Assembly (NCBI GenBank): GCA_021162935.1
Contig: JAGGXR010000028.1
Span: 1 to 64,000 of the forward strand
Source: Deltaproteobacteria bacterium
GTDB taxonomy: Bacteria; Myxococcota_A; Polyangia; HGW-17; SLPX01
Reading direction: 5' to 3'
Length of the DNA: 64,000 nt
The notes under the pieces are model-generated. The model worked only from the letters and a program-made list of their open reading frames with translations. It was not told where the DNA came from and searched no databases. The position numbers and the translations under genes were made by a program. Below are positions 1 to 64,000 of the stretch, piece after piece (the first letter of the stretch is position 1; every line of letters begins with the position of its first letter).

Positions 1-2
1 CC

Positions 3-227
3 AAGGACCTGTGGAACGAGTACGTCGACCGCTACCATTACCTGATGCGGATCGGGCACGCGTTCAACGTCCTGGCACAGTACGGGGCCGCGTTCATCGA
101 GGTAGTCCGGACCATGGGGGTCAGGGGCTTTATCGACTTCGTGTGGGAGACCATAGCTGGGCCATGGCTAGACCACGAGCGAGTAAGGCAGGCCCTGGCC
201 ACCCACTATCAGCTTCGGCTGGGATAG
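3..227 (+). CDS. C-terminal fragment of a transposase-like protein (5' end outside window)
   Basis: The frame is open from the window edge and ends at a TAG, giving about 74 residues with the C-terminus QLRLG. The fragment is rich in aromatic residues and Arg (WNEYVDRYHYLMRIGHAFN, then GVRGFIDFVWETIAGPWLD). This recalls the C-terminal end of transposase-family proteins common in deltaproteobacteria, but that match is from memory and no DDE residue lies in the visible part. No terminal inverted repeat could be tested because the other end is outside the window. It may equally be the tail of an unrelated conserved protein. Confidence 0.45.
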   Translation, partial: KDLWNEYVDRYHYLMRIGHAFNVLAQYGAAFIEVVRTMGVRGFIDFVWETIAGPWLDHERVRQALATHYQLRLG

Positions 228-684
228 TCCCAGCCGAGGGCGAACAACAGGAGCGCTGAGCCATCCCCTCCAGATCCAAGTGTGTCCGGCCTCCGGGAGA
301 TCTTTGCAAATTCGCCAGCGCTACCCTACCGAAGGCCTACTCTGGGCTGGGCCTCGCTCCTGAAATCCCGAATACTCCTTCCTGTGCCCCCCTCCCAGCC
401 CTATCTCGGCCGCCAGCGGCCACTCGTGCGTCAGCGCTGATCGGCTCATCGCTTCCTTGACACCTGGGGGGAATCTTCCTAGCCTACGCTGCGTTCGGGC
501 GTTTCCAAATCATGGTCGCGTCCATGGGTGGAGCAGAAGGTGCTCCTGGCTTCTGCACCGGCCGCTCTGCAGACATTGCAGCAGGTTTACTGGTGAACGA
601 GTCATGGCACTCGGGCAAGGCTGAGCCGTGTCCGTCACGAGGACGAGGTTCGACGAAAGTCCGATGTAGGGAAGGAACGATTTG
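228..684. other. Intergenic region of about 455 bp
   Basis: No convincing gene is seen on either strand. It separates the transposase-like fragment from the membrane glycosyltransferase gene and carries one promoter-like sequence (457-485). Confidence 0.5.
457..485 (+). promoter_or_regulatory. Candidate sigma70-type promoter
   Basis: TTGACA at 457-462 is followed by a 17-base spacer and TAGCCT at 480-485. The -35 is consensus and the -10 is weak. It would serve the glycosyltransferase gene about 200 bases downstream. Confidence 0.35.
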
Positions 685-3162
685 GTGGGCAAGCAGGGTA
701 CATCGGAGGACGAACAGGGTGCGTCGTCGCGCGATTTAGGTAAGGTCGAATCGAGCGCAGCATCGAGCAGCAGCCACGACCCAACTCGGACGGGCTTGGG
801 CGCGTCCTGGCTTTCTCCCTCTACTTGGAGCACGCGCAGGATGACCATCGTGGTCCTGTTACTCTGCGCGCTTCTGTACGTTCCCATGGCTGGCTCCTAC
901 GGTTTGTGGGACCCGTGGGAGACGCATTATGGGCAGGTTTCACGGGGGATTCTCCAACGGTCTGACCCCATCAGTCCGTTTCGGGAGGACAAGTGGTTCT
1001 GGTCCAAGCCCATCATGACATTCTGGCTGGAATCAGCCGGCATGAGGCTGTTGGGCCTGAATCGGCTTGGATCGCCTGCATCGGAAATGGGGCTTTCCAG
1101 CGGACCTGAGTGGGGGATGCGGCTGCCCATTATTTTGATGAGTCTCATTGGACTTTGGGCACTGTTCGCCGTGGTCCGTCGGCTCTTTTCGAGAAGGGCG
1201 GCGCTCCTGTCGGTGTTGGTCTGTGCCACGTCGCCCATGTATGCACTGATCACGAGGCAGGCCATCACGGACATACCGTTAGTCGGGCCGCTGACGGCGG
1301 TCCTTGCGTTGCTGATGCTCGCGATCTTTTCGGATCCGAAGGAGCGTCCCAAGGAGATGCCGTCTTTGCGGCCCTGGATGCTGATGCCTGCCGTGCTCGT
1401 CATGATGCTGGCGGTCTGGCCCGGCCAGGACGGGCGGTCGCTATTTTACGTGGAGCCCTGGTTTGGTTTGGCGGAACTGGTCGTGGGTGGCGCGGCAACC
1501 ATGGCCGTGTTGCGGCTTGGGCCGACTGGAGCGGGCAGACGCATCCCGTGGCTCTATTGGGCTCTGTTGGGTGGTCAGCTTGTGCTTGGTGCGGCCGGCT
1601 TCGTGTTCAGTGGGCCGCCCACCGGGGTCTGGACCGTGCTCATGACGGGGGCCTTGGCGTTCGGGACCTGGGAACTCTACACGGGCAAGAAAGTCGCCGT
1701 GACTGCATGGCATCTGTTTGGCCTGGCCCTCGCCCTGGTGACCTGGCCCCAGTATTTCCTGTTCGGGAGCCTGATTGGGCCCAAGTTCGAGTACGTGGTT
1801 GGTCCCATCGCAGGGTTGAGGATCAATCTGTTCGGCTGGCCCTACATGGTGCCCTGGATCGCGCTGTGGGGCTATTACCTGGCGTCCACCGTGCTGTCCA
1901 AGGATCGGTCGTCGCGGCGGCTCTACCTCCATCTCGCCTGGATGCTCGCCGGGATCGCTGTGTTGGCCAAAGGCCTGGGCGGCCTGTTTCTCCCCATGGC
2001 TGTGGTGGGCGTGTTCATCCTCGTGACCCGCCGATGGCGTCTGTTGGGCGACCTGGAATTGGGCCGCGGATTGGCCCTGTGGTTCGCCGTGGCGGCGCCC
2101 TGGCACCACGCCATGTGGATCCGCCACGGGAACGGATTCTGGAGCGAATACGTCATTCATCACAACTTCAAGCGTCTGGAGCTTGGAGTCCACGGTCAGC
2201 GAGGCAGCCTCGAATACTTCATCCATCAACTCGGATTCGGCATGTTTCCCTGGAGTGCCTTGATTCCACCGGCGCTCCTGCGTTGGATTTTGGGGCCCAC
2301 GGATCGGGATCGTCGGGGGCAGATCAAGACCTTCCTGGTGGTCTGGGCCGGGCTGACGTTCACCTTGTTCGCCATGATGGAGACCAAGTTTCATCACTAC
2401 ATCCTGCCAGCCATTCCACCGTTGGCCATCCTCGTCGGCGTATGGCTCGACGAGGCGCTGGACCGGAAAGATGCGGGCGTGGTGCTGGCCGGCTTGTTCG
2501 CGATTGGATTCGTACTCCTGTTGGGGCGTGACCTCTACCGTGACCCCCAGCATCTCGTGCTCATGTTCATCTACAAGTACGATCGCCTGTTTCCCTATGA
2601 ACTCAAGTTCGAGCCTGGGATCGCCATGATCACGACTCTGGTCGTGCTGGCCTTGGTGGCGTTCACCATCCCGAAGCTGCGACGCTACTCGTCTTGGGCG
2701 CTCGCTGTGGCCGGCGTGGTCGTGGCCCTGTGGACCATCGACGACTATCTCGTGCGGCTCAGCCCGCATTGGAGCCAGAAGCAACTCCATGCGACGTACT
2801 ACAAATACCGAAAGGGCCCGCAGGAACGGTTGATCGCTTGGGAACTGAACTGGCACGGTGAGAATTTTTATTCGAAGAACCGAGTCATCATTCACATGGA
2901 GCCCAAGAAGGTCAAAGAATTCCAGGCGTATCTGCGGCGGTACGAGGGTTGGACCTTCTACATCATCTTGGAGCATGGGCGATACAACACCCTCAAGCGG
3001 ACTCTGCCGACCGAGCGGGCTCGTCAGACGCTTCGGATCATCGGACCGGACGGCAAGCCCTGGCCGGACGTTTGGGTGAAGCACTTCCGGGACAAGCGGT
3101 TCTCGGTGCTCAAGAAGCCGTACATGAACAACAAGTTCCTGCTCGTGAAGACCACGATTTGA
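685..3162 (+). CDS. GT39/ArnT-type polytopic membrane glycosyltransferase
   Basis: About 825 residues. A Ser-rich cytoplasmic N-terminus of about 50 residues precedes a first membrane helix (MTIVVLLLCALLYVPMAG). The next loop holds GLWDPWETHYGQ, the acidic D/E signature of GT39/PMT_2 enzymes such as ArnT. Many further helices follow to about residue 650, then a soluble domain of about 180 residues. Family members move a sugar from a polyprenyl-phosphate donor onto lipid A, protein or another acceptor on the periplasmic face; the acceptor cannot be told here. The start is chosen as GTG 685, 8 bases after AAGGA; TTG 682 in the same frame is possible. The gene stands alone and converges on the Nudix gene. 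Confidence 0.85.
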   Translation: MGKQGTSEDEQGASSRDLGKVESSAASSSSHDPTRTGLGASWLSPSTWSTRRMTIVVLLLCALLYVPMAGSYGLWDPWETHYGQVSRGILQRSDPISPFREDKWFWSKPIMTFWLESAGMRLLGLNRLGSPASEMGLSSGPEWGMRLPIILMSLIGLWALFAVVRRLFSRRAALLSVLVCATSPMYALITRQAITDIPLVGPLTAVLALLMLAIFSDPKERPKEMPSLRPWMLMPAVLVMMLAVWPGQDGRSLFYVEPWFGLAELVVGGAATMAVLRLGPTGAGRRIPWLYWALLGGQLVLGAAGFVFSGPPTGVWTVLMTGALAFGTWELYTGKKVAVTAWHLFGLALALVTWPQYFLFGSLIGPKFEYVVGPIAGLRINLFGWPYMVPWIALWGYYLASTVLSKDRSSRRLYLHLAWMLAGIAVLAKGLGGLFLPMAVVGVFILVTRRWRLLGDLELGRGLALWFAVAAPWHHAMWIRHGNGFWSEYVIHHNFKRLELGVHGQRGSLEYFIHQLGFGMFPWSALIPPALLRWILGPTDRDRRGQIKTFLVVWAGLTFTLFAMMETKFHHYILPAIPPLAILVGVWLDEALDRKDAGVVLAGLFAIGFVLLLGRDLYRDPQHLVLMFIYKYDRLFPYELKFEPGIAMITTLVVLALVAFTIPKLRRYSSWALAVAGVVVALWTIDDYLVRLSPHWSQKQLHATYYKYRKGPQERLIAWELNWHGENFYSKNRVIIHMEPKKVKEFQAYLRRYEGWTFYIILEHGRYNTLKRTLPTERARQTLRIIGPDGKPWPDVWVKHFRDKRFSVLKKPYMNNKFLLVKTTI

Positions 3163-3204
3163 CCGACAGTCCCCCCGTTGCGAGCAGAATTGGTATTTAT
3201 CGCC

Positions 3205-3855
3205 CTATGCGAGGGCAGAGGCAACGAGCTTCGACCAGGTTTCCATGGGTTTGTTCGGGTCGCGGGCCATGGCGGCGATTTCGCCCGCAGGTCGAAATCC
3301 TCCTTCGAGTTGGTCTGGTTCGAGGACCCGCGCCTCGGGGCGTTCCACCTCGACTCCAAGGACGAGACCGAAGTGGACCGAGCCCACGGAGTTGCCGTCA
3401 TCGTTGACCACGCCGACCACTTCGACCGACTTTGCAGGGGGCAGGGAGACTTCCTCGTTCAGTTCCCTCCAGGCGGCGCAGGCCAGGGTTCGACCGATGA
3501 CATCCGCCAGCGGGCCCATTGCGCCAAGATCGGCGGACGGTTCTGCGTCCCTGGGATTGACGTGGCCTCCGACTCCGATGGTGCGCTTTCCGTGGAGTCT
3601 GGCCTCGGCGCCTCCCATCAGTCGCTGCAGAGCGAGCACCTGATCGCCGCAGGTGACCATGCAGTAAGGAATCGTCTGTTTGAGAGATGAGTCCTGCTCA
3701 GCCCAGCGACGCTCCACGAAGAACCCCTTTTCCTTGATGCGGCCCAGGAGAGTGGCCACGGAGACGTCCGTGTCTGTGGCCTCGATGGGCAGAAACCCTT
3801 GGGGAAAGGACAGGTCGAACAGATCCTGTCGGCGAACCACGTAGATGAATTCCAT
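3205..3855 (-). CDS. Nudix-family hydrolase (COG4112-like)
   Basis: 216 residues. The central part has GVGGHVN, then after an insert of about 30 residues AWRELNEEVSL, which fits the REUxEE core of the Nudix box with a long spacer between Gly and the Glu cluster. This arrangement, with an N-terminal segment before the fold (MEFIYVVRRQDLFDL), resembles proteins filed as predicted MutT-type phosphoesterases. The substrate is not predictable. The ATG at 3855 is preceded by a GGAGA ribosome binding site. It lies 66 bases downstream of the exported-protein gene on the same strand, so the two may be co-transcribed. Confidence 0.75.
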   Translation of the reverse strand: MEFIYVVRRQDLFDLSFPQGFLPIEATDTDVSVATLLGRIKEKGFFVERRWAEQDSSLKQTIPYCMVTCGDQVLALQRLMGGAEARLHGKRTIGVGGHVNPRDAEPSADLGAMGPLADVIGRTLACAAWRELNEEVSLPPAKSVEVVGVVNDDGNSVGSVHFGLVLGVEVERPEARVLEPDQLEGGFRPAGEIAAMARDPNKPMETWSKLVASALA

Positions 3856-3921
3856 TCCATGTCTCCTGTGCGTTGCATTGAGCCCAGAGCGCTCGCAAGT
3901 TTCGGCGGCCCTGGTCGATGG

Positions 3922-4707
3922 TCACTGTACGGGGAAAGGCCACTTTCCCGGCTTCTCGTGGATCTGGGTGATCGCGCTGTGCCCGAATCCGAGCAATTCG
4001 AGTTTGAGACTCGGTGAGTCGAGTTGAACCAGGCCGAAAATGGGGATTTTCGAACTGACCCAAAAGTGTGTCTTTCTCCCCAGTCGGTCTCGAACGATGT
4101 AGTGATCCGTCTGGAAACGGCCGGCCGCAACGGTGATGGGGCCTTTGCCGGCCAGGGTCGCTTTGCCCCGAGGCGTCGGCAGGTAGAGGTCCATCAGCTT
4201 GGCTCCTTTGCGCAGCGGCAGCAGGAGCGCCTGGTGTCCGCCTGGTTTCCAGATGGCTTTGATGACCTTCGCATGACTCGAACTCGGATTCTGCACCAGG
4301 ACTTTGATGATGAGCGTCTTGAGTCTGCCCCAGCGAAGCACGTGTTCCCACCATTGCGTGGTTCGAGTCGGCTGGCCCACCAGAGCCAGTTTCCAGCGAA
4401 AGACCTGTCCGGTACGTCGATTGCCCACGGCGTATTCGGCCCAGCCGCCAACCTTGGTGTTTTTGGCCGATGCCTTGAGTTGGGAGGGAATCTGACGTTG
4501 GGGCAGCATGCCGGGAAGCGGAGGTCCCGCCAGGACAGCCGGTGCGGCTGCCGCTGCCATGACGATTGTGACCGCGAGCAGCGCAACAGCACGGCGCACG
4601 AGGCCCACGGAGGGCACGAGCCTTCGTTCCACCCACACAGGGGGGCGATGGATACCGTTTCTGTAACGTTTCCGGACTCTCGTGGGCTCGTCGTACATCC
4701 CGTTCAC
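3922..4707 (-). CDS. Exported protein of unknown function
   Basis: 261 residues from the longest start. A basic stretch is followed by a hydrophobic segment (AVALLAVTIVMAAAAAPAVLA) that reads as a signal peptide ending near residue 60, so the true start is probably one of several in-frame GTG codons closer to it. The mature part is beta-rich without Cys (VGGWAEYAVGNRRTG, GRFQTDHYIVRDRLGRKTHF) and looks like an outer-membrane-associated or periplasmic beta-sandwich similar in style to DUF3108 proteins; this is only an impression. It sits between the S9 peptidase and the Nudix gene, all on the minus strand. Confidence 0.65.
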   Translation of the reverse strand: MNGMYDEPTRVRKRYRNGIHRPPVWVERRLVPSVGLVRRAVALLAVTIVMAAAAAPAVLAGPPLPGMLPQRQIPSQLKASAKNTKVGGWAEYAVGNRRTGQVFRWKLALVGQPTRTTQWWEHVLRWGRLKTLIIKVLVQNPSSSHAKVIKAIWKPGGHQALLLPLRKGAKLMDLYLPTPRGKATLAGKGPITVAAGRFQTDHYIVRDRLGRKTHFWVSSKIPIFGLVQLDSPSLKLELLGFGHSAITQIHEKPGKWPFPVQ

Positions 4708-4825
4708 CTGTTCATCTCTGTCGGTCGATCATCCTGGCCTTCCCTATTCGACGCGCATGGGCGCCGATCCATTTCATCGGTGACGTCCCGGCAGCAAGCC
4801 GTTGTCCGAACGGCCTCACCGTGGC

Positions 4826-6946
4826 CTACCGGTGCCTCAGGTATCGCCCGAGCCAGTTGTGGACCACGGACCACCACAAGAGCCGGTTTTTAGGTTTGGT
4901 CACGAAGTGGTACTCGTCCGGATAATACAAGAATCGAGAGGGCACGCCCCGTCGCTGCAGAGCAGTGAACAGCTCCATGCCCTGGGTCACGGGCACCCGA
5001 AAGTCCTGTTGGCCGTGGATGATGAGCGTCGGCGTGACCCAGTGCTGGACGTAGTTGTTGGGCGACCAGCGTTGGTACTGGCTCCTTCTGGTGCGACCCC
5101 AAGGAGTGCCGCGGAACTCCCATTCGGGGAACCAGAGTTCCTCGGTTCCTCCATACATGGAGGTCAGGTCGTAGACGCCGTCGTGGGTGACCAGACACTT
5201 GAATCGCTTCGTGTGGCCGCCGATCCAGGCGATCATGTAGCCGCCGTAGGAGGCGCCCGCCGCGCAGACGCGATTTCCGTCGAGGCTCCGGTCATGCTTG
5301 AGAGCAGCTTTGAGTCCCATCATGATATCCTTGTACGGCTTGCCGCCCCAGTCGCCGCTGATAGAATTCGTGAAGGCCTGGCCGTAGCCCACCGACCCGT
5401 GGAAGTTCACCATGACGATGGCGTAGCCGGGCGCAGCAAACATCTGCGAGTTCCAACGAGGATGAAAGTCGTCCCCGAGCATGCCCTGGGGACCGCCGTG
5501 GATCATCATCACCACTGGAATCCTGCCGGGCCTGGTGCATGCTTTGGCTGGTTTGAGCACGAAGGTCTGGATGCGCTGACCCGCTGCGCCTCGGTACCAG
5601 AACGACGTGAGTTTTCCCAGGTATCGCGACTGGACGAACCAGTCGTTGAAGTGGGTGATGGGACGCAGCCGTCTGGCGGCCAGGTCGAATCGGAACAACT
5701 CGGGCGGGCGGTCCGCAGCCTGGGAACCGAACACGAGGAATCGGCCGTTTTTGCTGATGCGCAGCGATCGTGCGAATACCTTCTGGACCACGGTGCGTGC
5801 CGGCCCTCCTGTCACTGGTACGGCGAATACCGGCACGTGTCCCCGATCCTCCGCAGTGAAGTAGATGGTCTTTCCGTCGGGAGCCCAAACGAAGTCATTC
5901 ACGGATCGGTCGAAGGTGCGGAGCAACGTTCTCGTGCGCGATGACCTCAGATCGAAGATCACGATGCGGCTGCGGTCCGACTCGAAACCAGGACGCACCA
6001 TGGCCTTGTAGGCAAGAAAGCGACCGTCGGGCGAGAATCTGGGCCCAGCCTGGGCCGCGTGGGATCGTGTCAGACGCCTCGGCCGACGCGGGGCGCCGGT
6101 CACCAAGAAGATGTCGTTGTTCGTGCTTGCGGCCGGGATTCGGTCCGTGTTCTTCACGTACGCGATCGACCGACCATCGGGCGACGCCACGTAATCATGC
6201 GATGTTCCCAGATCGAGAGGAGGCACGTTCGCCTGGCCAGGAGTTACGTCGAACGTCTTTCCGGTGCGCGAATCCACCTTGAAGACGTGGCTGACGTTTT
6301 TGTCGGTCCAGTGGTTCCAACTGCGATAGAAGAGGTGGTTGAACACCTTTGCCTTGATGTGCGATTTGCCATTGCACCAATTCCTGCAGGCTGCGGTCTT
6401 GCATGTTCTGAGTGCGCAGGGACGCTTCACGTCCGACGTAACGAGCAGGAACCTGCCGTCCGGTGACCAGCGCGGATCCGATGCGCCTTGTGGAAGATGG
6501 GTGAACTGTCTCGCCTCGCCGCCTGCGGCAAAGGGAAGAATCCAAACCTGCGGCTTGCCGGACCTGTTGGACACGAATGCGAGCTTCGACCCATCGGGTG
6601 ACCAAGCGGGCGCCATGTTCGCCGTGCCCGTGTTTGCGAGACGCCTAGCCGGGCCTCCGTTGCTCGACACCACATATATCTGGTACGTATTGCTGTTCGT
6701 CTTTTGATTCGAAGCCTTCACCGTGAACGCGACCCATCTGCCGTTTGGGCTGATCTGGGGTCCGAACGGTGTCTTGATGGCCACGAGATCCGCTGCGCTC
6801 ATACAGGTCTTCGCATGGGCCGTCCGGGCTGCCTGGGTCACCAGGAGCGCCGTCGCCGCCATGACTCCGAGACGCGTCCAGCCGGCAGCTCGGCCTGAAC
6901 GTGCCTTGGATTTCATATTGAGATGATTGGGTCGAAGAGTCATCAC
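4826..6946 (-). CDS. S9 family prolyl oligopeptidase-like exported peptidase
   Basis: 706 residues. A signal peptide (about 1-45, ending TARTAHA) is followed by a seven-bladed-type propeller rich in WSPDG, FSPDGR and SPDGRSIAY repeats (about 50-430), then an alpha/beta hydrolase domain. The nucleophile is in GASYGGYM (Ser near 567), the Asp in GQQDFRVP and the His in DEYHF near the C-terminus, so the triad is complete. Members cleave oligopeptides or acylated peptides. GGAGG lies 5 bases before the ATG. The gene starts a minus-strand run with 3922-4707. Confidence 0.9.
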   Translation of the reverse strand: MMTLRPNHLNMKSKARSGRAAGWTRLGVMAATALLVTQAARTAHAKTCMSAADLVAIKTPFGPQISPNGRWVAFTVKASNQKTNSNTYQIYVVSSNGGPARRLANTGTANMAPAWSPDGSKLAFVSNRSGKPQVWILPFAAGGEARQFTHLPQGASDPRWSPDGRFLLVTSDVKRPCALRTCKTAACRNWCNGKSHIKAKVFNHLFYRSWNHWTDKNVSHVFKVDSRTGKTFDVTPGQANVPPLDLGTSHDYVASPDGRSIAYVKNTDRIPAASTNNDIFLVTGAPRRPRRLTRSHAAQAGPRFSPDGRFLAYKAMVRPGFESDRSRIVIFDLRSSRTRTLLRTFDRSVNDFVWAPDGKTIYFTAEDRGHVPVFAVPVTGGPARTVVQKVFARSLRISKNGRFLVFGSQAADRPPELFRFDLAARRLRPITHFNDWFVQSRYLGKLTSFWYRGAAGQRIQTFVLKPAKACTRPGRIPVVMMIHGGPQGMLGDDFHPRWNSQMFAAPGYAIVMVNFHGSVGYGQAFTNSISGDWGGKPYKDIMMGLKAALKHDRSLDGNRVCAAGASYGGYMIAWIGGHTKRFKCLVTHDGVYDLTSMYGGTEELWFPEWEFRGTPWGRTRRSQYQRWSPNNYVQHWVTPTLIIHGQQDFRVPVTQGMELFTALQRRGVPSRFLYYPDEYHFVTKPKNRLLWWSVVHNWLGRYLRHR

Positions 6947-7135
6947 GTCCTCCGGATGAGAAAGAGTTCAGTCGGTGAATCTGCATCCTTGTAGATCGAA
7001 GTTTCGTGGAAGTCGAGAGGGTGGACGAGAATCAGGAAGCCGCTGTTCGAGCATTGCAGCCGTCGGTCATGTGTCACGCTTCAACGTTTGCGTCTGGGCC
7101 TCCGGCCCCAACGGCCGGGATTGGTCGAGCCTGGG

Positions 7136-8830
7136 TCACTGGCCGGATGGCTGGGTTGGACGCCGACTGTTTCTTCGACGCAGCAAGCCAAGCAGGAGGA
7201 GCATGGCGACGACCACCGAAGAACCGCCTTGGTTCGAGGACTGGCTGCAACCGCATCCCTCGTCGCCATGGCTCGTGTTGTTGGTGCCTCCGTCGGTCGT
7301 TTGGGCTGCGTCGTGGCTCGTCGTCCCCCCATCTCCGGTTGCCGCGTCGCGGCCCGAACCACCATCCAGCCCGCCGTCTGATGCCGTTGCTCCCAATTCG
7401 AAGGCGCCGATGTCGGGTTGTGCGCCTCGTTGCCTGCCCAAGATGTCAACCGTTGGCATGTGGCTCGAATCAGCCGCATCCTTGGCGGCGCTGGCGTCGC
7501 CGATGACGCCGTAGGTCATGACGAGTCGCTCGAATTCCTGTCGGATGGTCGTGGCGCCACTGGTAAATTGGTGGTTGGTCTCGTCCCACACGGGGAGCAC
7601 GATGTTCCCTTGGTCCGTTTCGAGCGCTGGATCGCCCACGATACGGTTCGCGTCGTCTGCTGGTGTGGGCGTGCCCGAAGTCGGCAGCGCGGTCTGGGCG
7701 TTGTAATAGAGATTGTGGTCCAGCACGATGCTCGAAGTATCCACGTCGCCGTAGGTGAACACGAGCGGGTCGTCCATGGTTCCGGTCGGGTCGGCAAAGA
7801 TGTTGTTGTATGCGAAGATGTCACGAATCTGCAGGTTGTCACCTTCGGTGCCGATGCGAAACCCGTAGCCTCGCGCAGGCAGGTCGCCAATAACCGTGTT
7901 CGCCTCCACCGTGACGTTCCGTACTCCCTTGAGCTGGAATGGTGCGCCCAGGGGCATGGACGAGTTGCCGATGATTAGGTTGTTGGCGATGAGTGCATCG
8001 GAGATCATGACCTCCGCATTGGCGTCTTCGCCCAGTTGGACGAAGGCTTGGTCGTTCGGGCCGTGCCAGTTCAGAAACACGTTACGCGAAATGTTGTAGC
8101 GCGGGCTGCGCGGCGTGATGCCTAGGCTGGCTGCATCCACTTGGCGTTTGATCGTGATAAAGGACTGGGCGTTGTCCGAATGCCGCGAAAAAAAGATGTT
8201 CTCGGTGATATCGAGTTCGCCGGGCCGAACCGAGTCGATCAGGTCTGCTCCCGGTGCGTTGGCCCGGTCATAGAATACGTTGCCCGTGATCTGGATGTTT
8301 TTGGGGTAATAGGGATCGCCGCCGCGGTTGATTTTGAGCAGCTCGTTGCAGGTGCCCGGCGCGCTGTTGCCAAAGACGATGTTGTTTCGGAAGATGATGT
8401 CCTGGGCATCCTGAAAATGCACCAGGTCCTCGCCCTCGCGGGTCGTGCATTGGTGGTTCGGATCCGCGTTGGACATGACGAATCCTTCGATGATGATTTT
8501 GGCCGAGCCCTTCGTGTAGATAAAAAACACGGGCCCCGCATTCTCGGCATTGGTGAGCTTCGCCCGGTAGGGGTGCTCTGCCGAAATGGTCACCCAGTCG
8601 TCGAAGGAACGACTGATGTTGATGGCGCCCACGTACAGACCGTCCATGACGAGCAGTGTGTCTCCACTGCTCAGATGGGCAACCGCGTATTTCATCGGCC
8701 ATGGGTGGGCCTGCGACCCATCACCGCTTTCGGTGCCGTCCGGCCCCGCGTAGTACGTCGCAGCCCTTGCCGTGGAACCGACGGAGGCTAGGACCCCGAT
8801 GATGGAAGCGAAGAAAATCCGTCTGAACAT
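7136..8830 (-). CDS. Secreted right-handed beta-helix protein with MYXO-CTERM-like tail
   Basis: 564 residues. Signal peptide 1-24 (ends STARA), then a start typical of parallel beta-helix proteins (YYAGPDGTESGDGSQ) and repeated N-rich turns such as RNNIVFGNS, ITGNVFYDRA and ISRNVFLNWHG, as in pectate-lyase-like or NosD/CASH folds. A GGxDGG linker leads to GDEGCGCSQ, a hydrophobic helix (SVVVAMLLLLGLL) and RRRNSRR, the layout of the MYXO-CTERM sorting signal, so it is probably held at the cell surface after processing. No catalytic residues for a lyase can be assigned; carbohydrate binding or cleavage is inference. GGAGGG lies just before the ATG. Confidence 0.85.
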   Translation of the reverse strand: MFRRIFFASIIGVLASVGSTARAATYYAGPDGTESGDGSQAHPWPMKYAVAHLSSGDTLLVMDGLYVGAINISRSFDDWVTISAEHPYRAKLTNAENAGPVFFIYTKGSAKIIIEGFVMSNADPNHQCTTREGEDLVHFQDAQDIIFRNNIVFGNSAPGTCNELLKINRGGDPYYPKNIQITGNVFYDRANAPGADLIDSVRPGELDITENIFFSRHSDNAQSFITIKRQVDAASLGITPRSPRYNISRNVFLNWHGPNDQAFVQLGEDANAEVMISDALIANNLIIGNSSMPLGAPFQLKGVRNVTVEANTVIGDLPARGYGFRIGTEGDNLQIRDIFAYNNIFADPTGTMDDPLVFTYGDVDTSSIVLDHNLYYNAQTALPTSGTPTPADDANRIVGDPALETDQGNIVLPVWDETNHQFTSGATTIRQEFERLVMTYGVIGDASAAKDAADSSHMPTVDILGRQRGAQPDIGAFELGATASDGGLDGGSGRDAATGDGGTTSHDAAQTTDGGTNNTSHGDEGCGCSQSSNQGGSSVVVAMLLLLGLLRRRNSRRPTQPSGQ

Positions 8831-8923
8831 GATGTCCCTCCATGACGGTCTGGCGCGACGTGGACGGCCTGGCCCGACGTGTTGTCGGTTTTCGGTTGCT
8901 GATCGTCCCTTCGGGCTCCCCTT

Positions 8924-10492
8924 CTATGGGAACGCCACGTCGAGCGGCGTCGTGCTGGGCTCGGTGGTGCCGTTGCCCAGCTGGCCCAGGTCATTGTTTC
9001 CCCAGCACTGCACATGCCCGGTTTCCAGCAGCGCGCAGCTATGCTCCCAACCAGCCTCCGCGTCTATCACCCCATGGTCGAGCCCCTGGACGGCGACAGG
9101 AGGCTGCGCTGTGGGGTAGGTCACCCCGTTGCCGAGTTGGCCCCAGTCGTTTTGGCCCCAGCACCAGGCAGCTCCCTCGGTCGTGGTGGCACAGGTATGG
9201 TGCCATCCCAACCAGATGGAGGCGACCGGCGGCAGACCTTTCACGGAAACCGGGGACAGTACATCCTCGTCAGGTTCGGTTGGCACGGCCTCCAATTGGT
9301 CATTGTGTCCCCAGCACCAGGCGGTCCCGGCCTCGTCGACTGCGCAGGCATAATGGTCGCCCATGTTGAGATACGCGACCGTCGAGATCGACTCGACCAC
9401 GAGGGGCACACAGGTCGAATCGTGGGTACCGTCACCGAGTTGGCCATGATCATTTCCGCCCCAACAGGCTATCTGGCCGATATCATGCAGTCGCACGCAG
9501 CAGCCACCGGCATCGCAGGAAACCTGTTCCACAGGTTCGTTCCATGTTCGAACGAACGGCGTTGGGTGAGGGCTTGCGGTTGACACCACGGGACAACCCA
9601 ACAAACCGTTTCTACTTATCCCCCAACAGGCAACCTCACGTTCCGAGGACTGGACCGCGCAGGAGACGTCCCAACCGACGTCGAGCCCCGTGATGTCCGT
9701 GCCGAGGCCTTCTGCCCGTTTCGGAACGGGCTGGGCGTGCAGGTACGTATTGCCGAGTTGGCCGAAGTTGTTCTGTCCCCAGCACCAGACGGCTCGGTCG
9801 GTCGCGTCTCCGTCTACGAGGGCGCAGACGTGATGGCCGCCCACGTCGACATGGATTGCGCTGCCAACACCTGGAATCAGAACCGGAATGGCGCTGTATG
9901 CCGTGGTTTCGTCGAGTCCGAGTTGCCCGTAATCGTTTTCGCCCCAGCACCAGACCGTGCCGTCGGCCCGGAGTGCGCAGTTCGTCTGAAAGCCTACGGC
10001 AAGTTGGACGAAGCCGCAGTCGGCAGGACAATTGTCGATAGTTTCTCCCAGAGCAAAGTCACAGACTCCGTCGTTGCAGTTCGCGCAGCCGGACGCATCG
10101 ATGCTGCAGTCATCGTTGCATGCCAGGCTTCCACTCGGATGTCCCAGGTCACGGCAGGTCGCATCCCGCAGGTCCGATCCGTCACAGGACTCCTGTCCTG
10201 CCGCAATACCATCCCCACAGGTGGCCTCGCACGCAGAAGGCTGCCCTGAGCAGCTCCAGCCCGGCTCCACCTTGCAGGCAGACGAGCATCCGTCACCATC
10301 AGTCTTGTTTCCATCGTCGCAAGACTCTGCTTGATCGATGAGTCCGTTCCCACAGACCATGCCGCCGTCTATGCCGCCGTCTCCCACCAGGACTGGAGGA
10401 AAATGGAGGGAACAGCCTGACAGGATCAGCAAGAAAGAAACACTTAATGTTGAGACGCCGCCCGTCATGCGCACTCTACAACCTTTCGCCAT
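8924..10492 (-). CDS. Surface lipoprotein with RCC1-type beta-propeller
   Basis: 522 residues. The lipobox LSGC lies in SFLLILSGCSLHF, so the mature protein is lipidated. Next come Cys-rich DUF4215-like segments (CGNGLIDQAESCDDGNKTDG and CGDGIAAGQESCDG). The rest is a propeller of about seven RCC1 repeats recognised by CWGENDYGQLG, CWGQNNFGQLG, CWGQNDWGQLGNG and CWGNNDLGQLGNG. Such proteins are common in Myxococcota; their ligand is unknown. The ATG at 10468 gives a more usual signal peptide and is an alternative start. A good promoter lies at 10615-10644. Confidence 0.88.
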   Translation of the reverse strand: MAKGCRVRMTGGVSTLSVSFLLILSGCSLHFPPVLVGDGGIDGGMVCGNGLIDQAESCDDGNKTDGDGCSSACKVEPGWSCSGQPSACEATCGDGIAAGQESCDGSDLRDATCRDLGHPSGSLACNDDCSIDASGCANCNDGVCDFALGETIDNCPADCGFVQLAVGFQTNCALRADGTVWCWGENDYGQLGLDETTAYSAIPVLIPGVGSAIHVDVGGHHVCALVDGDATDRAVWCWGQNNFGQLGNTYLHAQPVPKRAEGLGTDITGLDVGWDVSCAVQSSEREVACWGISRNGLLGCPVVSTASPHPTPFVRTWNEPVEQVSCDAGGCCVRLHDIGQIACWGGNDHGQLGDGTHDSTCVPLVVESISTVAYLNMGDHYACAVDEAGTAWCWGHNDQLEAVPTEPDEDVLSPVSVKGLPPVASIWLGWHHTCATTTEGAAWCWGQNDWGQLGNGVTYPTAQPPVAVQGLDHGVIDAEAGWEHSCALLETGHVQCWGNNDLGQLGNGTTEPSTTPLDVAFP

Positions 10493-11281
10493 GAGACCCT
10501 GCGAGAATCAGGCCCCGAAGCGTTCCGACCGTATCGGGTAGCGACAACGTGTCGGCAGAACTCCCTCGCTCGACGCCTCGATGTCCGCTGGAACCCACAT
10601 CATTTTAGGGCCAAATTATACCCTTGTGGTTCATTGTTTGTCGATACAAAATGTCAGTGAAGTTCGGTGCAGCACGCCGAGAATGACGGCGAAGCGCTCC
10701 TTGCCATCGAAGCCATGCCCCGCGCCGAGGAACAGAGGGCTCATATTTCCTGACGGACCGAGCGAGCAGGGCCTTGCCTGTGTTTGTCATTCAATGTCAC
10801 CAACCATCTTTGGCAGCGCCATGAGTTGACGATTGACGCACCTTTTTTGTCTCTTTCCCCCTTTTCATGTTTTTGGTAAAACACAAAACCAGTTTTCGGG
10901 AATGGCTTTGGGAATTGATCGCAGGAGTCCAAACGTTCGATGGTGGTGACTCACGACCTGCATCTGTCGAACGCGTCGCTTGTTTGTGCTTCAGGTGGCG
11001 ACCTCTTGCGGTAGGTGACCGTTCGTCCTGGTACGCTGTCTTCGGTGGGCGACGGTTGTTGAGCCCGTGTTTTTTGTTGGTGGTGATTCTCCGCGTCGTG
11101 GGGCGACGCAGCGCATTGTTCGGAGTGTTCAGTCGACATGAACGCAGCACATCGTTTCACGAATGTGTCCAGAGCGAGTGCAGGTATCATCCCTGCTCCT
11201 CTGCTTGATACGACCCCTGGTTCTTTGTCCCATACGGATCCGAGCCTCGTTTTGCTGTTTCGTCCTGCACAGGGACGCGGC
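10493..11281. other. Divergent intergenic region, about 790 bp
   Basis: No gene is supported. It is locally AT-richer than its surroundings (for example 10840-10890) and contains the minus-strand promoter at 10615-10644. Its -35 side overlaps the small inverted repeat TTTGTCGATACAAA (10637-10650), which could be an operator. Promoters toward the lipoprotein-kinase operon should lie in the right half, but none is clear by eye. Confidence 0.5.
10615..10644 (-). promoter_or_regulatory. Sigma70-type promoter for the RCC1 lipoprotein gene
   Basis: On the minus strand TCGACA (10644-10639) is followed by an 18-base spacer and a perfect TATAAT (10620-10615). It points to the lipoprotein gene starting at 10492 and implies a leader of about 110 bases. 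Confidence 0.55.
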
Positions 11282-13147
11282 ATGTTCCCCCTGCTTTTCG
11301 CCATCGTGGCATTGTTCATGCTCGGTTGCAGCGTGGTCGATCGATACGACAAGTGCCGCATTCCTGGCCAATGTCCCATCGAGGACAGCGCCCTGCTGTG
11401 CTCCGATGGCCAGGACAACGATGGCGACGGGCTCATCGACTGTTTCGATCCAGGTTGCGGTGCCTTCTGCCAGGAGGATACCAATGCCCTGTGCAGCGAC
11501 GGCCGCGACAACGACGACGATGGACTCGTCGATTGTGGGGACCCATCGTGCAGTGCGACTCAGGCCTGCTGTGAGGCGGGCGAGGACCGATGCTCGGATG
11601 GCGTGGACAACAACCTCGATGGCGCCATCGACTGTGACGACGAGGGTTGCTGTGAGACGCGGGTCTGTCACAATATGCGCCTGTGTGGGGTTGTGCTGCT
11701 CGACGATGACTTCTCTTCCGGTTTTGCTGCGCATGGTTGGCAGACCATTGCGCCGACCTCTGGATATGCTCGGGATCGAGATGTATCGGTGCAGGCCGAT
11801 GGCGCCCACATCGTTGTGGGGACGAGCCGCTATGCCTGCGAAGAAGAGGCGGGCATCGCCTGGTCGCAGCCGTTGGATCTCACGCGCGGCAGGCTCTCCA
11901 TCGAAGCCGACCTGATCGTGGACACTCCGCCGAACACCATCTATTACTCGAGTGCGATTGCCCTTACGGCGCACGTTGGAGGCCCCGAGTTTTTCGTATC
12001 ACCCAAGGGCGATTCCACGCAGCCGTGCCCCAGGCCGGACACTGCAGGCAGAGCACCGGCCTTGATGCTTCTGCTCTGGAAGACGGGGCATCGCAACTTG
12101 CTGTGGCGCTTCGACGGTACCGGAGACGAAGGGACCGCGGAGGCCGATCCTGCGACCCGCGGGCTCGCTCCGCCCGACCCCTCGACCGACCGGGAGACGA
12201 GTCGCGTGTGGCACGTTCGGATGGACCTGGATGATCAGCAGGTGGTCCTATTCGAAAGAGTGGACGGCGCATGGGTGGAGATGTATCGAACCGAGAATAG
12301 ACTCCCACACAGGACCTTTTACTTGAGTGTGCTCAGTGCCATCGACCAAGCCAGGGAGCACTCCGTCCAGGAGACGATCCTGCGACGCATCATTGTCCGA
12401 CAGCACGTGTCGGCGCACCCTTGGCGCATCATCTATGAGGATTCCTTCCACGCCGATCCGGATTGGCACGCCGACAAACCCGCTATGTGCAAGTGGGAGC
12501 AGTCCGACGACGCCATGTGGCTGCATTGGGAATCGGGCAGCGACGCGGCCTGCTACGAAACGTTGGCCGAGCCTTGGTCCCGTCAGCCGCTCAAGATGGA
12601 ATTTTCTTGGTACGTTTCCACGCTGAACTGGGCTAGCGGGATCATGCCGGGTCTCATGGATGCCTCCATGTACGATGCGGTCAGTTCGTTCGTTCGGGTG
12701 GGCACCGGAGACAACGACCACGGCGAGTATGTGGCGGGTCGTATTTGTGATCAGCGCTTCATACATTACGCCGACCACAGCGGCGATTATTCTCAGAAAT
12801 GGCTTCGGACCAGCATCCTGTACGATCCCCGCAGCGACCAGATGGCCGTGGACGTGTTCGATCCCAGCACCGACCGGCAGATCTATTACGCCGACCTGGA
12901 CCATCCGGTCTGCGCAGCCAGCATGCCGTACTTCGGCATCACGTCTCGCGGGTTCGACCGCTATGGGCCGGTGTTTAGTGAAGGACTGGTGGACGACGTC
13001 CGCATCCAGTATGGCCCGTCTGACGACGATGTCGAATGCAAGGATGGCGGTGTCTCAGCAGACGGTGGCCTGCCACGAGACGGGCGGCTGTCAGCAGACG
13101 GCGGACGTTCAGCGGACGGCGGCATTCCGATGGACGGTGGGCGATGA
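11282..13147 (+). CDS. Surface lipoprotein with MopE-type Asp/Cys motifs
   Basis: 621 residues from ATG 11282, chosen because it begins a clean lipoprotein signal (MFPLLFAIVALFMLGCS). Three Asp-rich Cys-bounded motifs follow (DGQDNDGDGLIDC, DGRDNDDDGLVDC, DGVDNNLDGAIDC) like the calcium-binding metal-motif repeats of MopE-like proteins. Two long beta-rich regions then resemble LamG-like jelly rolls, each opening with a phrase such as DDDFSSGFAAHGW or EDSFHADPDWH. The C-terminus is a low-complexity SADGG repeat. The stop overlaps the kinase start (ATGA at 13144-13147), so the two products are translationally coupled and probably act together at the envelope. Function otherwise unknown. Confidence 0.8.
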   Translation: MFPLLFAIVALFMLGCSVVDRYDKCRIPGQCPIEDSALLCSDGQDNDGDGLIDCFDPGCGAFCQEDTNALCSDGRDNDDDGLVDCGDPSCSATQACCEAGEDRCSDGVDNNLDGAIDCDDEGCCETRVCHNMRLCGVVLLDDDFSSGFAAHGWQTIAPTSGYARDRDVSVQADGAHIVVGTSRYACEEEAGIAWSQPLDLTRGRLSIEADLIVDTPPNTIYYSSAIALTAHVGGPEFFVSPKGDSTQPCPRPDTAGRAPALMLLLWKTGHRNLLWRFDGTGDEGTAEADPATRGLAPPDPSTDRETSRVWHVRMDLDDQQVVLFERVDGAWVEMYRTENRLPHRTFYLSVLSAIDQAREHSVQETILRRIIVRQHVSAHPWRIIYEDSFHADPDWHADKPAMCKWEQSDDAMWLHWESGSDAACYETLAEPWSRQPLKMEFSWYVSTLNWASGIMPGLMDASMYDAVSSFVRVGTGDNDHGEYVAGRICDQRFIHYADHSGDYSQKWLRTSILYDPRSDQMAVDVFDPSTDRQIYYADLDHPVCAASMPYFGITSRGFDRYGPVFSEGLVDDVRIQYGPSDDDVECKDGGVSADGGLPRDGRLSADGGRSADGGIPMDGGR

Positions 13148-15315
13148 CCGTCGAGCCCTGCCCCATCGAAGAAGGGACCACGATCGGTCAGTACCAGGTG
13201 CTCAAGCTCCTTGGTTCGGGAGGTATGGGCTGGGTCCTGGCCGGGATCCATCCGGTCATCGAAAAGCGAGCTGCCATCAAGGTGCTCAAGCCGGCCCTGG
13301 CACAGGACCCGGATGTTATGGAGCGGTTCATCGCAGAGGCGAAGGCGGTCAATCGGATCGGGCATCCGAACATCGTGGACATCTTTTCCTTCGGCTACAT
13401 CGACGAGGACATTCCTTACTTTGTTATGGAGTTCCTCAACAGCGGCAGCCTGCGTCAGTTGTTGGCCAAGGGCTGGAAGCCGAGCTTGGCTGCCTTCATG
13501 GAGTTGTTCGACCAGGTTCTTTCCGCGTTGGCTGCTGCGCACGAAGCAGGCATCGTGCACCGGGATCTCAAACCGGACAACATCTGCCTCCATCGAACCA
13601 CCGACCGTGTCGTGGCCAAACTGGTGGACTTTGGTGTCGCCAAGTTCGCCGAATCCGGGATCAAAACCGGCAAGACCCGGTCGGGCGTCCCCATCGGCAC
13701 CCCGTCGTACATGTCTCCGGAGCAGTGCCGCGGGCGCGGCATCGACCACCGGTCGGACATCTACGCCCTCGGTGTGATCATGTACGAGACCTTCACCGGT
13801 CGTCTGCCCTTCGAGTCGAATTCTTACGTCGAGGTGCTCATGGCACACGTCGAGGACCAACCCGACCCGCCGTCGCACATCGTGTCGATTGCTTCGGCCC
13901 TCGAAGCGGTCATCATGCGTTGCCTCGACAAGGATCCGACGGCACGTCCTCAAAGCGTGTCCGCACTCCGCGACGAACTGTGGCGCTGCTCGGGCCAGCA
14001 GCGTCCTCGGTCCATGGTCCGGCCCCTGACGGGCGCCGAGGGCGCAGTTCTACCCCTGGACACTGACCGGGATCCCTGGACAGGACCCTCGGGCCGCCTT
14101 GCCAGGTTGTCCCCCGAGGAGGTCCTGTCTGCGCAGGACGCATCGCCTTCTCCGGACACATCACCTTCGCGCGCCGCGTCGTTTTTGCAGGGTGCATCGT
14201 CTTCACAATCGGCTTCGTCCTCGTCACCGCGTTCGTCCACCAAAGCGGGTTGGCGATCGCAACCGGGCCGGGCAACGAAGGACCATTCGTACCATCGGCA
14301 GGGCCGGTTGGTGACAGGACGCAATGGACATGCTTCGTCGGCTCATGATTCCGCAGGAGAGCAACGAACGGGCCGCGAGGACATATCCATACCGGGCGGG
14401 CCCGACTCGGCCCAGGCAGCGGCCCAAGTTTCTGTTCAGGGTTCTGGCGACCTGGCTACTGGACCGACCTGGCATGCCGACTCATCGGCTTCTGGCTCTT
14501 TTTCCGGTCTCGGATCGAGCCCACAGATCGACTCCGGTCAGCCAGCCAGCACGACAGACGGCCAGTTGGTCGGCATTGGTCAGCCGTCCGGCACCACGGG
14601 AGCGCCTTCGGGCAACGTCGCCCATTCGTCGGGCACGACGGTTCCGGTAGGCCGCACGGCTGCTTTGAGACGGGCCAGCGTGATCGTCGGCATCCTGGCG
14701 GGGCTTGTGGCCGTTGTGCTGCTCGGCCTGCATTTTTCCTCCAAGTCATCTTCGCGCTCGTCTGTGCCTTCGTCTCTGCGTTCATGGGCACAGCCCTCGT
14801 CATCGACAACGCCCATTTCGGCGAGCCAGGATCAGTCGTCGGCCAGTGGCCCCAATCACGGGGACACAGCCGCTTCGCGCTCTGTACGCGAGGTGAATGG
14901 AGCAAACCAACGTTCGATCCGTGGTTCGACCACCGGCTCGCCTGCTGTCGCTTCCACCGGTTCGTCAGAGCATGGGTCGGGCGGACCAACGACGACCGCC
15001 CCAATCGCATCGGCCCGGAACTCGGTCCGTTCACCCCTTCGGACGGTCCGAGTGGAATCGCGGCCCACTGGCGCAAAGATTCGCATCGCAGGTCACTTCT
15101 GCGCTCGTGCTCCGACTACGTGTCGGATTTCTGGAACCAGTCGCAAAGTCTTGGTGCGGGCGTCCAAGTCGGGCTGGGAAACCAGATCGCGCTGGATCGA
15201 CCCACGAGCCACGAAGTTCGTTCGTTTCGTGCTCGTCCGAAAGACTCGATCGGCCCACCACCGCCCGGCGAGGAGGACCCGACCGCCCCGGGCAGGGTTC
15301 AAGTTCAGTCCGTAG
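13144..15315 (+). CDS. Transmembrane Ser/Thr protein kinase with C-terminal PEGA-like domain
   Basis: 723 residues. Hanks-type kinase domain 15-285: glycine loop GSGGMG (24-29), catalytic Lys46 in AAIKVLK, HRDLKPDN near 139, DFGVAKF near 162, activation-segment end GTPSYMSPEQ near 185 and the DIYALGVIMYE motif. A long Ser/Pro-rich linker follows (about 300-505), then one membrane helix (VGILAGLVAVVLLGLHF, about 512-530), more Ser-rich linker and a short extracytoplasmic PEGA-like domain (VRVESRPTGAKIRIAG). All kinase residues are present, so it should be active. The start is set by the ATGA overlap with the lipoprotein gene. Downstream lies the 41-bp repeat relay and the PEGA protein. Confidence 0.92.
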   Translation: MTVEPCPIEEGTTIGQYQVLKLLGSGGMGWVLAGIHPVIEKRAAIKVLKPALAQDPDVMERFIAEAKAVNRIGHPNIVDIFSFGYIDEDIPYFVMEFLNSGSLRQLLAKGWKPSLAAFMELFDQVLSALAAAHEAGIVHRDLKPDNICLHRTTDRVVAKLVDFGVAKFAESGIKTGKTRSGVPIGTPSYMSPEQCRGRGIDHRSDIYALGVIMYETFTGRLPFESNSYVEVLMAHVEDQPDPPSHIVSIASALEAVIMRCLDKDPTARPQSVSALRDELWRCSGQQRPRSMVRPLTGAEGAVLPLDTDRDPWTGPSGRLARLSPEEVLSAQDASPSPDTSPSRAASFLQGASSSQSASSSSPRSSTKAGWRSQPGRATKDHSYHRQGRLVTGRNGHASSAHDSAGEQRTGREDISIPGGPDSAQAAAQVSVQGSGDLATGPTWHADSSASGSFSGLGSSPQIDSGQPASTTDGQLVGIGQPSGTTGAPSGNVAHSSGTTVPVGRTAALRRASVIVGILAGLVAVVLLGLHFSSKSSSRSSVPSSLRSWAQPSSSTTPISASQDQSSASGPNHGDTAASRSVREVNGANQRSIRGSTTGSPAVASTGSSEHGSGGPTTTAPIASARNSVRSPLRTVRVESRPTGAKIRIAGHFCARAPTTCRISGTSRKVLVRASKSGWETRSRWIDPRATKFVRFVLVRKTRSAHHRPARRTRPPRAGFKFSP

Positions 15316-15318
15316 CTC

Positions 15319-15523
15319 GTGGTTGGCCACGGAAAGGACAGAACAGCAATGAAACAACGGTGGTTGGCCGCGGAAAAGACAGAACAACAATGAAACAACG
15401 GTGGTTGGCCGCGGAAAGGACAGAACAGCAATGAAACAACGGTGGTTGGCCACGGAAAGGACAGCACAGCAATGAAGCAACGGTGGTTGGCCGCGGAAAG
15501 GACAGAACAACAATGAAACACCG
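15319..15523 (+). repeat. Five tandem 41-bp repeats, each with a ribosome binding site and start codon
   Basis: Units begin at 15319, 15360, 15401, 15442 and 15483, always 41 bases apart. Each begins GTGGTTGGCC, carries GGAAAGGA and, 10 bases later, ATGAAACAACG. The last copy supplies the ribosome binding site and ATG (15513) of the PEGA protein gene. Copies differ at only a few positions, and none of the changes creates an early stop. The array starts 4 bases after the kinase stop codon. Confidence 0.95.
15349..15516 (+). other. Chain of four overlapping 14-codon mini-ORFs
   Basis: ORFs at 15349-15393, 15390-15434, 15431-15475 and 15472-15516 encode near-identical peptides (MKQRWLAAERTEQQ in two, with single or double changes in the others). 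Each stop TGA overlaps the ATG of the next ORF (ATGA), and the last overlaps the ATG of the PEGA gene at 15513. Each internal ribosome binding site lies inside the preceding mini-ORF. Translation of the peptides is inference; the geometry is directly visible. Confidence 0.7.
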
Positions 15524-17084
15524 CCGCCTCGTCCTTTCGTGTGGCATCTGGCTCTCCGTGTTCGGATCGAGCGGCCTGTTCCTGGCCACGCGGGTCGCTG
15601 ACGCGTCTCCGGCAACCGAATTTCGCTACCAGTTTCGCGAAGGGGTCGCCGCCTTGAAACGAGGCGACCTCCAAACGGCTCTCGATCGGTTTTTCTTGGC
15701 CAACCGCGCCGCGCCTAATCCAAACACCATTCGCAACATCGCCCTCTCCCTGGAGAAACTCGGTCGACTCCACGAAGCCTTTACCTTCTATCAAGAGCTT
15801 GCCTCCTTTCCAAACGTGGATGCCGAGAACAAGAAGTTTGCCCAGAAGGCCATTGCCCGTCTCCAATCCAAAGTGGCTCGGGTCCTCGTCCAGACCAATC
15901 CTCCTGGCGCTTTCCTTTACGTGGATCGTCGGTCGCTGGGCCAGTACGGATCCACTCCGGTGGTCGTCGCCCTTGCTCCAGGCCGCCATACCCTCATCCT
16001 GGAAAAGAAGGGCTATCACGGCACGAAAACTTCGGTCAGCATGACCATTGGTCGCCTCGTGCGCGTGCAGAGCACCTTGCGCCTCATTGCTGGAGCCATT
16101 TCCGTGCGCACCAGACCCAAGCAGGCCGACGTGTTGGTCGACGACGACACCGCCGCCCCGGTGGGTCGCAGTCCCATCATTTTGCGCCTCAGTCCTGGCC
16201 CGCACGTGATTTTTGTTCGGAAATCCGGCTATCTCGGTCAGACCCGACGCGTGGTCGTCAACGCCGAAGAGCGCCGTCGGATCGAGATAGTCCTGCGTCC
16301 AAAGCCCACGCAGACCGGTACCCTGAGCATCATGTCGAACGTCATGGGCGCCGTCGTCACCATCGACCAGCGGCCCGTCGGCATGACTCCGTTTTTTCGT
16401 ACCGACATCCCGGTCGGTACCCACGTCATCGCCGTCGCAGATCCCGGTCGGTTGAGCTGGCATGGCCCGGTCACCATACGACGAAAGGGCCGCGTCACCG
16501 TCATGGTCCAACTCGAACGACGCCCCACGCGGACCAGCTTTGGACCGTGGCCCTGGGTCGGGCTCGGCGTCGCCACCGCCACCCTCGTCGCTGGCATCAC
16601 CCTGGCAGGCCTGTCCCACAAGAACTACCTCGACTTCGAACATGCCGACGCTCCGACCATGGATAGCCTACACCGTGGCCAAAAGCTCGCCATCGCCGCC
16701 GACTCGGTTCTTGGAACCTTCCTGGTCAGCGGCATCGCAACCGCCGTCGCCTTCATCCTTTTGCGACCGCAGCCCTGGCATCCCTCCCGGGCCCGCGTCC
16801 AACAGGACCCGACCAAGCAGTTTCCCTCGCTCCACGACGGCTCGTTTGACGATGTATCGCCCAACGACGGCTCGTCTCACGGTGCATCACTCCACGACGG
16901 CTCGTCTCACGGTGCATCACTCCACGACGGCTCGTCTCACGATGTATCACTCCACGACGGCTCGTCTGACGATGTATCGCCCAACGACGGCTCGCCCGAC
17001 AGGTCGGTAGGCCACAACACGGCAGAACACAGGGTGACAGACCACGGCTTGCCGCATGCCGGGCGGCATGGTTCTAGAAAATGA
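15513..17084 (+). CDS. Exported or membrane-anchored TPR-PEGA repeat protein
   Basis: 523 residues from ATG 15513, which gives a signal-like N-terminus (MKHRRLVLSCGIWLSVFG). A TPR-like helical region (about 35-110, FREGVAALKRGDLQTALDRF) is followed by three PEGA domains (about 120-180, NPPGAFLYVD; 190-250, RPKQADVLVDD; 268-325, NVMGAVVTIDQRPVG). Two membrane-like helices (GVATATLVAGITLAGLS and FLVSGIATAVAFILL) precede a tail of 10-residue repeats. PEGA proteins bind other envelope components and often accompany Ser/Thr kinases in Myxococcota; here the upstream kinase also ends in a PEGA-like domain. The N-terminus MKHRR resembles MKQRW of the upstream mini-ORFs, suggesting the repeats arose by duplication of this gene's 5' end. 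Confidence 0.85.
   Translation: MKHRRLVLSCGIWLSVFGSSGLFLATRVADASPATEFRYQFREGVAALKRGDLQTALDRFFLANRAAPNPNTIRNIALSLEKLGRLHEAFTFYQELASFPNVDAENKKFAQKAIARLQSKVARVLVQTNPPGAFLYVDRRSLGQYGSTPVVVALAPGRHTLILEKKGYHGTKTSVSMTIGRLVRVQSTLRLIAGAISVRTRPKQADVLVDDDTAAPVGRSPIILRLSPGPHVIFVRKSGYLGQTRRVVVNAEERRRIEIVLRPKPTQTGTLSIMSNVMGAVVTIDQRPVGMTPFFRTDIPVGTHVIAVADPGRLSWHGPVTIRRKGRVTVMVQLERRPTRTSFGPWPWVGLGVATATLVAGITLAGLSHKNYLDFEHADAPTMDSLHRGQKLAIAADSVLGTFLVSGIATAVAFILLRPQPWHPSRARVQQDPTKQFPSLHDGSFDDVSPNDGSSHGASLHDGSSHGASLHDGSSHDVSLHDGSSDDVSPNDGSPDRSVGHNTAEHRVTDHGLPHAGRHGSRK
16830..17006 (+). repeat. Six 30-bp repeats in the C-terminus of the PEGA protein
   Basis: Units of 10 codons (LHDGSSHGAS and variants such as LHDGSFDDVS and PNDGSSHGAS) follow in frame from 16830. 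The three central copies are almost identical in DNA, indicating recent expansion just before the stop codon. Confidence 0.9.
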
Positions 17085-17595
17085 GCCACGCTTGGGCAAG
17101 ATTGAGCCGCTGAGATATAGGGGAGACCATTTTTCCGAATTGTCTCCGATGACCGGACTCAAGACCTCCGTCACCACACTGGCTGGCCATGTCGCGACGG
17201 AGGCGGCACGCCTCAGATGAGAAGCGAATCGGCCGGGCATCGGGGGAGCGGAAGCGGTTGGGGCCGTCGATCGAATCTACTTCAGTTTCTACCTGTCTGG
17301 CCGGCTTTCTGGTCCGCGACGATCGGGTCGTTCGCCCCATCGGTGCAGATAGTCGGCCAACCATCTTCGACTCACGCCCCCGGTCCCAGGATAGTTGTCG
17401 CTTGTGTTTGAGGGGGACGTTTCCATTTTGTCCATATTGCACTTGACTTGCAGGGGCATCCTTCGTACATGGCGAAAAAAGTTCCACATGATGCGAAGTT
17501 CGGCAGGAAAGAACGCTTGGGGGTGACAGGCGTCGCCCCATTGGTCCATGGTCGATTGGCCCATGGTCGATTGGTCCAGGGCGCGACGTGGTGGA
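17085..17595. other. Intergenic region of about 510 bp upstream of pyrR
   Basis: No gene is supported. It contains a possible promoter (17443-17471) and a 15-bp direct duplication that includes an ATG (17548-17562 and 17563-17577, each beginning ATGGTCGATTGG). No intrinsic terminator or tRNA was seen. Confidence 0.5.
17443..17471 (+). promoter_or_regulatory. Weak candidate promoter for the pyr operon
   Basis: TTGACT at 17443-17448, a 17-base spacer and TACATG at 17466-17471. Only the -35 is close to consensus. Confidence 0.25.
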
Positions 17596-17811
17596 GAGGT
17601 TCACCGGTACGAGTTTGACGAGGTTTGCCGATACCAGTTTGAGGAGGTTCACCGGTACGAGTTTGACGAGGTTCACCGGTACGAGTTTGACGAGGTTTGC
17701 CGGTACGAGTTTGACGAGGTTCACCGGTACGAGTTTGACGAGGTTTGCCGGTACGAGTTTGACGAGGTTCAGAAGTACTGGTTTGACGAGGTTCACAAAT
17801 CGCAGCAGCGA
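17596..17811 (+). repeat. Tandem 24-bp repeats directly upstream of pyrR
   Basis: Eight units (17596-17787) of the type GAGGTTCACCGGTACGAG plus TTTGAC, two main variants differing at the CAC/TGC codon, then one degenerate unit to 17811. The array ends 12 bases before the pyrR ATG and runs in frame with it, so a repeat-containing N-terminal extension (VHRYEFDE per unit, possible start ATG 17548) cannot be excluded. Confidence 0.92.
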
Positions 17812-17823
17812 GAGGAGTCACGT

Positions 17824-18501
17824 ATGACGTCGGTTTCGCAAACGCTGATGGATGAGAAGGCGATTGCACGGACGCTCCGCAGGATGGCTTCCGAGATCGT
17901 GGAACGAAACGAGGGGACGGATGACCTGTGTTTCGTTGGGATCCGGACCAGAGGTGTGGTGCTGGCCAATCGTCTCCAGGAGTTGGTCCGCCAAAAGGAA
18001 GACGTGCTGCTTCCGCTTGGGGTCGTAGACATCACGCTGTATCGCGATGATGCGATCCACGGGTTGCCCGATCCCGAGGTGGGGCCTACGCGTCTCGATT
18101 TTTCCATTCGAGACAAGAAGGTGGTGCTGGTCGACGATGTGCTCTACACGGGGCGCACGGTGCGGGCGGCGCTCGACGAGTTGATGGATTTTGGTCGGCC
18201 GAAAAAGGTGGAGCTGGCGGTGCTGGTGGATCGGGGATGGCGCGAGCTGCCCATCCAGGCGGACTACGTGGGTATTTCGCTGGATACGAAGCTCGACCAG
18301 CGGGTGCGGGTGCTGCTGACCGACCCTGACGGTCGTGAGGAAGTGGTCGTGTTGGCACTCACCGAGGAGTTGGACGGAGCAACCGAGGAGTTGGACGGAG
18401 CAACCGAGGAGTTGGACGGAGCAACCGAGGAGTTGGACGGAGCAACCGAGGAGTTGGACGGAGCAACCGAGGAGCCGAACAAGGGGGTGCGGAAGTCATG
18501 A
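17824..18501 (+). CDS. pyrR: PyrR bifunctional pyrimidine regulator / uracil phosphoribosyltransferase
   Basis: 225 residues from ATG 17824, chosen because [18 protein letters not shown] aligns with the start of Bacillus PyrR and GAGAGGAG precedes it. Core features match the family: [14 protein letters not shown], the PRPP loop [18 protein letters not shown], and [19 protein letters not shown]. In other bacteria PyrR binds pyr mRNA when UMP or UTP is high and has weak UPRTase activity. It is the first gene of a pyrR-pyrB-pyrC operon and overlaps pyrB by ATGA. The C-terminus beyond about residue 178 is an unusual acidic tail of five TEELDGA repeats not found in usual PyrR. Confidence 0.93.
18361..18474 (+). 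repeat. Five perfect 21-bp repeats at the end of pyrR
   Basis: ACCGAGGAGTTGGACGGAGC plus A is repeated without change at 18361-18465, then a 9-base partial copy. It encodes TEELDGA five times. Perfect codon identity indicates very recent expansion. The array ends 24 bases before the pyrB ATG. Confidence 0.97.
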
Positions 18502-19430
18502 GTTTTGGTCATCGACATTTGCTCGGTATCGAGCAACTGAGTCGGGAAGACATCCTGACGATTTTGAATTTGGCTGGCACCTTCAAGGAAATTTCCGAGC
18601 GCCGGATCAAGAAGGTGCCCACACTGCGCGGCCGCACGGTGGTGAACCTTTTCATGGAGCCATCGACAAGGACGAGGGTGTCCTTCGAAATCGCCGAGAA
18701 GCGGCTGAGCGCGGACGGGGTCAATATTTCCATCTCGACGTCGGCGGTGGTCAAGGGCGAGACGCTGCTGGACACGGCGAGGAACCTGCAGGCGATGAAT
18801 CCTGATGCGGTGGTGATTCGGCATTCGGCGGCGGGATCGCCGCACTTTTTGGCGCGCAATATTGCGGCGTCGGTGATAAACGCGGGCGATGGTTCCCACG
18901 AGCACCCCACGCAGGCACTGCTGGATTGCATGACGATCCGCGAGCACAAAAGCGAGTTCGAAGGGCTCAAGGTGGCGATCGTGGGCGACATTTCGCACAG
19001 TCGGGTGGCGCGGTCGGACATCCTGGCGCTTTCGAAGCTCGGTGCCAAGGTGGCGGTGGCAGGGCCGGCGACGATGCTCCAACCAGGGCTCGAGACGCTG
19101 GGATGCACGACACACACGCAGTTGGACAGTGCGGTGGAGGGCGCGGACGTGGTGATGATGCTTCGCATCCAAAAGGAACGGCTCGGAGGCGAGAGCCTCT
19201 TTGCGAATTCGAGGGAGTATGCCAGGACGTTCGGGTTGAATCGCAAGCGCCTGGATCTGCTCAAGCCCGATGCCATCGTGATGCATCCTGGACCCATCAA
19301 TCGAGGCGTGGAGATGCAGCCCGAGGTGGCGGACGGAAAGCAGTCGGTGATTCTGGAACAGGTGGCAAACGGAGTGGCCGTCCGCATGGCGGTGCTCTAC
19401 CTGCTTGCTGGCGAAAGTGAGGGTGCGTGA
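18498..19430 (+). CDS. pyrB: Aspartate carbamoyltransferase catalytic subunit
   Basis: 310 residues, normal length. It condenses carbamoyl phosphate and L-aspartate to N-carbamoyl-L-aspartate in pyrimidine synthesis. The carbamoyl-phosphate loop FMEPSTRTR, the mobile-loop motif [28 protein letters not shown] and MHPGPINRG are all present. The start overlaps the pyrR stop (ATGA at 18498-18501) and the stop is 1 base before the pyrC ATG, so the three are coupled. There is no pyrI regulatory subunit gene nearby. Confidence 0.97.
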
Positions 19431-19431
19431 C

Positions 19432-20754
19432 ATGGATCTGCTCATTGCCAACGCGAGACTGTTCGATCCGGAGAATAACTTGGACCAAGTGGGCGACCTG
19501 CTCGTTTCCAATGGTCGCATCGCTGCGGTAGGGTCTGGGCTCGCCGCAGGAAACGGCGTGCGTCGCATCGACGCATCGGGCAAGCTGGTGCTTCCCGGGT
19601 TGATCGACCTGCACGTGCATCTGCGCGAGCCTGGCCAGGAATATAAGGAAACCATCGCCACTGGGACGGCGGCTGCTGCGGCCGGTGGATTTGTCACCGT
19701 GGCTTGCATGCCGAATACCGAGCCGCCCAATGACTGCAAGGCGGTGACGGAATTGATCCTGAATCGGGCGAAGGAGGCGAATGCGAGCCGCGTGGTACCC
19801 ATCGGGACCATGACCAAGGGGCGGGCGGGCAAGACCCTGTCCGAGATGGGCGAGATGGCCGAGTTCGGCGTCAAGGCGGTTTCGGACGATGGCGACTCGG
19901 TGGCTGATTCTGGGCTCATGCGTCACGTGCTCGAATACGCCAAGACCTTCGGGTTGGTGGCGGTTCAGCATTGCGAGGACAAGGCGCTTGCCAAGGGCGC
20001 GCCGATGCACGAGGGCATCAATTCGGCAAGGGCCGGGCTGGCGGGCCAGCCGGCGGCTGCTGAGGCATCGATCCTGGCGCGTGATCTTTTGTTGGTTGCT
20101 CTGACCGGCGCTCGGTACCACGCGGCCCATGTGTCCACGGCCGAGTCGGTGGAGCTCATTCGTGGGGCCAAGGCGAAGGGACTGCCCGTGACCGCGGAAG
20201 CCACGATCCAGCATCTGACGTTTACGGATGAGGCGTGTCTGACCTATGACACGAAGACGAAGGTGAACCCGCCGTTTCGGACCGAGGCAGACCGGGCGGC
20301 GCTGCGAGAGGCGGTCGCCGACGGCACCATCGATGCCATCGTGACGGACCATGCGCCCCACTCGCGGATCGAAAAGGATCTCGAATATGACTACGCCGCT
20401 TTCGGCATCATGGGGCTGGAAACCGCCCTGCCGTTGGGCCTAGCGCTCGTCCGAGACGGCGTGTTCGACCTTGGGACCTTGATTCGGGCCTGGACGTCTC
20501 GGCCGGCGGCTGCATTCGGCCTGGACTGGCGCGGTTTGGTCGAGGGAGCCCCCGCAGACCTGGTCGTGGTGGACGAGAAACGGACCTGGACCGTGGAGCC
20601 GAAGAACCTGCGGAGCAAGGCGTCCAACACGCCGTTGTTGGGGCAGGATGTCACGGGTCGGGCGCTGCTCACCTTGGTGGACGGTCGGCCCGTGCACGAC
20701 GAGGTCGACGGGACCGGTTCCGGTGGCCGCACGGGAACCGTGGGAGCGAACTGA
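19432..20754 (+). CDS. pyrC: Dihydroorotase (class I)
   Basis: 440 residues. It cyclises N-carbamoyl-aspartate to dihydroorotate. The metal-binding HVHLREPGQEYKET, further His in VQHCED and HAAHVSTAESVELI, and the DHAPHSRIEKD motif mark the class I type that often forms a complex with PyrB. The ATG at 19432 is chosen over upstream in-frame codons because MDLLIANARLFDPENN is the normal family start. Third gene of the pyr operon. Confidence 0.96.
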   Translation: MDLLIANARLFDPENNLDQVGDLLVSNGRIAAVGSGLAAGNGVRRIDASGKLVLPGLIDLHVHLREPGQEYKETIATGTAAAAAGGFVTVACMPNTEPPNDCKAVTELILNRAKEANASRVVPIGTMTKGRAGKTLSEMGEMAEFGVKAVSDDGDSVADSGLMRHVLEYAKTFGLVAVQHCEDKALAKGAPMHEGINSARAGLAGQPAAAEASILARDLLLVALTGARYHAAHVSTAESVELIRGAKAKGLPVTAEATIQHLTFTDEACLTYDTKTKVNPPFRTEADRAALREAVADGTIDAIVTDHAPHSRIEKDLEYDYAAFGIMGLETALPLGLALVRDGVFDLGTLIRAWTSRPAAAFGLDWRGLVEGAPADLVVVDEKRTWTVEPKNLRSKASNTPLLGQDVTGRALLTLVDGRPVHDEVDGTGSGGRTGTVGAN

Positions 20755-20759
20755 CCACC

Positions 20760-21446
20760 ATGCATCCCTCTCCAGTCGATTGCGATGCGCTTCTTGGCGC
20801 CGTGAGTCAGGTCAAGGCGTTGCTAGACGGTGTCGGCGCCTGGATGGCTGAGGCGCCCCGCAAGGAACTGGCCCATCGAGGTCGGGAGAAGTTTTTCGAG
20901 CGAACCGGTCGGGTCAATGAAGACGATCGTTCCTTCGATGCGCGGATGAATGCCTTCCTCGAATTCTTGGTGCTGGACTGGAAGCCCGCAGATGTTCGGG
21001 GCAGGACACTCATCGAACTGTTCGTCGCAGAGCAGGGGCAGCGATTGTCGAAGCGGGATCTGGACCTGCTCGCGTCTGCGTCGGCGAGTCAGCGGAGTCT
21101 GTTCGAGTTGGTGGACAAGGGCAAGCGGGGCGCCATGTTCGGAGATCTACTCTACGGAGGTCGTTGGCGGATCGCCTGTTCCGAGCAGGTGTTGGGCGTG
21201 GATGCGGGTGATGTGATCGAGGCGCGCATTGTGAGCATCGACGGGAGCCTCGCTCTCCTTCCATCTATCTACCATCATCCATCGGAGGCGGCGGTTCTGG
21301 CGCGGACCATGGTGGAGGAGGGACTCAAGCGCAAAGAATCGCCGCGGGACCTTTCCGATCGGTTGGCCAGCATGCTTCTGCGCCACGACCGGTATCCTGG
21401 GATGAACCTGCGGCAGGCCTATGGCCCGGCCGGTCACGGTCACTGA
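20760..21446 (+). CDS. Conserved-looking protein of unknown function in the pyr operon
   Basis: 228 residues, starting 5 bases after the pyrC stop, so almost surely co-transcribed with pyrRBC. Predicted soluble, mixed alpha/beta, with no signal peptide. Visible blocks are HRGREKFFERTGRVNEDD, GRTLIELFVAEQGQRLSKRD, MFGDLLYGGRWRIACSE and a His-containing C-terminus (LRHDRYPGMNLRQAYG). I do not recognise a family. Its position suggests a cytoplasmic role, but there is no motif for a nucleotide enzyme. Confidence 0.75.
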   Translation: MHPSPVDCDALLGAVSQVKALLDGVGAWMAEAPRKELAHRGREKFFERTGRVNEDDRSFDARMNAFLEFLVLDWKPADVRGRTLIELFVAEQGQRLSKRDLDLLASASASQRSLFELVDKGKRGAMFGDLLYGGRWRIACSEQVLGVDAGDVIEARIVSIDGSLALLPSIYHHPSEAAVLARTMVEEGLKRKESPRDLSDRLASMLLRHDRYPGMNLRQAYGPAGHGH

Positions 21447-21506
21447 ATCGGAAGATGCCGGTTGGTTCATGGGGACGTTTGCTTGTTGAAAACGTAGATT
21501 TCTTGA

Positions 21507-21526
21507 TCCGTGATTTTTCTCACGGA
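21507..21526. promoter_or_regulatory. Inverted repeat upstream of the FG-GAP lipoprotein gene
   Basis: TCCGTGA (21507-21513) and TCACGGA (21520-21526) are perfect complements around TTTTTC. It could be an operator or a hairpin; it lies about 165 bases before the lipoprotein start and 60 bases after the pyr operon. Confidence 0.4.
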
Positions 21527-21691
21527 GATGTGGTACAGATCGGCCAATATGGAATGGGGTGGTGCTGATCGCTGGTGCCTCGATTTGGCTGCGACCCGGA
21601 CGGTGGCTGTGTTTGGGTTTGGTGGCCTGGGATTTGGCTCCGGTCGTGAGGGTCGGTATGCTTTCGTCGTGCGGGATCAAGGAGGTCACAG

Positions 21692-23998
21692 GTGACCATG
21701 AAATTATTGGGGAGAGGCTCGTTGGGGGTGATTCGTTCGTTGGGGGTGGGCGGCGCATTGCGGCTGGTCGGCGTGGTCGTGGTGGCCTTGTCGATAGTCG
21801 GCTGTCGATTCGACCCGACCGCGACCATGACGAAGGACGCCGAATTCGGCGATGCCCGTCCGGATCACGACGGGGGATGGGACGCTGGTGATGGGCGGGT
21901 GGACGGTGGCGAGGTTTCGTCGCCCATTGGAGTGAAGGTCGTGGGACAGGCGCGTCTCAATCCGGAAGACGTGGTGAACGAGGCGACGCAGCACGCGGTG
22001 GCCATCCAGGTGACCCTACCGGATGATTCGCTTGCCACGGATCGAGTTTTTTTGCAGGTCACCGATGGGACGAATTCGGTTCATGCAACTCCCATTCCTG
22101 CGCCGGACAGAGGCGGCGCGGTGATGTTCGACCAGGATTGTTCGCCTCTGGACGACGGGCCGGTGACCCTGCGCACCTGGGTGGCCAGGGGAGGAGCGAC
22201 GTCGTCGGTCACCGAAGGCCAGGCGGTCAAGGACACGCATTTGATCCTGTCGGTGGACCCGGTTGTCACGCCTGTGGCCGAGGATCACGAGGTGGTCAGC
22301 GGCCTCGTGGGGCCGGACGTGATCGAGTTGTCGGTCCGCAACGAGACCACGGGCGCCACCTCCTTGGCGACGTTCGGGGTTCGTGGTTTGTTTTTTTCAG
22401 ACGTGCAACTTACGCCGGGCGACAACCAGATTTCGGTGACGGGTACGGACGGGGCCTGGAATACGGGAACGGTGCATGTGGATCTGAAGAACGCGCCGCT
22501 CGTGATCCGCCAAGACGCCGGATACGGGATGGTTTTCGTGGAATCGACTGGAGCGTTTCCCTCGATTTCGGCGTCGGACACGAAGTGCTCAGGCGTGGTC
22601 GCCGCGGGCCTGGCGGACGGAGACGATGTGGTGGACCTGTTCGTATCGGGCTGTGAACACCTTTACGTGAACAACGGGCAGGGTGTTTTTCCCACCAAGG
22701 TCGTGACCGCAGTCATCGTTGGGGATCGTGGCGCTGTGTGGGCCGACTTCGACAACGACGGTGACTTTGACCTTGCGGTGGCTGGATTCAATCCGGCGCC
22801 GAGCAATCCGGTCCTCCATCTGTATCGGAACACGTTCAAGGAAACAGGGAGTCTGGATCTGGTGGACGCGACCGAGGTGAGCCTGACGCCCGACAATCCG
22901 GAAGGCCTGGCCTGGATGGATCAGGATGGAGACGGCCAGGTGGACCTCTTGCTCGAAGACGGCGATGGTGTTCGGCTCCTGCACAACGAGGGGAGTGGCA
23001 ATTTCTTCGTGGACCAGTCGGCGTCTCTGGGGTTGACGAGCGTCGATATCGACAACGGCGATTGGGTGGCAGTGGCGGATTTCGACCGCGATGGCGACGT
23101 GGACGCCGTGGTCGGGGCTGCCACGGGGCGCCTCTTCATCAACCAGGGAAGCTCGTTCATCGAAGAGCATCTGTCGCTTGGGTTGAGTTTTTCGCACGGT
23201 GACGGCCGTAAGTGGGGCCTGTGCTGGGGGGACTATGACAATGACGGCGACTTCGATTTGTGGCTTCGAGACAGCGAGATGATCTTTGGACCATACAACG
23301 CGGTTTTTTCCTGGGATGCGACGAGGTTTGATTCAGTGGGAGTGGCTTTCGGAGTCGATCATCCTGCTGCGATCGACGATGCGGCCTGGGGCGACGTGAA
23401 CAACGATGGATTGCTGGATCTGGTTTGGATGATCGGGTCGCCCGGCGCGTATCAGGTGGTCGTGGCCTTGAATCAGGCGGATTCGGACGGGGATGGACAG
23501 TGGACGTTTGACGTGCAGACGCTTCCAGATACGATTCCCTGGTCCCAGGTCATCGAGACGCTGCTCCTCGAAGACGTGGATCAGGACGGAGACCTGGATC
23601 TCGTGGTTGGTCGTGTGGGCGCATCGCCCGCGGTGCTGCTCAACGGACGTAACGATGACAGCCAGGCACATGTGGATCCTCGCTACCTGCGGGTGCGCCT
23701 GTCCGGATCGGCTCCGAATCCAGGTGGCGGAAACAAGGGAGCGATTGGGGCCGTGGTGGAACTGCACGACCCGGACAGCCAGGGCAACTGTCAGATTCCC
23801 GGGGCGCTTCTGGCCACGAGGCAGGTCGACGGTGGGCGGGGAAACGGAGGCCAGGAGTCGCCGATTTTGTTCTTTGGCGGGCTGCATCTCTCTGCGACCT
23901 ACTGCGTGGTGGCCTATTTTCCAGGGCAGGCGCAGCCTGTGACAGCGCGCGTCCGGCCCAGAGCGTATCTCGATGGGGTCTTCCATCTGGACCAGTAG
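21692..23998 (+). CDS. FG-GAP/VCBS repeat lipoprotein
   Basis: 768 residues from GTG 21692 (AAGGAGG 5-6 bases upstream; ATG 21698 is also possible). The lipobox is SIVGC near residue 35, followed by an Asp/Gly-rich linker. From about 280 come FG-GAP-type calcium motifs (DFDNDGDFDLAVAG, DQDGDGQVDLLLED, DFDRDGDVDAVVG, DYDNDGDFDLWL, DVNNDGLLDLVW, DVDQDGDLDLVVG), which form a beta-propeller. The end (RYLRVRLSG, GNGGQESPILFFGG) resembles ASPIC/UnbV domains. Surface protein, probably adhesive or ligand-binding; partner unknown. Confidence 0.88.
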   Translation: MTMKLLGRGSLGVIRSLGVGGALRLVGVVVVALSIVGCRFDPTATMTKDAEFGDARPDHDGGWDAGDGRVDGGEVSSPIGVKVVGQARLNPEDVVNEATQHAVAIQVTLPDDSLATDRVFLQVTDGTNSVHATPIPAPDRGGAVMFDQDCSPLDDGPVTLRTWVARGGATSSVTEGQAVKDTHLILSVDPVVTPVAEDHEVVSGLVGPDVIELSVRNETTGATSLATFGVRGLFFSDVQLTPGDNQISVTGTDGAWNTGTVHVDLKNAPLVIRQDAGYGMVFVESTGAFPSISASDTKCSGVVAAGLADGDDVVDLFVSGCEHLYVNNGQGVFPTKVVTAVIVGDRGAVWADFDNDGDFDLAVAGFNPAPSNPVLHLYRNTFKETGSLDLVDATEVSLTPDNPEGLAWMDQDGDGQVDLLLEDGDGVRLLHNEGSGNFFVDQSASLGLTSVDIDNGDWVAVADFDRDGDVDAVVGAATGRLFINQGSSFIEEHLSLGLSFSHGDGRKWGLCWGDYDNDGDFDLWLRDSEMIFGPYNAVFSWDATRFDSVGVAFGVDHPAAIDDAAWGDVNNDGLLDLVWMIGSPGAYQVVVALNQADSDGDGQWTFDVQTLPDTIPWSQVIETLLLEDVDQDGDLDLVVGRVGASPAVLLNGRNDDSQAHVDPRYLRVRLSGSAPNPGGGNKGAIGAVVELHDPDSQGNCQIPGALLATRQVDGGRGNGGQESPILFFGGLHLSATYCVVAYFPGQAQPVTARVRPRAYLDGVFHLDQ

Positions 23999-24114
23999 GA
24001 ATGGCTTTTGGTTTCGCCAGAAGGAACGACGATTCGATGTGATGGACGAGCAACGACAGACCGCGGGACGAAAGGGGCGGGATGATACGCAATGATCAGG
24101 AAGGATGACGGAGC

Positions 24115-25134
24115 ATGACGACGATGACGACCATGAAGGCAATGGTGCTACGCGAGACCGGGCCTGCCGGGCCTGGGAGGCTCGCAATGGAAGAATTGGA
24201 CCGACCGGTGCCGGGCGGCCATGAGATCCTGATCGAGGTGCATGCCTGCGGCGTCTGCCGCACGGATCTCCACACGGTCGAAGGCGACCTCACGCTGCCC
24301 CATCTCCCCCTCATCGTGGGCCATCAGATCGTGGGTCACGTGCTCGAGATCGGGCCTCACGTGGAGCGGTTTTCCTTGGGCGATCGGGTCGGCGTGCCCT
24401 GGCTCGGTTGGACCTGCGGCGAGTGCGACTTTTGCCGCTCCGGGTTCGAAAATTTGTGCGCCAAGGCGGAATTCACCGGGCTGCATCGCAACGGCGGCTA
24501 TGCGACCCACACCAAGGCGCACGAGTCTTTTTCATATCCGATTCCGGAAGGATTTGGCGACGTGGAGGCCGCGCCGCTGCTGTGCGGAGGCATCATCGGG
24601 TATCGGGCCCTCAGGCTCACTGAGGTGTCCGTCGGTGGCAAGCTCGGCATGTACGGCTTCGGCGGATCCGCGCACGTGACCATTCAGGTGGCGCGCCACC
24701 TGGGAATGGACGTGTACGTGTTCACCCGGAGTCAGAAGCACCAGGAGTTGGCGCTCAAGCTCGGTGCACGTTGGGCGGGCGGCGCCTACGACGCGTCTCC
24801 GGTGGCCCTGGATGGCTCCATCGTCTTTGCGCCAGCCGGTCCGCTGGTGCCCAAGGCGCTCGGAGATCTGCGCCCCGGCGGCATCGTGTCTCTTGCGGGA
24901 ATCACCATGACACCGATTCCCGAGTTCGACTACGATTCGCTGCTCTACCATGAGCGTCAGGTGCGCTCCGTCGCGAACTTCACGCGGCGCGACGCCGTGG
25001 AACTGCTCCGATACGCCGTGACCATTCCCATTCGAACCGAGGTCACGACCTATCCGCTCGCCCAGGCGAACGACGCCCTGGTGGCCCTCAAGGAAAGCCG
25101 GATCCAGGGCATGGCCGTGTTGATCATGAAGTGA
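24115..25134 (+). CDS. Zinc-dependent alcohol dehydrogenase family protein
   Basis: 339 residues. Medium-chain dehydrogenase fold: catalytic zinc ligands in ACGVCRTDLH and GHQIVG, structural zinc site CGECDFCRSGFENLC, and a nucleotide-binding segment LGMYGFGGSAHVTIQVARH. The sequence resembles the adh_fam_2 subgroup (TIGR02822) rather than classical ethanol dehydrogenase. Substrate unknown. The start is the first of three close ATG codons, with AAGGA about 9 bases upstream. It ends 46 bases before the glycosylase gene. Confidence 0.9.
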   Translation: MTTMTTMKAMVLRETGPAGPGRLAMEELDRPVPGGHEILIEVHACGVCRTDLHTVEGDLTLPHLPLIVGHQIVGHVLEIGPHVERFSLGDRVGVPWLGWTCGECDFCRSGFENLCAKAEFTGLHRNGGYATHTKAHESFSYPIPEGFGDVEAAPLLCGGIIGYRALRLTEVSVGGKLGMYGFGGSAHVTIQVARHLGMDVYVFTRSQKHQELALKLGARWAGGAYDASPVALDGSIVFAPAGPLVPKALGDLRPGGIVSLAGITMTPIPEFDYDSLLYHERQVRSVANFTRRDAVELLRYAVTIPIRTEVTTYPLAQANDALVALKESRIQGMAVLIMK

Positions 25135-25180
25135 GCCGCCGTTGCATGTGGGTGGCTGGCGTCGTGGAACTCGATGTGCC

Positions 25181-25816
25181 ATGGTCCAGAAAAATGCGAA
25201 AGTGAGCGACATGGTGGATGTCACAGGTCGGCCTGAATTGGATGCAGAGTGGTTTGCCCGGGATCCCGAACGGGTGGCCGAGGACCTCGTGGGCGCCCTC
25301 ATCGTGCGTGGCGCCTGCTCGGGCATCATCGTGGAAACCGAGGCCTACAAGGACGACGAGGCGTCCCATGCGGTCACCAGGCGTCGGTCCGCCAGCGCCA
25401 TCATGGCGACCTACGGGCGACTGTACGTGTATCCTCTCCACCAGCAGGTCTGTCTCAACATGACAGCAGGTCGCGAGATGCCTGGCGCCGTGCTCATTCG
25501 CGCCATCGAACCGGTCGATGGCATTTCCATCATGACGAAGCGTCGCAAGGCGCGACTGACGAGTCTTGTCGTGGATCCGGACAGACCAAAATCTTTGGTG
25601 CTGCTCACCTCCGGACCCGGTCGCCTGTGCCAGGCGTTGGGTGTGGATCGCAGCATGAACGACAGTCCGTTGGGCCAAGCCTTGCAGGTCTTCGGCCGTC
25701 GTGGCGCCGTGCAGGTCGAACGCAGCACGAGGATCGGCATCTCCCGGGCAGTCGACCTGCCCTGGCGTTTTTTCGTGCCGGACAACCTCTTCGTCACGAA
25801 GCTGAAGAAGTCGTAG
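25181..25816 (+). CDS. 3-methyladenine DNA glycosylase, AAG/MPG type
   Basis: 211 residues from ATG 25181. It excises alkylated purines in base excision repair. Family signatures are VETEAYKDDEASHA (with the catalytic Glu), GRLYVYPLHQQVCLNM, GPGRLCQALGVDRSMN and RIGISRAVDLPWRF. The motif GRLYVYPLHQQ departs from the usual GxLYVYFIYGMxxCLN. ATG 25211 and TTG 25142 are alternative starts; none has a strong ribosome binding site. Confidence 0.9.
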   Translation: MVQKNAKVSDMVDVTGRPELDAEWFARDPERVAEDLVGALIVRGACSGIIVETEAYKDDEASHAVTRRRSASAIMATYGRLYVYPLHQQVCLNMTAGREMPGAVLIRAIEPVDGISIMTKRRKARLTSLVVDPDRPKSLVLLTSGPGRLCQALGVDRSMNDSPLGQALQVFGRRGAVQVERSTRIGISRAVDLPWRFFVPDNLFVTKLKKS

Positions 25817-25886
25817 CGCACCACCTCGTCCGGTGCATTGCAGTCGCACGGCGATGCACGAGACGTTTTGAGCCGAGTTGAGGATG

Positions 25887-26795
25887 TCAGATCCGATCCG
25901 AGTGGGGGATGTCGGATTCGTTCGGGATCAGACCTCGTGCGACGGCGTCTGTTTCCATGGCGGTACGATGGGACGGCTCCATCGAGTTCGCGATGGAGGT
26001 CACGGTATTGGCCGGCAGGAGGTGGTCGGCGTAGAGGGCCAGGGCGAGCTGATAGGCTCCCTGGACCGGGCGTACGAGTTTGCCGAATTTGGCAAATCGT
26101 TCGGGAGGCGTCTTCGCTTCGAGATGGATGTGGATCCGGGCGACCGAGCCCAGAGGCCGATCCAGACGATCGAGGAGCGCGCGAACACAGTGGCGATCGT
26201 CGCGCGGGACGCCGGCTTCTTTCATGGCGATTTCGGCCCGGCCCGGCGGCATCTCGCCCGAGAGGATGCGTGCATAAAGATAGAAGGCGAGCGCGTCCTG
26301 TTCCACGTCGTCGCCGAACAGGTACTCGACGGATCGTGGCCTGGGCTGGCGGGCCGTGAGCAGGGCACAGAGTTTGAAACCGACCTGTTCCTGGAGACGG
26401 CCTGGTCGCAACTGTGCGAGGGAGCGAATCCAGTCCTTGAAGATGATACCGTCGTACTCGACCCCGTCGAGGAGCATTTTCTTGGTGATGACGGATTTGA
26501 GTTGGGGAGGGCTGGCCGAGACGAAGTAGAGGGGGAGTCCTTCGTAGGCAGGCCCTGGGCCACGGCGTAGGCCTCGGAGCACCTGGGGCATGCCTGCGAT
26601 GGCCCTTTTGTCCACGGCGAATTCGATGGGGATACGCATCATGCCCTTTGGGCTCGAAAAGTGTGTGGACAGGTACGTCTTGTCGATGTCCCACACGAAC
26701 ACGGGACCGTCATAGCCCTGGTCGAATCGGCGTTCGTCCGTGACGCTGAGAGGATAGCATGTGCGTTGGGACCGAAATGGCAGGTGGAATGTCAT
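25887..26795 (-). CDS. HAD-like phosphatase, DUF2183/App1 type
   Basis: 302 residues. FVWDIDKTYLSTHF near residue 33 is the HAD DxDxT-like motif used by DUF2183/App1 phosphatidate-phosphatase-like proteins. LYFVSASPPQLKSVI gives the Ser/Thr motif II, Lys in IIFKDWIRS motif III, and LFGDDVEQDALAF the acidic motif IV, so the phosphatase site is complete. The substrate may be a phospholipid or phosphate ester; the neighbouring gpsA and plsB-like genes make a lipid substrate plausible but not proven. Cytoplasmic, no signal peptide. Confidence 0.78.
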   Translation of the reverse strand: MTFHLPFRSQRTCYPLSVTDERRFDQGYDGPVFVWDIDKTYLSTHFSSPKGMMRIPIEFAVDKRAIAGMPQVLRGLRRGPGPAYEGLPLYFVSASPPQLKSVITKKMLLDGVEYDGIIFKDWIRSLAQLRPGRLQEQVGFKLCALLTARQPRPRSVEYLFGDDVEQDALAFYLYARILSGEMPPGRAEIAMKEAGVPRDDRHCVRALLDRLDRPLGSVARIHIHLEAKTPPERFAKFGKLVRPVQGAYQLALALYADHLLPANTVTSIANSMEPSHRTAMETDAVARGLIPNESDIPHSDRI

Positions 26796-26816
26796 GGTTC
26801 GTTTGTGTCCTTGGTC

Positions 26817-26858
26817 TGCTGGTCGACGGCTGCTGGTCGATGGTTGCTGGTCGATGGC
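26817..26858. repeat. Three tandem 14-bp repeats before the DUF2183 gene
   Basis: Units TGCTGGTCGACGGC, TGCTGGTCGATGGT and TGCTGGTCGATGGC run in the short gap between gpsA and the DUF2183-like gene, about 20 bases upstream of the latter's start. Confidence 0.85.
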
Positions 26859-26901
26859 TCACGGACGACGACTGCGCGTCGATGCGTCATAAATTTTTGA
26901 G

Positions 26902-27984
26902 TCAGCCGTGAGGCAGAACGGCAAGCTCCTGCCCCACTGGTATGGACATGAGCAGCCGCATCACGTCGTTCGGTTTCATTGCTTCGTGCACGAGTGCATG
27001 GACGCCGTTCACGATGGGCAGGTTCAGGTGCCTTTGCTTGGCGAACTGCTGCACCGCAGCCACGGTGGGCACGCCTTCTGCAACCTGGGTCATGCTGTCC
27101 AAGATTTCGGCCAAGGGTTCGCCCTTGCCCAGGCGGACACCCACCTTGTGATTTCGGCTCAATGGTGAGGTGCAGGTCGCCACCAGGTCGCCCACGCCGG
27201 CAAGACCGCCGAAGGTGAATACGTTGGCTCCCATGGTGAGACCGAAGCGCGTCATTTCGGACAGTCCCCTCGTGATGAGCAACGAGACGGTGTTCTGGCC
27301 GAAACCCATTCCATGGGCAGCACCGCAGGCCAGGGCCACGATGTTCTTGAAAGCGCCGGCGATTTCGGTGCCCACCACGTCGTGACCGCTGTAGAGCCGA
27401 AAACGAGAGCCTCCGTAGATGACCTGGAGGGAGTGCCTCACTTCGGCAAACCGCGAGGCCACGAGACAGCCGGCTGGGTCGCCTCCCATGATTTCCTTGG
27501 CTAGGTTTGGGCCGGACAGCGCGCCGATTTTTTTCGCGCAGGTCTCCTCGGTGAGAATTTCGGACATGCGTCGGTGTGTATTCAGTTCGAGCCCCTTGGT
27601 GGAATGGACCACCACCTGGTCGCCGGTGAGGTATTCGCCCAGCATGGAGGTCACGGCCCGGAAACTCTTGGACGGAATGGCCACGATCACCGTGCGGGAG
27701 GCACGCACGGCCCGCTCCATGTCGGAAGTGGCCTGCAGGTCGCCTGGAAGATCATGGCCGGGCAGGTAGCGCTCATTCGTGTGCTGCTCGCTGATTTCTG
27801 CGGCCTGTTCCGGCCGCCTGACCCACATGATCACCTTTTTGTCATTGCCCGCGGCAAGGGACGCAAGCGCTGTCCCGAAGCTGCCCCCTCCGACGACGGT
27901 CAGGTCGCGGTCGTAGCCTCGGTCTGCACCTCCAGTTTTACCGTATTGGTGACGAGGCTGACTCTTGTCGTGATCGATCATCAT
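26902..27984 (-). CDS. gpsA: NAD(P)-dependent glycerol-3-phosphate dehydrogenase
   Basis: 360 residues. It reduces dihydroxyacetone phosphate to sn-glycerol-3-phosphate for phospholipid synthesis. The Rossmann motif TVVGGGSFGTALASLAAGN, SLNTKGLE-like HSTKGLELNTH, GALSGPNLAKEI, and the catalytic Lys region EIAGAFKNIVALACGAAHG are present. The N-terminus is about 25 residues longer than usual (MMIDHDKSQPRHQYG), so a later start is possible. It lies 2 bases after the acyltransferase gene, which uses its product. Confidence 0.95.
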   Translation of the reverse strand: MMIDHDKSQPRHQYGKTGGADRGYDRDLTVVGGGSFGTALASLAAGNDKKVIMWVRRPEQAAEISEQHTNERYLPGHDLPGDLQATSDMERAVRASRTVIVAIPSKSFRAVTSMLGEYLTGDQVVVHSTKGLELNTHRRMSEILTEETCAKKIGALSGPNLAKEIMGGDPAGCLVASRFAEVRHSLQVIYGGSRFRLYSGHDVVGTEIAGAFKNIVALACGAAHGMGFGQNTVSLLITRGLSEMTRFGLTMGANVFTFGGLAGVGDLVATCTSPLSRNHKVGVRLGKGEPLAEILDSMTQVAEGVPTVAAVQQFAKQRHLNLPIVNGVHALVHEAMKPNDVMRLLMSIPVGQELAVLPHG

Positions 27985-27986
27985 GG

Positions 27987-29591
27987 CTACGCCTCCAGAT
28001 CATCCAGACCAAACCCGGACAGTCGATTGCCGTAGTAGAGCACCAACTTCGGGTCAGGATAGAGGATTCGATTTGCCTTTCGGACTATGGCGGGATTGCT
28101 GTGATAGGAACCCAGGTGGGCCAGCGCTTCCCCCACGATGGCCACCGTGTCCTGTGAGCGAACCGTGTCGTCGATGCGGACCCGACCGGCCTGCGCCAGG
28201 TCCAGAACTCGATGATGAGTCTGTTCCATGTGCCGATAGAGGTCCTTGACGGACACGGACCGTTCCGTGGAGGATCGTAGCAGTCGATACAGCCCGGTCT
28301 TCGGATTCTTGTGCTTTAGGGCTTGGAAAGCTGCGTACGATACCAGGTTCGTAGACTTGATCAGGGTGTCGCGGTGGAAGGCTTCGCCCACGGATCGAGC
28401 GAGTTCTCTGGTATATTCTCGGTCTCGTTGGGGTTCGTGTCCGATGACGTCGTTCGTCAGGACGTACCGCGAACGATCGATGATGCGGCCCTTGGGATCG
28501 AGCGATCGTCCCTCGTCATCCACCGGGTTTCCGAACACGTCCATGGGGCGCGACACGACGATGTCGATCTTCGAATGGAGCGAGAACAGCTTGGTCATGA
28601 AATCCAGGATGCGTCTCGGCCTGGAAAACTCGTCGTCTTCGATGATGTAGCGGCTTTTGCCGGTGGCCTTGAGGTGGTCGTCGATGAGGGTCTCCGCCTC
28701 CAGCACGAGCTGATAGTTGATGGTCGCAGGTACCACGAAGATGTCCGGACGTCGTCTTCCAGCCAGAAGATTGTTGATGTAGGCGTTGAGGCCCATGCCC
28801 AACAGACCGAGTTTCAGTTTGTGTTCCACCGCGCCGCTTCGGCCCCTGGTGCCGCCTGGAAAGAACAGGTTATGGTACCCTGTTTCCATGGTGGCGCCTG
28901 CGTAAGTCTTGAGCAGATCCTTGTAGGTCGGGGCCGTTTTTCGTCGGTCCACGGTGTAGGCGCCCAGGTGGCCGATGAAGAATCCCACCACCGGATTTGC
29001 GAAGAGATTCAGGCCAGCACCATATGTGTAGGGCGGAAGGCCGAGTTGGTGGAGCGCGAATCCGATGAGCACGCTGTCCAGGTTGCTCGAATGGGTTGGA
29101 ACCAAGATGGTCGTGCCGATTCTGGCCAGGCGTTTGACCTGTTCGGTGTGGCCTGAGATTTCGATCTGACCGGCCAGTCCAATGTCGTCTACGACGTCTG
29201 CCGACCCAGCCAAACGTGCCTGGATGGTCTCGACGAGGCGCAGCGGACTGAGCGTGTTGAGAAGCACGTTGAGCGCCACGGGTACGGCCTTGGTTGCCAT
29301 GGCGTAGACGCGGCGGTCGAAGTGGCCGTCCACTTCGTTGGCAAATTGTTGGAGCACCTTACGAAGTAGTTCCCGGTGCCGTCCCGGCGCAGCCTTGGTC
29401 GCTTCGGAATAGATGCGGTCATAGAACGACGCCTCGGACCCATGTTCATCCGGGTGGTGCTCCAACCGTCGTCGTTCGTGGTACAGCGTGTCGAAGAGGG
29501 CCTGTTCGGCTGATCGGTCGTCCCGGGCCTGTCGGTCCAGGACGCGCTGAACCACTTCGACGATGAGTTCTTCGCGATGTTCCGGATCCAT
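27987..29591 (-). CDS. Glycerol-3-phosphate acyltransferase, PlsB-like
   Basis: 534 residues, shorter than E. coli PlsB (about 800). The acyltransferase blocks are THSSNLDSVLIGFAL (HxxxxD catalytic pair), GLNLFANPVVGFFIGHLGAYTVDR (block II), FFPGGTRGRSG (block III) and IFVVPATINYQLVLEAE (block IV), in the order and spacing of PlsB/DHAPAT enzymes. It should acylate sn-1 of glycerol-3-phosphate made by the adjacent GpsA. The N-terminal 100 residues are charged and helical. Membrane-peripheral in the family. Confidence 0.85.
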   Translation of the reverse strand: MDPEHREELIVEVVQRVLDRQARDDRSAEQALFDTLYHERRRLEHHPDEHGSEASFYDRIYSEATKAAPGRHRELLRKVLQQFANEVDGHFDRRVYAMATKAVPVALNVLLNTLSPLRLVETIQARLAGSADVVDDIGLAGQIEISGHTEQVKRLARIGTTILVPTHSSNLDSVLIGFALHQLGLPPYTYGAGLNLFANPVVGFFIGHLGAYTVDRRKTAPTYKDLLKTYAGATMETGYHNLFFPGGTRGRSGAVEHKLKLGLLGMGLNAYINNLLAGRRRPDIFVVPATINYQLVLEAETLIDDHLKATGKSRYIIEDDEFSRPRRILDFMTKLFSLHSKIDIVVSRPMDVFGNPVDDEGRSLDPKGRIIDRSRYVLTNDVIGHEPQRDREYTRELARSVGEAFHRDTLIKSTNLVSYAAFQALKHKNPKTGLYRLLRSSTERSVSVKDLYRHMEQTHHRVLDLAQAGRVRIDDTVRSQDTVAIVGEALAHLGSYHSNPAIVRKANRILYPDPKLVLYYGNRLSGFGLDDLEA

Positions 29592-29830
29592 CAGCCACTC
29601 CTTCTTCTGATCGTGTATCGGGTTTTCTGGTCGCGTCCCCTTGGACGTTCGTATTTGGAATCACAGATCGACTTCTGTCAAGGGGAGCGCCCACACAGAG
29701 CAGGCCCGATCGTTGTTTTCGGAAACAGATTGATTTGAGGCCAGGTTGGAAGTCGTTGATCAGAAATGATTGGTTTCCCTTCGGTGGAGTTGTCAGCGCA
29801 GCGTCGAGAGAGGATCCTCGATTCGCGTCG

Positions 29831-31045
29831 TCATACGTCCCCCGCCGTCCGGTTTCCGGCCCCGGGCCCACCGTCTCCGTTCCGCCGGACATCGTCCATG
29901 GCCGGAGGTACGCTGATGCGCATGGCGTCGGGTAGCATGGTGGCGAACTCGTCCAGGGACGGGGTGATCTTTTTGGCGATGTAGGAATCGTTCATGAGCC
30001 GGACGAAGGCGGAGTAGTTCGGCTTGAACGTGATGGTGTCCCCGATGCCAAGCCCCCCCGGATCGTCGCCGAGGTTCACGACGGTGATGTCGCTGCTGGC
30101 GCCGGCTATCTGATGGGCCGGGTTGACAGGTGTGAGCCCGGCTACGTCCGTGTCGATCTGGCCCACGGTGACGAGGGCGCGGTACCCCCTCTGCCCGGGC
30201 ATCATCGGCTGGGATTCGTCCCCATCGCTCACTGTCGGCTCGAAGGGTTGGGAGTGGACGGTCTCGCCGAGAGTCACGAGGCTCTTCTGCTTGATCTCGG
30301 CGATTTCCGCCTCGAGCAGGATGACGTCGTCCCGCAGCCCCTTGAGGGTTCCGCCGTGGACGAGGTCAGTGCCCAGGAAGAGAGCCTCGCCTATGCGATA
30401 GTGGTTCATGCCCCTGGGCAGCGACGCCTCTTGCAGCAGGGGCAGGAAGATGCTGGAACCCGCCGAGATGAGGGGAAGCTTGTGATTGAACTTGAGTTCC
30501 AGAAGCTCCCGGTAAAGGAGAAGCTGCGCCACCTGATCCACGCTGGGAACAGCACCGGCGAGACATCCGATTTGGGCCCCGATACCGAGTACCTGGATGT
30601 TCGGAAGGTCGAAGATGCCCTTGTAAAACTTGACGAGGGTCCCGGGCAGAATCCCCTCCCTGAGGTCCCCCAGTTCGATCATGATCACGATGGAGTGGGT
30701 CTTGCCCTGTCTCGCCGCCTCTTTTCCGAGCGCTCTGATGATTTCAATCTCAGAATTCAGGCTCACGTCCGAGAGCGCCACGACGTCCTCCACCACGGAC
30801 AGGTGGGGAAGTCTCAGGTACCACTTCTCCAGCGTCGGAACGGACTGCTTGATGGTCCGCAGGTTATCGAGACGGGAGTCGGCTACGCTCCTGGCGCCGA
30901 GCATGTGCAGGGCCTTGATCGTCTCCTCGTGCCCGCACAGAGCCTTGGTGACCACGCTCCACGAGGCGCCCTGATCGCGCATCATCCCCACGATGACCTC
31001 GAAGTTGCGACGCAGGGCCTGGAGGTTGATGATGACCGAGTTCAC
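29831..31045 (-). CDS. PLP-dependent racemase, ornithine racemase/alanine racemase fold III
   Basis: 404 residues from GTG 31045, which overlaps the GNAT stop (GTGA). The sequence follows clostridial ornithine racemase along its length: VTKALCGHEETIKAL (PLP-Lys in VTK), VADSRLDNLR, SLNSEIEIIRALGKEAA, IVIMIELGDLREGILPG, VLGIGAQIGCLAGAVPS, NHYRIGEALFLGTD and IAGASSDITVVNLGD. The substrate here is unproven; other amino acids are possible. The C-terminal 25 residues are Gly/Arg-rich and unlike the family. Confidence 0.82.
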   Translation of the reverse strand: MNSVIINLQALRRNFEVIVGMMRDQGASWSVVTKALCGHEETIKALHMLGARSVADSRLDNLRTIKQSVPTLEKWYLRLPHLSVVEDVVALSDVSLNSEIEIIRALGKEAARQGKTHSIVIMIELGDLREGILPGTLVKFYKGIFDLPNIQVLGIGAQIGCLAGAVPSVDQVAQLLLYRELLELKFNHKLPLISAGSSIFLPLLQEASLPRGMNHYRIGEALFLGTDLVHGGTLKGLRDDVILLEAEIAEIKQKSLVTLGETVHSQPFEPTVSDGDESQPMMPGQRGYRALVTVGQIDTDVAGLTPVNPAHQIAGASSDITVVNLGDDPGGLGIGDTITFKPNYSAFVRLMNDSYIAKKITPSLDEFATMLPDAMRISVPPAMDDVRRNGDGGPGAGNRTAGDV

Positions 31046-31545
31046 GATCGACTCCAGCGCATCTCGAGGTACTTGCTCGAAAATCCGAGACGCTCGTAGA
31101 GCCTGCGAGCCGGGTTGTCCGGCTCCACGTGGAGCTTCACCTGTCCCGTGCAGCTCTCGAGCCCGGCCTCGATGAGCCGTCGTCCGAGTCCCCGGCCCCT
31201 CATCTCCGGGTTTACGCACGCGAACAGGAGAAGTACCTCGGGTACGTACCCGGCCATGCCGGTTTCAAGGAATACGACGGCGCCAGCGAGGTGACCCTCC
31301 ACAGAGGCCAATACGATGAACCCTCCGCGGCCCGGCTCGTCGCTCATCGCGTAGTCGATTCCGCGGCGCACGTCCTCCAGACTATCCTCCCAGGGATGCA
31401 TCTTTTCGTGCAGGAACCTGGAGACCTCCACCAAATCCGTCCATGCAGGCATGTCGCCAGGGGAACGGACGACCTGGATCGCCTCCCCTTGGATTCCGTG
31501 GTCGCTGGCAGGTCCGTCCTCATCTGTGTCCGTCGTAGAAGTCAT
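31042..31545 (-). CDS. GNAT-family N-acetyltransferase
   Basis: 167 residues from ATG 31545, chosen for GGAGGAGAG upstream and because sequence further 5' is only repeat DNA. Motif A for acetyl-CoA is ACVNPEMRGRGLGRRLIEAG, and the C-terminal PDNPARRLYERLGF is the standard GNAT motif B. The target is unknown. It overlaps the racemase gene by 4 bases, so an acetyltransferase acting on the same amino acid or its derivative is a fair inference. Confidence 0.85.
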   Translation of the reverse strand: MTSTTDTDEDGPASDHGIQGEAIQVVRSPGDMPAWTDLVEVSRFLHEKMHPWEDSLEDVRRGIDYAMSDEPGRGGFIVLASVEGHLAGAVVFLETGMAGYVPEVLLLFACVNPEMRGRGLGRRLIEAGLESCTGQVKLHVEPDNPARRLYERLGFSSKYLEMRWSRS

Positions 31546-31571
31546 GGAACTGATTTTCTCTCCTCCTCTTT

Positions 31572-31779
31572 CCGTAGGCGCGGACCGTAGGCGCGGACCG
31601 TAGGCGCGGACCGTAGGCGCGGACCGCAGGCGCGGACCGTAGGCGCGGACCGCAGGCGCGGACCATAGACGCAGACCGTAGGCGCGGACCGTAGGCGCGG
31701 ACCGTAGGCGCGGACCGTAGGCGCGGACCGCAGGCGCGGACCATAGACGCAGACCGTAGGCGCGGACCGCAGGCGCGGA
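31572..31779. repeat. Sixteen tandem 13-bp repeats between GNAT and ruvX genes
   Basis: The unit CCGTAGGCGCGGA is repeated exactly 16 times with no gaps. Variant units are CCGCAGGCGCGGA (31624, 31650, 31728, 31767) and CCATAGACGCAGA (31663, 31741); the last two are 78 bp apart, showing a higher-order duplication of six units. It begins 27 bases upstream of the GNAT start. All minus-strand frames stay open, but no protein is implied. Confidence 0.97.
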
Positions 31780-32062
31780 AACATGACGTTTGTATACATG
31801 TATTTTGAGTTGCAATCGAAGTCAAGGCCCCGGCCTCGGACAGGTTTGATTTTTGATTGCAGACACCAAAGTCTCAAAACTGCGCGACCTGCTCCCCGAC
31901 CGGTGGACCCCGGTCGAAACGGCATCGTTTCTACGAGTTTTTTCTCGATCCCCTTTATCCAGAATTGTGTCCATAGTACTATACTGTCTGTTTTCGTGGA
32001 AAGGCGGTGGACCTTTCCGCGTTCCCTTGACTCACAGCGTACCACGGGGCAAAGTCATTTGC

Positions 32063-32482
32063 GTGCGTATCCTGGGACTCGATGTGGGCAGCCGCACCGT
32101 CGGTGTGGCCCTTTCAGATGAGACTCGCCTGTTGGCGAGCCCTTTGCTGACCATCCGTCGGACCGGAGTGGCCCGTGATGTGGGCGAGGTGGTGCGCCTG
32201 GCCTCGGAACACGAGGTGTCCGTCATCGTGGTCGGGATGCCCTTCGAACTGAGCGGCCGGATTGGTTTCAGTGCGAGACGGGTGTCCGGCTTCATCGACG
32301 CCCTCAAGAAACAATGGACCGGACAGGTGGAAACGTGGGACGAGAGAATGAGCACGGTGGCGGCCGAAAGGAGTCTGCTGGAAGCGGACATGAGCCGGCG
32401 TCGCAGGAAGACGGTCGTGGACAAAGTGGCGGCGGCGATCATCCTGCAGGGATACTTGGACGCGACCAGGTCGAAACTGTAG
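32063..32482 (+). CDS. ruvX: RuvX/YqgF putative Holliday junction resolvase
   Basis: 139 residues from GTG 32063, the normal family length; longer in-frame upstream sequence has no family match. RNase H-like motifs are ILGLDVGSRTVGVALSD, GMPFELSGRIG, WDERMSTVAAE and VDKVAAAIILQGYL. Roles reported for the family are recombination and 16S rRNA maturation. The stop overlaps the GTG of mltG by one base, a widely conserved pairing. Confidence 0.93.
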   Translation: MRILGLDVGSRTVGVALSDETRLLASPLLTIRRTGVARDVGEVVRLASEHEVSVIVVGMPFELSGRIGFSARRVSGFIDALKKQWTGQVETWDERMSTVAAERSLLEADMSRRRRKTVVDKVAAAIILQGYLDATRSKL

Positions 32483-33828
32483 TGGCGCGACCCCCGCGTC
32501 GGAGGCCGAAGCCGGACTCGTTGGCTGAAATCGAACCAGCGGTCGGAGACGACTTGGCGGATCGAGCCGAACCATTGAAGGATAGGGGGCCGTTGCCAGC
32601 CGTGGGATCCGAGGCTGACAGGTCTATGGTCGGCATCGAGGAAGGTGGTCGGCCCCATCCGAGGCCCGCCGGAAATGTTTCCCCTGTGCAGAAACGAACA
32701 GGACGTGCCTCGTCCAGGCGCCGCCAACGGGCGGCCCTTGTCGTCGCTCTGGTCAGTGGATTCGGCCTGCTCGGGGCGGTGGCCTGGGGCCTCCATTTCG
32801 TGGTGACCTATCCGGATCGGCCGGTGGGAACGCTGCGTAAACCAGTGCAGGTCGAGATCACAAGGGGCGCCAGTCTGAGCGACGTCGCGGATCTGTTGCA
32901 TGCCAAGGGCATCGTGAGCCGTCCGGCGTTCTTCCGACTCTACGTGACCCAGCGTGGAGGCTCCTCTAAGATCAGACACGGGCGGTATCATCTGTCAGGC
33001 TCGATGACCGCCAGCCAGCTTCTGGCTGCGCTCATGGCTGGGCCAGTGGTTCGTCTTGTGAAGGTGACCATTCCCGAGGGGAAGAATATTTTGGATGTGG
33101 CGCATATCCTGGCCGGGGCTGGATTCGGCAGCTACGAGGAACTGGCCCGCCTCGTACGGGACCGCCACTTTGCGCACAGGCTCGGCGTGCCGGGTGACAC
33201 GCTCGAAGGGTATCTGTTTCCGGACACGTACAAGTTTCGTGAACATGCCTCGGCCAAGGAGGTTTTGGCCTTCATGGTTCGACGCCATCGCAAGATTATG
33301 CGGCAGTTGGAGAAGCAGTATCCCAACGGCGTGATCCGCCTCAGACACAGCCTCAGGTTCACAGACCGGGAGATCGTGATCATGGCGTCCATCGTCGAGA
33401 AGGAGACAGCGAATCCAGCCGAGCGCCCGGTCATTGCGTCGGTCTATCTGAATCGGCTCCTGTTTGCATCGTTTCGTCCCAAGCGCCTCGAAGCGGACCC
33501 GACGATTGTATACGGATGTACGGTTCCGCTGCACAAGAGTGCCGCCTGCCAGAAGTTTGAGGGCAAAATCCGATACATCCACCTTCGCGATCCGGACAAC
33601 TCGTACAACACCTACCAGCACGAGGGGCTGCCGCCCGGTCCCATCTGCAATCCGGGCCGTGCCGCCCTGGCGGCGGTGCTGCACCATGCCAGGACGAAGT
33701 ATCTGTTTTTCGTGTCCAAGAACAACGGAAGTCACTATTTTTCCGCCACCAGGCAGGAGCACGAACGAGCCGTGTGGCTCTACCAGAAGCAGCACAGGGC
33801 CAGGCCGCGCCCAGGGGCGCCTCGTTGA
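32482..33828 (+). CDS. mltG: MltG endolytic peptidoglycan transglycosylase
   Basis: 448 residues from GTG 32482. A Pro/Arg-rich cytoplasmic N-terminus (about 75 residues, longer than in E. coli) precedes one membrane helix (AALVVALVSGFGLLGAVAWGL). A LysM-like segment and the YceG domain follow, with ASIVEKETANPAERP (catalytic Glu) , LEADPTIVYG and YNTYQHEGLPPGPICNPG. It cleaves nascent glycan strands and ends their elongation. Start set by the TAGTG overlap with ruvX. Confidence 0.94.
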   Translation: MARPPRRRPKPDSLAEIEPAVGDDLADRAEPLKDRGPLPAVGSEADRSMVGIEEGGRPHPRPAGNVSPVQKRTGRASSRRRQRAALVVALVSGFGLLGAVAWGLHFVVTYPDRPVGTLRKPVQVEITRGASLSDVADLLHAKGIVSRPAFFRLYVTQRGGSSKIRHGRYHLSGSMTASQLLAALMAGPVVRLVKVTIPEGKNILDVAHILAGAGFGSYEELARLVRDRHFAHRLGVPGDTLEGYLFPDTYKFREHASAKEVLAFMVRRHRKIMRQLEKQYPNGVIRLRHSLRFTDREIVIMASIVEKETANPAERPVIASVYLNRLLFASFRPKRLEADPTIVYGCTVPLHKSAACQKFEGKIRYIHLRDPDNSYNTYQHEGLPPGPICNPGRAALAAVLHHARTKYLFFVSKNNGSHYFSATRQEHERAVWLYQKQHRARPRPGAPR

Positions 33829-34040
33829 ACGGTTGCTCGCTGCAACATCGTCCATGGTCGAACGTCCTTATCGGGGAGGGGAAGTGCGAGGCTTGCGGGT
33901 GAAGCAGCGAGGGCTCATCGAGGAATCTGTTTGTTTTTCTTGACGGAAATGAGCGTTGGGAACACGATTCGCAAGAATTCGCAAGAAAATGCGGGGTGTA
34001 TCGGATTCAGAGCGGGACCATCACGGCAAGGAGGAACAGA

Positions 34041-35918
34041 ATGTTGCAGACGAAGAGATTGACGTGGCTGGTGCTGCTGGCAGCGACGATATCGTTGCTT
34101 GCCTGCGGCAAGAAAGGATCCACCAAGTCCAAGGAGTCGTCCGACAAGACCGCGGCCAAGGCGTCGTCCGACAAAGGCAAGGATGTGGCCCACAAGCCTG
34201 GTGATGCGCGCAAGGCGCCCGAGACCAGGGCTGCACGGAAAACCGTGGCCGAGGCCGTGTTGGGGGACGTGAGCGGGACGGTTTTGGTTCGTCCAACGGG
34301 TGCCGCGGATTTTGCGCCTGCCAAGGCGGGCCGACCATTCAACGCTGGCGACACTATTCGAGTAGGCGGCGACGGAAAGGCGACGGTGAACCTGTGGGAT
34401 CACACGAGCATTGATCTGGCTCCCGCGTCGGCACTTCGGATCGAGGGAACGGACTCGATCACGGATCCATCTCCTGGCGTGACGGTGCTGTCGGGTGCGG
34501 TCCATTTCGACGTGGTCAAGCGCAAGGCTGGACAGGGGCCCTTGATGGTCTACGCACCAACCTTTGTGACCGCGGTGGTGGGTACTTCGTTAGACGTTGG
34601 GGTGGCTCTGTCGGGCGAGGGACGCATTGGCGTGGAGGATGGTACGGTTCAAGTCACGGGAACGGGCTCGTTGAACGCGCCTGTCAAGGTGGCGAAGGGA
34701 CATGTGGTCGTGGTTTCCGATGCCGGTCGGCCGGGCAGGATGCAGGCATATGACCCTCAAAAAGATGATTGGGACGCCTGGTTGGCAGCGCGTGACAAGC
34801 GGGTTGCTGCCAGGGCGGAACAGATTGCCAGGAAACATGCGGCAGCGATTCGGAGGCTGGCGAAGCTGCAGAAGAAGTTGGCGCAGGCCACAAAGCGGGC
34901 CATGGAAAACGCGGAGCAGGCGGCTGCCAAGGCGGACGCAGCGGCCAAGGGCGGCAAGAAGGCTGTCTACATCAAGCTGCAGCCCGGCGTCGAGGCCGAT
35001 CTGGACGGGGCCGATGCCATGGTGGAGCAGGTTCGAACCGTGGATGCCAGGGTTGCTGCCAGGGCGTATCTTCTGTCTCTGCTTGCCGCACGAGCTGCGG
35101 CTGGTCAGTACAAGATCTCAGTTCCCAAGCTGAAGAAGATCCATGCGGATCTGGCGAGCTTGGACGCTATAGTTCCCGCTGCCGAGGACTGGTATCCTCA
35201 GTGGCGAGGACGGTGGCTGCATCGTCGTCCCAGGTTCCGCCGGTATTACTACTATCACCATCATCGAGGCAGGCGGCTTGCGCCCATCGTTGGCGTGGCC
35301 GTGCCGCCGGTTTATGTCGATTTGAAGATTCCCAAGCCCGTACGCCCCGTGCCCATTCGGGTGGCGGGTTGGCACCATCCCTTGTTGCGTCGGCCCTGGG
35401 TAGCGGTCAAGATCCGGCCCGGGATGCGGGTGGACTTGAGACCGGTCGGTTGGTACCGCAGACCTGGGTGGCGCGGGCCGGCCAATCCGGCGTTCGCCAG
35501 GAGACGGTTGCGTTGGCGGCATCGCGTTTCGGACCGTCGTATGAAGCGGTGGCATGGCCGTCCGCACTTTCGAGTGGGCTGGCGCAGGCGCCGTGGTCGG
35601 ATTCATGGCCGCGGCATTCGGGTCAGGGGGCCGAACATGCATCTGAGGACGCCTGGGATTCGGGTTCGGACTCCGGGGCTCCGGATTCGGACTCCAGGTG
35701 TGCGCGTTCACGCGCCGGGTGTGCGTGTCAGGGGGCCTCGTGTTCGGGTTCGCGTGCCTGGTGTCCGGGTGCACGCACCTGGTGTTCGCGTTCGTGGACC
35801 TGGGCTTCGCGTTCGAGGCGGTGGCTCCGTTCGGATCGGCCGTCGCGGCCGCGGCATGCACGGTCGTCGTCGCCTGCGTGGTCGCAAGGGGCACGACCGT
35901 CGAGGGCATCGCCGCTAG
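34041..35918 (+). CDS. FecR-domain lipoprotein with Arg-rich heptad-repeat tail
   Basis: 625 residues from ATG 34041 (AAGGAGG about 6 bases upstream). Lipobox SLLACGKKG, then a Lys/Ser linker and a FecR domain (about 75-250: GTVLVRPTGAADF, FNAGDTIRVGGDGKATVNLW, TVLSGAVHFDV). A Lys/Ala-rich helical stretch (about 255-330) follows, then a Tyr/His/Arg segment. The last 100 residues are extremely basic and contain about eight heptads of the form RVRxPGV (IRVRTPG, RVHAPGV, RVRGPGL). The protein may bind polyanions such as LPS or nucleic acid, but that is inference. No sigma factor gene is adjacent. Confidence 0.8.
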   Translation: MLQTKRLTWLVLLAATISLLACGKKGSTKSKESSDKTAAKASSDKGKDVAHKPGDARKAPETRAARKTVAEAVLGDVSGTVLVRPTGAADFAPAKAGRPFNAGDTIRVGGDGKATVNLWDHTSIDLAPASALRIEGTDSITDPSPGVTVLSGAVHFDVVKRKAGQGPLMVYAPTFVTAVVGTSLDVGVALSGEGRIGVEDGTVQVTGTGSLNAPVKVAKGHVVVVSDAGRPGRMQAYDPQKDDWDAWLAARDKRVAARAEQIARKHAAAIRRLAKLQKKLAQATKRAMENAEQAAAKADAAAKGGKKAVYIKLQPGVEADLDGADAMVEQVRTVDARVAARAYLLSLLAARAAAGQYKISVPKLKKIHADLASLDAIVPAAEDWYPQWRGRWLHRRPRFRRYYYYHHHRGRRLAPIVGVAVPPVYVDLKIPKPVRPVPIRVAGWHHPLLRRPWVAVKIRPGMRVDLRPVGWYRRPGWRGPANPAFARRRLRWRHRVSDRRMKRWHGRPHFRVGWRRRRGRIHGRGIRVRGPNMHLRTPGIRVRTPGLRIRTPGVRVHAPGVRVRGPRVRVRVPGVRVHAPGVRVRGPGLRVRGGGSVRIGRRGRGMHGRRRLRGRKGHDRRGHRR

Positions 35919-36302
35919 ATCTTCGCACGTTTCGTTCGCGAGTCCTTTCGCCTTTTTCTCATTCCGACCCATCACTTGAGCCATCTGGGGCGCTCAGGTT
36001 GCGCTGCATGGCTTGGCTGGCCTCTGTTGCGGGCGAAGGCATCTCTGCAAATCAGCCGTCTTTCGGTGACACCACCCCTTGGTCTCGGAATCTTGGATCG
36101 TTCCTAGAGGGAGTCGCGGGAGTCCCCGGGAGTCTTTGCCTGCTTGAAAAATTCCTAGCCTGCTTGAAGAATTCCTAAATGTGAGCGATAATACAAAAGG
36201 ATGTTTCTGACGCTGTGTATCGGGTGAGTCGTTGCTGCTTCGTTTCCGTATGTTTTCTGCCTGTGATGTAGGGCAGGGTCGGATAGATAGGGAGGAATGA
36301 GG
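35919..36302. other. Intergenic region of about 380 bp
   Basis: No gene is supported. It holds a 20-bp tandem duplication at 36138-36177 (GCCTGCTTGAAAAATTCCTA and one-base variant) and short GGGAGTC repeats just before it. No clear promoter or terminator. Confidence 0.45.
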
Positions 36303-38003
36303 ATGCGCCGACCACTTCGGTTCTGGTCTTTGGTTTGGATGATCGTCCTGTTGGGGCCGGTCTCATGTCGGAGGGACGTTCCGCACTTTCAGGTGTCCAC
36401 CAGACCCATTATCAATGGGACGTTGGACCAAAGTGCCGAGCACCAGGCCGTGGTCTGTGTGAAGCATTCCAGTGGCTACCTGTGTTCGGGGACCCTCATT
36501 GCACCCAGAGTGGTGGTCACGGCGGCCCACTGCACCGATGGTAAATCGATCAGCGGATTCACCGTGATTTTCGGAAGTGACATCCATGGATCCACGCAGC
36601 AGCGGTCGGTCAGTGATCTGTGGCAGCACCCAGGATTTGTCATTTCCCACAATCCTCAAGATCCCCTCGCGCTGAACGACATTTCGCTGCTTCGGCTGTC
36701 GAACGATGCACCCGGCGGGATTACGCCCATTCCATACCTGCCGGCTGCCTATGCCCTGACCAACGAGGACGTCGGGATCGCGTTGACGTTCGTGGGCTTC
36801 GGCAAGGATGAAAATGGACATGTGGGACGCAAGCTGATGCTGACCGGGAGCCTGAGTATGGTCTGTGACGGCCCAGGGAATTGTACCTGGAACGGTGCCG
36901 TGGTCGGGCCGCATTTCATCGGTTTCCAGGAGAGCGAGGGTGGGCCGTGCAGTGGGGATAGCGGAGGTCCGGCGCTCGTCGAGCGTTATGGACAGAGCTA
37001 CGTGGCGGGGTTGGCTTCCTGGGTGGACGACGACTGCCAATATTTCGGCGCGAGTACGAAAGTGGACGCGTACCAGACCGAGATCGAGGCGTTCATCGGG
37101 AATCAGCATCCCGAGGATTGCCTCAATGGCATAGACGACGACGCAGACGGCGTCATTGATTGCGCGGATCCGGAATGCGCGGCTCAGGCCTACTGCAGCG
37201 GCCCAGTGGCTTGCGAATCAGCCACAGCCCTGACCTGCGGTCAGACAGTTACAGGAGACAGCAGCGGAGGCGCGGAGCGGTACGTGACGTACGGCTGCAG
37301 TCAGGATCAGCAACTCGGTTCCGAAGTCGCCTACCAGTTTTCCATTCCAGTGGGCACAGAGGCGCATGTCACTTTGAAGCCCTCGGGTGGACAGGACCTG
37401 AACCTGTTCGTGCTGCACGCGGGCCAGGGAAGCTGCGATCCCAGTGCCTGCATGGCGTCTTCTGAAAACAAGGGAGGCGACAAAACGGAGAAGGTGGACC
37501 TGGTCATTCCCGAAGGGGGAAGCTACGTCGTGGTGGATGGAGTCGAGGGAGGTGGGGCCTACAGTCTGACCGTGACCTGTGGCCCCGACCAGGAAGACTG
37601 CCACAATGGGGTGGATGACGACGGGGACGGAAAAACCGACTGTGCGGATACAGACTGCGCCACGGATACGGCCTGCGTCGAAGGAAGCGAAGACTGCCAG
37701 AACGGGGTGGATGACGACGGGGACGGAAAGACCGACTGTGCGGATTCGGACTGCGCCACGGATACGGCCTGTGTCCAAGGAAGCGAAGACTGCCAGAACG
37801 GGGTGGATGACGACGGGGACGGAAAGATCGACTGCGAGGACTCCGATTGCAACGGAAAGGCCGACTGCGGACAGGTCGGCCTGACGATCGTGGGCGGCTG
37901 CCACGTGCTGCCGAGCGGGGGCCGCGGGCGGCCCATCCCGATTTCCTTCCCTGTGTTGATGACGATGGCCGCACTCTGGATCCTGCTGCGTCGTCGACGC
38001 TGA
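36303..38003 (+). CDS. Trypsin-like serine protease with MopE-type repeats and C-terminal anchor
   Basis: 566 residues from ATG 36303, placed 7 bases after GGAGG; ATG 36297 would be only 1 base away. An N-terminal lipoprotein-like signal ends VSC. The S1 domain has RPIINGTLD, TAAHC (His), NDISLLRL (Asp) and GGPCSGDSGGPAL (Ser). After a beta-sandwich-like domain come three 32-residue Cys/Asp repeats (CQNGVDDDGDGKTDC); the 96-bp units at 37593, 37689 and 37785 are nearly identical. The C-terminus has GGCHVLPSG, a hydrophobic helix and RRRR, similar to a MYXO-CTERM anchor but with one Cys. Likely an active surface protease. Confidence 0.88.
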   Translation: MRRPLRFWSLVWMIVLLGPVSCRRDVPHFQVSTRPIINGTLDQSAEHQAVVCVKHSSGYLCSGTLIAPRVVVTAAHCTDGKSISGFTVIFGSDIHGSTQQRSVSDLWQHPGFVISHNPQDPLALNDISLLRLSNDAPGGITPIPYLPAAYALTNEDVGIALTFVGFGKDENGHVGRKLMLTGSLSMVCDGPGNCTWNGAVVGPHFIGFQESEGGPCSGDSGGPALVERYGQSYVAGLASWVDDDCQYFGASTKVDAYQTEIEAFIGNQHPEDCLNGIDDDADGVIDCADPECAAQAYCSGPVACESATALTCGQTVTGDSSGGAERYVTYGCSQDQQLGSEVAYQFSIPVGTEAHVTLKPSGGQDLNLFVLHAGQGSCDPSACMASSENKGGDKTEKVDLVIPEGGSYVVVDGVEGGGAYSLTVTCGPDQEDCHNGVDDDGDGKTDCADTDCATDTACVEGSEDCQNGVDDDGDGKTDCADSDCATDTACVQGSEDCQNGVDDDGDGKIDCEDSDCNGKADCGQVGLTIVGGCHVLPSGGRGRPIPISFPVLMTMAALWILLRRRR

Positions 38004-38165
38004 CGTCGAGCCACGGTGGCCTCGTGGCCCGCACCATTTTTTGCACACACACTGCTGTTTCGATGAACGTTTCATCCTGGAAGCTTTCCGAAAGAACTTT
38101 TGAGACCTTCCTGCGTCTGTGGGGAAAGAGCACTTGAGCCGATAGACTCGGCAAGGAGGGTCGTC

Positions 38166-40625
38166 ATGAAAAAAACACGCTTTATCACTGGAGTCGCTGC
38201 CATTCTGGTTCTGGCTGGTGCGGCAAGGCCGGCATCGGCCCTGCCCTGGTTTGCCAGGCTGGTCCATCCCGTCCACGCGATTCGCATGGATCGCCTCATG
38301 GTCAGGATGGACAAGACGTTGTCTCGAAGGCGCGGGGTGAGCTACGCCAGCTTGAGGAGTCTCGTCCACCCGGCTGCGGACAAGACGCTGGCGCCCTATT
38401 TTCACAAGCCAGGAAGTAAGGGCAAGGGCGTCGAAGAACTGCCACTCAAGGCGACGTCCGCCAAGGTGGACATCGCTGGTGTCATGGCCAGGGTGCAGGT
38501 GACACAGGTCTACAAGAACACGGGAACCAAGCCCATCGAGGCGGTCTACGTGTTTCCAGCTTCGAGTCGGGCTGCGGTCCACGGTATGCGCATGAAGATT
38601 GGTGATAGGACCATCGAAGCCAAGATCCAGGAGCGCAAGCAGGCCAGGGCCACCTATCAGCGGGCTCGACAGCAGGGACGCCGCACCTCGTTACTCGAGC
38701 AGCAGCGGCCCAACGTATTCACCATGAACGTGGCGAACATCATGCCCGGGGACACGATTCGCGTTCAGCTCGACTACAGCGAGTTGCTCGTTCCCGAAGA
38801 TGGGGTCTACGAGTTCGTGTACCCGACCGTGGTGGGGCCGAGGTATGGTCGTGGAGCTCCAAGGTCGGACCATTGGATTTCGAATCCGTATCTGCGACAC
38901 GGCTCCAAGGTTCCGTACAGCTTTGGCATGAAGGCGCACATTGCGACGCCCATTGGGATCAAATCTTTGACGTCTCCATCCCACAAGGTCAATATTCAGT
39001 TTGCATCCAAGAGCAGCGCAGACGTGACGTTGGCTTCCGGTGCGGGCGGCAACAGGGACTTCGTGCTTCGCTATCGTCTGGCGGGCAACCGGATCGAGAC
39101 CGGCGTCATGACGTACAATGCCGGGGGCGAGAAGTTTTTCCTCGTCATGATGGAGCCGCCCCGACGGGTCAAGACGGCGCAGATTCCTAATCGTGAGTAC
39201 ATCTTCGTCCTGGACGTGTCTGGTTCCATGTGGGGGTTTCCCCTCAACACGGCCAAGGTTCTGATCACGGATCTCATCCAGCATCTACGGCCCACCGACT
39301 ACTTCAACGTGGTCCTGTTTGCCGGAACCGCAGCCACCCTGTTTCCCAAGTCGCAGCCAGCGGTCGAGGGAAACGTGAACCAGGCGCTCGCCATGATCGG
39401 CCGCACGAGGGGCAGCGGTGGGACCGAACTCCTTGACGGGCTCAAGCGGGCCTATGGCATTCCGAGGCCGGCACGCCACATTTCGCGGAGCGTCGTGGTC
39501 ATCACGGATGGCTTCGTGGGTGTCGAGGCGCAGAGTTTCCGCTACATCCGCAAGCATCTGTCCCAGGGCAACTGTTTCGCCTTTGGGATTGGCAGTTCGG
39601 TGAACCGAGGCCTCATCGAAGGAATGGCGCGCGCCGGTATGGGCGAGCCCTTCGTGGTGCTCAAACCGACTGAGGCGGGCTCCAAGGCGTCCAAATTCCG
39701 CAGCTATATCCAGTCTCCGGTCCTGACGGAAATCAAGGTGGCCTTTTCGGGGACGTCGGTCTACGACCTGTCCCCAAAGCACGTGCCCGATCTGCTGGCC
39801 AAGCGACCTTTGGTGCTCTTCGGCAAGTACCGTGGCAACCTGGCCGGCAGCGTGACGGTGACGGGACAAACCGGAGAAGGCGCGTTCCGCAAGAAGATGT
39901 CCTTTGCCGCGGCCCAATCGAAGCCATCTAATAAGCCGATTCGGGTCCTGTGGGCCCGCAAGTGGGTCGAAACCCTGTCCGACCAACTCGCCATGATTCC
40001 GAGCAATGCGGACCTCAAGAAGGGCATCACGAATCTCGGCCTGACCTACCATTTGCTGACCAGGTACACCTCGTTCGTGGCGGTGGATTCCGTCCGGGCC
40101 AGGACCCACGGCGGCCTCGTGTCCGTCAACCAGCCCCTGCCTCTGCCCCAGGGCGTCTCGAATTACGCCATCGGCGGGAGCGCGGGTGGCCGTAGGACGG
40201 GACTTCGCCGATACCGGCGTGTTCGGAGCCGTGGGTACGGCAGTGCGAATCCTCTGGCCGGCCTGATGAACAGACCAGTTCCTGCGGCGAAGCGCCCCAA
40301 GTCGCCCGCCGATGGAGTCGCCGATGAGGCCACGTCTGTCCGGGCAAACCCATACCTGCAAGCACGAAAGACGCGTCGCCTGCGCCGGGTGCGACATCTC
40401 ATCATGAGGCGGCTGTCTCATCTGTCTTGCCTCAAGCGGTGGGGGAAGGGGCGCGGGTCTGTGACCGTGACCGTCAAGATTACCTCGCGAGGCCGAATCG
40501 TGGTTCTGGGTGTGCCTGCCAAGGTGGCTCGTTGTGTCAAGAGTACCGTCTCTGGCATCATCCGGTCCCACCTGAACCGCCAGGCACGACGAGGTATCAC
40601 CTTCCGTATCCAGCTCCACTTCTAG
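38166..40625 (+). CDS. VIT and VWA domain exported protein with AgmX/PglI-like C-terminus
   Basis: 819 residues from ATG 38166 (AAGGAGG 7 bases upstream). Signal peptide ends PASA. The VIT domain (about 95-220) includes VTQVYKNTGTKPIEAVYVFPA and EARATYQRARQ-like KQARATYQRARQQG. The VWA domain starts with FVLDVSGSMWGFP, a MIDAS DxSxS metal site, and later has TDGFVGVE. Near the end CLKRWGKGRGSVTVTVKI to CVKSTVSGIIRSH resembles the AgmX/PglI C-terminal domain linked with gliding and envelope complexes in Myxococcus. Probably an envelope protein assembling with partners by metal-dependent adhesion. Confidence 0.88.
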   Translation: MKKTRFITGVAAILVLAGAARPASALPWFARLVHPVHAIRMDRLMVRMDKTLSRRRGVSYASLRSLVHPAADKTLAPYFHKPGSKGKGVEELPLKATSAKVDIAGVMARVQVTQVYKNTGTKPIEAVYVFPASSRAAVHGMRMKIGDRTIEAKIQERKQARATYQRARQQGRRTSLLEQQRPNVFTMNVANIMPGDTIRVQLDYSELLVPEDGVYEFVYPTVVGPRYGRGAPRSDHWISNPYLRHGSKVPYSFGMKAHIATPIGIKSLTSPSHKVNIQFASKSSADVTLASGAGGNRDFVLRYRLAGNRIETGVMTYNAGGEKFFLVMMEPPRRVKTAQIPNREYIFVLDVSGSMWGFPLNTAKVLITDLIQHLRPTDYFNVVLFAGTAATLFPKSQPAVEGNVNQALAMIGRTRGSGGTELLDGLKRAYGIPRPARHISRSVVVITDGFVGVEAQSFRYIRKHLSQGNCFAFGIGSSVNRGLIEGMARAGMGEPFVVLKPTEAGSKASKFRSYIQSPVLTEIKVAFSGTSVYDLSPKHVPDLLAKRPLVLFGKYRGNLAGSVTVTGQTGEGAFRKKMSFAAAQSKPSNKPIRVLWARKWVETLSDQLAMIPSNADLKKGITNLGLTYHLLTRYTSFVAVDSVRARTHGGLVSVNQPLPLPQGVSNYAIGGSAGGRRTGLRRYRRVRSRGYGSANPLAGLMNRPVPAAKRPKSPADGVADEATSVRANPYLQARKTRRLRRVRHLIMRRLSHLSCLKRWGKGRGSVTVTVKITSRGRIVVLGVPAKVARCVKSTVSGIIRSHLNRQARRGITFRIQLHF

Positions 40626-40882
40626 GATCGTTCCATCCCAGCAGTCACTGGATTCAAATCACCACCCACTGGATTCCGTTCTGCCACCACAAACGTTGTG
40701 ATGATTGGACAGCGCACGCCGTTCCCGTCTCAGGCGCAGCAGAGCCTGCATTGCCTCGATTCGATTTCATGGCCAATCATATTCAACCGGATCTTCCGTT
40801 GTGTGGGGTACCCGCAAAGCCGCAGGTTACGGCCCGGCTGCTCCGCAGGCTGGCTGCGCTGCATGGTTGGGATTTCGTGCGA

Positions 40883-40968
40883 GGCCTCCGGTTCAGTTGA
40901 CAGGGCGGTGCGCTGTGTTGTATTCCGGCAACGCTCACGGTTGCCCAGGAATTGGGCGCAACCTGCCG
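40883..40968. repeat. 86-bp direct repeat, left copy
   Basis: Identical over 86 bases to 42338-42423, in the same orientation. It starts GGCCTCCGGTTCAGTTGACA and ends CGCAACCTGCCG. Internally GGCAAC and GTTGCC can pair around GCTCACG, and GTTGCCCA can pair with TGGG-CG-CAAC leaving two bulged bases. It bounds the left side of the three-gene cassette. Confidence 0.95.
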
Positions 40969-41002
40969 TTCTCACGCGTCTTCCTGGGCGAGGTGCTTTG
41001 AG

Positions 41003-41033
41003 TTGCCTATGCGCCTCCGTTTCCTGATATAAT
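41003..41033 (+). promoter_or_regulatory. Candidate promoter of the small-gene cassette
   Basis: A perfect TATAAT at 41028-41033; the best -35 is TTGCCT at 41003-41008, with a long 19-base spacer. It lies 75 bases before the first cassette gene. Confidence 0.4.
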
Positions 41034-41061
41034 GAACGGGACAATACGAGTGGCATGTGGA

Positions 41062-41091
41062 CCGGAGCCCGGGGCCGGGAGCCCCCTCCGG
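41062..41091 (+). promoter_or_regulatory. Strong hairpin abutting the ribosome binding site
   Basis: CCGGAG (41062-41067) pairs with CTCCGG (41086-41091), and inside it GGGGC pairs with GCCCC around CGGGA. The ribosome binding site AAAGGAGG (41092-41099) follows with no gap. This could mask or present the site. Confidence 0.5.
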
Positions 41092-41107
41092 AAAGGAGGT
41101 TGTACGG

Positions 41108-41284
41108 ATGCGACGACTCATTATTGTCCTGATGTTGGCAGGCCTGGCCGTCGCCAGCTTCTGGCTGGCGACCTGCAAGGATTCCGGCGAAAACCGGGCC
41201 GAGAAGTACTACGAGCCGGTCGGCGCTGAGTGGATGACGATCTCGGTGCCCCTGGTCACCGAGGCGGACCTGGGGGCGCTGTGA
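41108..41284 (+). CDS. Small lipoprotein-like or membrane peptide of 58 residues
   Basis: Starts 8 bases after a near-perfect AAAGGAGG. MRRLIIVLMLAGLAVASFWL forms a hydrophobic signal and is followed by ATCKDSGENR, where Cys22 could be a lipidated residue though the lipobox is poor. The remainder (EWMTISVPLVTEADLGAL) has no known motif. First gene of the cassette between the 86-bp repeats; the next gene begins 44 bases downstream. Confidence 0.6.
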   Translation: MRRLIIVLMLAGLAVASFWLATCKDSGENRAEKYYEPVGAEWMTISVPLVTEADLGAL

Positions 41285-41328
41285 GCGGGCGCGGTCCTGC
41301 GCCCCGAACGCAACTGGAGGAAAAGACC

Positions 41329-41838
41329 ATGAAAAAAATGACCACTGCCCTGGCCGTCGTCCTGTTCACCAGTGTGCTGTTCGGTGCCCCCGCCCGCGGG
41401 GACGGGATCCCGCCGGGGTACCACCTCGTGTTTCGGGATGTGCTGATCACGAACGTCGACGAGCACCCCGACATCGTGCTGGTAGCCTACGTCGTCGGTC
41501 CGATGATCGACACCTACGAGGCTGCGGTGGTCGAGCAGGGCGTGCCTCTGAACAAAGGGTACAAGTTCAATAGCCTGCGGCTCTTCGCTCTGCAGAAGAG
41601 CGCTTTCGACAACGCCGGCGGCCTCGCGGGGATCGACTTCAAAAGCCTCGCCGCCACCATCGAGCCCGCAGAGATCATCGATCCCGGCATGTACCTGGTG
41701 GTGGACGAGAACCCCCTTCAGACCGAGGAATGCTTCTACCGGATCCAGTCGACGGGGGCGGGTGTGGTGACCCTGGCGCTCAAGAGCCGGGTCCTCAAGT
41801 ACAACAACGGAACAACGGACCGGGTCGAGGAATTCTAG
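41329..41838 (+). CDS. Secreted protein of unknown function, 169 residues
   Basis: GGAGG precedes the ATG. Signal peptide about 1-23 (MKKMTTALAVVLFTSVLFGA, cleavage near ARG-DG). The mature domain is about 145 residues, beta-rich (YHLVFRDVLITNVDEHPD, MYLVVDENPLQTEECFYRI), one Cys. No family recognised. Middle gene of the three-gene cassette; it ends 4 bases before the next start, so the two are coupled. Confidence 0.68.
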   Translation: MKKMTTALAVVLFTSVLFGAPARGDGIPPGYHLVFRDVLITNVDEHPDIVLVAYVVGPMIDTYEAAVVEQGVPLNKGYKFNSLRLFALQKSAFDNAGGLAGIDFKSLAATIEPAEIIDPGMYLVVDENPLQTEECFYRIQSTGAGVVTLALKSRVLKYNNGTTDRVEEF

Positions 41839-41842
41839 CCCC

Positions 41843-42229
41843 GTGGATGCGCAGCGAACCGTGTACGAGACTCTTTTCCTCCAGGGGCTCGCCATCACCG
41901 TCGTCACGGAGACCACGCTCCTGGTCCTCTTCGTCCGCGTTTCCCTCCGGGACTCGGCGGATGCCGACCCGCCGCTCATGCACCTCCTTGCTTGCGGCCT
42001 TCTGTGCTCTGGCGCGACCTTGCCCTATATCTGGTTCGTGCTGCCGCGGTACATACATACGCGTTCGGTGTACGTGGTCGTCGCGGAGTGCTTCGCCGTC
42101 CTGGTCGAGATCGGGATCATTCGTCTGGTGCTCCGCCTCTCCTGGGCTCGGTCGGCGGTCGCGTCCCTGCTCTGCAACCTCGGCTCCTTCGGTATAGGAG
42201 AGCTGCTCAAGGCGCTCCGCCTCTGGTGA
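41843..42229 (+). CDS. Small multi-span membrane protein, 128 residues
   Basis: GTG start 4 bases after the previous stop. Three or four hydrophobic helices: LFLQGLAITVVTETTLLVLF, LLACGLLCSGATLPYIWFVL, VYVVVAECFAVLVEIGIIRL and the C-terminal SLLCNLGSFGIGELL. No known family; a few Cys and Glu residues lie within helices. Last gene of the cassette and possibly the membrane partner of the secreted protein. Confidence 0.65.
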   Translation: MDAQRTVYETLFLQGLAITVVTETTLLVLFVRVSLRDSADADPPLMHLLACGLLCSGATLPYIWFVLPRYIHTRSVYVVVAECFAVLVEIGIIRLVLRLSWARSAVASLLCNLGSFGIGELLKALRLW

Positions 42230-42337
42230 TCGGATCGCAGCCCCTGCGAACGGACACGAGATCCAGCTCATCCCTGGCGTTGGGCCGGACAAGCCCGAAG
42301 ACTTCAGCGATCTCACTTGAGCGCTCAATCCACCCAT

Positions 42338-42423
42338 GGCCTCCGGTTCAGTTGACAGGGCGGTGCGCTGTGTTGTATTCCGGCAACGCTCACGGTTGCC
42401 CAGGAATTGGGCGCAACCTGCCG
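42338..42423. repeat. 86-bp direct repeat, right copy
   Basis: Perfect copy of 40883-40968, offset by 1455 bases. It ends about 126 bases before the ileS start; flanking bases on both sides of the two copies differ, so the edges are real. Confidence 0.95.
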
Positions 42424-42549
42424 ATGATAGACCGCGTCGTTGTCGATTTGGTGGCCGGCGGTCGAGCGATCCAGGTATCGAGGATGCGAACGGTCGAGTC
42501 GGTATGACGACCCTGTGTGTGGGCGGTTGGATACGGAGAGGAGTCGGAC

Positions 42550-45351
42550 GTGGAACTGAAAGACACATTACATCTGCCGAAGACGGCGTTCAAAATGCGA
42601 GGCAATTTAGCCAAGCGTGAGCCGGAGATCCTGGCTCGTTGGGACGAGGAGAAGCTCTACGAGCGGATCCTCGAAGCGAGAAAGGATGCGCCCGTTTTTC
42701 TGCTGCACGACGGACCGCCTTATGCGAACGGTCACATCCATTACGGCCACATTCTGAACAAGGTCTTAAAGGACATCGTGGTGAAGTATCGGACCATGGC
42801 AGGCCATTACGTGAAGTTTGTGCCGGGCTGGGACTGCCACGGCCTGCCCATCGAATTGCACGTGGATCGGGAGCTGGGCAAGGCCAAGGAGGGGATGTCC
42901 AAGATCGAGGTCCGCAAGGCATGCCGTGATTACGCCATGGGTTGGGTCGAGACCCAGAAGAACGAGTTTCGCCGCCTGGGTTGCTTCGGTCTGTGGGACG
43001 AACCCTACCTGACCCTGGATCACTCCTACGAGGCGGCCATCGTTCGGGAACTCGGTCAGTTCATGGACGGCGGGTACCTGTATCGCGGCCGCAAACCGGT
43101 CTACTGGTGCGGGTCCTGTGAGACGGCGCTTGCCGAAGCCGAGGTGGAGTACAAGGACCACAAGTCGCCCTCCATTTATGTGAAGTTTCCTCTGGTGGAC
43201 GACCCTGCGTTTTTGGGGCCAGAGTTTGCGGGCAAGAAAGTGTCCCTCGTCATCTGGACGACCACGCCTTGGACGATCCCTTCGAACCTGGCGGTGGTCG
43301 CCTGGCCCGAGTATTCGTACGTGGCCTTGGAGGTCGCAGGAGAGTTCCTCATCGTGGCCAAGGACCTGGTGGACAGTTTCCTTGCCGATTGTGCGTTGGA
43401 GGCGAAGGAGCGCAAGCCCATCGACATGACCCTGCTCGAAGGGCGGCGGTACGTCCATCCCATGATGGAGCCCAAGACCGACAAGGATTTTCGGGTCTGG
43501 TTTGCGCCCCATGTCACGCTGGAGCAGGGCACCGGCCTCGTGCACACGGCGCCGGGGCACGGCGCCGAAGACTACGTGGTTGGGCAGGAGCAGGGCCTGG
43601 CCGTGTTCGCCCCCGTGGATGACCAGGGCCGCTTCACAGACGAGGTGCCTGCCTACGCGGGGATGCATGTGCACGAAGCGAACCCGAAGGTGGTCGCTGA
43701 CCTGCATGCAGCCGGCGTGCTCATGAACAAACCGGGGCAGGAGGTGGAACACTCCTATCCCCATTGCTGGCGCTGTAAGAGTCCCATCGTGTTTCGGGCC
43801 ACACCTCAGTGGTTCGTGAACCTGGAAAACGACGGGCTGAGGGGCAAGGCGCTCGACGAGATCGACAGGACCCGTTGGGTGCCCCATTGGGGCCACGAGC
43901 GGATCTACGGCATGGTGCAGACCAGGCCGGATTGGTGTCTGACCAGGCAGCGGTCCTGGGGTGTGCCCTTGCCCATCGTGTACTGTGATTCCTGCGGTGA
44001 ACCCGTGGTGAGCGGCGAGTTTGCACGCAAGGTGGCGGACCTGTTTCTCAAAGAAGGGGCCGATGCGTGGTTTGCTCGTTCGGCCGAGGAGCTCCTTCCG
44101 GCTGGTTTGGCCTGCGCCAAATGTGGCGGGACTTCGTTTCGCAAGGAAACCGACATCGTGGACGTGTGGTTCGAGTCCGGGGTGAGTTGGGCCGCCGTGT
44201 GTGAGGGGGTCGAGGGCATGGGCTTGCCGGTCGATCTGTACCTCGAGGGCAGCGACCAGCATCGGGGCTGGTTCCACTCGGCGCTCCTGACCGGGGTCGC
44301 CACGAGGGGCAAGGCCCCGTACAAGACCGTCTTGACCCACGGATTCGTGGTGGACGAGAACGGTCAGCCGTATTCAAAGTCGTTGAAGAACTACGAGCCT
44401 CCGGACAAGATTCTTTCCAAGCTGGGCGCCGAGATTTTCCGGCTGTGGGTGGCTTCCGAGGACTATCGAAACGATATCCGCATCTCGGACGAGATCATTG
44501 CGCGCCTCAGTGAAGGGTATCGACGGATCCGCAATACCTGTCGCTTCATGCTCGGGACCCTGTCCGACTTCGATCCGGATCGTGATTCGGTGGCGGATGC
44601 GGATCTGACCGAGATGGATCGTTGGGTCCTGTCACGGCTCCAGGAGGTCGAAAAGCGGGCGCTCAAGGCGTACGAATCGTACGAGTTTCACAAAGTCTAT
44701 CGGGCTCTGCTCGACTTTTCGTCGGTGGACCTGTCGTCCTTTTATTTAGACGTGGCCAAAGATCGACTTTACTGTGACGAGGGGCCGAGCCGGCGGGCGG
44801 CGCAGACCACGATCTACGAGGTGCTGCGTTCGGTGGCCACCCTGTCCGCGCCGTTTTTGAGCTTTACGGCCGAGGATATCTGGTCGCACATGCCGCATCG
44901 TGGTGGTGATCCCGATTCGGTGCACCTTGCCGAATTCCCTGCGCCTGACGTTTCTCGCCGAAACGTGGAGATCGAGCAGGTCTACGACGCGTTGCGGATC
45001 GTTCGTCAGGAAGTGACCCGAGCCATCGAGCCCTTCCGCGCCGCCAAGCATCATTCCCTCGATGCTGCCGTGGTCGTGGCGCCGGCCGGAGACTTCCAGC
45101 GCAAAGTCCTGACCGATCGGGCCGACGAATTGGCAGACCTGTTCATTGTCTCGAAGGTGTCCATCTCCGACCAGGATGCGTCTGGTGACCTGCCCGAGGT
45201 CAGCTTCGTCGAGGCCGAAGGGGACAAGTGTCCCAGGTGCTGGAAACGCACGCCGATACCCCAGGCGGTGGAGCCTTGGGGAGCCGTCTGCCCCAGGTGC
45301 GCCGAGGTGCTCAGGTCCATATCCGTGTCTGACGATGGTGGTGCTGCATGA
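42550..45351 (+). CDS. ileS: Isoleucyl-tRNA synthetase
   Basis: 933 residues from GTG 42550 with GAGAGGAG upstream, matching the bacterial (E. coli-type) length. It charges tRNA-Ile and edits valine. HIGH-type motif is PYANGHIHYGH, and the KMSKS-type loop reads PYSKSLKN rather than the usual MSKS. The editing domain has WTTTPWTIPSNLAV. The C-terminal zinc finger is CPRCWKR to CPRCAEVL. It overlaps lspA by ATGA (45348-45351), a conserved pair. Confidence 0.96.
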   Translation: MELKDTLHLPKTAFKMRGNLAKREPEILARWDEEKLYERILEARKDAPVFLLHDGPPYANGHIHYGHILNKVLKDIVVKYRTMAGHYVKFVPGWDCHGLPIELHVDRELGKAKEGMSKIEVRKACRDYAMGWVETQKNEFRRLGCFGLWDEPYLTLDHSYEAAIVRELGQFMDGGYLYRGRKPVYWCGSCETALAEAEVEYKDHKSPSIYVKFPLVDDPAFLGPEFAGKKVSLVIWTTTPWTIPSNLAVVAWPEYSYVALEVAGEFLIVAKDLVDSFLADCALEAKERKPIDMTLLEGRRYVHPMMEPKTDKDFRVWFAPHVTLEQGTGLVHTAPGHGAEDYVVGQEQGLAVFAPVDDQGRFTDEVPAYAGMHVHEANPKVVADLHAAGVLMNKPGQEVEHSYPHCWRCKSPIVFRATPQWFVNLENDGLRGKALDEIDRTRWVPHWGHERIYGMVQTRPDWCLTRQRSWGVPLPIVYCDSCGEPVVSGEFARKVADLFLKEGADAWFARSAEELLPAGLACAKCGGTSFRKETDIVDVWFESGVSWAAVCEGVEGMGLPVDLYLEGSDQHRGWFHSALLTGVATRGKAPYKTVLTHGFVVDENGQPYSKSLKNYEPPDKILSKLGAEIFRLWVASEDYRNDIRISDEIIARLSEGYRRIRNTCRFMLGTLSDFDPDRDSVADADLTEMDRWVLSRLQEVEKRALKAYESYEFHKVYRALLDFSSVDLSSFYLDVAKDRLYCDEGPSRRAAQTTIYEVLRSVATLSAPFLSFTAEDIWSHMPHRGGDPDSVHLAEFPAPDVSRRNVEIEQVYDALRIVRQEVTRAIEPFRAAKHHSLDAAVVVAPAGDFQRKVLTDRADELADLFIVSKVSISDQDASGDLPEVSFVEAEGDKCPRCWKRTPIPQAVEPWGAVCPRCAEVLRSISVSDDGGAA

Positions 45352-45938
45352 CCAAGGAACTCCGTACGCGTTACATCCTTCTGATTTCCGTGGGCCTTGC
45401 CTGCATCTTGGCCGATCAGGTCGCAAAGGTCTGGGCGAGAGGGCGTCTGCGCTCTCCCGAGGATCGGACCTATCTGACGGTCAAGAGCACCAAGAAGCGG
45501 GTCATCAAGGTGGTGCCTCATCGCATCGAATTTCGTCTGTCCTACAATCGAGGCGCTGCCTTCGGCATGTTCAACGAGGCAACGGGCAGCGCAAGATGGT
45601 GGCTCGTCGTGGTGGGGCTGCTTGCCCTCGGAGTGGTCGTGTATCTCCTCCATCGGCCGGAGAGCAAGTCTCGTCTGTTCGTCGTGGCCTTGGCCATGGT
45701 GGCGGGAGGCGCCATCGGCAACCTCACGGACCGGATCCTGTTCGGAAAGGTGACCGACTACGTCGTTGTCTGGCTGTTCAAGTCCATTTCCTGGACGAAT
45801 CCCTGGCCGGCTTTCAACGTGGCCGATGCGGTTCTCGTGGTGGGCGTGGGCCTCATGATGATCCAGGTGATCTGGGACGGATTTCGACAGGACCGCGATG
45901 GAAAGTCCAAGGGTTCTACGAGCAAGGCGGCTGCCTGA
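45348..45938 (+). CDS. lspA: Lipoprotein signal peptidase (signal peptidase II)
   Basis: 196 residues, about 30 longer than E. coli LspA because of a Lys/Ser-rich C-terminal tail and a basic insert after the first helix. It cleaves prolipoprotein signals in the inner membrane and is relevant here because the window encodes several lipoproteins. Four membrane helices; the catalytic Asp pair is in GAIGNLTDRI and FNVADAVLVVG, and NRGAAFGMF is the family box. Start overlaps ileS. Confidence 0.94.
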   Translation: MTKELRTRYILLISVGLACILADQVAKVWARGRLRSPEDRTYLTVKSTKKRVIKVVPHRIEFRLSYNRGAAFGMFNEATGSARWWLVVVGLLALGVVVYLLHRPESKSRLFVVALAMVAGGAIGNLTDRILFGKVTDYVVVWLFKSISWTNPWPAFNVADAVLVVGVGLMMIQVIWDGFRQDRDGKSKGSTSKAAA

Positions 45939-45981
45939 TTCAAAAATCCATGAATTGGGAAGGGAAAATTGAACAGCCGAC

Positions 45982-47715
45982 TTATCGACCGATGAGACGG
46001 ATCAGCGCCTTCCAGAACGGGTGGGGAAACAGTCCGGCCACGAGTATGAGCCCTGTGACCACCTGGAGCACGAGTCCTCCAACGATGGGTTCCGTGTCCT
46101 CCGTGCGCGGCGTGCGGCCCTTGGCTGACCGTGGCCTGGGGGCGTCATCGACCTGTGAGTTTTCTCGTTCTGCGTCTTTGCGATCGGGGGCGCTGTCGAC
46201 CTGATCGGCGGTTCTCTGTTCACCCGACGGCCCCTCATCCTGTGGCACGTTTGCAACCTCGGCCTCGTGAGGGACTGGACCCGATTGGGTATCGGCGCCG
46301 GTCGAGGCGCTGCTTGCAACCAGGCCGGCCGGGACGGATCGCCCCGACACCTCGTGGGCCGGTGGAACCAGGGTACCGAGCAGCCGCAAAAGCGGGTACA
46401 TGCCCAGGAGCCACAGGGCCACCAAAACGACAGCGATCACGAGGTGTCCCTGGAACATGGCGGACACGATGGCGAGCCTGGCGAAGAAGCCTGGCGTGAG
46501 CGGCACGCCGAATGCATTGCCCACCAAGACGATCACGGCCAGGGTGATGAGTGGCCTGCGACGGCCCAGATTGTACCAGGTATGTGGAAAGGGAACGCCT
46601 GGGTCCTGTCGGGTCCGTTCCATGGAATCGGACAGGATGACGAGACCGACGAAGCCGACGAGCGAGGACCACAGGAGCAGGAGGACGCCGATTTTGGCTC
46701 CAAAGGCCCAGGGCGCCGAAGAGGAAGCAGGAACGAGTCCCACCAGAACCCAACTCATCAGGGATACCATGCTGTGGGCCGTGACCTGCCGTACATTGTG
46801 CTGCCAGGCGGCCGCCAGACCGCCGAAGATCAGGCCGGTCAAGCCGATGGCGAGTAGAATCGGGTGCCACAGGCTGGTGGCCGTCTGGGTCTGGGCAAAT
46901 CCGTTCGAGACGATACGGATGGTCACCAGGGCCAAGGTGATCTTGAGACCGCCGTCCATGAGTATCCAGGCTCCCGGTGGGCTGTCCGTGGCGAAATCGG
47001 GCCAGCCGACGCCGAAGGGGGGCACTGCGGCCTTCCAGGCCAATCCGGCGGCGAGCAGCGGAATCGCCAGGATGAGGGAACGAGCAGGGGCCCCCGCCAA
47101 CGTCGGGATCGTCGTGTTCCCAGAGGCCCTTTGGAACAAGGCGGCAGCCAGAAGCAGGAGTCCCACGCTGAGTACGCCCGATGCGTAGACGGTGGCGCGC
47201 GAGGATCGCGTCGGGCGTCGTGCCGTCCGTGACGGTGCGGACATGTTGGATGCAAGCCAGATCGCAGGGGCCCAGGCAAGCTCCAGACAGAGAATGATGA
47301 CCAGGATGTCGTTGCCGAGCAGAGTCAGCTTCATGGCCGTGATGGCAACGAGCATGAGTGCGATGTGGGTGGCCTGGGTCGACCGGTCCAGATGCTGGTT
47401 GTACGGGCCCATGGCCTGGGCCCTTTCGATGGCGGCCAATGCCACCAGCGTGAGGCCCAAGGTTCCCATGCGGCTCAGTGGGTCGACCACGAGGATGTCG
47501 TGGAACAGGCTGGTCGTGGACGCGCCACCCGTGGCCAAAAGAAACGTTTCGAACAGCCCTGCAGCCGTGAGCACGGCACCGGTCGCCAGGAGCCCTTTCC
47601 GGCTCTGTCGGAGCAGGACGGCGACGAGCGCTGCCAGAAGCGTCAGTAACGTGGCGGCGAATTCGAGTCCGGGGATCGTCTGGACGAATGATGCAGCCGG
47701 TACCAGGTGGGTCAT
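45982..47715 (-). CDS. NuoN-like (antiporter-type) membrane subunit
   Basis: 577 residues with about 13 helices to residue 440, then a charged tail and a last helix (GGLVLQVVTGLILVAGLF). Alignment by eye to NuoN: ILCLELAWAPAIWL keeps the TM5 Glu, GLAWKAAVPPFGVGWPD keeps the TM7 Lys, and GGLKITLALVTIRI keeps a second Lys. Such subunits move protons in complex I, Mrp and related machines. Last gene of a four-gene set with ATGA overlaps. Its partner complex is unknown, as no other Nuo genes are in the window. Confidence 0.8.
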   Translation of the reverse strand: MTHLVPAASFVQTIPGLEFAATLLTLLAALVAVLLRQSRKGLLATGAVLTAAGLFETFLLATGGASTTSLFHDILVVDPLSRMGTLGLTLVALAAIERAQAMGPYNQHLDRSTQATHIALMLVAITAMKLTLLGNDILVIILCLELAWAPAIWLASNMSAPSRTARRPTRSSRATVYASGVLSVGLLLLAAALFQRASGNTTIPTLAGAPARSLILAIPLLAAGLAWKAAVPPFGVGWPDFATDSPPGAWILMDGGLKITLALVTIRIVSNGFAQTQTATSLWHPILLAIGLTGLIFGGLAAAWQHNVRQVTAHSMVSLMSWVLVGLVPASSSAPWAFGAKIGVLLLLWSSLVGFVGLVILSDSMERTRQDPGVPFPHTWYNLGRRRPLITLAVIVLVGNAFGVPLTPGFFARLAIVSAMFQGHLVIAVVLVALWLLGMYPLLRLLGTLVPPAHEVSGRSVPAGLVASSASTGADTQSGPVPHEAEVANVPQDEGPSGEQRTADQVDSAPDRKDAERENSQVDDAPRPRSAKGRTPRTEDTEPIVGGLVLQVVTGLILVAGLFPHPFWKALIRLIGR

Positions 47716-49520
47716 GGCCTGCCTCCACCGGTTCGGTTCGTGGTTGCGGCCGGGAGGTGAGGTGGTACATGCCGCGCGGGCTGCGTTCCGGGACGGGATT
47801 GGGCGCCGTTCTGCCTCGGTTGCCGCGGGATCGTTCGAGAGCTTTCGTTGTGCGCAGGGGGAACGGGACGAGCGGTCGGATCCGGTCGGGCGGCCTGTTT
47901 TCGTAGTTTTCGCATCCGTTCGAGTGCTCCTGCAATCCGCTTGGCCATCCTGCGCTGTCGTTCCACGTTGCGGCGCAGGGTGAAGGATGCCGCCTGCCTG
48001 ACCGCATGGGAGGGCGTTGCCTTCATTGCCGCATTGTTCGGCTGATGACCGCTTCCCTTGGATTTCGGCTGCGCGCTCGGAGCTGTGTGATTGGTTGCTG
48101 CACGGTGTTTCGAGCCTGTCGATCGGAGATGCTCATTTTTTGCCCGTGCGGCCGTGGCCTGGGCCGTGGCATCATCGAAGTGGGACAGAACCAGGTTTGG
48201 ATAGAGTCCGATGGCCAGGCTGACGCCGAAGGGCAGGAGCACCCCGGCAAGGACGCCTGGCCTGGTGGGGACTTTGTCCGGATGCCTCGGTGGCCGATAG
48301 AATCGTTCGTAGAACGCAATGACGGTGGCCGCTGGTAGCAGAAACCAGATCACCATGGCGACCATGGTCCACAGACGAGCATGGGGAAGGAGGAGCACGG
48401 GGGTGGCGGCGACCTGTTCCTTGAGCACGAAGGTCGCGTAAGAATCGAAGCTGCCCATCCAAGTGAGCAGAAGGCCTGCAAAGAGGGCGGTGCCAGGGGC
48501 GCCGAGAACCATGGCCGCCGTGGCCATGGCGCCTGGGCGCCAGTGGGTGTCCGTGCGTTCGTGGAGTTCGATGAGGGCCCACAGACCGGTCATGGCGAGG
48601 CTGTGTCCCGTCAGCAGGAGGATAGCCCCAGCGACGGCACGATGGTCCAAGCTCATGAGTCCCAGAGCGGCCAACGCATGGACGCCGATGTTCAATGGAG
48701 CGGCGAGGGCCCGCAGGTTGTGGCGTTGGGTCCAACCGACCAGCGCGGCGTGGATGCTCGTCAGCAGGATGAGCGCGATGATCCAACGATTGTACTGAAG
48801 CAGACCTGCCAACACTGGACCGGAGGCCAGCTTGAACCACATGACGAGAGGGAGTTTCGAGATGACGGCCGTGACGATTGCGCTCTCACCTGGACGTCCC
48901 TTCTCCGTGACGCCTGCCAGCCATGTGTGCAGGGGAAACAGTGCACTGCCCGCTGCTACGGCGCCCAGGAGGAGCAAGACAGAGAATTTTGGTAGGGCTG
49001 CGCCTGCGTCGATGGGAAGGGCCCAGGTCCCCGTTTTGCTCGCCACGAGCATGGAAAAGGCGAACAGGCAACCGAAGGAAACGGCCATGAACAGGGTCAT
49101 GCGGCGTCGCGGAGGCCTGGAGCCTCCCAGGGGAACCCATGCAAGGGCCCAGCCAATGAGCATCATGGGAAGACTGCCTGCCAGAAGCACGGCCATGGCA
49201 CCCGATTCAGAAAGAAGCAGGGCGGCCCGGGCTGGACTGCTGTCTTTCGAGCGAAACAGAGCCGCGGCCATGTAGGCCACTGCGACAGCCAGGATGATCC
49301 CGACGACGGCGCCGTCGCCCCTGGCGGTCAGGTGGATGCCAAGGGATGGGAGCCATGCGAGGTCGAACGACAATCCCGCCGTGCCGTGGCGCAGGACCAG
49401 AGTTGCTGCCAGCAACAGGTTGAGCGCTGTCGTTGCCACGGTCAGTCGTCGCCCCTGGTCGCTGATCAGACAGAAAAGCCCCAGGATGAGGGGGACGAAT
49501 ATGAGGCCTGCAGCGATCAT
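47712..49520 (-). CDS. NuoM-like membrane subunit with altered channel residues
   Basis: 602 residues from ATG 49520, set by overlap with the NuoL-like stop. About 13 helices, then a long basic tail (about 480-602) rich in Arg, Pro and His. In NuoM the TM5 motif is FWELMLVP and the TM7 motif AVKMPVVPLHGWLPDAH. Here these read IGWALAWVPLGG and AGSALFPLHTWLAG, so both Glu and Lys appear replaced. It overlaps the NuoN-like gene by ATGA (47712-47715). Confidence 0.78.
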   Translation of the reverse strand: MIAAGLIFVPLILGLFCLISDQGRRLTVATTALNLLLAATLVLRHGTAGLSFDLAWLPSLGIHLTARGDGAVVGIILAVAVAYMAAALFRSKDSSPARAALLLSESGAMAVLLAGSLPMMLIGWALAWVPLGGSRPPRRRMTLFMAVSFGCLFAFSMLVASKTGTWALPIDAGAALPKFSVLLLLGAVAAGSALFPLHTWLAGVTEKGRPGESAIVTAVISKLPLVMWFKLASGPVLAGLLQYNRWIIALILLTSIHAALVGWTQRHNLRALAAPLNIGVHALAALGLMSLDHRAVAGAILLLTGHSLAMTGLWALIELHERTDTHWRPGAMATAAMVLGAPGTALFAGLLLTWMGSFDSYATFVLKEQVAATPVLLLPHARLWTMVAMVIWFLLPAATVIAFYERFYRPPRHPDKVPTRPGVLAGVLLPFGVSLAIGLYPNLVLSHFDDATAQATAARAKNEHLRSTGSKHRAATNHTAPSAQPKSKGSGHQPNNAAMKATPSHAVRQAASFTLRRNVERQRRMAKRIAGALERMRKLRKQAARPDPTARPVPPAHNESSRTIPRQPRQNGAQSRPGTQPARHVPPHLPAATTNRTGGGRP

Positions 49521-51805
49521 GGCGAGGTCCTCCTGGCAACGGGCTTGTCTTTCGGATGCCTGCCCGTCTTTTTTGGATCCAGAGAGGATTCTTGTCGTCC
49601 CTGAGCGGGAGCGGGACGACTCGGCGTCTGAGTTTTCTGGCCGACCGAAGGCCGCGGCTGTTTTTGAATGGCTTCCGAGGTCTGGCCCTGCGACTTGGTC
49701 GGCTTGTGTCGCCCTCCCGCAAGAAGAAGGAGGAGAGCGAGGCCCAGCACGGCAATGGCCACCGAAGCGGCCCTGGCCCAGCCCTGGATGCGGGCGGTGA
49801 GCCAACCCACCGCAGCAATGATGCCCGCGGGCAGCCGAGCAAGGAGCCAATCGGACAGGAGTCGTTCTCCCAGGATTCGTTCGATCCATCCGAACCCGAC
49901 GATGGTGCCGCGCAACAATCGCCCCATGCTCCGGGCACCGAGATCCTTTTCCAGGAATCGATAGAACCAGTGATACCACCGTGCCGTCACGATACGACCC
50001 GATGAGACGCTTCTGCGCCAGAAGAACATCAGGGCCAGACCGAGGGCCGCGAGCAGTCCCACGCCAAGAGCAGAATGGATCACGAGGACCAGGTTGGGGC
50101 GAACGTGGGTCAGATCTCCCGTGCCGGTGGCGCGCCAGGCGTCCTGCGCGATCCAATGCATGGCTCCGGGGAGACTCGAAGCGGCGATGTGATCCATGCG
50201 CAGGGCGCCCAATCCCTTCCATGTGGCCAGCAGGATGAGTGCAGAGCCCGGGACCGCCATCAGGGCCACGGCGATCGTCTGGCTAATAGGATGCCTGGTG
50301 ATGGTCCATCTGCTGTCTTCGGGAGTGCTTTTGGACGGTCCGTTTGCCTGCCGGTGGGGGGCGAACGTTTTGATCCACAGCCGGAGAGCCGCGTAGGCAG
50401 TGGCCAGGCTCGATGCCAGAAGGAGACCGAAAGTGATCTTGGCGACAATGGCGGCCGGTCCCACTTTGAGGCGCATGATGCCTGGGGTTCGTTCGAAGAT
50501 GTGGGTCAGCGCCGCCTGTTGGACCATGGTGGTGGAAAACCAGCCGGACAAGGGATAGATGCCGGAGATGGTGAGCACGGCGAGGAGAAACAGCCCGGCG
50601 ATCCAGGGTAGGACTCGGGTCAGGCCTCCCAGGTCTCTCAGGTCGGTCACTCCGTCAGTTGCACAGACCACGCTCGATGCAGCCATGGCCATGGCTGCGG
50701 CCAGCAAGCCGATGGTGAGTGCATGGATCATGGCCGCGAAAAAGGCCCCGGTTCCTGCCGCCGCCAAGGCCGCGGCCAAGCCGGCTGCGGCCAGGTACGC
50801 CACCGCACGTCGGATGTGTTGTTGGGCCGCTGCGGCCAAGGCAAGCAAGAGGCTCGACAGGCCCGCCATCAGGCCCAAGATGGCCATGGCCACGGGCGCA
50901 TGTGCCTCCACCACGTTCATTTCGAGGACCAGATAAATCGCCGAGGGCGCCAAGGCGCCCAGGAGAATCGGAGACGCGATTCCAGAGGGAACGACCCCTT
51001 CTGCGAGCCAAAGGTGGAGCGGAAACTGGGCGGCCCGGGCCATGGCGGCGGCGGTCACGAGGGCCGTCACCACGAAACTTGGTTTGAGACCGAAGATCCA
51101 TGTGTGCTTCGGAATGGACAGGACCATAGCAAAACGGTTGAGCCGCCCCAGGTCAAGGGCGTGGGTCATGGACATGATCGTGATTATGGCCAGCAGGAGT
51201 GCCAGGTCCGAGAAGACGAGTACCAGCCATGAAGTTTTGGCGGAATTGGGCGCCGTGCTGTCTGGAGAGGTTCCGATGGTGGCCACGGCCGCCCAACCGG
51301 CCAGGATCCACCAGACGACGGCAACGCCGAGGTTGGGTGACAGGATGAAGCCCTGGATGGCGGCGATGGTCAGGCTTGCCGATCCGACGTGGCGGTTCCA
51401 CGTGGCCGCCGACCATGTTTTGCGTTCCGCTCCCATGGCGAACAGGATCGACGTGACTCCTACCAGGGCGGTCAGGGCCGAAAAGAATGCCCCGACGCCG
51501 TCGAGCTGGAACGCAATGGGCAGGCGGAATCGTCCCAGGGCCATCCAGGCGCCCAGGTGGGACGTCACTACGGGATGAGGTGGCGCCATGAGCCTCAGAG
51601 CTTCGGGCAGGGCGTACCATTTTCGGAGCAGGGGGACCAGCGCCGTTACCATGGCCCAAACGAGAAAGACGAATGACGCCAGGTGGCCGGTGAGCGCGAT
51701 GACCGAGGCGCTGGCGCGACGCATCGACTTGCCGAAGGCGAGGAGCCACAGACCGGCAATCAGCGTAGGAACGATGATCCAATAGAGTGGAAACACGCGA
51801 GTCAT
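49517..51805 (-). CDS. NuoL-like membrane subunit with altered channel residues
   Basis: 762 residues from ATG 51805, set by overlap with the upstream stop. About 15 helices, and a Pro/Lys/Ser tail after the last one. NuoL signatures remain recognisable (AAQFPLHLWLAEG, LRDLGGLTRVLPW, ISGIYPLSGWFS). But LGWEGVGL is VVWWILAGW here, GKSAQ is ARAAQ, and HAFFKALLFL is HALTIGLLAA, so the key Glu and Lys are replaced. Overlaps the NuoM-like gene by ATGA. Confidence 0.8.
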   Translation of the reverse strand: MTRVFPLYWIIVPTLIAGLWLLAFGKSMRRASASVIALTGHLASFVFLVWAMVTALVPLLRKWYALPEALRLMAPPHPVVTSHLGAWMALGRFRLPIAFQLDGVGAFFSALTALVGVTSILFAMGAERKTWSAATWNRHVGSASLTIAAIQGFILSPNLGVAVVWWILAGWAAVATIGTSPDSTAPNSAKTSWLVLVFSDLALLLAIITIMSMTHALDLGRLNRFAMVLSIPKHTWIFGLKPSFVVTALVTAAAMARAAQFPLHLWLAEGVVPSGIASPILLGALAPSAIYLVLEMNVVEAHAPVAMAILGLMAGLSSLLLALAAAAQQHIRRAVAYLAAAGLAAALAAAGTGAFFAAMIHALTIGLLAAAMAMAASSVVCATDGVTDLRDLGGLTRVLPWIAGLFLLAVLTISGIYPLSGWFSTTMVQQAALTHIFERTPGIMRLKVGPAAIVAKITFGLLLASSLATAYAALRLWIKTFAPHRQANGPSKSTPEDSRWTITRHPISQTIAVALMAVPGSALILLATWKGLGALRMDHIAASSLPGAMHWIAQDAWRATGTGDLTHVRPNLVLVIHSALGVGLLAALGLALMFFWRRSVSSGRIVTARWYHWFYRFLEKDLGARSMGRLLRGTIVGFGWIERILGERLLSDWLLARLPAGIIAAVGWLTARIQGWARAASVAIAVLGLALLLLLAGGRHKPTKSQGQTSEAIQKQPRPSVGQKTQTPSRPAPAQGRQESSLDPKKTGRHPKDKPVARRTSP

Positions 51806-52623
51806 GAGTGGTCTCGGCTGCTTTCTGTTTCTTTGAAGAGGGAAAGCCCCAGGGCGATTGCGAGAAGCGGGATCCCCACGGCGATGCCCCACCCAAGGGG
51901 GCGATTGAAGAGACCGGTGGGGCGACCCGCCGCCGCCACGACGCCGCCCAGGGGAACCAGGATCAAGGCCACCATGGTGATGCTGTCGTCTTTTCTGGTC
52001 ATGGTGACTGCAAGGCCCGTGACCACAAGGAGACCCGATGCAAGCAGGGTCGGGGAGCCGGTCCAGGTTCCGTAAAATTGATATCCTATCCAGGCCAAGG
52101 CCAGGCCGGCGAGCCAGAGCATCACGGACTGCCTCGTCCGAGCCACGTAGAGGGCAAGCCCCAGCAGGGCCAGCAGGACGGCCACCCCATCTCGGACTGC
52201 ACCGGGTCTGCTATGCATCCAAACGAAGACTGCCAGGGCGCAGAGGGCCAGACCCACCGCCAGGATATTTGGATCGTCTGGCGCCCGGTCCAGGGCCTGC
52301 ATGGCCGACAGTGGGCCTCTCGTCGATTCGTCGTCGGGCCGATGAGATTTCCGATGGTGTTGTCCTCCGTCGTCCCGCCGGTTGATCCAAACAGAGAACC
52401 TGGATCCTGCCAGGGAATAGAAGGCGAAGCCTGCGAGCAACACGGCCGCCAGGGCAGCGGGCCACATGGGTTTGATGGTCATGGTGGTGCCCGCCGCCAG
52501 GCAAGCGGTCAGACCGAGGGCGATGAGGTGCCTTTTCGGCGATCGGGCGGCAATGCCTGCGATCGCGCAGAGCGCGGCACCAATGAGCAACAAACCGGCA
52601 GGAGATGTGAGGGCCACATGCAT
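51802..52623 (-). CDS. Polytopic membrane protein leading the Nuo-like gene set
   Basis: 273 residues, about seven helices: two N-terminal ones (AGLLLIGAALCAIAGIAA, ALAAVLLAGFAFYSLAG), a charged loop of about 50 residues, then five more. The first two may be NuoK/MrpC-like (GAALCAIAGIAARSPKRHLI compares with the NuoK start), but the NuoK Glu is not seen and this is a weak suggestion. It overlaps the NuoL-like gene by ATGA, so all four proteins are made together. Confidence 0.7.
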   Translation of the reverse strand: MHVALTSPAGLLLIGAALCAIAGIAARSPKRHLIALGLTACLAAGTTMTIKPMWPAALAAVLLAGFAFYSLAGSRFSVWINRRDDGGQHHRKSHRPDDESTRGPLSAMQALDRAPDDPNILAVGLALCALAVFVWMHSRPGAVRDGVAVLLALLGLALYVARTRQSVMLWLAGLALAWIGYQFYGTWTGSPTLLASGLLVVTGLAVTMTRKDDSITMVALILVPLGGVVAAAGRPTGLFNRPLGWGIAVGIPLLAIALGLSLFKETESSRDHS

Positions 52624-52850
52624 GGCTGTACCGTACGGACCGAGGGCCCACCTGTCAACACGGTGTCGAGACCCGTTACGGACAGGAAATTCACGAAGCC
52701 ATTGCGCGATGAAGGCATCCTGGTGAGCATGGACGGCAAGGGACGGTATCAGGACAACATCCTCATCACTGGCAGACTTGATATTTTGGTCGGATCAGGT
52801 GAAATTGCATAGAGAAATTGCGTATGTGAGTGTGGCTCAGGAGGAGGACG

Positions 52851-53960
52851 ATGATGAATTATGGACGAACCCTATCCACGAGCGCTGTTGCGATTTTGGC
52901 GGGGCTGATCGTCGCAGCCTGTCACGGGGACAAGAAGAGTGCGACGACCGACGCTGGTTCGGGCAAGGACTCCAGTATTTTGGAGGACTCGTCTTTGCAA
53001 GACGCCGCCGCAGGTGATGGGACGATCGATTCGGCGTTGTCCGATTCGGGGGACCTGCAGGACGCAGCCTCCAATCAACACGACATTCCTTCGGGAACAG
53101 TGCTCTTCGAAGAGCACTTCGACGATGCCGATTTTTCATCTCGAGACTGGTACGATGGTTCCAATGGCACCATTTCCACGTCCGAACATGCCTCAGGCAG
53201 CACCAGTTCGTTCGAATGCACGTTCGAACAGGGCGCGCAGGGTTGTTCGGGCGGCAAGCCGGCTCGCCACAAATTTGATCCAACCCCCACGGTGTATGTC
53301 AGCTTCTCCATCAAGCACAGTGCCAACTGGGTTGGTTCGGGGCATCCGTACCATCCGCATATGATGCACTTTACCACCACCGAAGACGGGGACTGGGTGG
53401 GGCCTGCCAATTCGTATCTGACTACCTACATCGAGTCCCCCGAGGGCAAGCCGTTCTTGGGTCTTCAGGACAGCAAAAACGTGGACAACACCTGCATCCT
53501 GCGTAACGATGACAGTTTCGTTGGCTGCAACGGGGACTTCGACAGCTACCAGTTCACAGAGCAGCGATCGGCCTGCTCCTGCAACGGGCTCATGGGTGAC
53601 CTGGACGGCCGGGACTGTTACAACACGGGAAGCTACTGGTACAGTGCCAGGAGTTGGCGGGCCGACGACGTGTACTTCCGCAACGAGGCAGGTCCGTACG
53701 ACAAGACCCAGTGGCACTTCATCGAGGCCTACTTTGCGTTGAACAGCATCGCCAACGGAAAGGGCGTGGCCGATGGAAAGATTCGGTACGTATACGACGG
53801 AAAACTCCTCATCAGCTCCGACCACGTTCTGATGCGCACCGGCGCACACCCGAACATGCAATTCAACCAATTTCTGTTTCTGCCCTACATCGGCGACGGT
53901 TCCCCTGTGACGCAAACCGTGTGGATCGACGACCTGACCGTGGCCACGGGCAAGCCATAG
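52851..53960 (+). CDS. Lipoprotein with a polysaccharide-lyase- or LamG-like fold
   Basis: 369 residues from ATG 52851 (GAGGAGG upstream). Lipobox LIVAACHGDKK, then an Asp/Ser-rich linker to about 80. The domain begins TVLFEEHFDDADFSSRDWYD, a start typical of beta jelly-roll glycan-binding or lyase domains, and has several Cys (CILRNDDSFVGCNGD, CSCNGLMGDLDGRDC). The end VWIDDLTVATGK is the common last strand of such folds. Substrate unknown. Divergent from the Nuo-like set. Confidence 0.75.
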   Translation: MMNYGRTLSTSAVAILAGLIVAACHGDKKSATTDAGSGKDSSILEDSSLQDAAAGDGTIDSALSDSGDLQDAASNQHDIPSGTVLFEEHFDDADFSSRDWYDGSNGTISTSEHASGSTSSFECTFEQGAQGCSGGKPARHKFDPTPTVYVSFSIKHSANWVGSGHPYHPHMMHFTTTEDGDWVGPANSYLTTYIESPEGKPFLGLQDSKNVDNTCILRNDDSFVGCNGDFDSYQFTEQRSACSCNGLMGDLDGRDCYNTGSYWYSARSWRADDVYFRNEAGPYDKTQWHFIEAYFALNSIANGKGVADGKIRYVYDGKLLISSDHVLMRTGAHPNMQFNQFLFLPYIGDGSPVTQTVWIDDLTVATGKP

Positions 53961-54097
53961 CCGTCCTGCGCCAGCGAATTCGAAAGACTGCACCGACGTT
54001 TCCAATAGACAGGATGCTGACCAGGATTATGCATGGGCGGCCTATCGAGCGGGTTGGTTTGTGGTTCATCTCTTGACGTGACGAATGTTTTGGGACA

Positions 54098-54113
54098 GCA
54101 TCTCTTAAGATGC
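54098..54113. promoter_or_regulatory. Short inverted repeat upstream of the SUMF1-like gene
   Basis: GCATCT (54098-54103) and AGATGC (54108-54113) are perfect complements around CTTA. There is no U-run for an intrinsic terminator, so an operator or an mRNA hairpin is possible. Confidence 0.35.
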
Positions 54114-54243
54114 GGATAACGTGATGATGGTGGTTGGGTGGTCACGTGTTCCTGCTGAACAAGAGCGTGGACTGTCGCAGGGGCTGAAGACATCGTCTGG
54201 AACCGACAGGACCAGGGAGCGAGACGTCGAGAAGGGAGTCGAC

Positions 54244-55431
54244 ATGGTGATGGTGACGAAGAAGAGAAGGTCTGCGGGGCGTTTCTGCTCGGCATATACG
54301 GGCATGGTGATGCTGGCGGTCTGGGCGCTCGTGGTGGCGGGTTCATCGTCTTGTTCCGACGATTTGGGGGGAACGTCGAGTTCTTGTGAAGGGGTGGCCT
54401 GTTCGGGGCACGGTACCTGCCGTGTGACAGGCTCGGGGAGTGCTGTCTGTGACTGCCAGGGCGGCTACGAGGCCGTTGGTTTGTCCTGCATGTGGTCTGG
54501 GGACGCAGGAACGGGTGACGCAGGAACGGGTGATGCGGGAGCACATGACGGTGGGAAAGATGGTGCCGTGTCTTGTACACCAGAAAATTGCAGCCAGGGA
54601 TGCTGTGACGAAGACGGCTTGTGCCACACCGACGAGACGGATTGGCGCTGTGGACAGGGCGGCTCTACCTGTGCAAACTGTACGGCCTTGAATATGATTT
54701 GTGACTCGTTCGCCTCCCAGTGCGTGCCGGATCCAAACGGACTGAAATGGGTGCTGATTTCAGGCGGCACCTTCTCGATGGGAAGTAAGGATGGGCGCCT
54801 CAACGAAAGACCCGTGCACGATGTGACGGTGCCCACTTTCGTGTTGACCAAGTCGGAGGTGACGGTGACGCAGTACGGTCTGTGCGTGACCGCTGGGTCG
54901 TGCACGGAGCCGGGTACGGGAAATCCGTGCAACTGGAGCGATCCCAGTTACGATGACCATCCCGTCAACTGCGTGGACTGGAAGCAGGCTCGTGATTTTT
55001 GCGAGTGGGCAGGAGGCCGGCTGCCGACTGAGGCGGAGTGGGAGTATGCTGCGCGGTCTGGGGGGCAGCAGGGCAAAAAGTATCCTTGGGGCGACGAGGC
55101 TCCGACCACGATCTGCACGTATGCGGTGTGGAACCGCGGCTGCGGCACAGGACGATCGTGGCCAATCTGTAGTACGCCGGCGGGGAACACGGAAGACGGA
55201 CTCTGTGACATGGCGGGCAACGTGTGGGAGTGGGTCGCGGACTTCTACCACCAGACCTACCACGATGCTCCCATCGACGGCAGTGCGTGGATCAATCCGA
55301 TCACTCCCAACAGAGTTGCCCGTGGAGGCGGCTATATCGTAACGTATCCTGACACGTTGCGTACGGCCTATCGACTCGAGGCTGATCCGACCAGTCGAAA
55401 CGAGTCCATTGGGTTTCGCTGTGCAAGGTAG
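54244..55431 (+). CDS. Lipoprotein with EGF-like and SUMF1/FGE-like domains
   Basis: 395 residues from ATG 54244 (AAGGGAG upstream). A lipoprotein signal ends in AGSSSCSDD. An EGF-like module follows (CEGVACSGHGTCRV to CDCQGGYEAVGLSC), then a 5-residue DAGTG repeat (15-bp units at 54502 and 54517). The C-terminal 230 residues are a SUMF1 fold: FSMGSKDGRLNERPVHDV, GGRLPTEAEWEYAARSG, YPWGDEAP, GNVWEWVADF and IGFRCAR. The RGGS(F/W) site with catalytic Cys is ARGGGYIVTY here without Cys, so formylglycine synthesis is unlikely; a ligand-binding role is more probable. Confidence 0.85.
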   Translation: MVMVTKKRRSAGRFCSAYTGMVMLAVWALVVAGSSSCSDDLGGTSSSCEGVACSGHGTCRVTGSGSAVCDCQGGYEAVGLSCMWSGDAGTGDAGTGDAGAHDGGKDGAVSCTPENCSQGCCDEDGLCHTDETDWRCGQGGSTCANCTALNMICDSFASQCVPDPNGLKWVLISGGTFSMGSKDGRLNERPVHDVTVPTFVLTKSEVTVTQYGLCVTAGSCTEPGTGNPCNWSDPSYDDHPVNCVDWKQARDFCEWAGGRLPTEAEWEYAARSGGQQGKKYPWGDEAPTTICTYAVWNRGCGTGRSWPICSTPAGNTEDGLCDMAGNVWEWVADFYHQTYHDAPIDGSAWINPITPNRVARGGGYIVTYPDTLRTAYRLEADPTSRNESIGFRCAR

Positions 55432-55552
55432 CGCTCCGCATTGGGCATGACAGAGCTTGATCCCGATTGTGGCGGCCTTGCTGGATCAGTCGTGGTTTTT
55501 TCGTGGTTTTTTCGGCAATAACGCCGTTTCTTGGCCGTTGTCGGTCGTTTGG

Positions 55553-56791
55553 TCACTGATTCGAATCGAGGAGGCGGCGAAGCATGGCTTCGTTGGCATC
55601 GGCCTGTTGGGTGAGTTCCCGGTGGGCCTTTGCGATGTGGGCGGACAGGGACGTGCGTTCTCGCATGAGTTCGTCCGCCAGCGCCATGATCCGATTCGTG
55701 GGAAACGGAGCCATTGGGCTGCGGTAGAGGTCGACGGCGAATCGGTCCATTTTGATTCTGTTCATGAACCGTTCGCCCTTGGATGCGTAGCACAGGGCGA
55801 GCATGGGCGTATGCGCGATGGAGGCGAGGATGAGCGAATGCAGGGGGACGCCGACCAGGATGGTCGCCTGTCGCAGGTATTCGATGAGGCAACGGGCGGA
55901 GGTGGGACGCCGTAGGATGCGGATTCGTTCCGGCTGCTTCGTGGCCTGGGCCACCTGATCACAGAAGTCCGTGTCGTCGAAGGCCACGCGGCTTTTTTGT
56001 TGGGCAGGCAGGAGTAAGATTTGGAGGTGGTGTCGGTCGGCCACGTGATCGACGATTCGAGCAAGCTCATGGGTCAGGCGTTTGCGTTCGGCTTTGGCCT
56101 CGGCCGGGATCCCCAGGCCGAGCCGGCGCTTCACGAAGCCGGGTAGGATGGCGCCGGATCGATGGCCAAAGGATCGGACTGCAAAAACGGCATAGGGGCG
56201 ACTGAGATCGAGGCCGGTGGCTTCGAGTCCAGGCATCCAGGTGCAGTCGTTGGTGACGCCGAGCTGAAAGGCGGCGTCGGCGGTGAGCTGAATCGATGGC
56301 CGTTGGACGCCGTATCGAGCCAGGTACTCTTTGGATGGCTCATCCCGGACCGTGATGGCGGCTGCGCGATTCAGCACGAGTCTGGTCAACCGTCGCCCGG
56401 CGGGACTCGTCTCCTCTGGCCCTGAGACGCCGATGGCATAGCCGACAAAGGGACGACGGAGGATGGAGGATGCCAGGCCCGGTGCGAGGTTGAACAGCAG
56501 GTATGCTTTCGATGAGCGATCCTGGACGAGCTCTCCGCCGCCCAGGAGCACCAGATCGGCGCGGGCCAACTCAGAGGCGAATCGGGTGGCGCCTCCTGCA
56601 GTGAAAACGTCGAACGCCTGGATTCCGTACTGGCGTCTGGTTCCGTCCGGGTCGGATGAGAACGCTACGATGCGGCTCTGGGGATCGATGCGGCGGATGG
56701 TTGCGACCATGGATTCGAAGATCACGATGTCGCCCATGTTCGACTGGGCGCCGTCCATCTGTCCCCAAGAACACATGATGATATTGGCCAT
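55553..56791 (-). CDS. Polysaccharide pyruvyl transferase (CsaB-type)
   Basis: 412 residues from ATG 56791, favoured over 56818 because AAGGA lies 9 bases upstream. The N-terminus MANIIMCSWGQM is followed by NMGDIVIFESM, ADLVLLGGGELVQD and a second half with LVGVPLHSLILASIAHTPML, the pattern of PF04230 enzymes that transfer pyruvate from PEP to sugars. It lies at the 3' end of the glycan cluster, 71 bases after the epimerase gene. Confidence 0.85.
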   Translation of the reverse strand: MANIIMCSWGQMDGAQSNMGDIVIFESMVATIRRIDPQSRIVAFSSDPDGTRRQYGIQAFDVFTAGGATRFASELARADLVLLGGGELVQDRSSKAYLLFNLAPGLASSILRRPFVGYAIGVSGPEETSPAGRRLTRLVLNRAAAITVRDEPSKEYLARYGVQRPSIQLTADAAFQLGVTNDCTWMPGLEATGLDLSRPYAVFAVRSFGHRSGAILPGFVKRRLGLGIPAEAKAERKRLTHELARIVDHVADRHHLQILLLPAQQKSRVAFDDTDFCDQVAQATKQPERIRILRRPTSARCLIEYLRQATILVGVPLHSLILASIAHTPMLALCYASKGERFMNRIKMDRFAVDLYRSPMAPFPTNRIMALADELMRERTSLSAHIAKAHRELTQQADANEAMLRRLLDSNQ

Positions 56792-56862
56792 GGTTGTCGT
56801 TCCTTGTTCGATGCTCATACAGGGTGAGCGTCACGGCAAATATGGGCGCGGAGCCATGCGGC

Positions 56863-57855
56863 TCACCCGCTGGTTCGCTTGAGCAGACCATGTTGCTCGT
56901 ACCAGTCCACGGTTCGGGCGAGGCCGTCCTCGAGTTCCACCTGGGCCACGAATCCGAGGCGGTCGGCTGCTTTGCCTGTCGCAGTGCCATGGTCCATGGT
57001 GAGAAACTCGACCTGACTCCTGGTCAGCGGAGGGCAGCGACCCAGCATTCGGTCGAACAGGAATTCCGAAGCAAGGGCAGCGAGTCGGACAGGAGCAACA
57101 GGGACGTGGCGCAGGACCCGGCGGGCTCTGAGTGCCTTGGATGCCTGATCGGCGAATTCGGCGACCGTGACTGGGTTTGGGCCTGCGATGTTGAAGATTT
57201 CTCCGGCGGCCTTTGGGTGGTCCACGGCAATGGTGAAGGCTCGGGCCACATCGTCGACGTACGTGGGGCGCCAACAGGCCTTGCCGTCTCCTGGGATGAA
57301 GAAATGACCCTTCAGGATGGCGCGAAACAGGGAGAGGCGGCGGATATCTCCGGGGCCATAGACGAAATCGGGGCGCAGGACCACCACCTCCATGTCATCG
57401 GCCGCCTGGAGCACGAGACGTTCTGCGGCGACCTTCGAGGCTTCGTAGGCGCCTCGTGGTCGATAGGGGGCGGCCTCGTCCACGAGGCAGCCCGAAAAGC
57501 CGCAGACACCCGGAGTGCTCGCGTGGACGAAGCGATGGATGCGATGATGCCTGGCGGCAGCCAGGACGTTCTTCGTGCCCGTCTCGTTCACCGCGAAGAG
57601 ACCCTCACTCGTGACACGGAATCCACCGAGCCTTCCGGCGAGATGGATGACCACGTCCACACTTTCGAGCGCGACACGAAGGCTCGTGGGATCCGCCAGA
57701 TCGGCATGACGAAACGAAACCGCGTCGGGCAGCGCAGCCGAGTTGAATCGTTCTGCGCTTCGTCCCAACACCGTCACTGCGTGACCCATGGCCGCAAGGT
57801 CCCGCACCACGGCCTGTCCGATGAAACCGTATCCACCAGTGACTGCAATGTTCAT
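56863..57855 (-). CDS. NAD-dependent sugar epimerase/dehydratase
   Basis: 330 residues from ATG 57855, which overlaps the upstream methyltransferase stop (ATGA). Extended SDR fold: MNIAVTGGYGFIGQAVV, HLAGRLGG, HASTPGVCG and GAYEASKVAAE (Tyr-xxx-Lys), then VVLRPDFVYGPGD. It probably makes a nucleotide-sugar or modifies a polyprenyl-linked one; the substrate is not predictable. Confidence 0.88.
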   Translation of the reverse strand: MNIAVTGGYGFIGQAVVRDLAAMGHAVTVLGRSAERFNSAALPDAVSFRHADLADPTSLRVALESVDVVIHLAGRLGGFRVTSEGLFAVNETGTKNVLAAARHHRIHRFVHASTPGVCGFSGCLVDEAAPYRPRGAYEASKVAAERLVLQAADDMEVVVLRPDFVYGPGDIRRLSLFRAILKGHFFIPGDGKACWRPTYVDDVARAFTIAVDHPKAAGEIFNIAGPNPVTVAEFADQASKALRARRVLRHVPVAPVRLAALASEFLFDRMLGRCPPLTRSQVEFLTMDHGTATGKAADRLGFVAQVELEDGLARTVDWYEQHGLLKRTSG

Positions 57856-58616
57856 GGCTGCCACTCGTATTCGCGCATCGACCCGTGGTCGCGTTCTTTG
57901 CGTTCCAGGACGTAGAGCGCCTGGGTCGCCAGCAGATTGGGCCATAATTCGTTCATCCCGAAGGACGTGACGCCGCCGAAGCCCTTTGTGCTGACGACGC
58001 GGAATCCGATCCGGTCCGCCCAGAACAAGAAATCGCTCACCGACCAGAGGCTGAGGTGTTCACGGATGTGGAAAACCGTGGTTACGGGGAATTTACCGAA
58101 GAGGCCGAGACGGATGCGGTGCAGAACGAAGGCGACGTTGGGTATGGTTACGATGATGCGGCGACGGGCGATGGAACCGCAGCGCATCAGTACCGTCTCG
58201 GGATCGGACAGGTGTTCGAGTACTTCGCTCAGGACGATGAAGTCCACGGGATCGGTTGCATTGGGATCGAGGCTCATCACGTCTCTTTGTTCCACGTCGA
58301 AGCCTCTCGTCCTGGCAACCTGGACCGCCTCGGGAGACAGGTCGATACCCTTCAGGCTGCAGTTCGGTCGGCGTCCTCGAATGACATCGAGGAGGTCTCC
58401 CGATCCGCAGCCGATTTCGAGCACTGTCGAGCCGTCTTCGATTTCTTCGGCCACCGATTCCATCCGGCGTGCGATCCGGGCACGGCGTCTGGCCATGGTT
58501 GCATCGGTGCGTTGACGTTGTTCCCAGTAGTCGACCATGCTCGCATCGAGGGATTGGCGACGCATGGGCATGTCGCCAGCAACGAGATGGAGGATACGAG
58601 TCAGATGGTGGATCAT
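57852..58616 (-). CDS. SAM-dependent methyltransferase
   Basis: 254 residues. Class I methyltransferase motif VLEIGCGSGDLLDV, acidic residue in LKGIDLSPEAV, motif with PVDFIVLSEVLEHL and later IIVTIPNVAF. The N-terminus is basic and helical. In this cluster it may methylate a sugar or lipid-linked glycan. It starts 93 bases after the radical SAM gene. Confidence 0.85.
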   Translation of the reverse strand: MIHHLTRILHLVAGDMPMRRQSLDASMVDYWEQRQRTDATMARRRARIARRMESVAEEIEDGSTVLEIGCGSGDLLDVIRGRRPNCSLKGIDLSPEAVQVARTRGFDVEQRDVMSLDPNATDPVDFIVLSEVLEHLSDPETVLMRCGSIARRRIIVTIPNVAFVLHRIRLGLFGKFPVTTVFHIREHLSLWSVSDFLFWADRIGFRVVSTKGFGGVTSFGMNELWPNLLATQALYVLERKERDHGSMREYEWQP

Positions 58617-58709
58617 GTGGGCCTCTTGCTGTTTTGATTCGATTTCAGTCGATTCGATTTCACCGTTGTTTGCTTCGGCTTGGGAGTCCCTTGTTCCATG
58701 CGGTTTAGG

Positions 58710-59888
58710 CTACGGCCCCTCTCTGCCTTCCGCAGACGGTCGTTGCAAGAGGAATCGGGCGAAGTTGCGTGCGACCCTCGCCAAGCTCGGTGGATGGTAC
58801 AAGATGTTCGAGTAGGCCTGATTCGCCAGGGGGCATGCACAGCCGTCCGAAGCGATGAATCGACGTACCTCGCGTGCCTGGTGCGAGTGCCAGATGCGTT
58901 GGAAGTCCAGACCGGATTCTCGTAGACGCCCCATGGGTTTGTCGTAGCCCAATACGCAGCAGGGCCAGACTTCGCCGTCGTAGTTGATGTGGACGTTCGA
59001 GATCCCGGCGAAGCAGGGGATCACCTGCCTGGTCTCCCGAAGGATGCGGACCACCAGGTCATAGTATTCGAGGCGGAAGGACTCGGTCATTTTTGCGAGA
59101 GGACGTTTGGAACCGGTGTCCTCTCGGATGCGGCGCGAGAATTCCGCAATGAGCCGTTCATAGGTTGCTGCGTCGGGAGTGATGGGGTCTTCTTTGTTGA
59201 AGAATTCGGCTCGCTGTTCGGCGATTTCGTTTCGGTAGCTCTGGACACCGGCGGATCGGACGAACGCAGCGATTTCGTCCAGATGATCCAGGTTGAAGCG
59301 GGAGATGACCGTACCCAGTTCCAAGTGGAAATTGGGAAATCGAGCCTCGAGTTTCTTGAGCCCTTCGATCGTGGCCAGCAGGCGTTTCCAGTTGCCTGGA
59401 AATCCACGGATTTCGTCGTGACGTTCCCCGACCCCGTCGATGGATGGTTTGACCGTCAATGGAACCGCGGGGCAGGATTGCTCCATGATGGTCAGGATTC
59501 GTTCGGTGCCCTCGACCACGCGTTTCGTGGCAATGCCATTGGTGGGAATGTGTACGATGCCAGGCTTGAGATAATGGCAGGCCAACTCGATGATTTCCGG
59601 CAGGTCCTTGCGCAGGAATGGCTCGCCCCCGCTCACGTTGAAGAAGTAGATTCGGCCCATGCTGGCGAAGACCGTTTCGATCTCTTCGAGGGTGAGATCG
59701 TCGTTGGACCGTTCGGGATGTGCGGCGAACAATTCACCGATGCGACAGGTCTTGCATCGCGACTGGCAGGCGGCGGTGACCGAATAGGTGACGGTGACGG
59801 GATTGGGCGGTTCGATCCAGCCACGGCGAGCCGCGTGGTAGAGGGGACCTTTGATGAGGAGTTGCGAGAGCATGGCGCGGAGATTCAT
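58710..59888 (-). CDS. Radical SAM protein with SPASM-like C-terminus
   Basis: 392 residues from ATG 59888 (AAGGAG upstream). The iron-sulfur site is TAACQSRCKTC (CxxxCxxC), with NVSGGEPFLRKDLPEI for SAM binding and IPTNGIATKRVVEG. The C-terminal part carries CFAGISNVHINYDGEVWPCC and SDGCACPLANQAY, similar to SPASM auxiliary-cluster domains. Cluster members of this kind often modify sugars, lipids or peptides; which is unclear here. It sits between the GT4 gene and the methyltransferase. Confidence 0.88.
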   Translation of the reverse strand: MNLRAMLSQLLIKGPLYHAARRGWIEPPNPVTVTYSVTAACQSRCKTCRIGELFAAHPERSNDDLTLEEIETVFASMGRIYFFNVSGGEPFLRKDLPEIIELACHYLKPGIVHIPTNGIATKRVVEGTERILTIMEQSCPAVPLTVKPSIDGVGERHDEIRGFPGNWKRLLATIEGLKKLEARFPNFHLELGTVISRFNLDHLDEIAAFVRSAGVQSYRNEIAEQRAEFFNKEDPITPDAATYERLIAEFSRRIREDTGSKRPLAKMTESFRLEYYDLVVRILRETRQVIPCFAGISNVHINYDGEVWPCCVLGYDKPMGRLRESGLDFQRIWHSHQAREVRRFIASDGCACPLANQAYSNILYHPPSLARVARNFARFLLQRPSAEGREGP

Positions 59889-60033
59889 CGATTGCTCCTT
59901 CGGTGCTTTCCGATACCGGTTCGGTTCGGGGACGAATGGACCTGTACCGTCATGGCTTGGTCGTTGCAAGAACCATGGCCACGGCTGATCGGGCCTCGGG
60001 TGACCGAAGTTTCCGCCTGGAGTTGCGTTCGGC

Positions 60034-61239
60034 TCATTTCGTTTCACTTTGCATCCGACTCCCCGACCCAGTATCGAGCAGCTTGGAAGCCACCTGTTCG
60101 ATGGTGTCCACGAGTCGGTCCCATGAAAACTGTTCTTTGGTTTGCGCGACGCCACTGACGAGTCGGCCCCACTGATCCGGATCGAGGGCCCTTGTGATGG
60201 CTTGGGCCAAGGACTTCGAATCCTCTGCAGGAACGAGCAACCCGTTGGTCTCGTGTTGGACCGCTGTAGGAATACTGCCCACTCGCGTGGCCACCACGGG
60301 AAGGCCAGCTCCGAGTGCAAGTTGGACGGCTCCCGAGCCAGTTGCCGAACGGTAAGGCAGGACGACCAGATCCGCCGCATCGAAGACGGAGGGTAGTTCG
60401 GCGTTGGGCACATAGCGAAGGTCCATGTCCACGACCGCGTTCAGACCGTGTTCTGCAACGAGTCGACGGTACCGGCCTGCGTCCTGCCAGGCTTCTCCAA
60501 CCACTTTGAGCCGGGCCCCCGTCTGTCTGTGCACTTCAGGCATGGCCTCCAGCAGTACATCGAGCCCCTTGTAGGGCCGTACGAATCCAAAGAACAGGAT
60601 CTGGCGTGGATCGTGGGCCGTCCGATGGTCGGGGCTCGCCGCCTCACCTGGCAGGCCGTCCGATGCGGCCTGGCTGCCGGAGTCGGATGGGTTTGCGATT
60701 GCTTCGTATGAGGGATGGACCATGGTGGTCACGATGCGTCCTGGGAAGTGTTTTTCCAGGAAGACCTTCTCTTCTTCGGAATGACACAGAAACGCCGATC
60801 CCTGTTCGAGCACCAGACTCGTCACGAGATTCTTGAGACGGTTGGTTTCGTGCTCGTGTACGTTGTGGCAGAGAAAGATCACCGGAATCCTACTCATCAC
60901 CTTGAGGTACGAGGTGATGAGTAGGTACTGCGGTGCCCAGAAGATGACCCACCAGGGCAGGATCACCACGTCGACTCGTTCCGAGACGAGGCGTTTGGCT
61001 GTTTGGTACCAGGTCCAGGGATTCATGGAATCGAGGAGCGCCGAGGCCTGCAGGGGGCGGATGCCACCTTCTGATTCGTCTCGGTCGGATGGGCCTGGGT
61101 AGATCCATGTCGGGTACTGACGCTTGAAACTTACGAACACCACGTCGTGGCGCTTGCGCATGGCATGTTCCAGCAGGGTGGTGTGGGCTGCAATGCCGCC
61201 TCGAAAGGGAAAGGTTGGCCCCACCAGTCCGAATTTCAT
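60034..61239 (-). CDS. Glycosyltransferase family 4 (GT-B)
   Basis: 401 residues from ATG 61239, the first residue of the GT4-type start MKFGLVGPTFPFRGGIAAHT. The C-terminal half has ILFFGFVRPYKGLDVLLEAM, RLKVVGEAWQDAGRY, DAADLVVLPYRSATGSGAVQLALG and GLLVPAED, covering the nucleotide-sugar-binding EX7E-like region. It likely adds a hexose during glycan assembly. An embedded membrane-like segment (VVILPWWVIFWAPQYLLITSY) suggests tight membrane contact. Confidence 0.9.
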   Translation of the reverse strand: MKFGLVGPTFPFRGGIAAHTTLLEHAMRKRHDVVFVSFKRQYPTWIYPGPSDRDESEGGIRPLQASALLDSMNPWTWYQTAKRLVSERVDVVILPWWVIFWAPQYLLITSYLKVMSRIPVIFLCHNVHEHETNRLKNLVTSLVLEQGSAFLCHSEEEKVFLEKHFPGRIVTTMVHPSYEAIANPSDSGSQAASDGLPGEAASPDHRTAHDPRQILFFGFVRPYKGLDVLLEAMPEVHRQTGARLKVVGEAWQDAGRYRRLVAEHGLNAVVDMDLRYVPNAELPSVFDAADLVVLPYRSATGSGAVQLALGAGLPVVATRVGSIPTAVQHETNGLLVPAEDSKSLAQAITRALDPDQWGRLVSGVAQTKEQFSWDRLVDTIEQVASKLLDTGSGSRMQSETK

Positions 61240-61475
61240 GGCCGCTCCTATCGGTTGGGCCGGCGTTCCGAAGACGCCCCTTTGGGAACGCCCGACCCGA
61301 CGCAGCGCTGTCCTTCGCTGCCTCGTTTCAGGTTCGGATCTGCCTTCGTCGTGGCCAAGGTTCATCCGAAGCAGCAGATATTGTGGATGAAAAGGCGGAC
61401 GAAATCAACCAATCGGATGCCTGTCTCCTGGTTATCGCTTTTGTCGTCGTTTCCAGGTTCGTTTCGTTCCCAGGT

Positions 61476-61495
61476 TCGTTTCGTGCACGAAACGA
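61476..61495. promoter_or_regulatory. Perfect 20-bp palindrome between the sensor and GT4 genes
   Basis: TCGTTTCGTGCACGAAACGA is fully self-complementary. It is preceded by a 17-bp direct repeat (CCAGGTTCGTTTCGT at 61453 and 61470). In the 287-bp gap upstream of the GT4 gene it may be an operator for a dimeric regulator. Confidence 0.55.
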
Positions 61496-61526
61496 GCAAG
61501 ACCAAGAGTGATCATCGAATCACGCA

Positions 61527-62546
61527 TCATGACCCATGACCTCCTGTTGGACGGACTCCATGTTTCGGGTCCGTTCGGTCGACTGTCGATGGTCGTATGG
61601 TCCTGTGGCCAACCAGATCGGACACGAGCAAGAATCCAAAGAAGACTGAGGCGCCCAGCAGGAGTAGGAAGCTTGACGAGATGGTCCATCGTCCCGTCCA
61701 TCTGGCCCGAAGGGTAGCTGGTTCGAGGATGATGGTCCATGGGCCAGCGGGTCGGTCGGTCGGACAGGCATCACCCTGCTTCGATCCAGATACCTTGCAC
61801 GAACCATCCAGGATGGTCATGCGTGGCCCTACGATGGATCGTGCCTTGGATAGAAATGGGTCCAGAGAAGTCGTGGCGCCGACGTACCCCGTGACCCGGC
61901 CGTCGCGCCGGATGGGGGCCGCCCATTCGAGTGCAACGACGTGGTTCGCCTTGATTCGATAGAGTTGCAGAGGCAGGGCCCGGGACGTGACCAGTGCTCG
62001 ACGCTGGTCCGCTGGGTCCAGGACCACTGGCGGTTGTGGATTTTGCCCCAGGGGAAGATCGGCATCCACCATGGCCAGGATTCGTCCGTCTGGGTCAGCC
62101 ACCAGGATCGTCCGTACGGCGGGGTTGTGGGCGATGGTGCGTTCGAGTGCAACCGTCAAGGCCTCTTTGGGGTGGGCCTCCCATTGGCTGAACGTGTCCG
62201 CGAGTCGGCTCACGTCCGCCATGGTTCTGGCTCGCTTGTTCTGGAAATCCTCCACGAGCATCTTCGCCAGGGCCCGGTCTCCATGATTGTCCATGGAGAC
62301 GTGATGGGCCAACAGTCCTGCTGCGGCCAGCAGACAAATCAACCCCGCCGCCGCGACGCTGATCCGCCTGGTTTCACGTCCCTGGGTCGAAGAAGCTGGA
62401 GGAGACGCCCCCCTCATGGCCGCATCGCCGGAAGATCGATCGGTCACGTCGCCGGAAGATCGATCGGTCACGTCGCCGGAGGAGATGCTGCTCGTGGAAG
62501 CATGGGCTCCGTTGCCCTCGAAATCGGTATGCGGCTCACTCGTCAT
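61527..62546 (-). CDS. Membrane sensor-like protein with periplasmic ligand-binding domain and no output domain
   Basis: 339 residues. Ser/Asp-rich N-terminus with a repeated SSGDVTDR, first helix VAAAGLICLLAAAGLLAHHV, a periplasmic domain of about 200 residues with Cache/CHASE-like spacing (VSRLADTFSQW, RTILVADPDGRILAM, DQRRALVTSRALP, GRVTGYVGATTSLDP), then a second helix SSFLLLLGASVFFGFLLVSDL and a 24-residue cytoplasmic tail. No kinase, HAMP, cyclase or receiver follows, so it must signal through a partner or only bind ligand. Confidence 0.7.
   Translation of the reverse strand: MTSEPHTDFEGNGAHASTSSISSGDVTDRSSGDVTDRSSGDAAMRGASPPASSTQGRETRRISVAAAGLICLLAAAGLLAHHVSMDNHGDRALAKMLVEDFQNKRARTMADVSRLADTFSQWEAHPKEALTVALERTIAHNPAVRTILVADPDGRILAMVDADLPLGQNPQPPVVLDPADQRRALVTSRALPLQLYRIKANHVVALEWAAPIRRDGRVTGYVGATTSLDPFLSKARSIVGPRMTILDGSCKVSGSKQGDACPTDRPAGPWTIILEPATLRARWTGRWTISSSFLLLLGASVFFGFLLVSDLVGHRTIRPSTVDRTDPKHGVRPTGGHGS
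62425..62484. repeat. 24-bp tandem repeat near the start of the sensor gene
   Basis: Two perfect copies (62425-62448, 62449-62472) of TCGCCGGAAGATCGATCGGT plus CACG and a 12-base partial copy. It encodes the SSGDVTDR repeat of the sensor gene N-terminus. Confidence 0.9.
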
Positions 62547-62571
62547 TGCGTATCTGCCTTGGCTTCGTACG

Positions 62572-63309
62572 TCACTGGACGTTCTGTCCGCCCGGTTTTC
62601 TCGCTACCATGAGTTGGTTCACGAACAAGAGATTCGCCAGTGGGAACCGTTGGACCACGCCGTCCCACACTCTGGCCCAGGTCAAGGGAACGGGCAGGTG
62701 GAGGTAGGGTAGGAATCCCACCGGCGCCCACATGAACCGTCGGTACTCCACTGGATCCAGGTTCGCCTGGGCGCAGAGGCGACCGAAGACCTTCTTGCCC
62801 AAGTGGGACTCGTGCTGTTCGTCGCGCAGGAGGTGCAGTCTGGTGGAGACCTCGTCCCAAATGGGAATCGGACAGGTGGCCACCATGACGCCACCGGGGC
62901 GCAGCACGCGTGCCGTTTCCCGCATCGTTTCCACCGGAGCAGTGAGGTGCTCCAAGATGGCCAGAGCCGTCACCAGGTCTGCGGATTCGTCTGCGAGCGG
63001 CAGCCGGCTCACGTCTGCCGCCAACAGCCCGCTGTCGGCCGGCATGGCAGGCGCCATCTCGATCAACTCCCTGGATCGTTCGATACCCACGTTCACATTC
63101 GTGGGCAGGAGGCTGCGTGCCTCGATCAGGGCAAGACCTTCGGCGCTGCCCAGGTCCACCACGTCGTAGGGCGCCGGTCGCAGAAGGTGCCGTCGCGCCG
63201 TCTGCGCCGCCACGAGCGCCCGCATTTTGTACCGGAAAATGAGTTCAGGTTTCTTAAGACGTTCGACCCCGTATCGTCGGTCCAGGACGCCATCGTTGCT
63301 TGTGTTCAC
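62572..63309 (-). CDS. SAM-dependent methyltransferase
   Basis: 245 residues. Motif I VVDLGSAEGLALIEARS, then GIERSRELIEMAP, a motif near ADLVTALAILEHL and LRPGGVMVATCPIP. The C-terminal part (FLPYLHLPVPLTWARVWDG) has a hydrophobic region that may touch the membrane. Located upstream of the sensor gene in the glycan cluster. Confidence 0.85.
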   Translation of the reverse strand: MNTSNDGVLDRRYGVERLKKPELIFRYKMRALVAAQTARRHLLRPAPYDVVDLGSAEGLALIEARSLLPTNVNVGIERSRELIEMAPAMPADSGLLAADVSRLPLADESADLVTALAILEHLTAPVETMRETARVLRPGGVMVATCPIPIWDEVSTRLHLLRDEQHESHLGKKVFGRLCAQANLDPVEYRRFMWAPVGFLPYLHLPVPLTWARVWDGVVQRFPLANLLFVNQLMVARKPGGQNVQ

Positions 63310-63353
63310 GGCAGGACTCCTTACAACTCGAAACTCAGTTGAGGCCCACTCTA

Positions 63354-64000
63354 TTATTGGGGTTGGCCCTGGCGCAGGTAACTGCCGCGCCCCGTGGGCC
63401 AGGGCATGCAGTTGGTTTTCGATCCTGGGACGTCCCAGATTTGGACGCCGCCGTCACCGCTTCCAAGCGTGTCCTTGAGTGAGATGATCAGTTCGAGTTG
63501 TCCGTCGCCGTCCAGGTCGGCGAGGGTCGGGGCGGACATGGATCCACGCCCGGCGATTTCGATCTTTTGGAGTTCCACGCCGTTGTTGTTCAGGATGATG
63601 AGATGCGCCGGGACGTCCGGTTCGCGTGGCTGGCCCGAGACGTAGGTGGTGAACAGGATCTCGGGAACGCCGTCGCCGTTGAGGTCGGCAATGAGCGCTT
63701 CACCGGCTCCAGTAAAGGGGGATTTTTGGCTCGAAAATGTGTAGCGCCACAGCCGCGTGCCATCGTGCGAGTACGCGTATAGGTTACCGTCGTAGGTGGG
63801 CGCCAGGATTTCCGGTTCGGGATCTTCGTTGATGTTGCCCACCGATGGGCTCGGCATGGTGTGGACGATGTTGGGACCGAAGTTCCCCGTGTAGTTGAGG
63901 GGCGGGTCCGAGTCCTTTGGATTGCCCCAGCCATCGGGTCGGGTCATGTCCGGGTTGAGCACCCAAAAGGTCACGCCTCGGTTCTCCGTGCTCGTGGTGT
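63354..64000 (-). CDS. FG-GAP/VCBS-type protein, C-terminal part only
   Basis: Open to the right edge; about 215 residues seen, N-terminus outside the window. Repeats of the propeller type include VGNINEDPEPEILAPTYDGN, IADLNGDGVPEILFTT and LADLDGDGQLELIIS. No membrane anchor in the visible part; the end is hydrophilic. Probably secreted or surface-bound. Confidence 0.8.
   Translation of the reverse strand, partial: TTSTENRGVTFWVLNPDMTRPDGWGNPKDSDPPLNYTGNFGPNIVHTMPSPSVGNINEDPEPEILAPTYDGNLYAYSHDGTRLWRYTFSSQKSPFTGAGEALIADLNGDGVPEILFTTYVSGQPREPDVPAHLIILNNNGVELQKIEIAGRGSMSAPTLADLDGDGQLELIISLKDTLGSGDGGVQIWDVPGSKTNCMPWPTGRGSYLRQGQPQ

Follow-up and report, generated by a model that had tools for sequence, protein, structure and literature searches.

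Between a protein kinase gene and the gene for a PEGA-domain protein, the stretch of DNA analysed here (the window, 64,000 nucleotides) carries a short tandem array in which copies of a translation start follow one another and run into the PEGA gene. The locus raises the question of whether the length of this array is an evolved dial on PEGA output, or whether the chain of starts arose by chance when a start region was duplicated in a repeat-rich genome. The features on which the argument depends are the following:

13144..15315, plus strand: Ser/Thr protein kinase gene, stop TAG at 15313-15315; Pkinase domain 17-277 (Pfam PF00069, E=1.6e-47)
15319..15359, plus strand: repeat unit 1, SD GGAAAGGA, ATG at 15349
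15360..15400, plus strand: repeat unit 2, SD weakened to GGAAAAGA, ATG at 15390
15401..15441, plus strand: repeat unit 3, ATG at 15431
15442..15482, plus strand: repeat unit 4, ATG at 15472
15483..15523, plus strand: repeat unit 5, with the PEGA gene's own SD and start codon (ATG at 15513)
15349..15393, plus strand: mini-ORF 1, 14 codons (MKQRWLAAEKTEQQ, then stop), TGA at 15391, ATGA overlap with mini-ORF 2
15390..15434, plus strand: mini-ORF 2, 14 codons (MKQRWLAAERTEQQ, then stop), TGA at 15432, ATGA overlap with mini-ORF 3
15431..15475, plus strand: mini-ORF 3, 14 codons (MKQRWLATERTAQQ, then stop), TGA at 15473, ATGA overlap with mini-ORF 4
15472..15516, plus strand: mini-ORF 4, 14 codons (MKQRWLAAERTEQQ, then stop), TGA at 15514, ATGA overlap with the PEGA start at 15513
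15513..17084, plus strand: PEGA protein gene, 523 aa, three PEGA domains (Pfam PF08308, 3 stretches, E=1.8e-32)

The start codon of the kinase gene is uncertain (its ORF opens at 13036), and a C-terminal stretch of the kinase (634-696) is weakly PEGA-like (E=5.5e-4, just below the Pfam cut-off). The PEGA protein begins with a signal-like segment, judged by eye (MKHRRLVLSCGIWLSVFGSSGLFLATRVADASPA), which together with the three PEGA domains makes 15513 a credible start. From the kinase stop at 15315 to the first array ATG at 15349 there are 33 untranslated nt, more than the distance of about 20 nt from stop to next start that we took as close. The full gap between the kinase and PEGA genes is 197 nt; it would be 33 nt with a single unit.

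A 41-bp tandem repeat was detected by TRF at 15319-15520 (4.9 copies, 92% matches, score 355). Set in register, it forms five full 41-bp units (15319-15523) with one ATG per unit, a count that could be wrong because the single assembly is metagenome-like and fragmented (168 contigs); each unit has its own combination of variants, which makes the array easier to assemble. Such head-to-tail units of high identity, within the 10-100 bp range, are those of a minisatellite. The unit has exactly five matches genome-wide, with no reverse matches and no matches in the control, which is far above what chance would give and makes the array unique in the genome.

The initial annotation had given each of the five tandem units a ribosome-binding site and an ATG. 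The units and ATGs are present as described, and the SD core GGAAAGGA occurs in 4 of 5 units, but unit 2 carries GGAAAAGA in its place, with an anti-SD duplex of -3.5 kcal/mol as against -5.6 kcal/mol for GGAAAGGA. The 16S 3' end (GGATCACCTCCTTT) was found in the same genome, for which an SD at -5.6 kcal/mol is ordinary (median -6.8), and the SD strength of units 1, 3 and 4 equals that of the PEGA start. The chain itself, four 14-codon ORFs linked by TGA/ATG overlaps with the last running onto the PEGA start at 15513, was verified at all coordinates, and its four ATGA junctions show the 4-nt stop/start overlap of coupled genes. The 41-bp period and the four overlapping bases add up to 45 bases, or 15 codons including the stop; that gain or loss of whole units leaves the final frame and the last start intact, as had been claimed, holds by construction of this arithmetic.

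How often such arithmetic arises by chance was estimated by duplicating in silico the start regions of the 572 ATG genes of the source genome. About 10% of random 22-60 bp duplications, and 30% at period 41, joined the copied ORF to the following start by an ATGA overlap; for the PEGA gene itself the share was about 33% over periods 22-60. A relay takes three things: a period of 2 mod 3, an A directly after the ATG (true of 42% of this genome's ATG genes) and the absence of an intervening stop. A single duplication event fixes the frame arithmetic, so later copies repeat it for free. The arithmetic requires no design, being a 1-in-3 to 1-in-10 by-product of start-region duplication. A scan for coupled short-ORF chains yielded 9 loose five-member chains, compared with about 19 per Markov replicate, and the chain at the PEGA junction was the sole all-ATG, evenly spaced one.

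Tandem repeats are common in this genome. A sample of 1.95 Mb (38% of the genome; arrays of period at least 9) contained 352 tandem arrays covering 2.1% of bases, and array density in sampled relatives ran from 1 to 40 per 100 kb. In a 1.35-Mb subset, 103 arrays within called genes were in-frame and 6 were not, as against 43 and 69 in intergenic DNA (genes being called by a home-made caller that missed the kinase gene), which indicates that arrays that break the frame persist mostly in non-coding DNA.

Four more arrays lie within 3.2 kb of the PEGA-start array (16830, 17540, 17596 and 18361). The 30-bp array at 16830-16994 encodes repeats of the LHDGSSHD type in the PEGA protein's C-terminal part. 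At 17596-17796, a 24-bp array of 8.4 copies ends shortly ahead of the probable start of pyrR (ATG 17824, SD GAGAGGAG) and is open in the pyrR frame (EVHRYEFD repeats), as either a leader array or an N-terminal extension. A perfect 21-bp array of 5.4 copies at the 3' end of pyrR (18361-18474) adds TEELDGA repeats to the PyrR C-terminus, after which pyrR and pyrB are joined by an ATGA overlap (18498). Elsewhere in the window, at 31572-31779, a 13-bp array of 16 copies (CCGTAGGCGCGGA) is situated outside the genes found by the simple caller.

Gene starts do not fall inside arrays more often than expected: random placement predicted about 8 such cases in the gene-called part, and about five genes were seen in all, namely PEGA, a pgsA-like gene (L036), a beta-helix protein (L065), a C39-like peptidase (L083) and a candidate (L030). 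Three of the five arrays are in-frame and offer alternative starts. The beta-helix protein (minus strand, 27 bp x4.2, in-frame) and the peptidase (minus strand, 51 bp x2.4, in-frame) both look secreted, and each of their repeat units carries an SD-like purine run and an ATG, giving several alternative in-frame starts.

Frame-breaking duplications of a start were accepted in two cases. Besides the array at PEGA, a 20-bp unit is present twice (ATGAGGACGGAACGCACCAC) at the start of the pgsA-like CDP-alcohol phosphatidyltransferase gene (L036:414-452; G000 contig C11), where it creates a 7-codon mini-ORF (MRTERTT, then stop) with an ATGA overlap onto the second ATG and thus a two-unit relay; no comparable duplication was found in the readable relatives of this gene. 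A third listed case, L139, looks spurious (147-codon GTG frame) and was discarded. Both accepted cases (PEGA, 41 bp; pgsA-like, 20 bp) are ATGA relays, as against an expected share of about 15% per non-3n case (0.101/0.666; p about 0.02, post hoc, n=2). This is a hint that more than chance, namely a filter on survival, is at work, and it counts against a purely neutral reading. A broader proposition, which we consider unlikely, is that in this repeat-rich genome frame-breaking start duplications survive only when ATGA re-initiation links the starts; coupled mini-ORF chains such as those at PEGA and the pgsA-like gene would then build spontaneously, and changes in their length could shift output without a frameshift.

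We looked for the same arrangement in relatives. In most of the best PEGA hits, all from the same class, the PEGA gene directly follows a same-strand kinase gene (L007, L010, L011, L012, L013, L014, L015, L017, L020, L025). Candidate PEGA starts, inferred from sequence for some of the comparison genes, typically fall -11 to about +107 nt from the kinase stop, that of L014 being uncertain and perhaps more distant. Several relatives, with candidates at -11, -7, +1, +11 and +13 nt, would permit direct coupling, whereas gaps of about 60-110 nt in others show that tight coupling is not universal. Comparison of array length across relatives, which the initial annotation had proposed, encountered only junctions without any array among the related loci examined, and as far as can be seen from these the array is private to the source genome.

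The partnership of kinase and PEGA protein, also suggested by the initial annotation, gained support from this gene order, which the majority of the best related loci keep, and from a relative whose kinase and PEGA domains lie in a single open frame: L009:1384-3939 (minus strand) contains kinase, TPR-like and PEGA domains and is possibly a fusion. Judging from these loci, the two proteins are likely to act as partners. By eye, the open frame of L009 runs on into an apparent TonB plug. A query of the genome collection with the PEGA protein returned no close relative holding the locus. With PyrB as query, the best neighbour was a Deltaproteobacteria MAG (77%), and the comparison puts the organism, an uncultured bacterium and apparently a myxococcote, near Deltaproteobacteria/Myxococcota MAGs; the pyrRB loci of the 15 best PyrB neighbours had no kinase-PEGA pair nearby, with one distant kinase fragment in L172.

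Differences among the units bear on the history of the array. Within the mini-ORFs, three are non-synonymous (positions 11, 18 and 24) and two synonymous (28 and 36), and these tiny numbers, five differences in all, give no sign of purifying selection on the mini-ORF peptide. Although units differ at up to 5 of 41 bases, none of the five ATGs and four TGAs has been lost, an observation with almost no power when changes are so few. One pair of variants at positions 11 and 28 is common to units 1 and 4, another to units 2 and 5; these two sites suggest that copy number probably changed in steps, with a past gain of three units (123 bp). A structured or regulatory RNA leader was rejected, the RNA of the array folding no better than shuffles (z -0.39) and the region 9000-23000 giving no Rfam match. 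No internal sigma-70 promoter was found in a consensus scan. The units were also considered as transcription-factor iterons, and nothing spoke for or against this.

Taken together, the array is probably a minisatellite that arose by tandem duplication of the PEGA translation-initiation region in a repeat-rich genome, with mini-ORFs that are probably translated and would exert a modest effect. The duplicated segment would have comprised the SD, the ATG and the first 11 nt of the PEGA coding sequence. With a period of 41 (2 mod 3) and a second codon that begins with A, each copied start becomes a 14-codon ORF with an ATGA overlap, and copied starts linked in this way would not have destroyed PEGA expression. 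Transcription presumably runs through the array, and translation of PEGA most likely starts at ATG 15513, directed by the gene's own SD; since every unit, including the last, has an SD and an ATG, PEGA is translatable without the chain.

The mini-ORFs are probably translated too, by fresh initiation at their own SDs and not by ribosomes derived from the kinase gene. A relay from the kinase is not supported, since in E. coli most re-initiation is lost across a gap as wide as these 33 nt. In that organism 4-nt overlaps couple well, whereas 38 nt from stop to start loses 80-100% of re-initiation (PMC10666635); a 40-nt gap leaves <3%, and re-initiation increases over threefold when an SD is added (PMC2268962). 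Hand-over from the kinase would thus be weak and the chain loaded mainly inside the array. There the -4 overlaps, each with an SD, would by analogy be ideal junctions for coupling, and the mini-ORFs may pass some ribosomes on, either because these re-initiate or because the following SD is kept free of structure. According to one E. coli study (PMC7538156), coupling does not depend critically on ribosome recycling factor, which would make SD unfolding an alternative to true re-initiation.

We modelled the chain with an initiation rate i per unit and a fraction r of ribosomes passed on, such that PEGA receives i(1-r^n)/(1-r), with a ceiling of 1/(1-r). Between three and five units, output rises from 1.39 i to 1.43 i at r=0.3, from 1.75 to 1.94 at r=0.5 and from 2.44 i to 3.36 i at r=0.8. 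A strong dial would need very efficient re-initiation; short of that, the effect on PEGA output is expected to be modest and to saturate after two or three units. Ribosomes on a mini-ORF might also block the SD that follows, an effect that the model leaves out and that could make extra units harmful.

These results bear on the copy-number-tunable relay put forward initially, taken here as a selected one whose length has evolved as a dial on PEGA output through chained termination and re-initiation, with slippage supplying the variants. The clean chain of four 4-nt overlaps, the variants common to units 1/4 and 2/5 that suggest past multi-unit gains, the second ATGA relay at the pgsA-like gene and the finding that a short upstream ORF boosts expression in E. 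coli (PMC13255528) all fit it. We nevertheless find it quite unlikely: related kinase-PEGA junctions lack the array, 10-33% of start-region duplications give an ATGA relay anyway, and the modelled output saturates (1.75 to 1.94 from three to five units at r=0.5). Moreover, the kinase stop is 33 nt distant, the mini-ORF peptide carries no signal of purifying selection, and every unit has its own SD and ATG. Copy-number tuning of PEGA is possible on the sequence, and checks of sequence, relatives, structure and selection gave no sign that the array is used as a dial.

At the other extreme, the mini-ORFs may be barely translated and PEGA freshly initiated at the SD of unit 5, which would leave the array an inert intergenic minisatellite. 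This is consistent with an ATG and SD in each unit including the last (the SD of unit 2 being weakened) and with the abundance of intergenic arrays of all periods in the genome, but units 1, 3 and 4 match the PEGA start in SD strength and should initiate if PEGA does; we regard it as unlikely. Very improbable is an array that lowers PEGA output or uncouples it from the kinase, be it by ribosomes occupying downstream SDs or by a 197-nt gap that breaks an ancestral coupling: several relatives, at -11 to +13 nt, allow direct coupling, yet several others are also gapped by about 60-110 nt. A duplicated initiation region with modestly acting, probably translated mini-ORFs is the reading that we prefer.

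Bacterial minisatellites or VNTRs upstream of genes resemble the array in being head-to-tail, about 40 bp in unit length, gene-adjacent and likely copy-variable. They differ in that the unit here includes an SD and a start codon, and so forms potential ORFs, not inert spacers or promoter elements. The kinase-then-PEGA order of related genomes is like that of the window in order and domains, while the array occupies the junction only here among the loci examined. ATGA-coupled gene pairs (Huber et al. 2019, PMC6728339; 2023, PMC10666635) share with the array the 4-nt overlap and an SD inside the upstream ORF; unlike theirs, its upstream ORFs are four near-identical 14-codon repeat products and not real genes, and its coupling is predicted. 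In synthetic bicistronic designs and 'nonsense' uORF boosters (PMC13255528, PMC5995908, PMC10367133), the leader ORF likewise holds the next SD and ends at or near the next start, but these described devices use one leader ORF, whereas the array is natural and reiterates it four times at 14 codons each. In a literature search that covered few subscription journals, no description emerged of a natural array that repeats SD and ATG as a coupled chain. By analogy, the array would work like ATGA coupling combined with a repeated bicistronic design, while being a minisatellite by origin; the facts are covered by a neutral reading.

If the mini-ORFs are untranslated, the array would be an ordinary minisatellite and a caution that duplication can yield tidy frame arithmetic for free. 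If they are translated, it would be a natural, reiterated form of the engineers' bicistronic design and would show ATGA re-initiation making a frame-breaking start duplication tolerable. It would then also allow a direct test of the number of times that a bacterial ribosome can re-initiate in succession.
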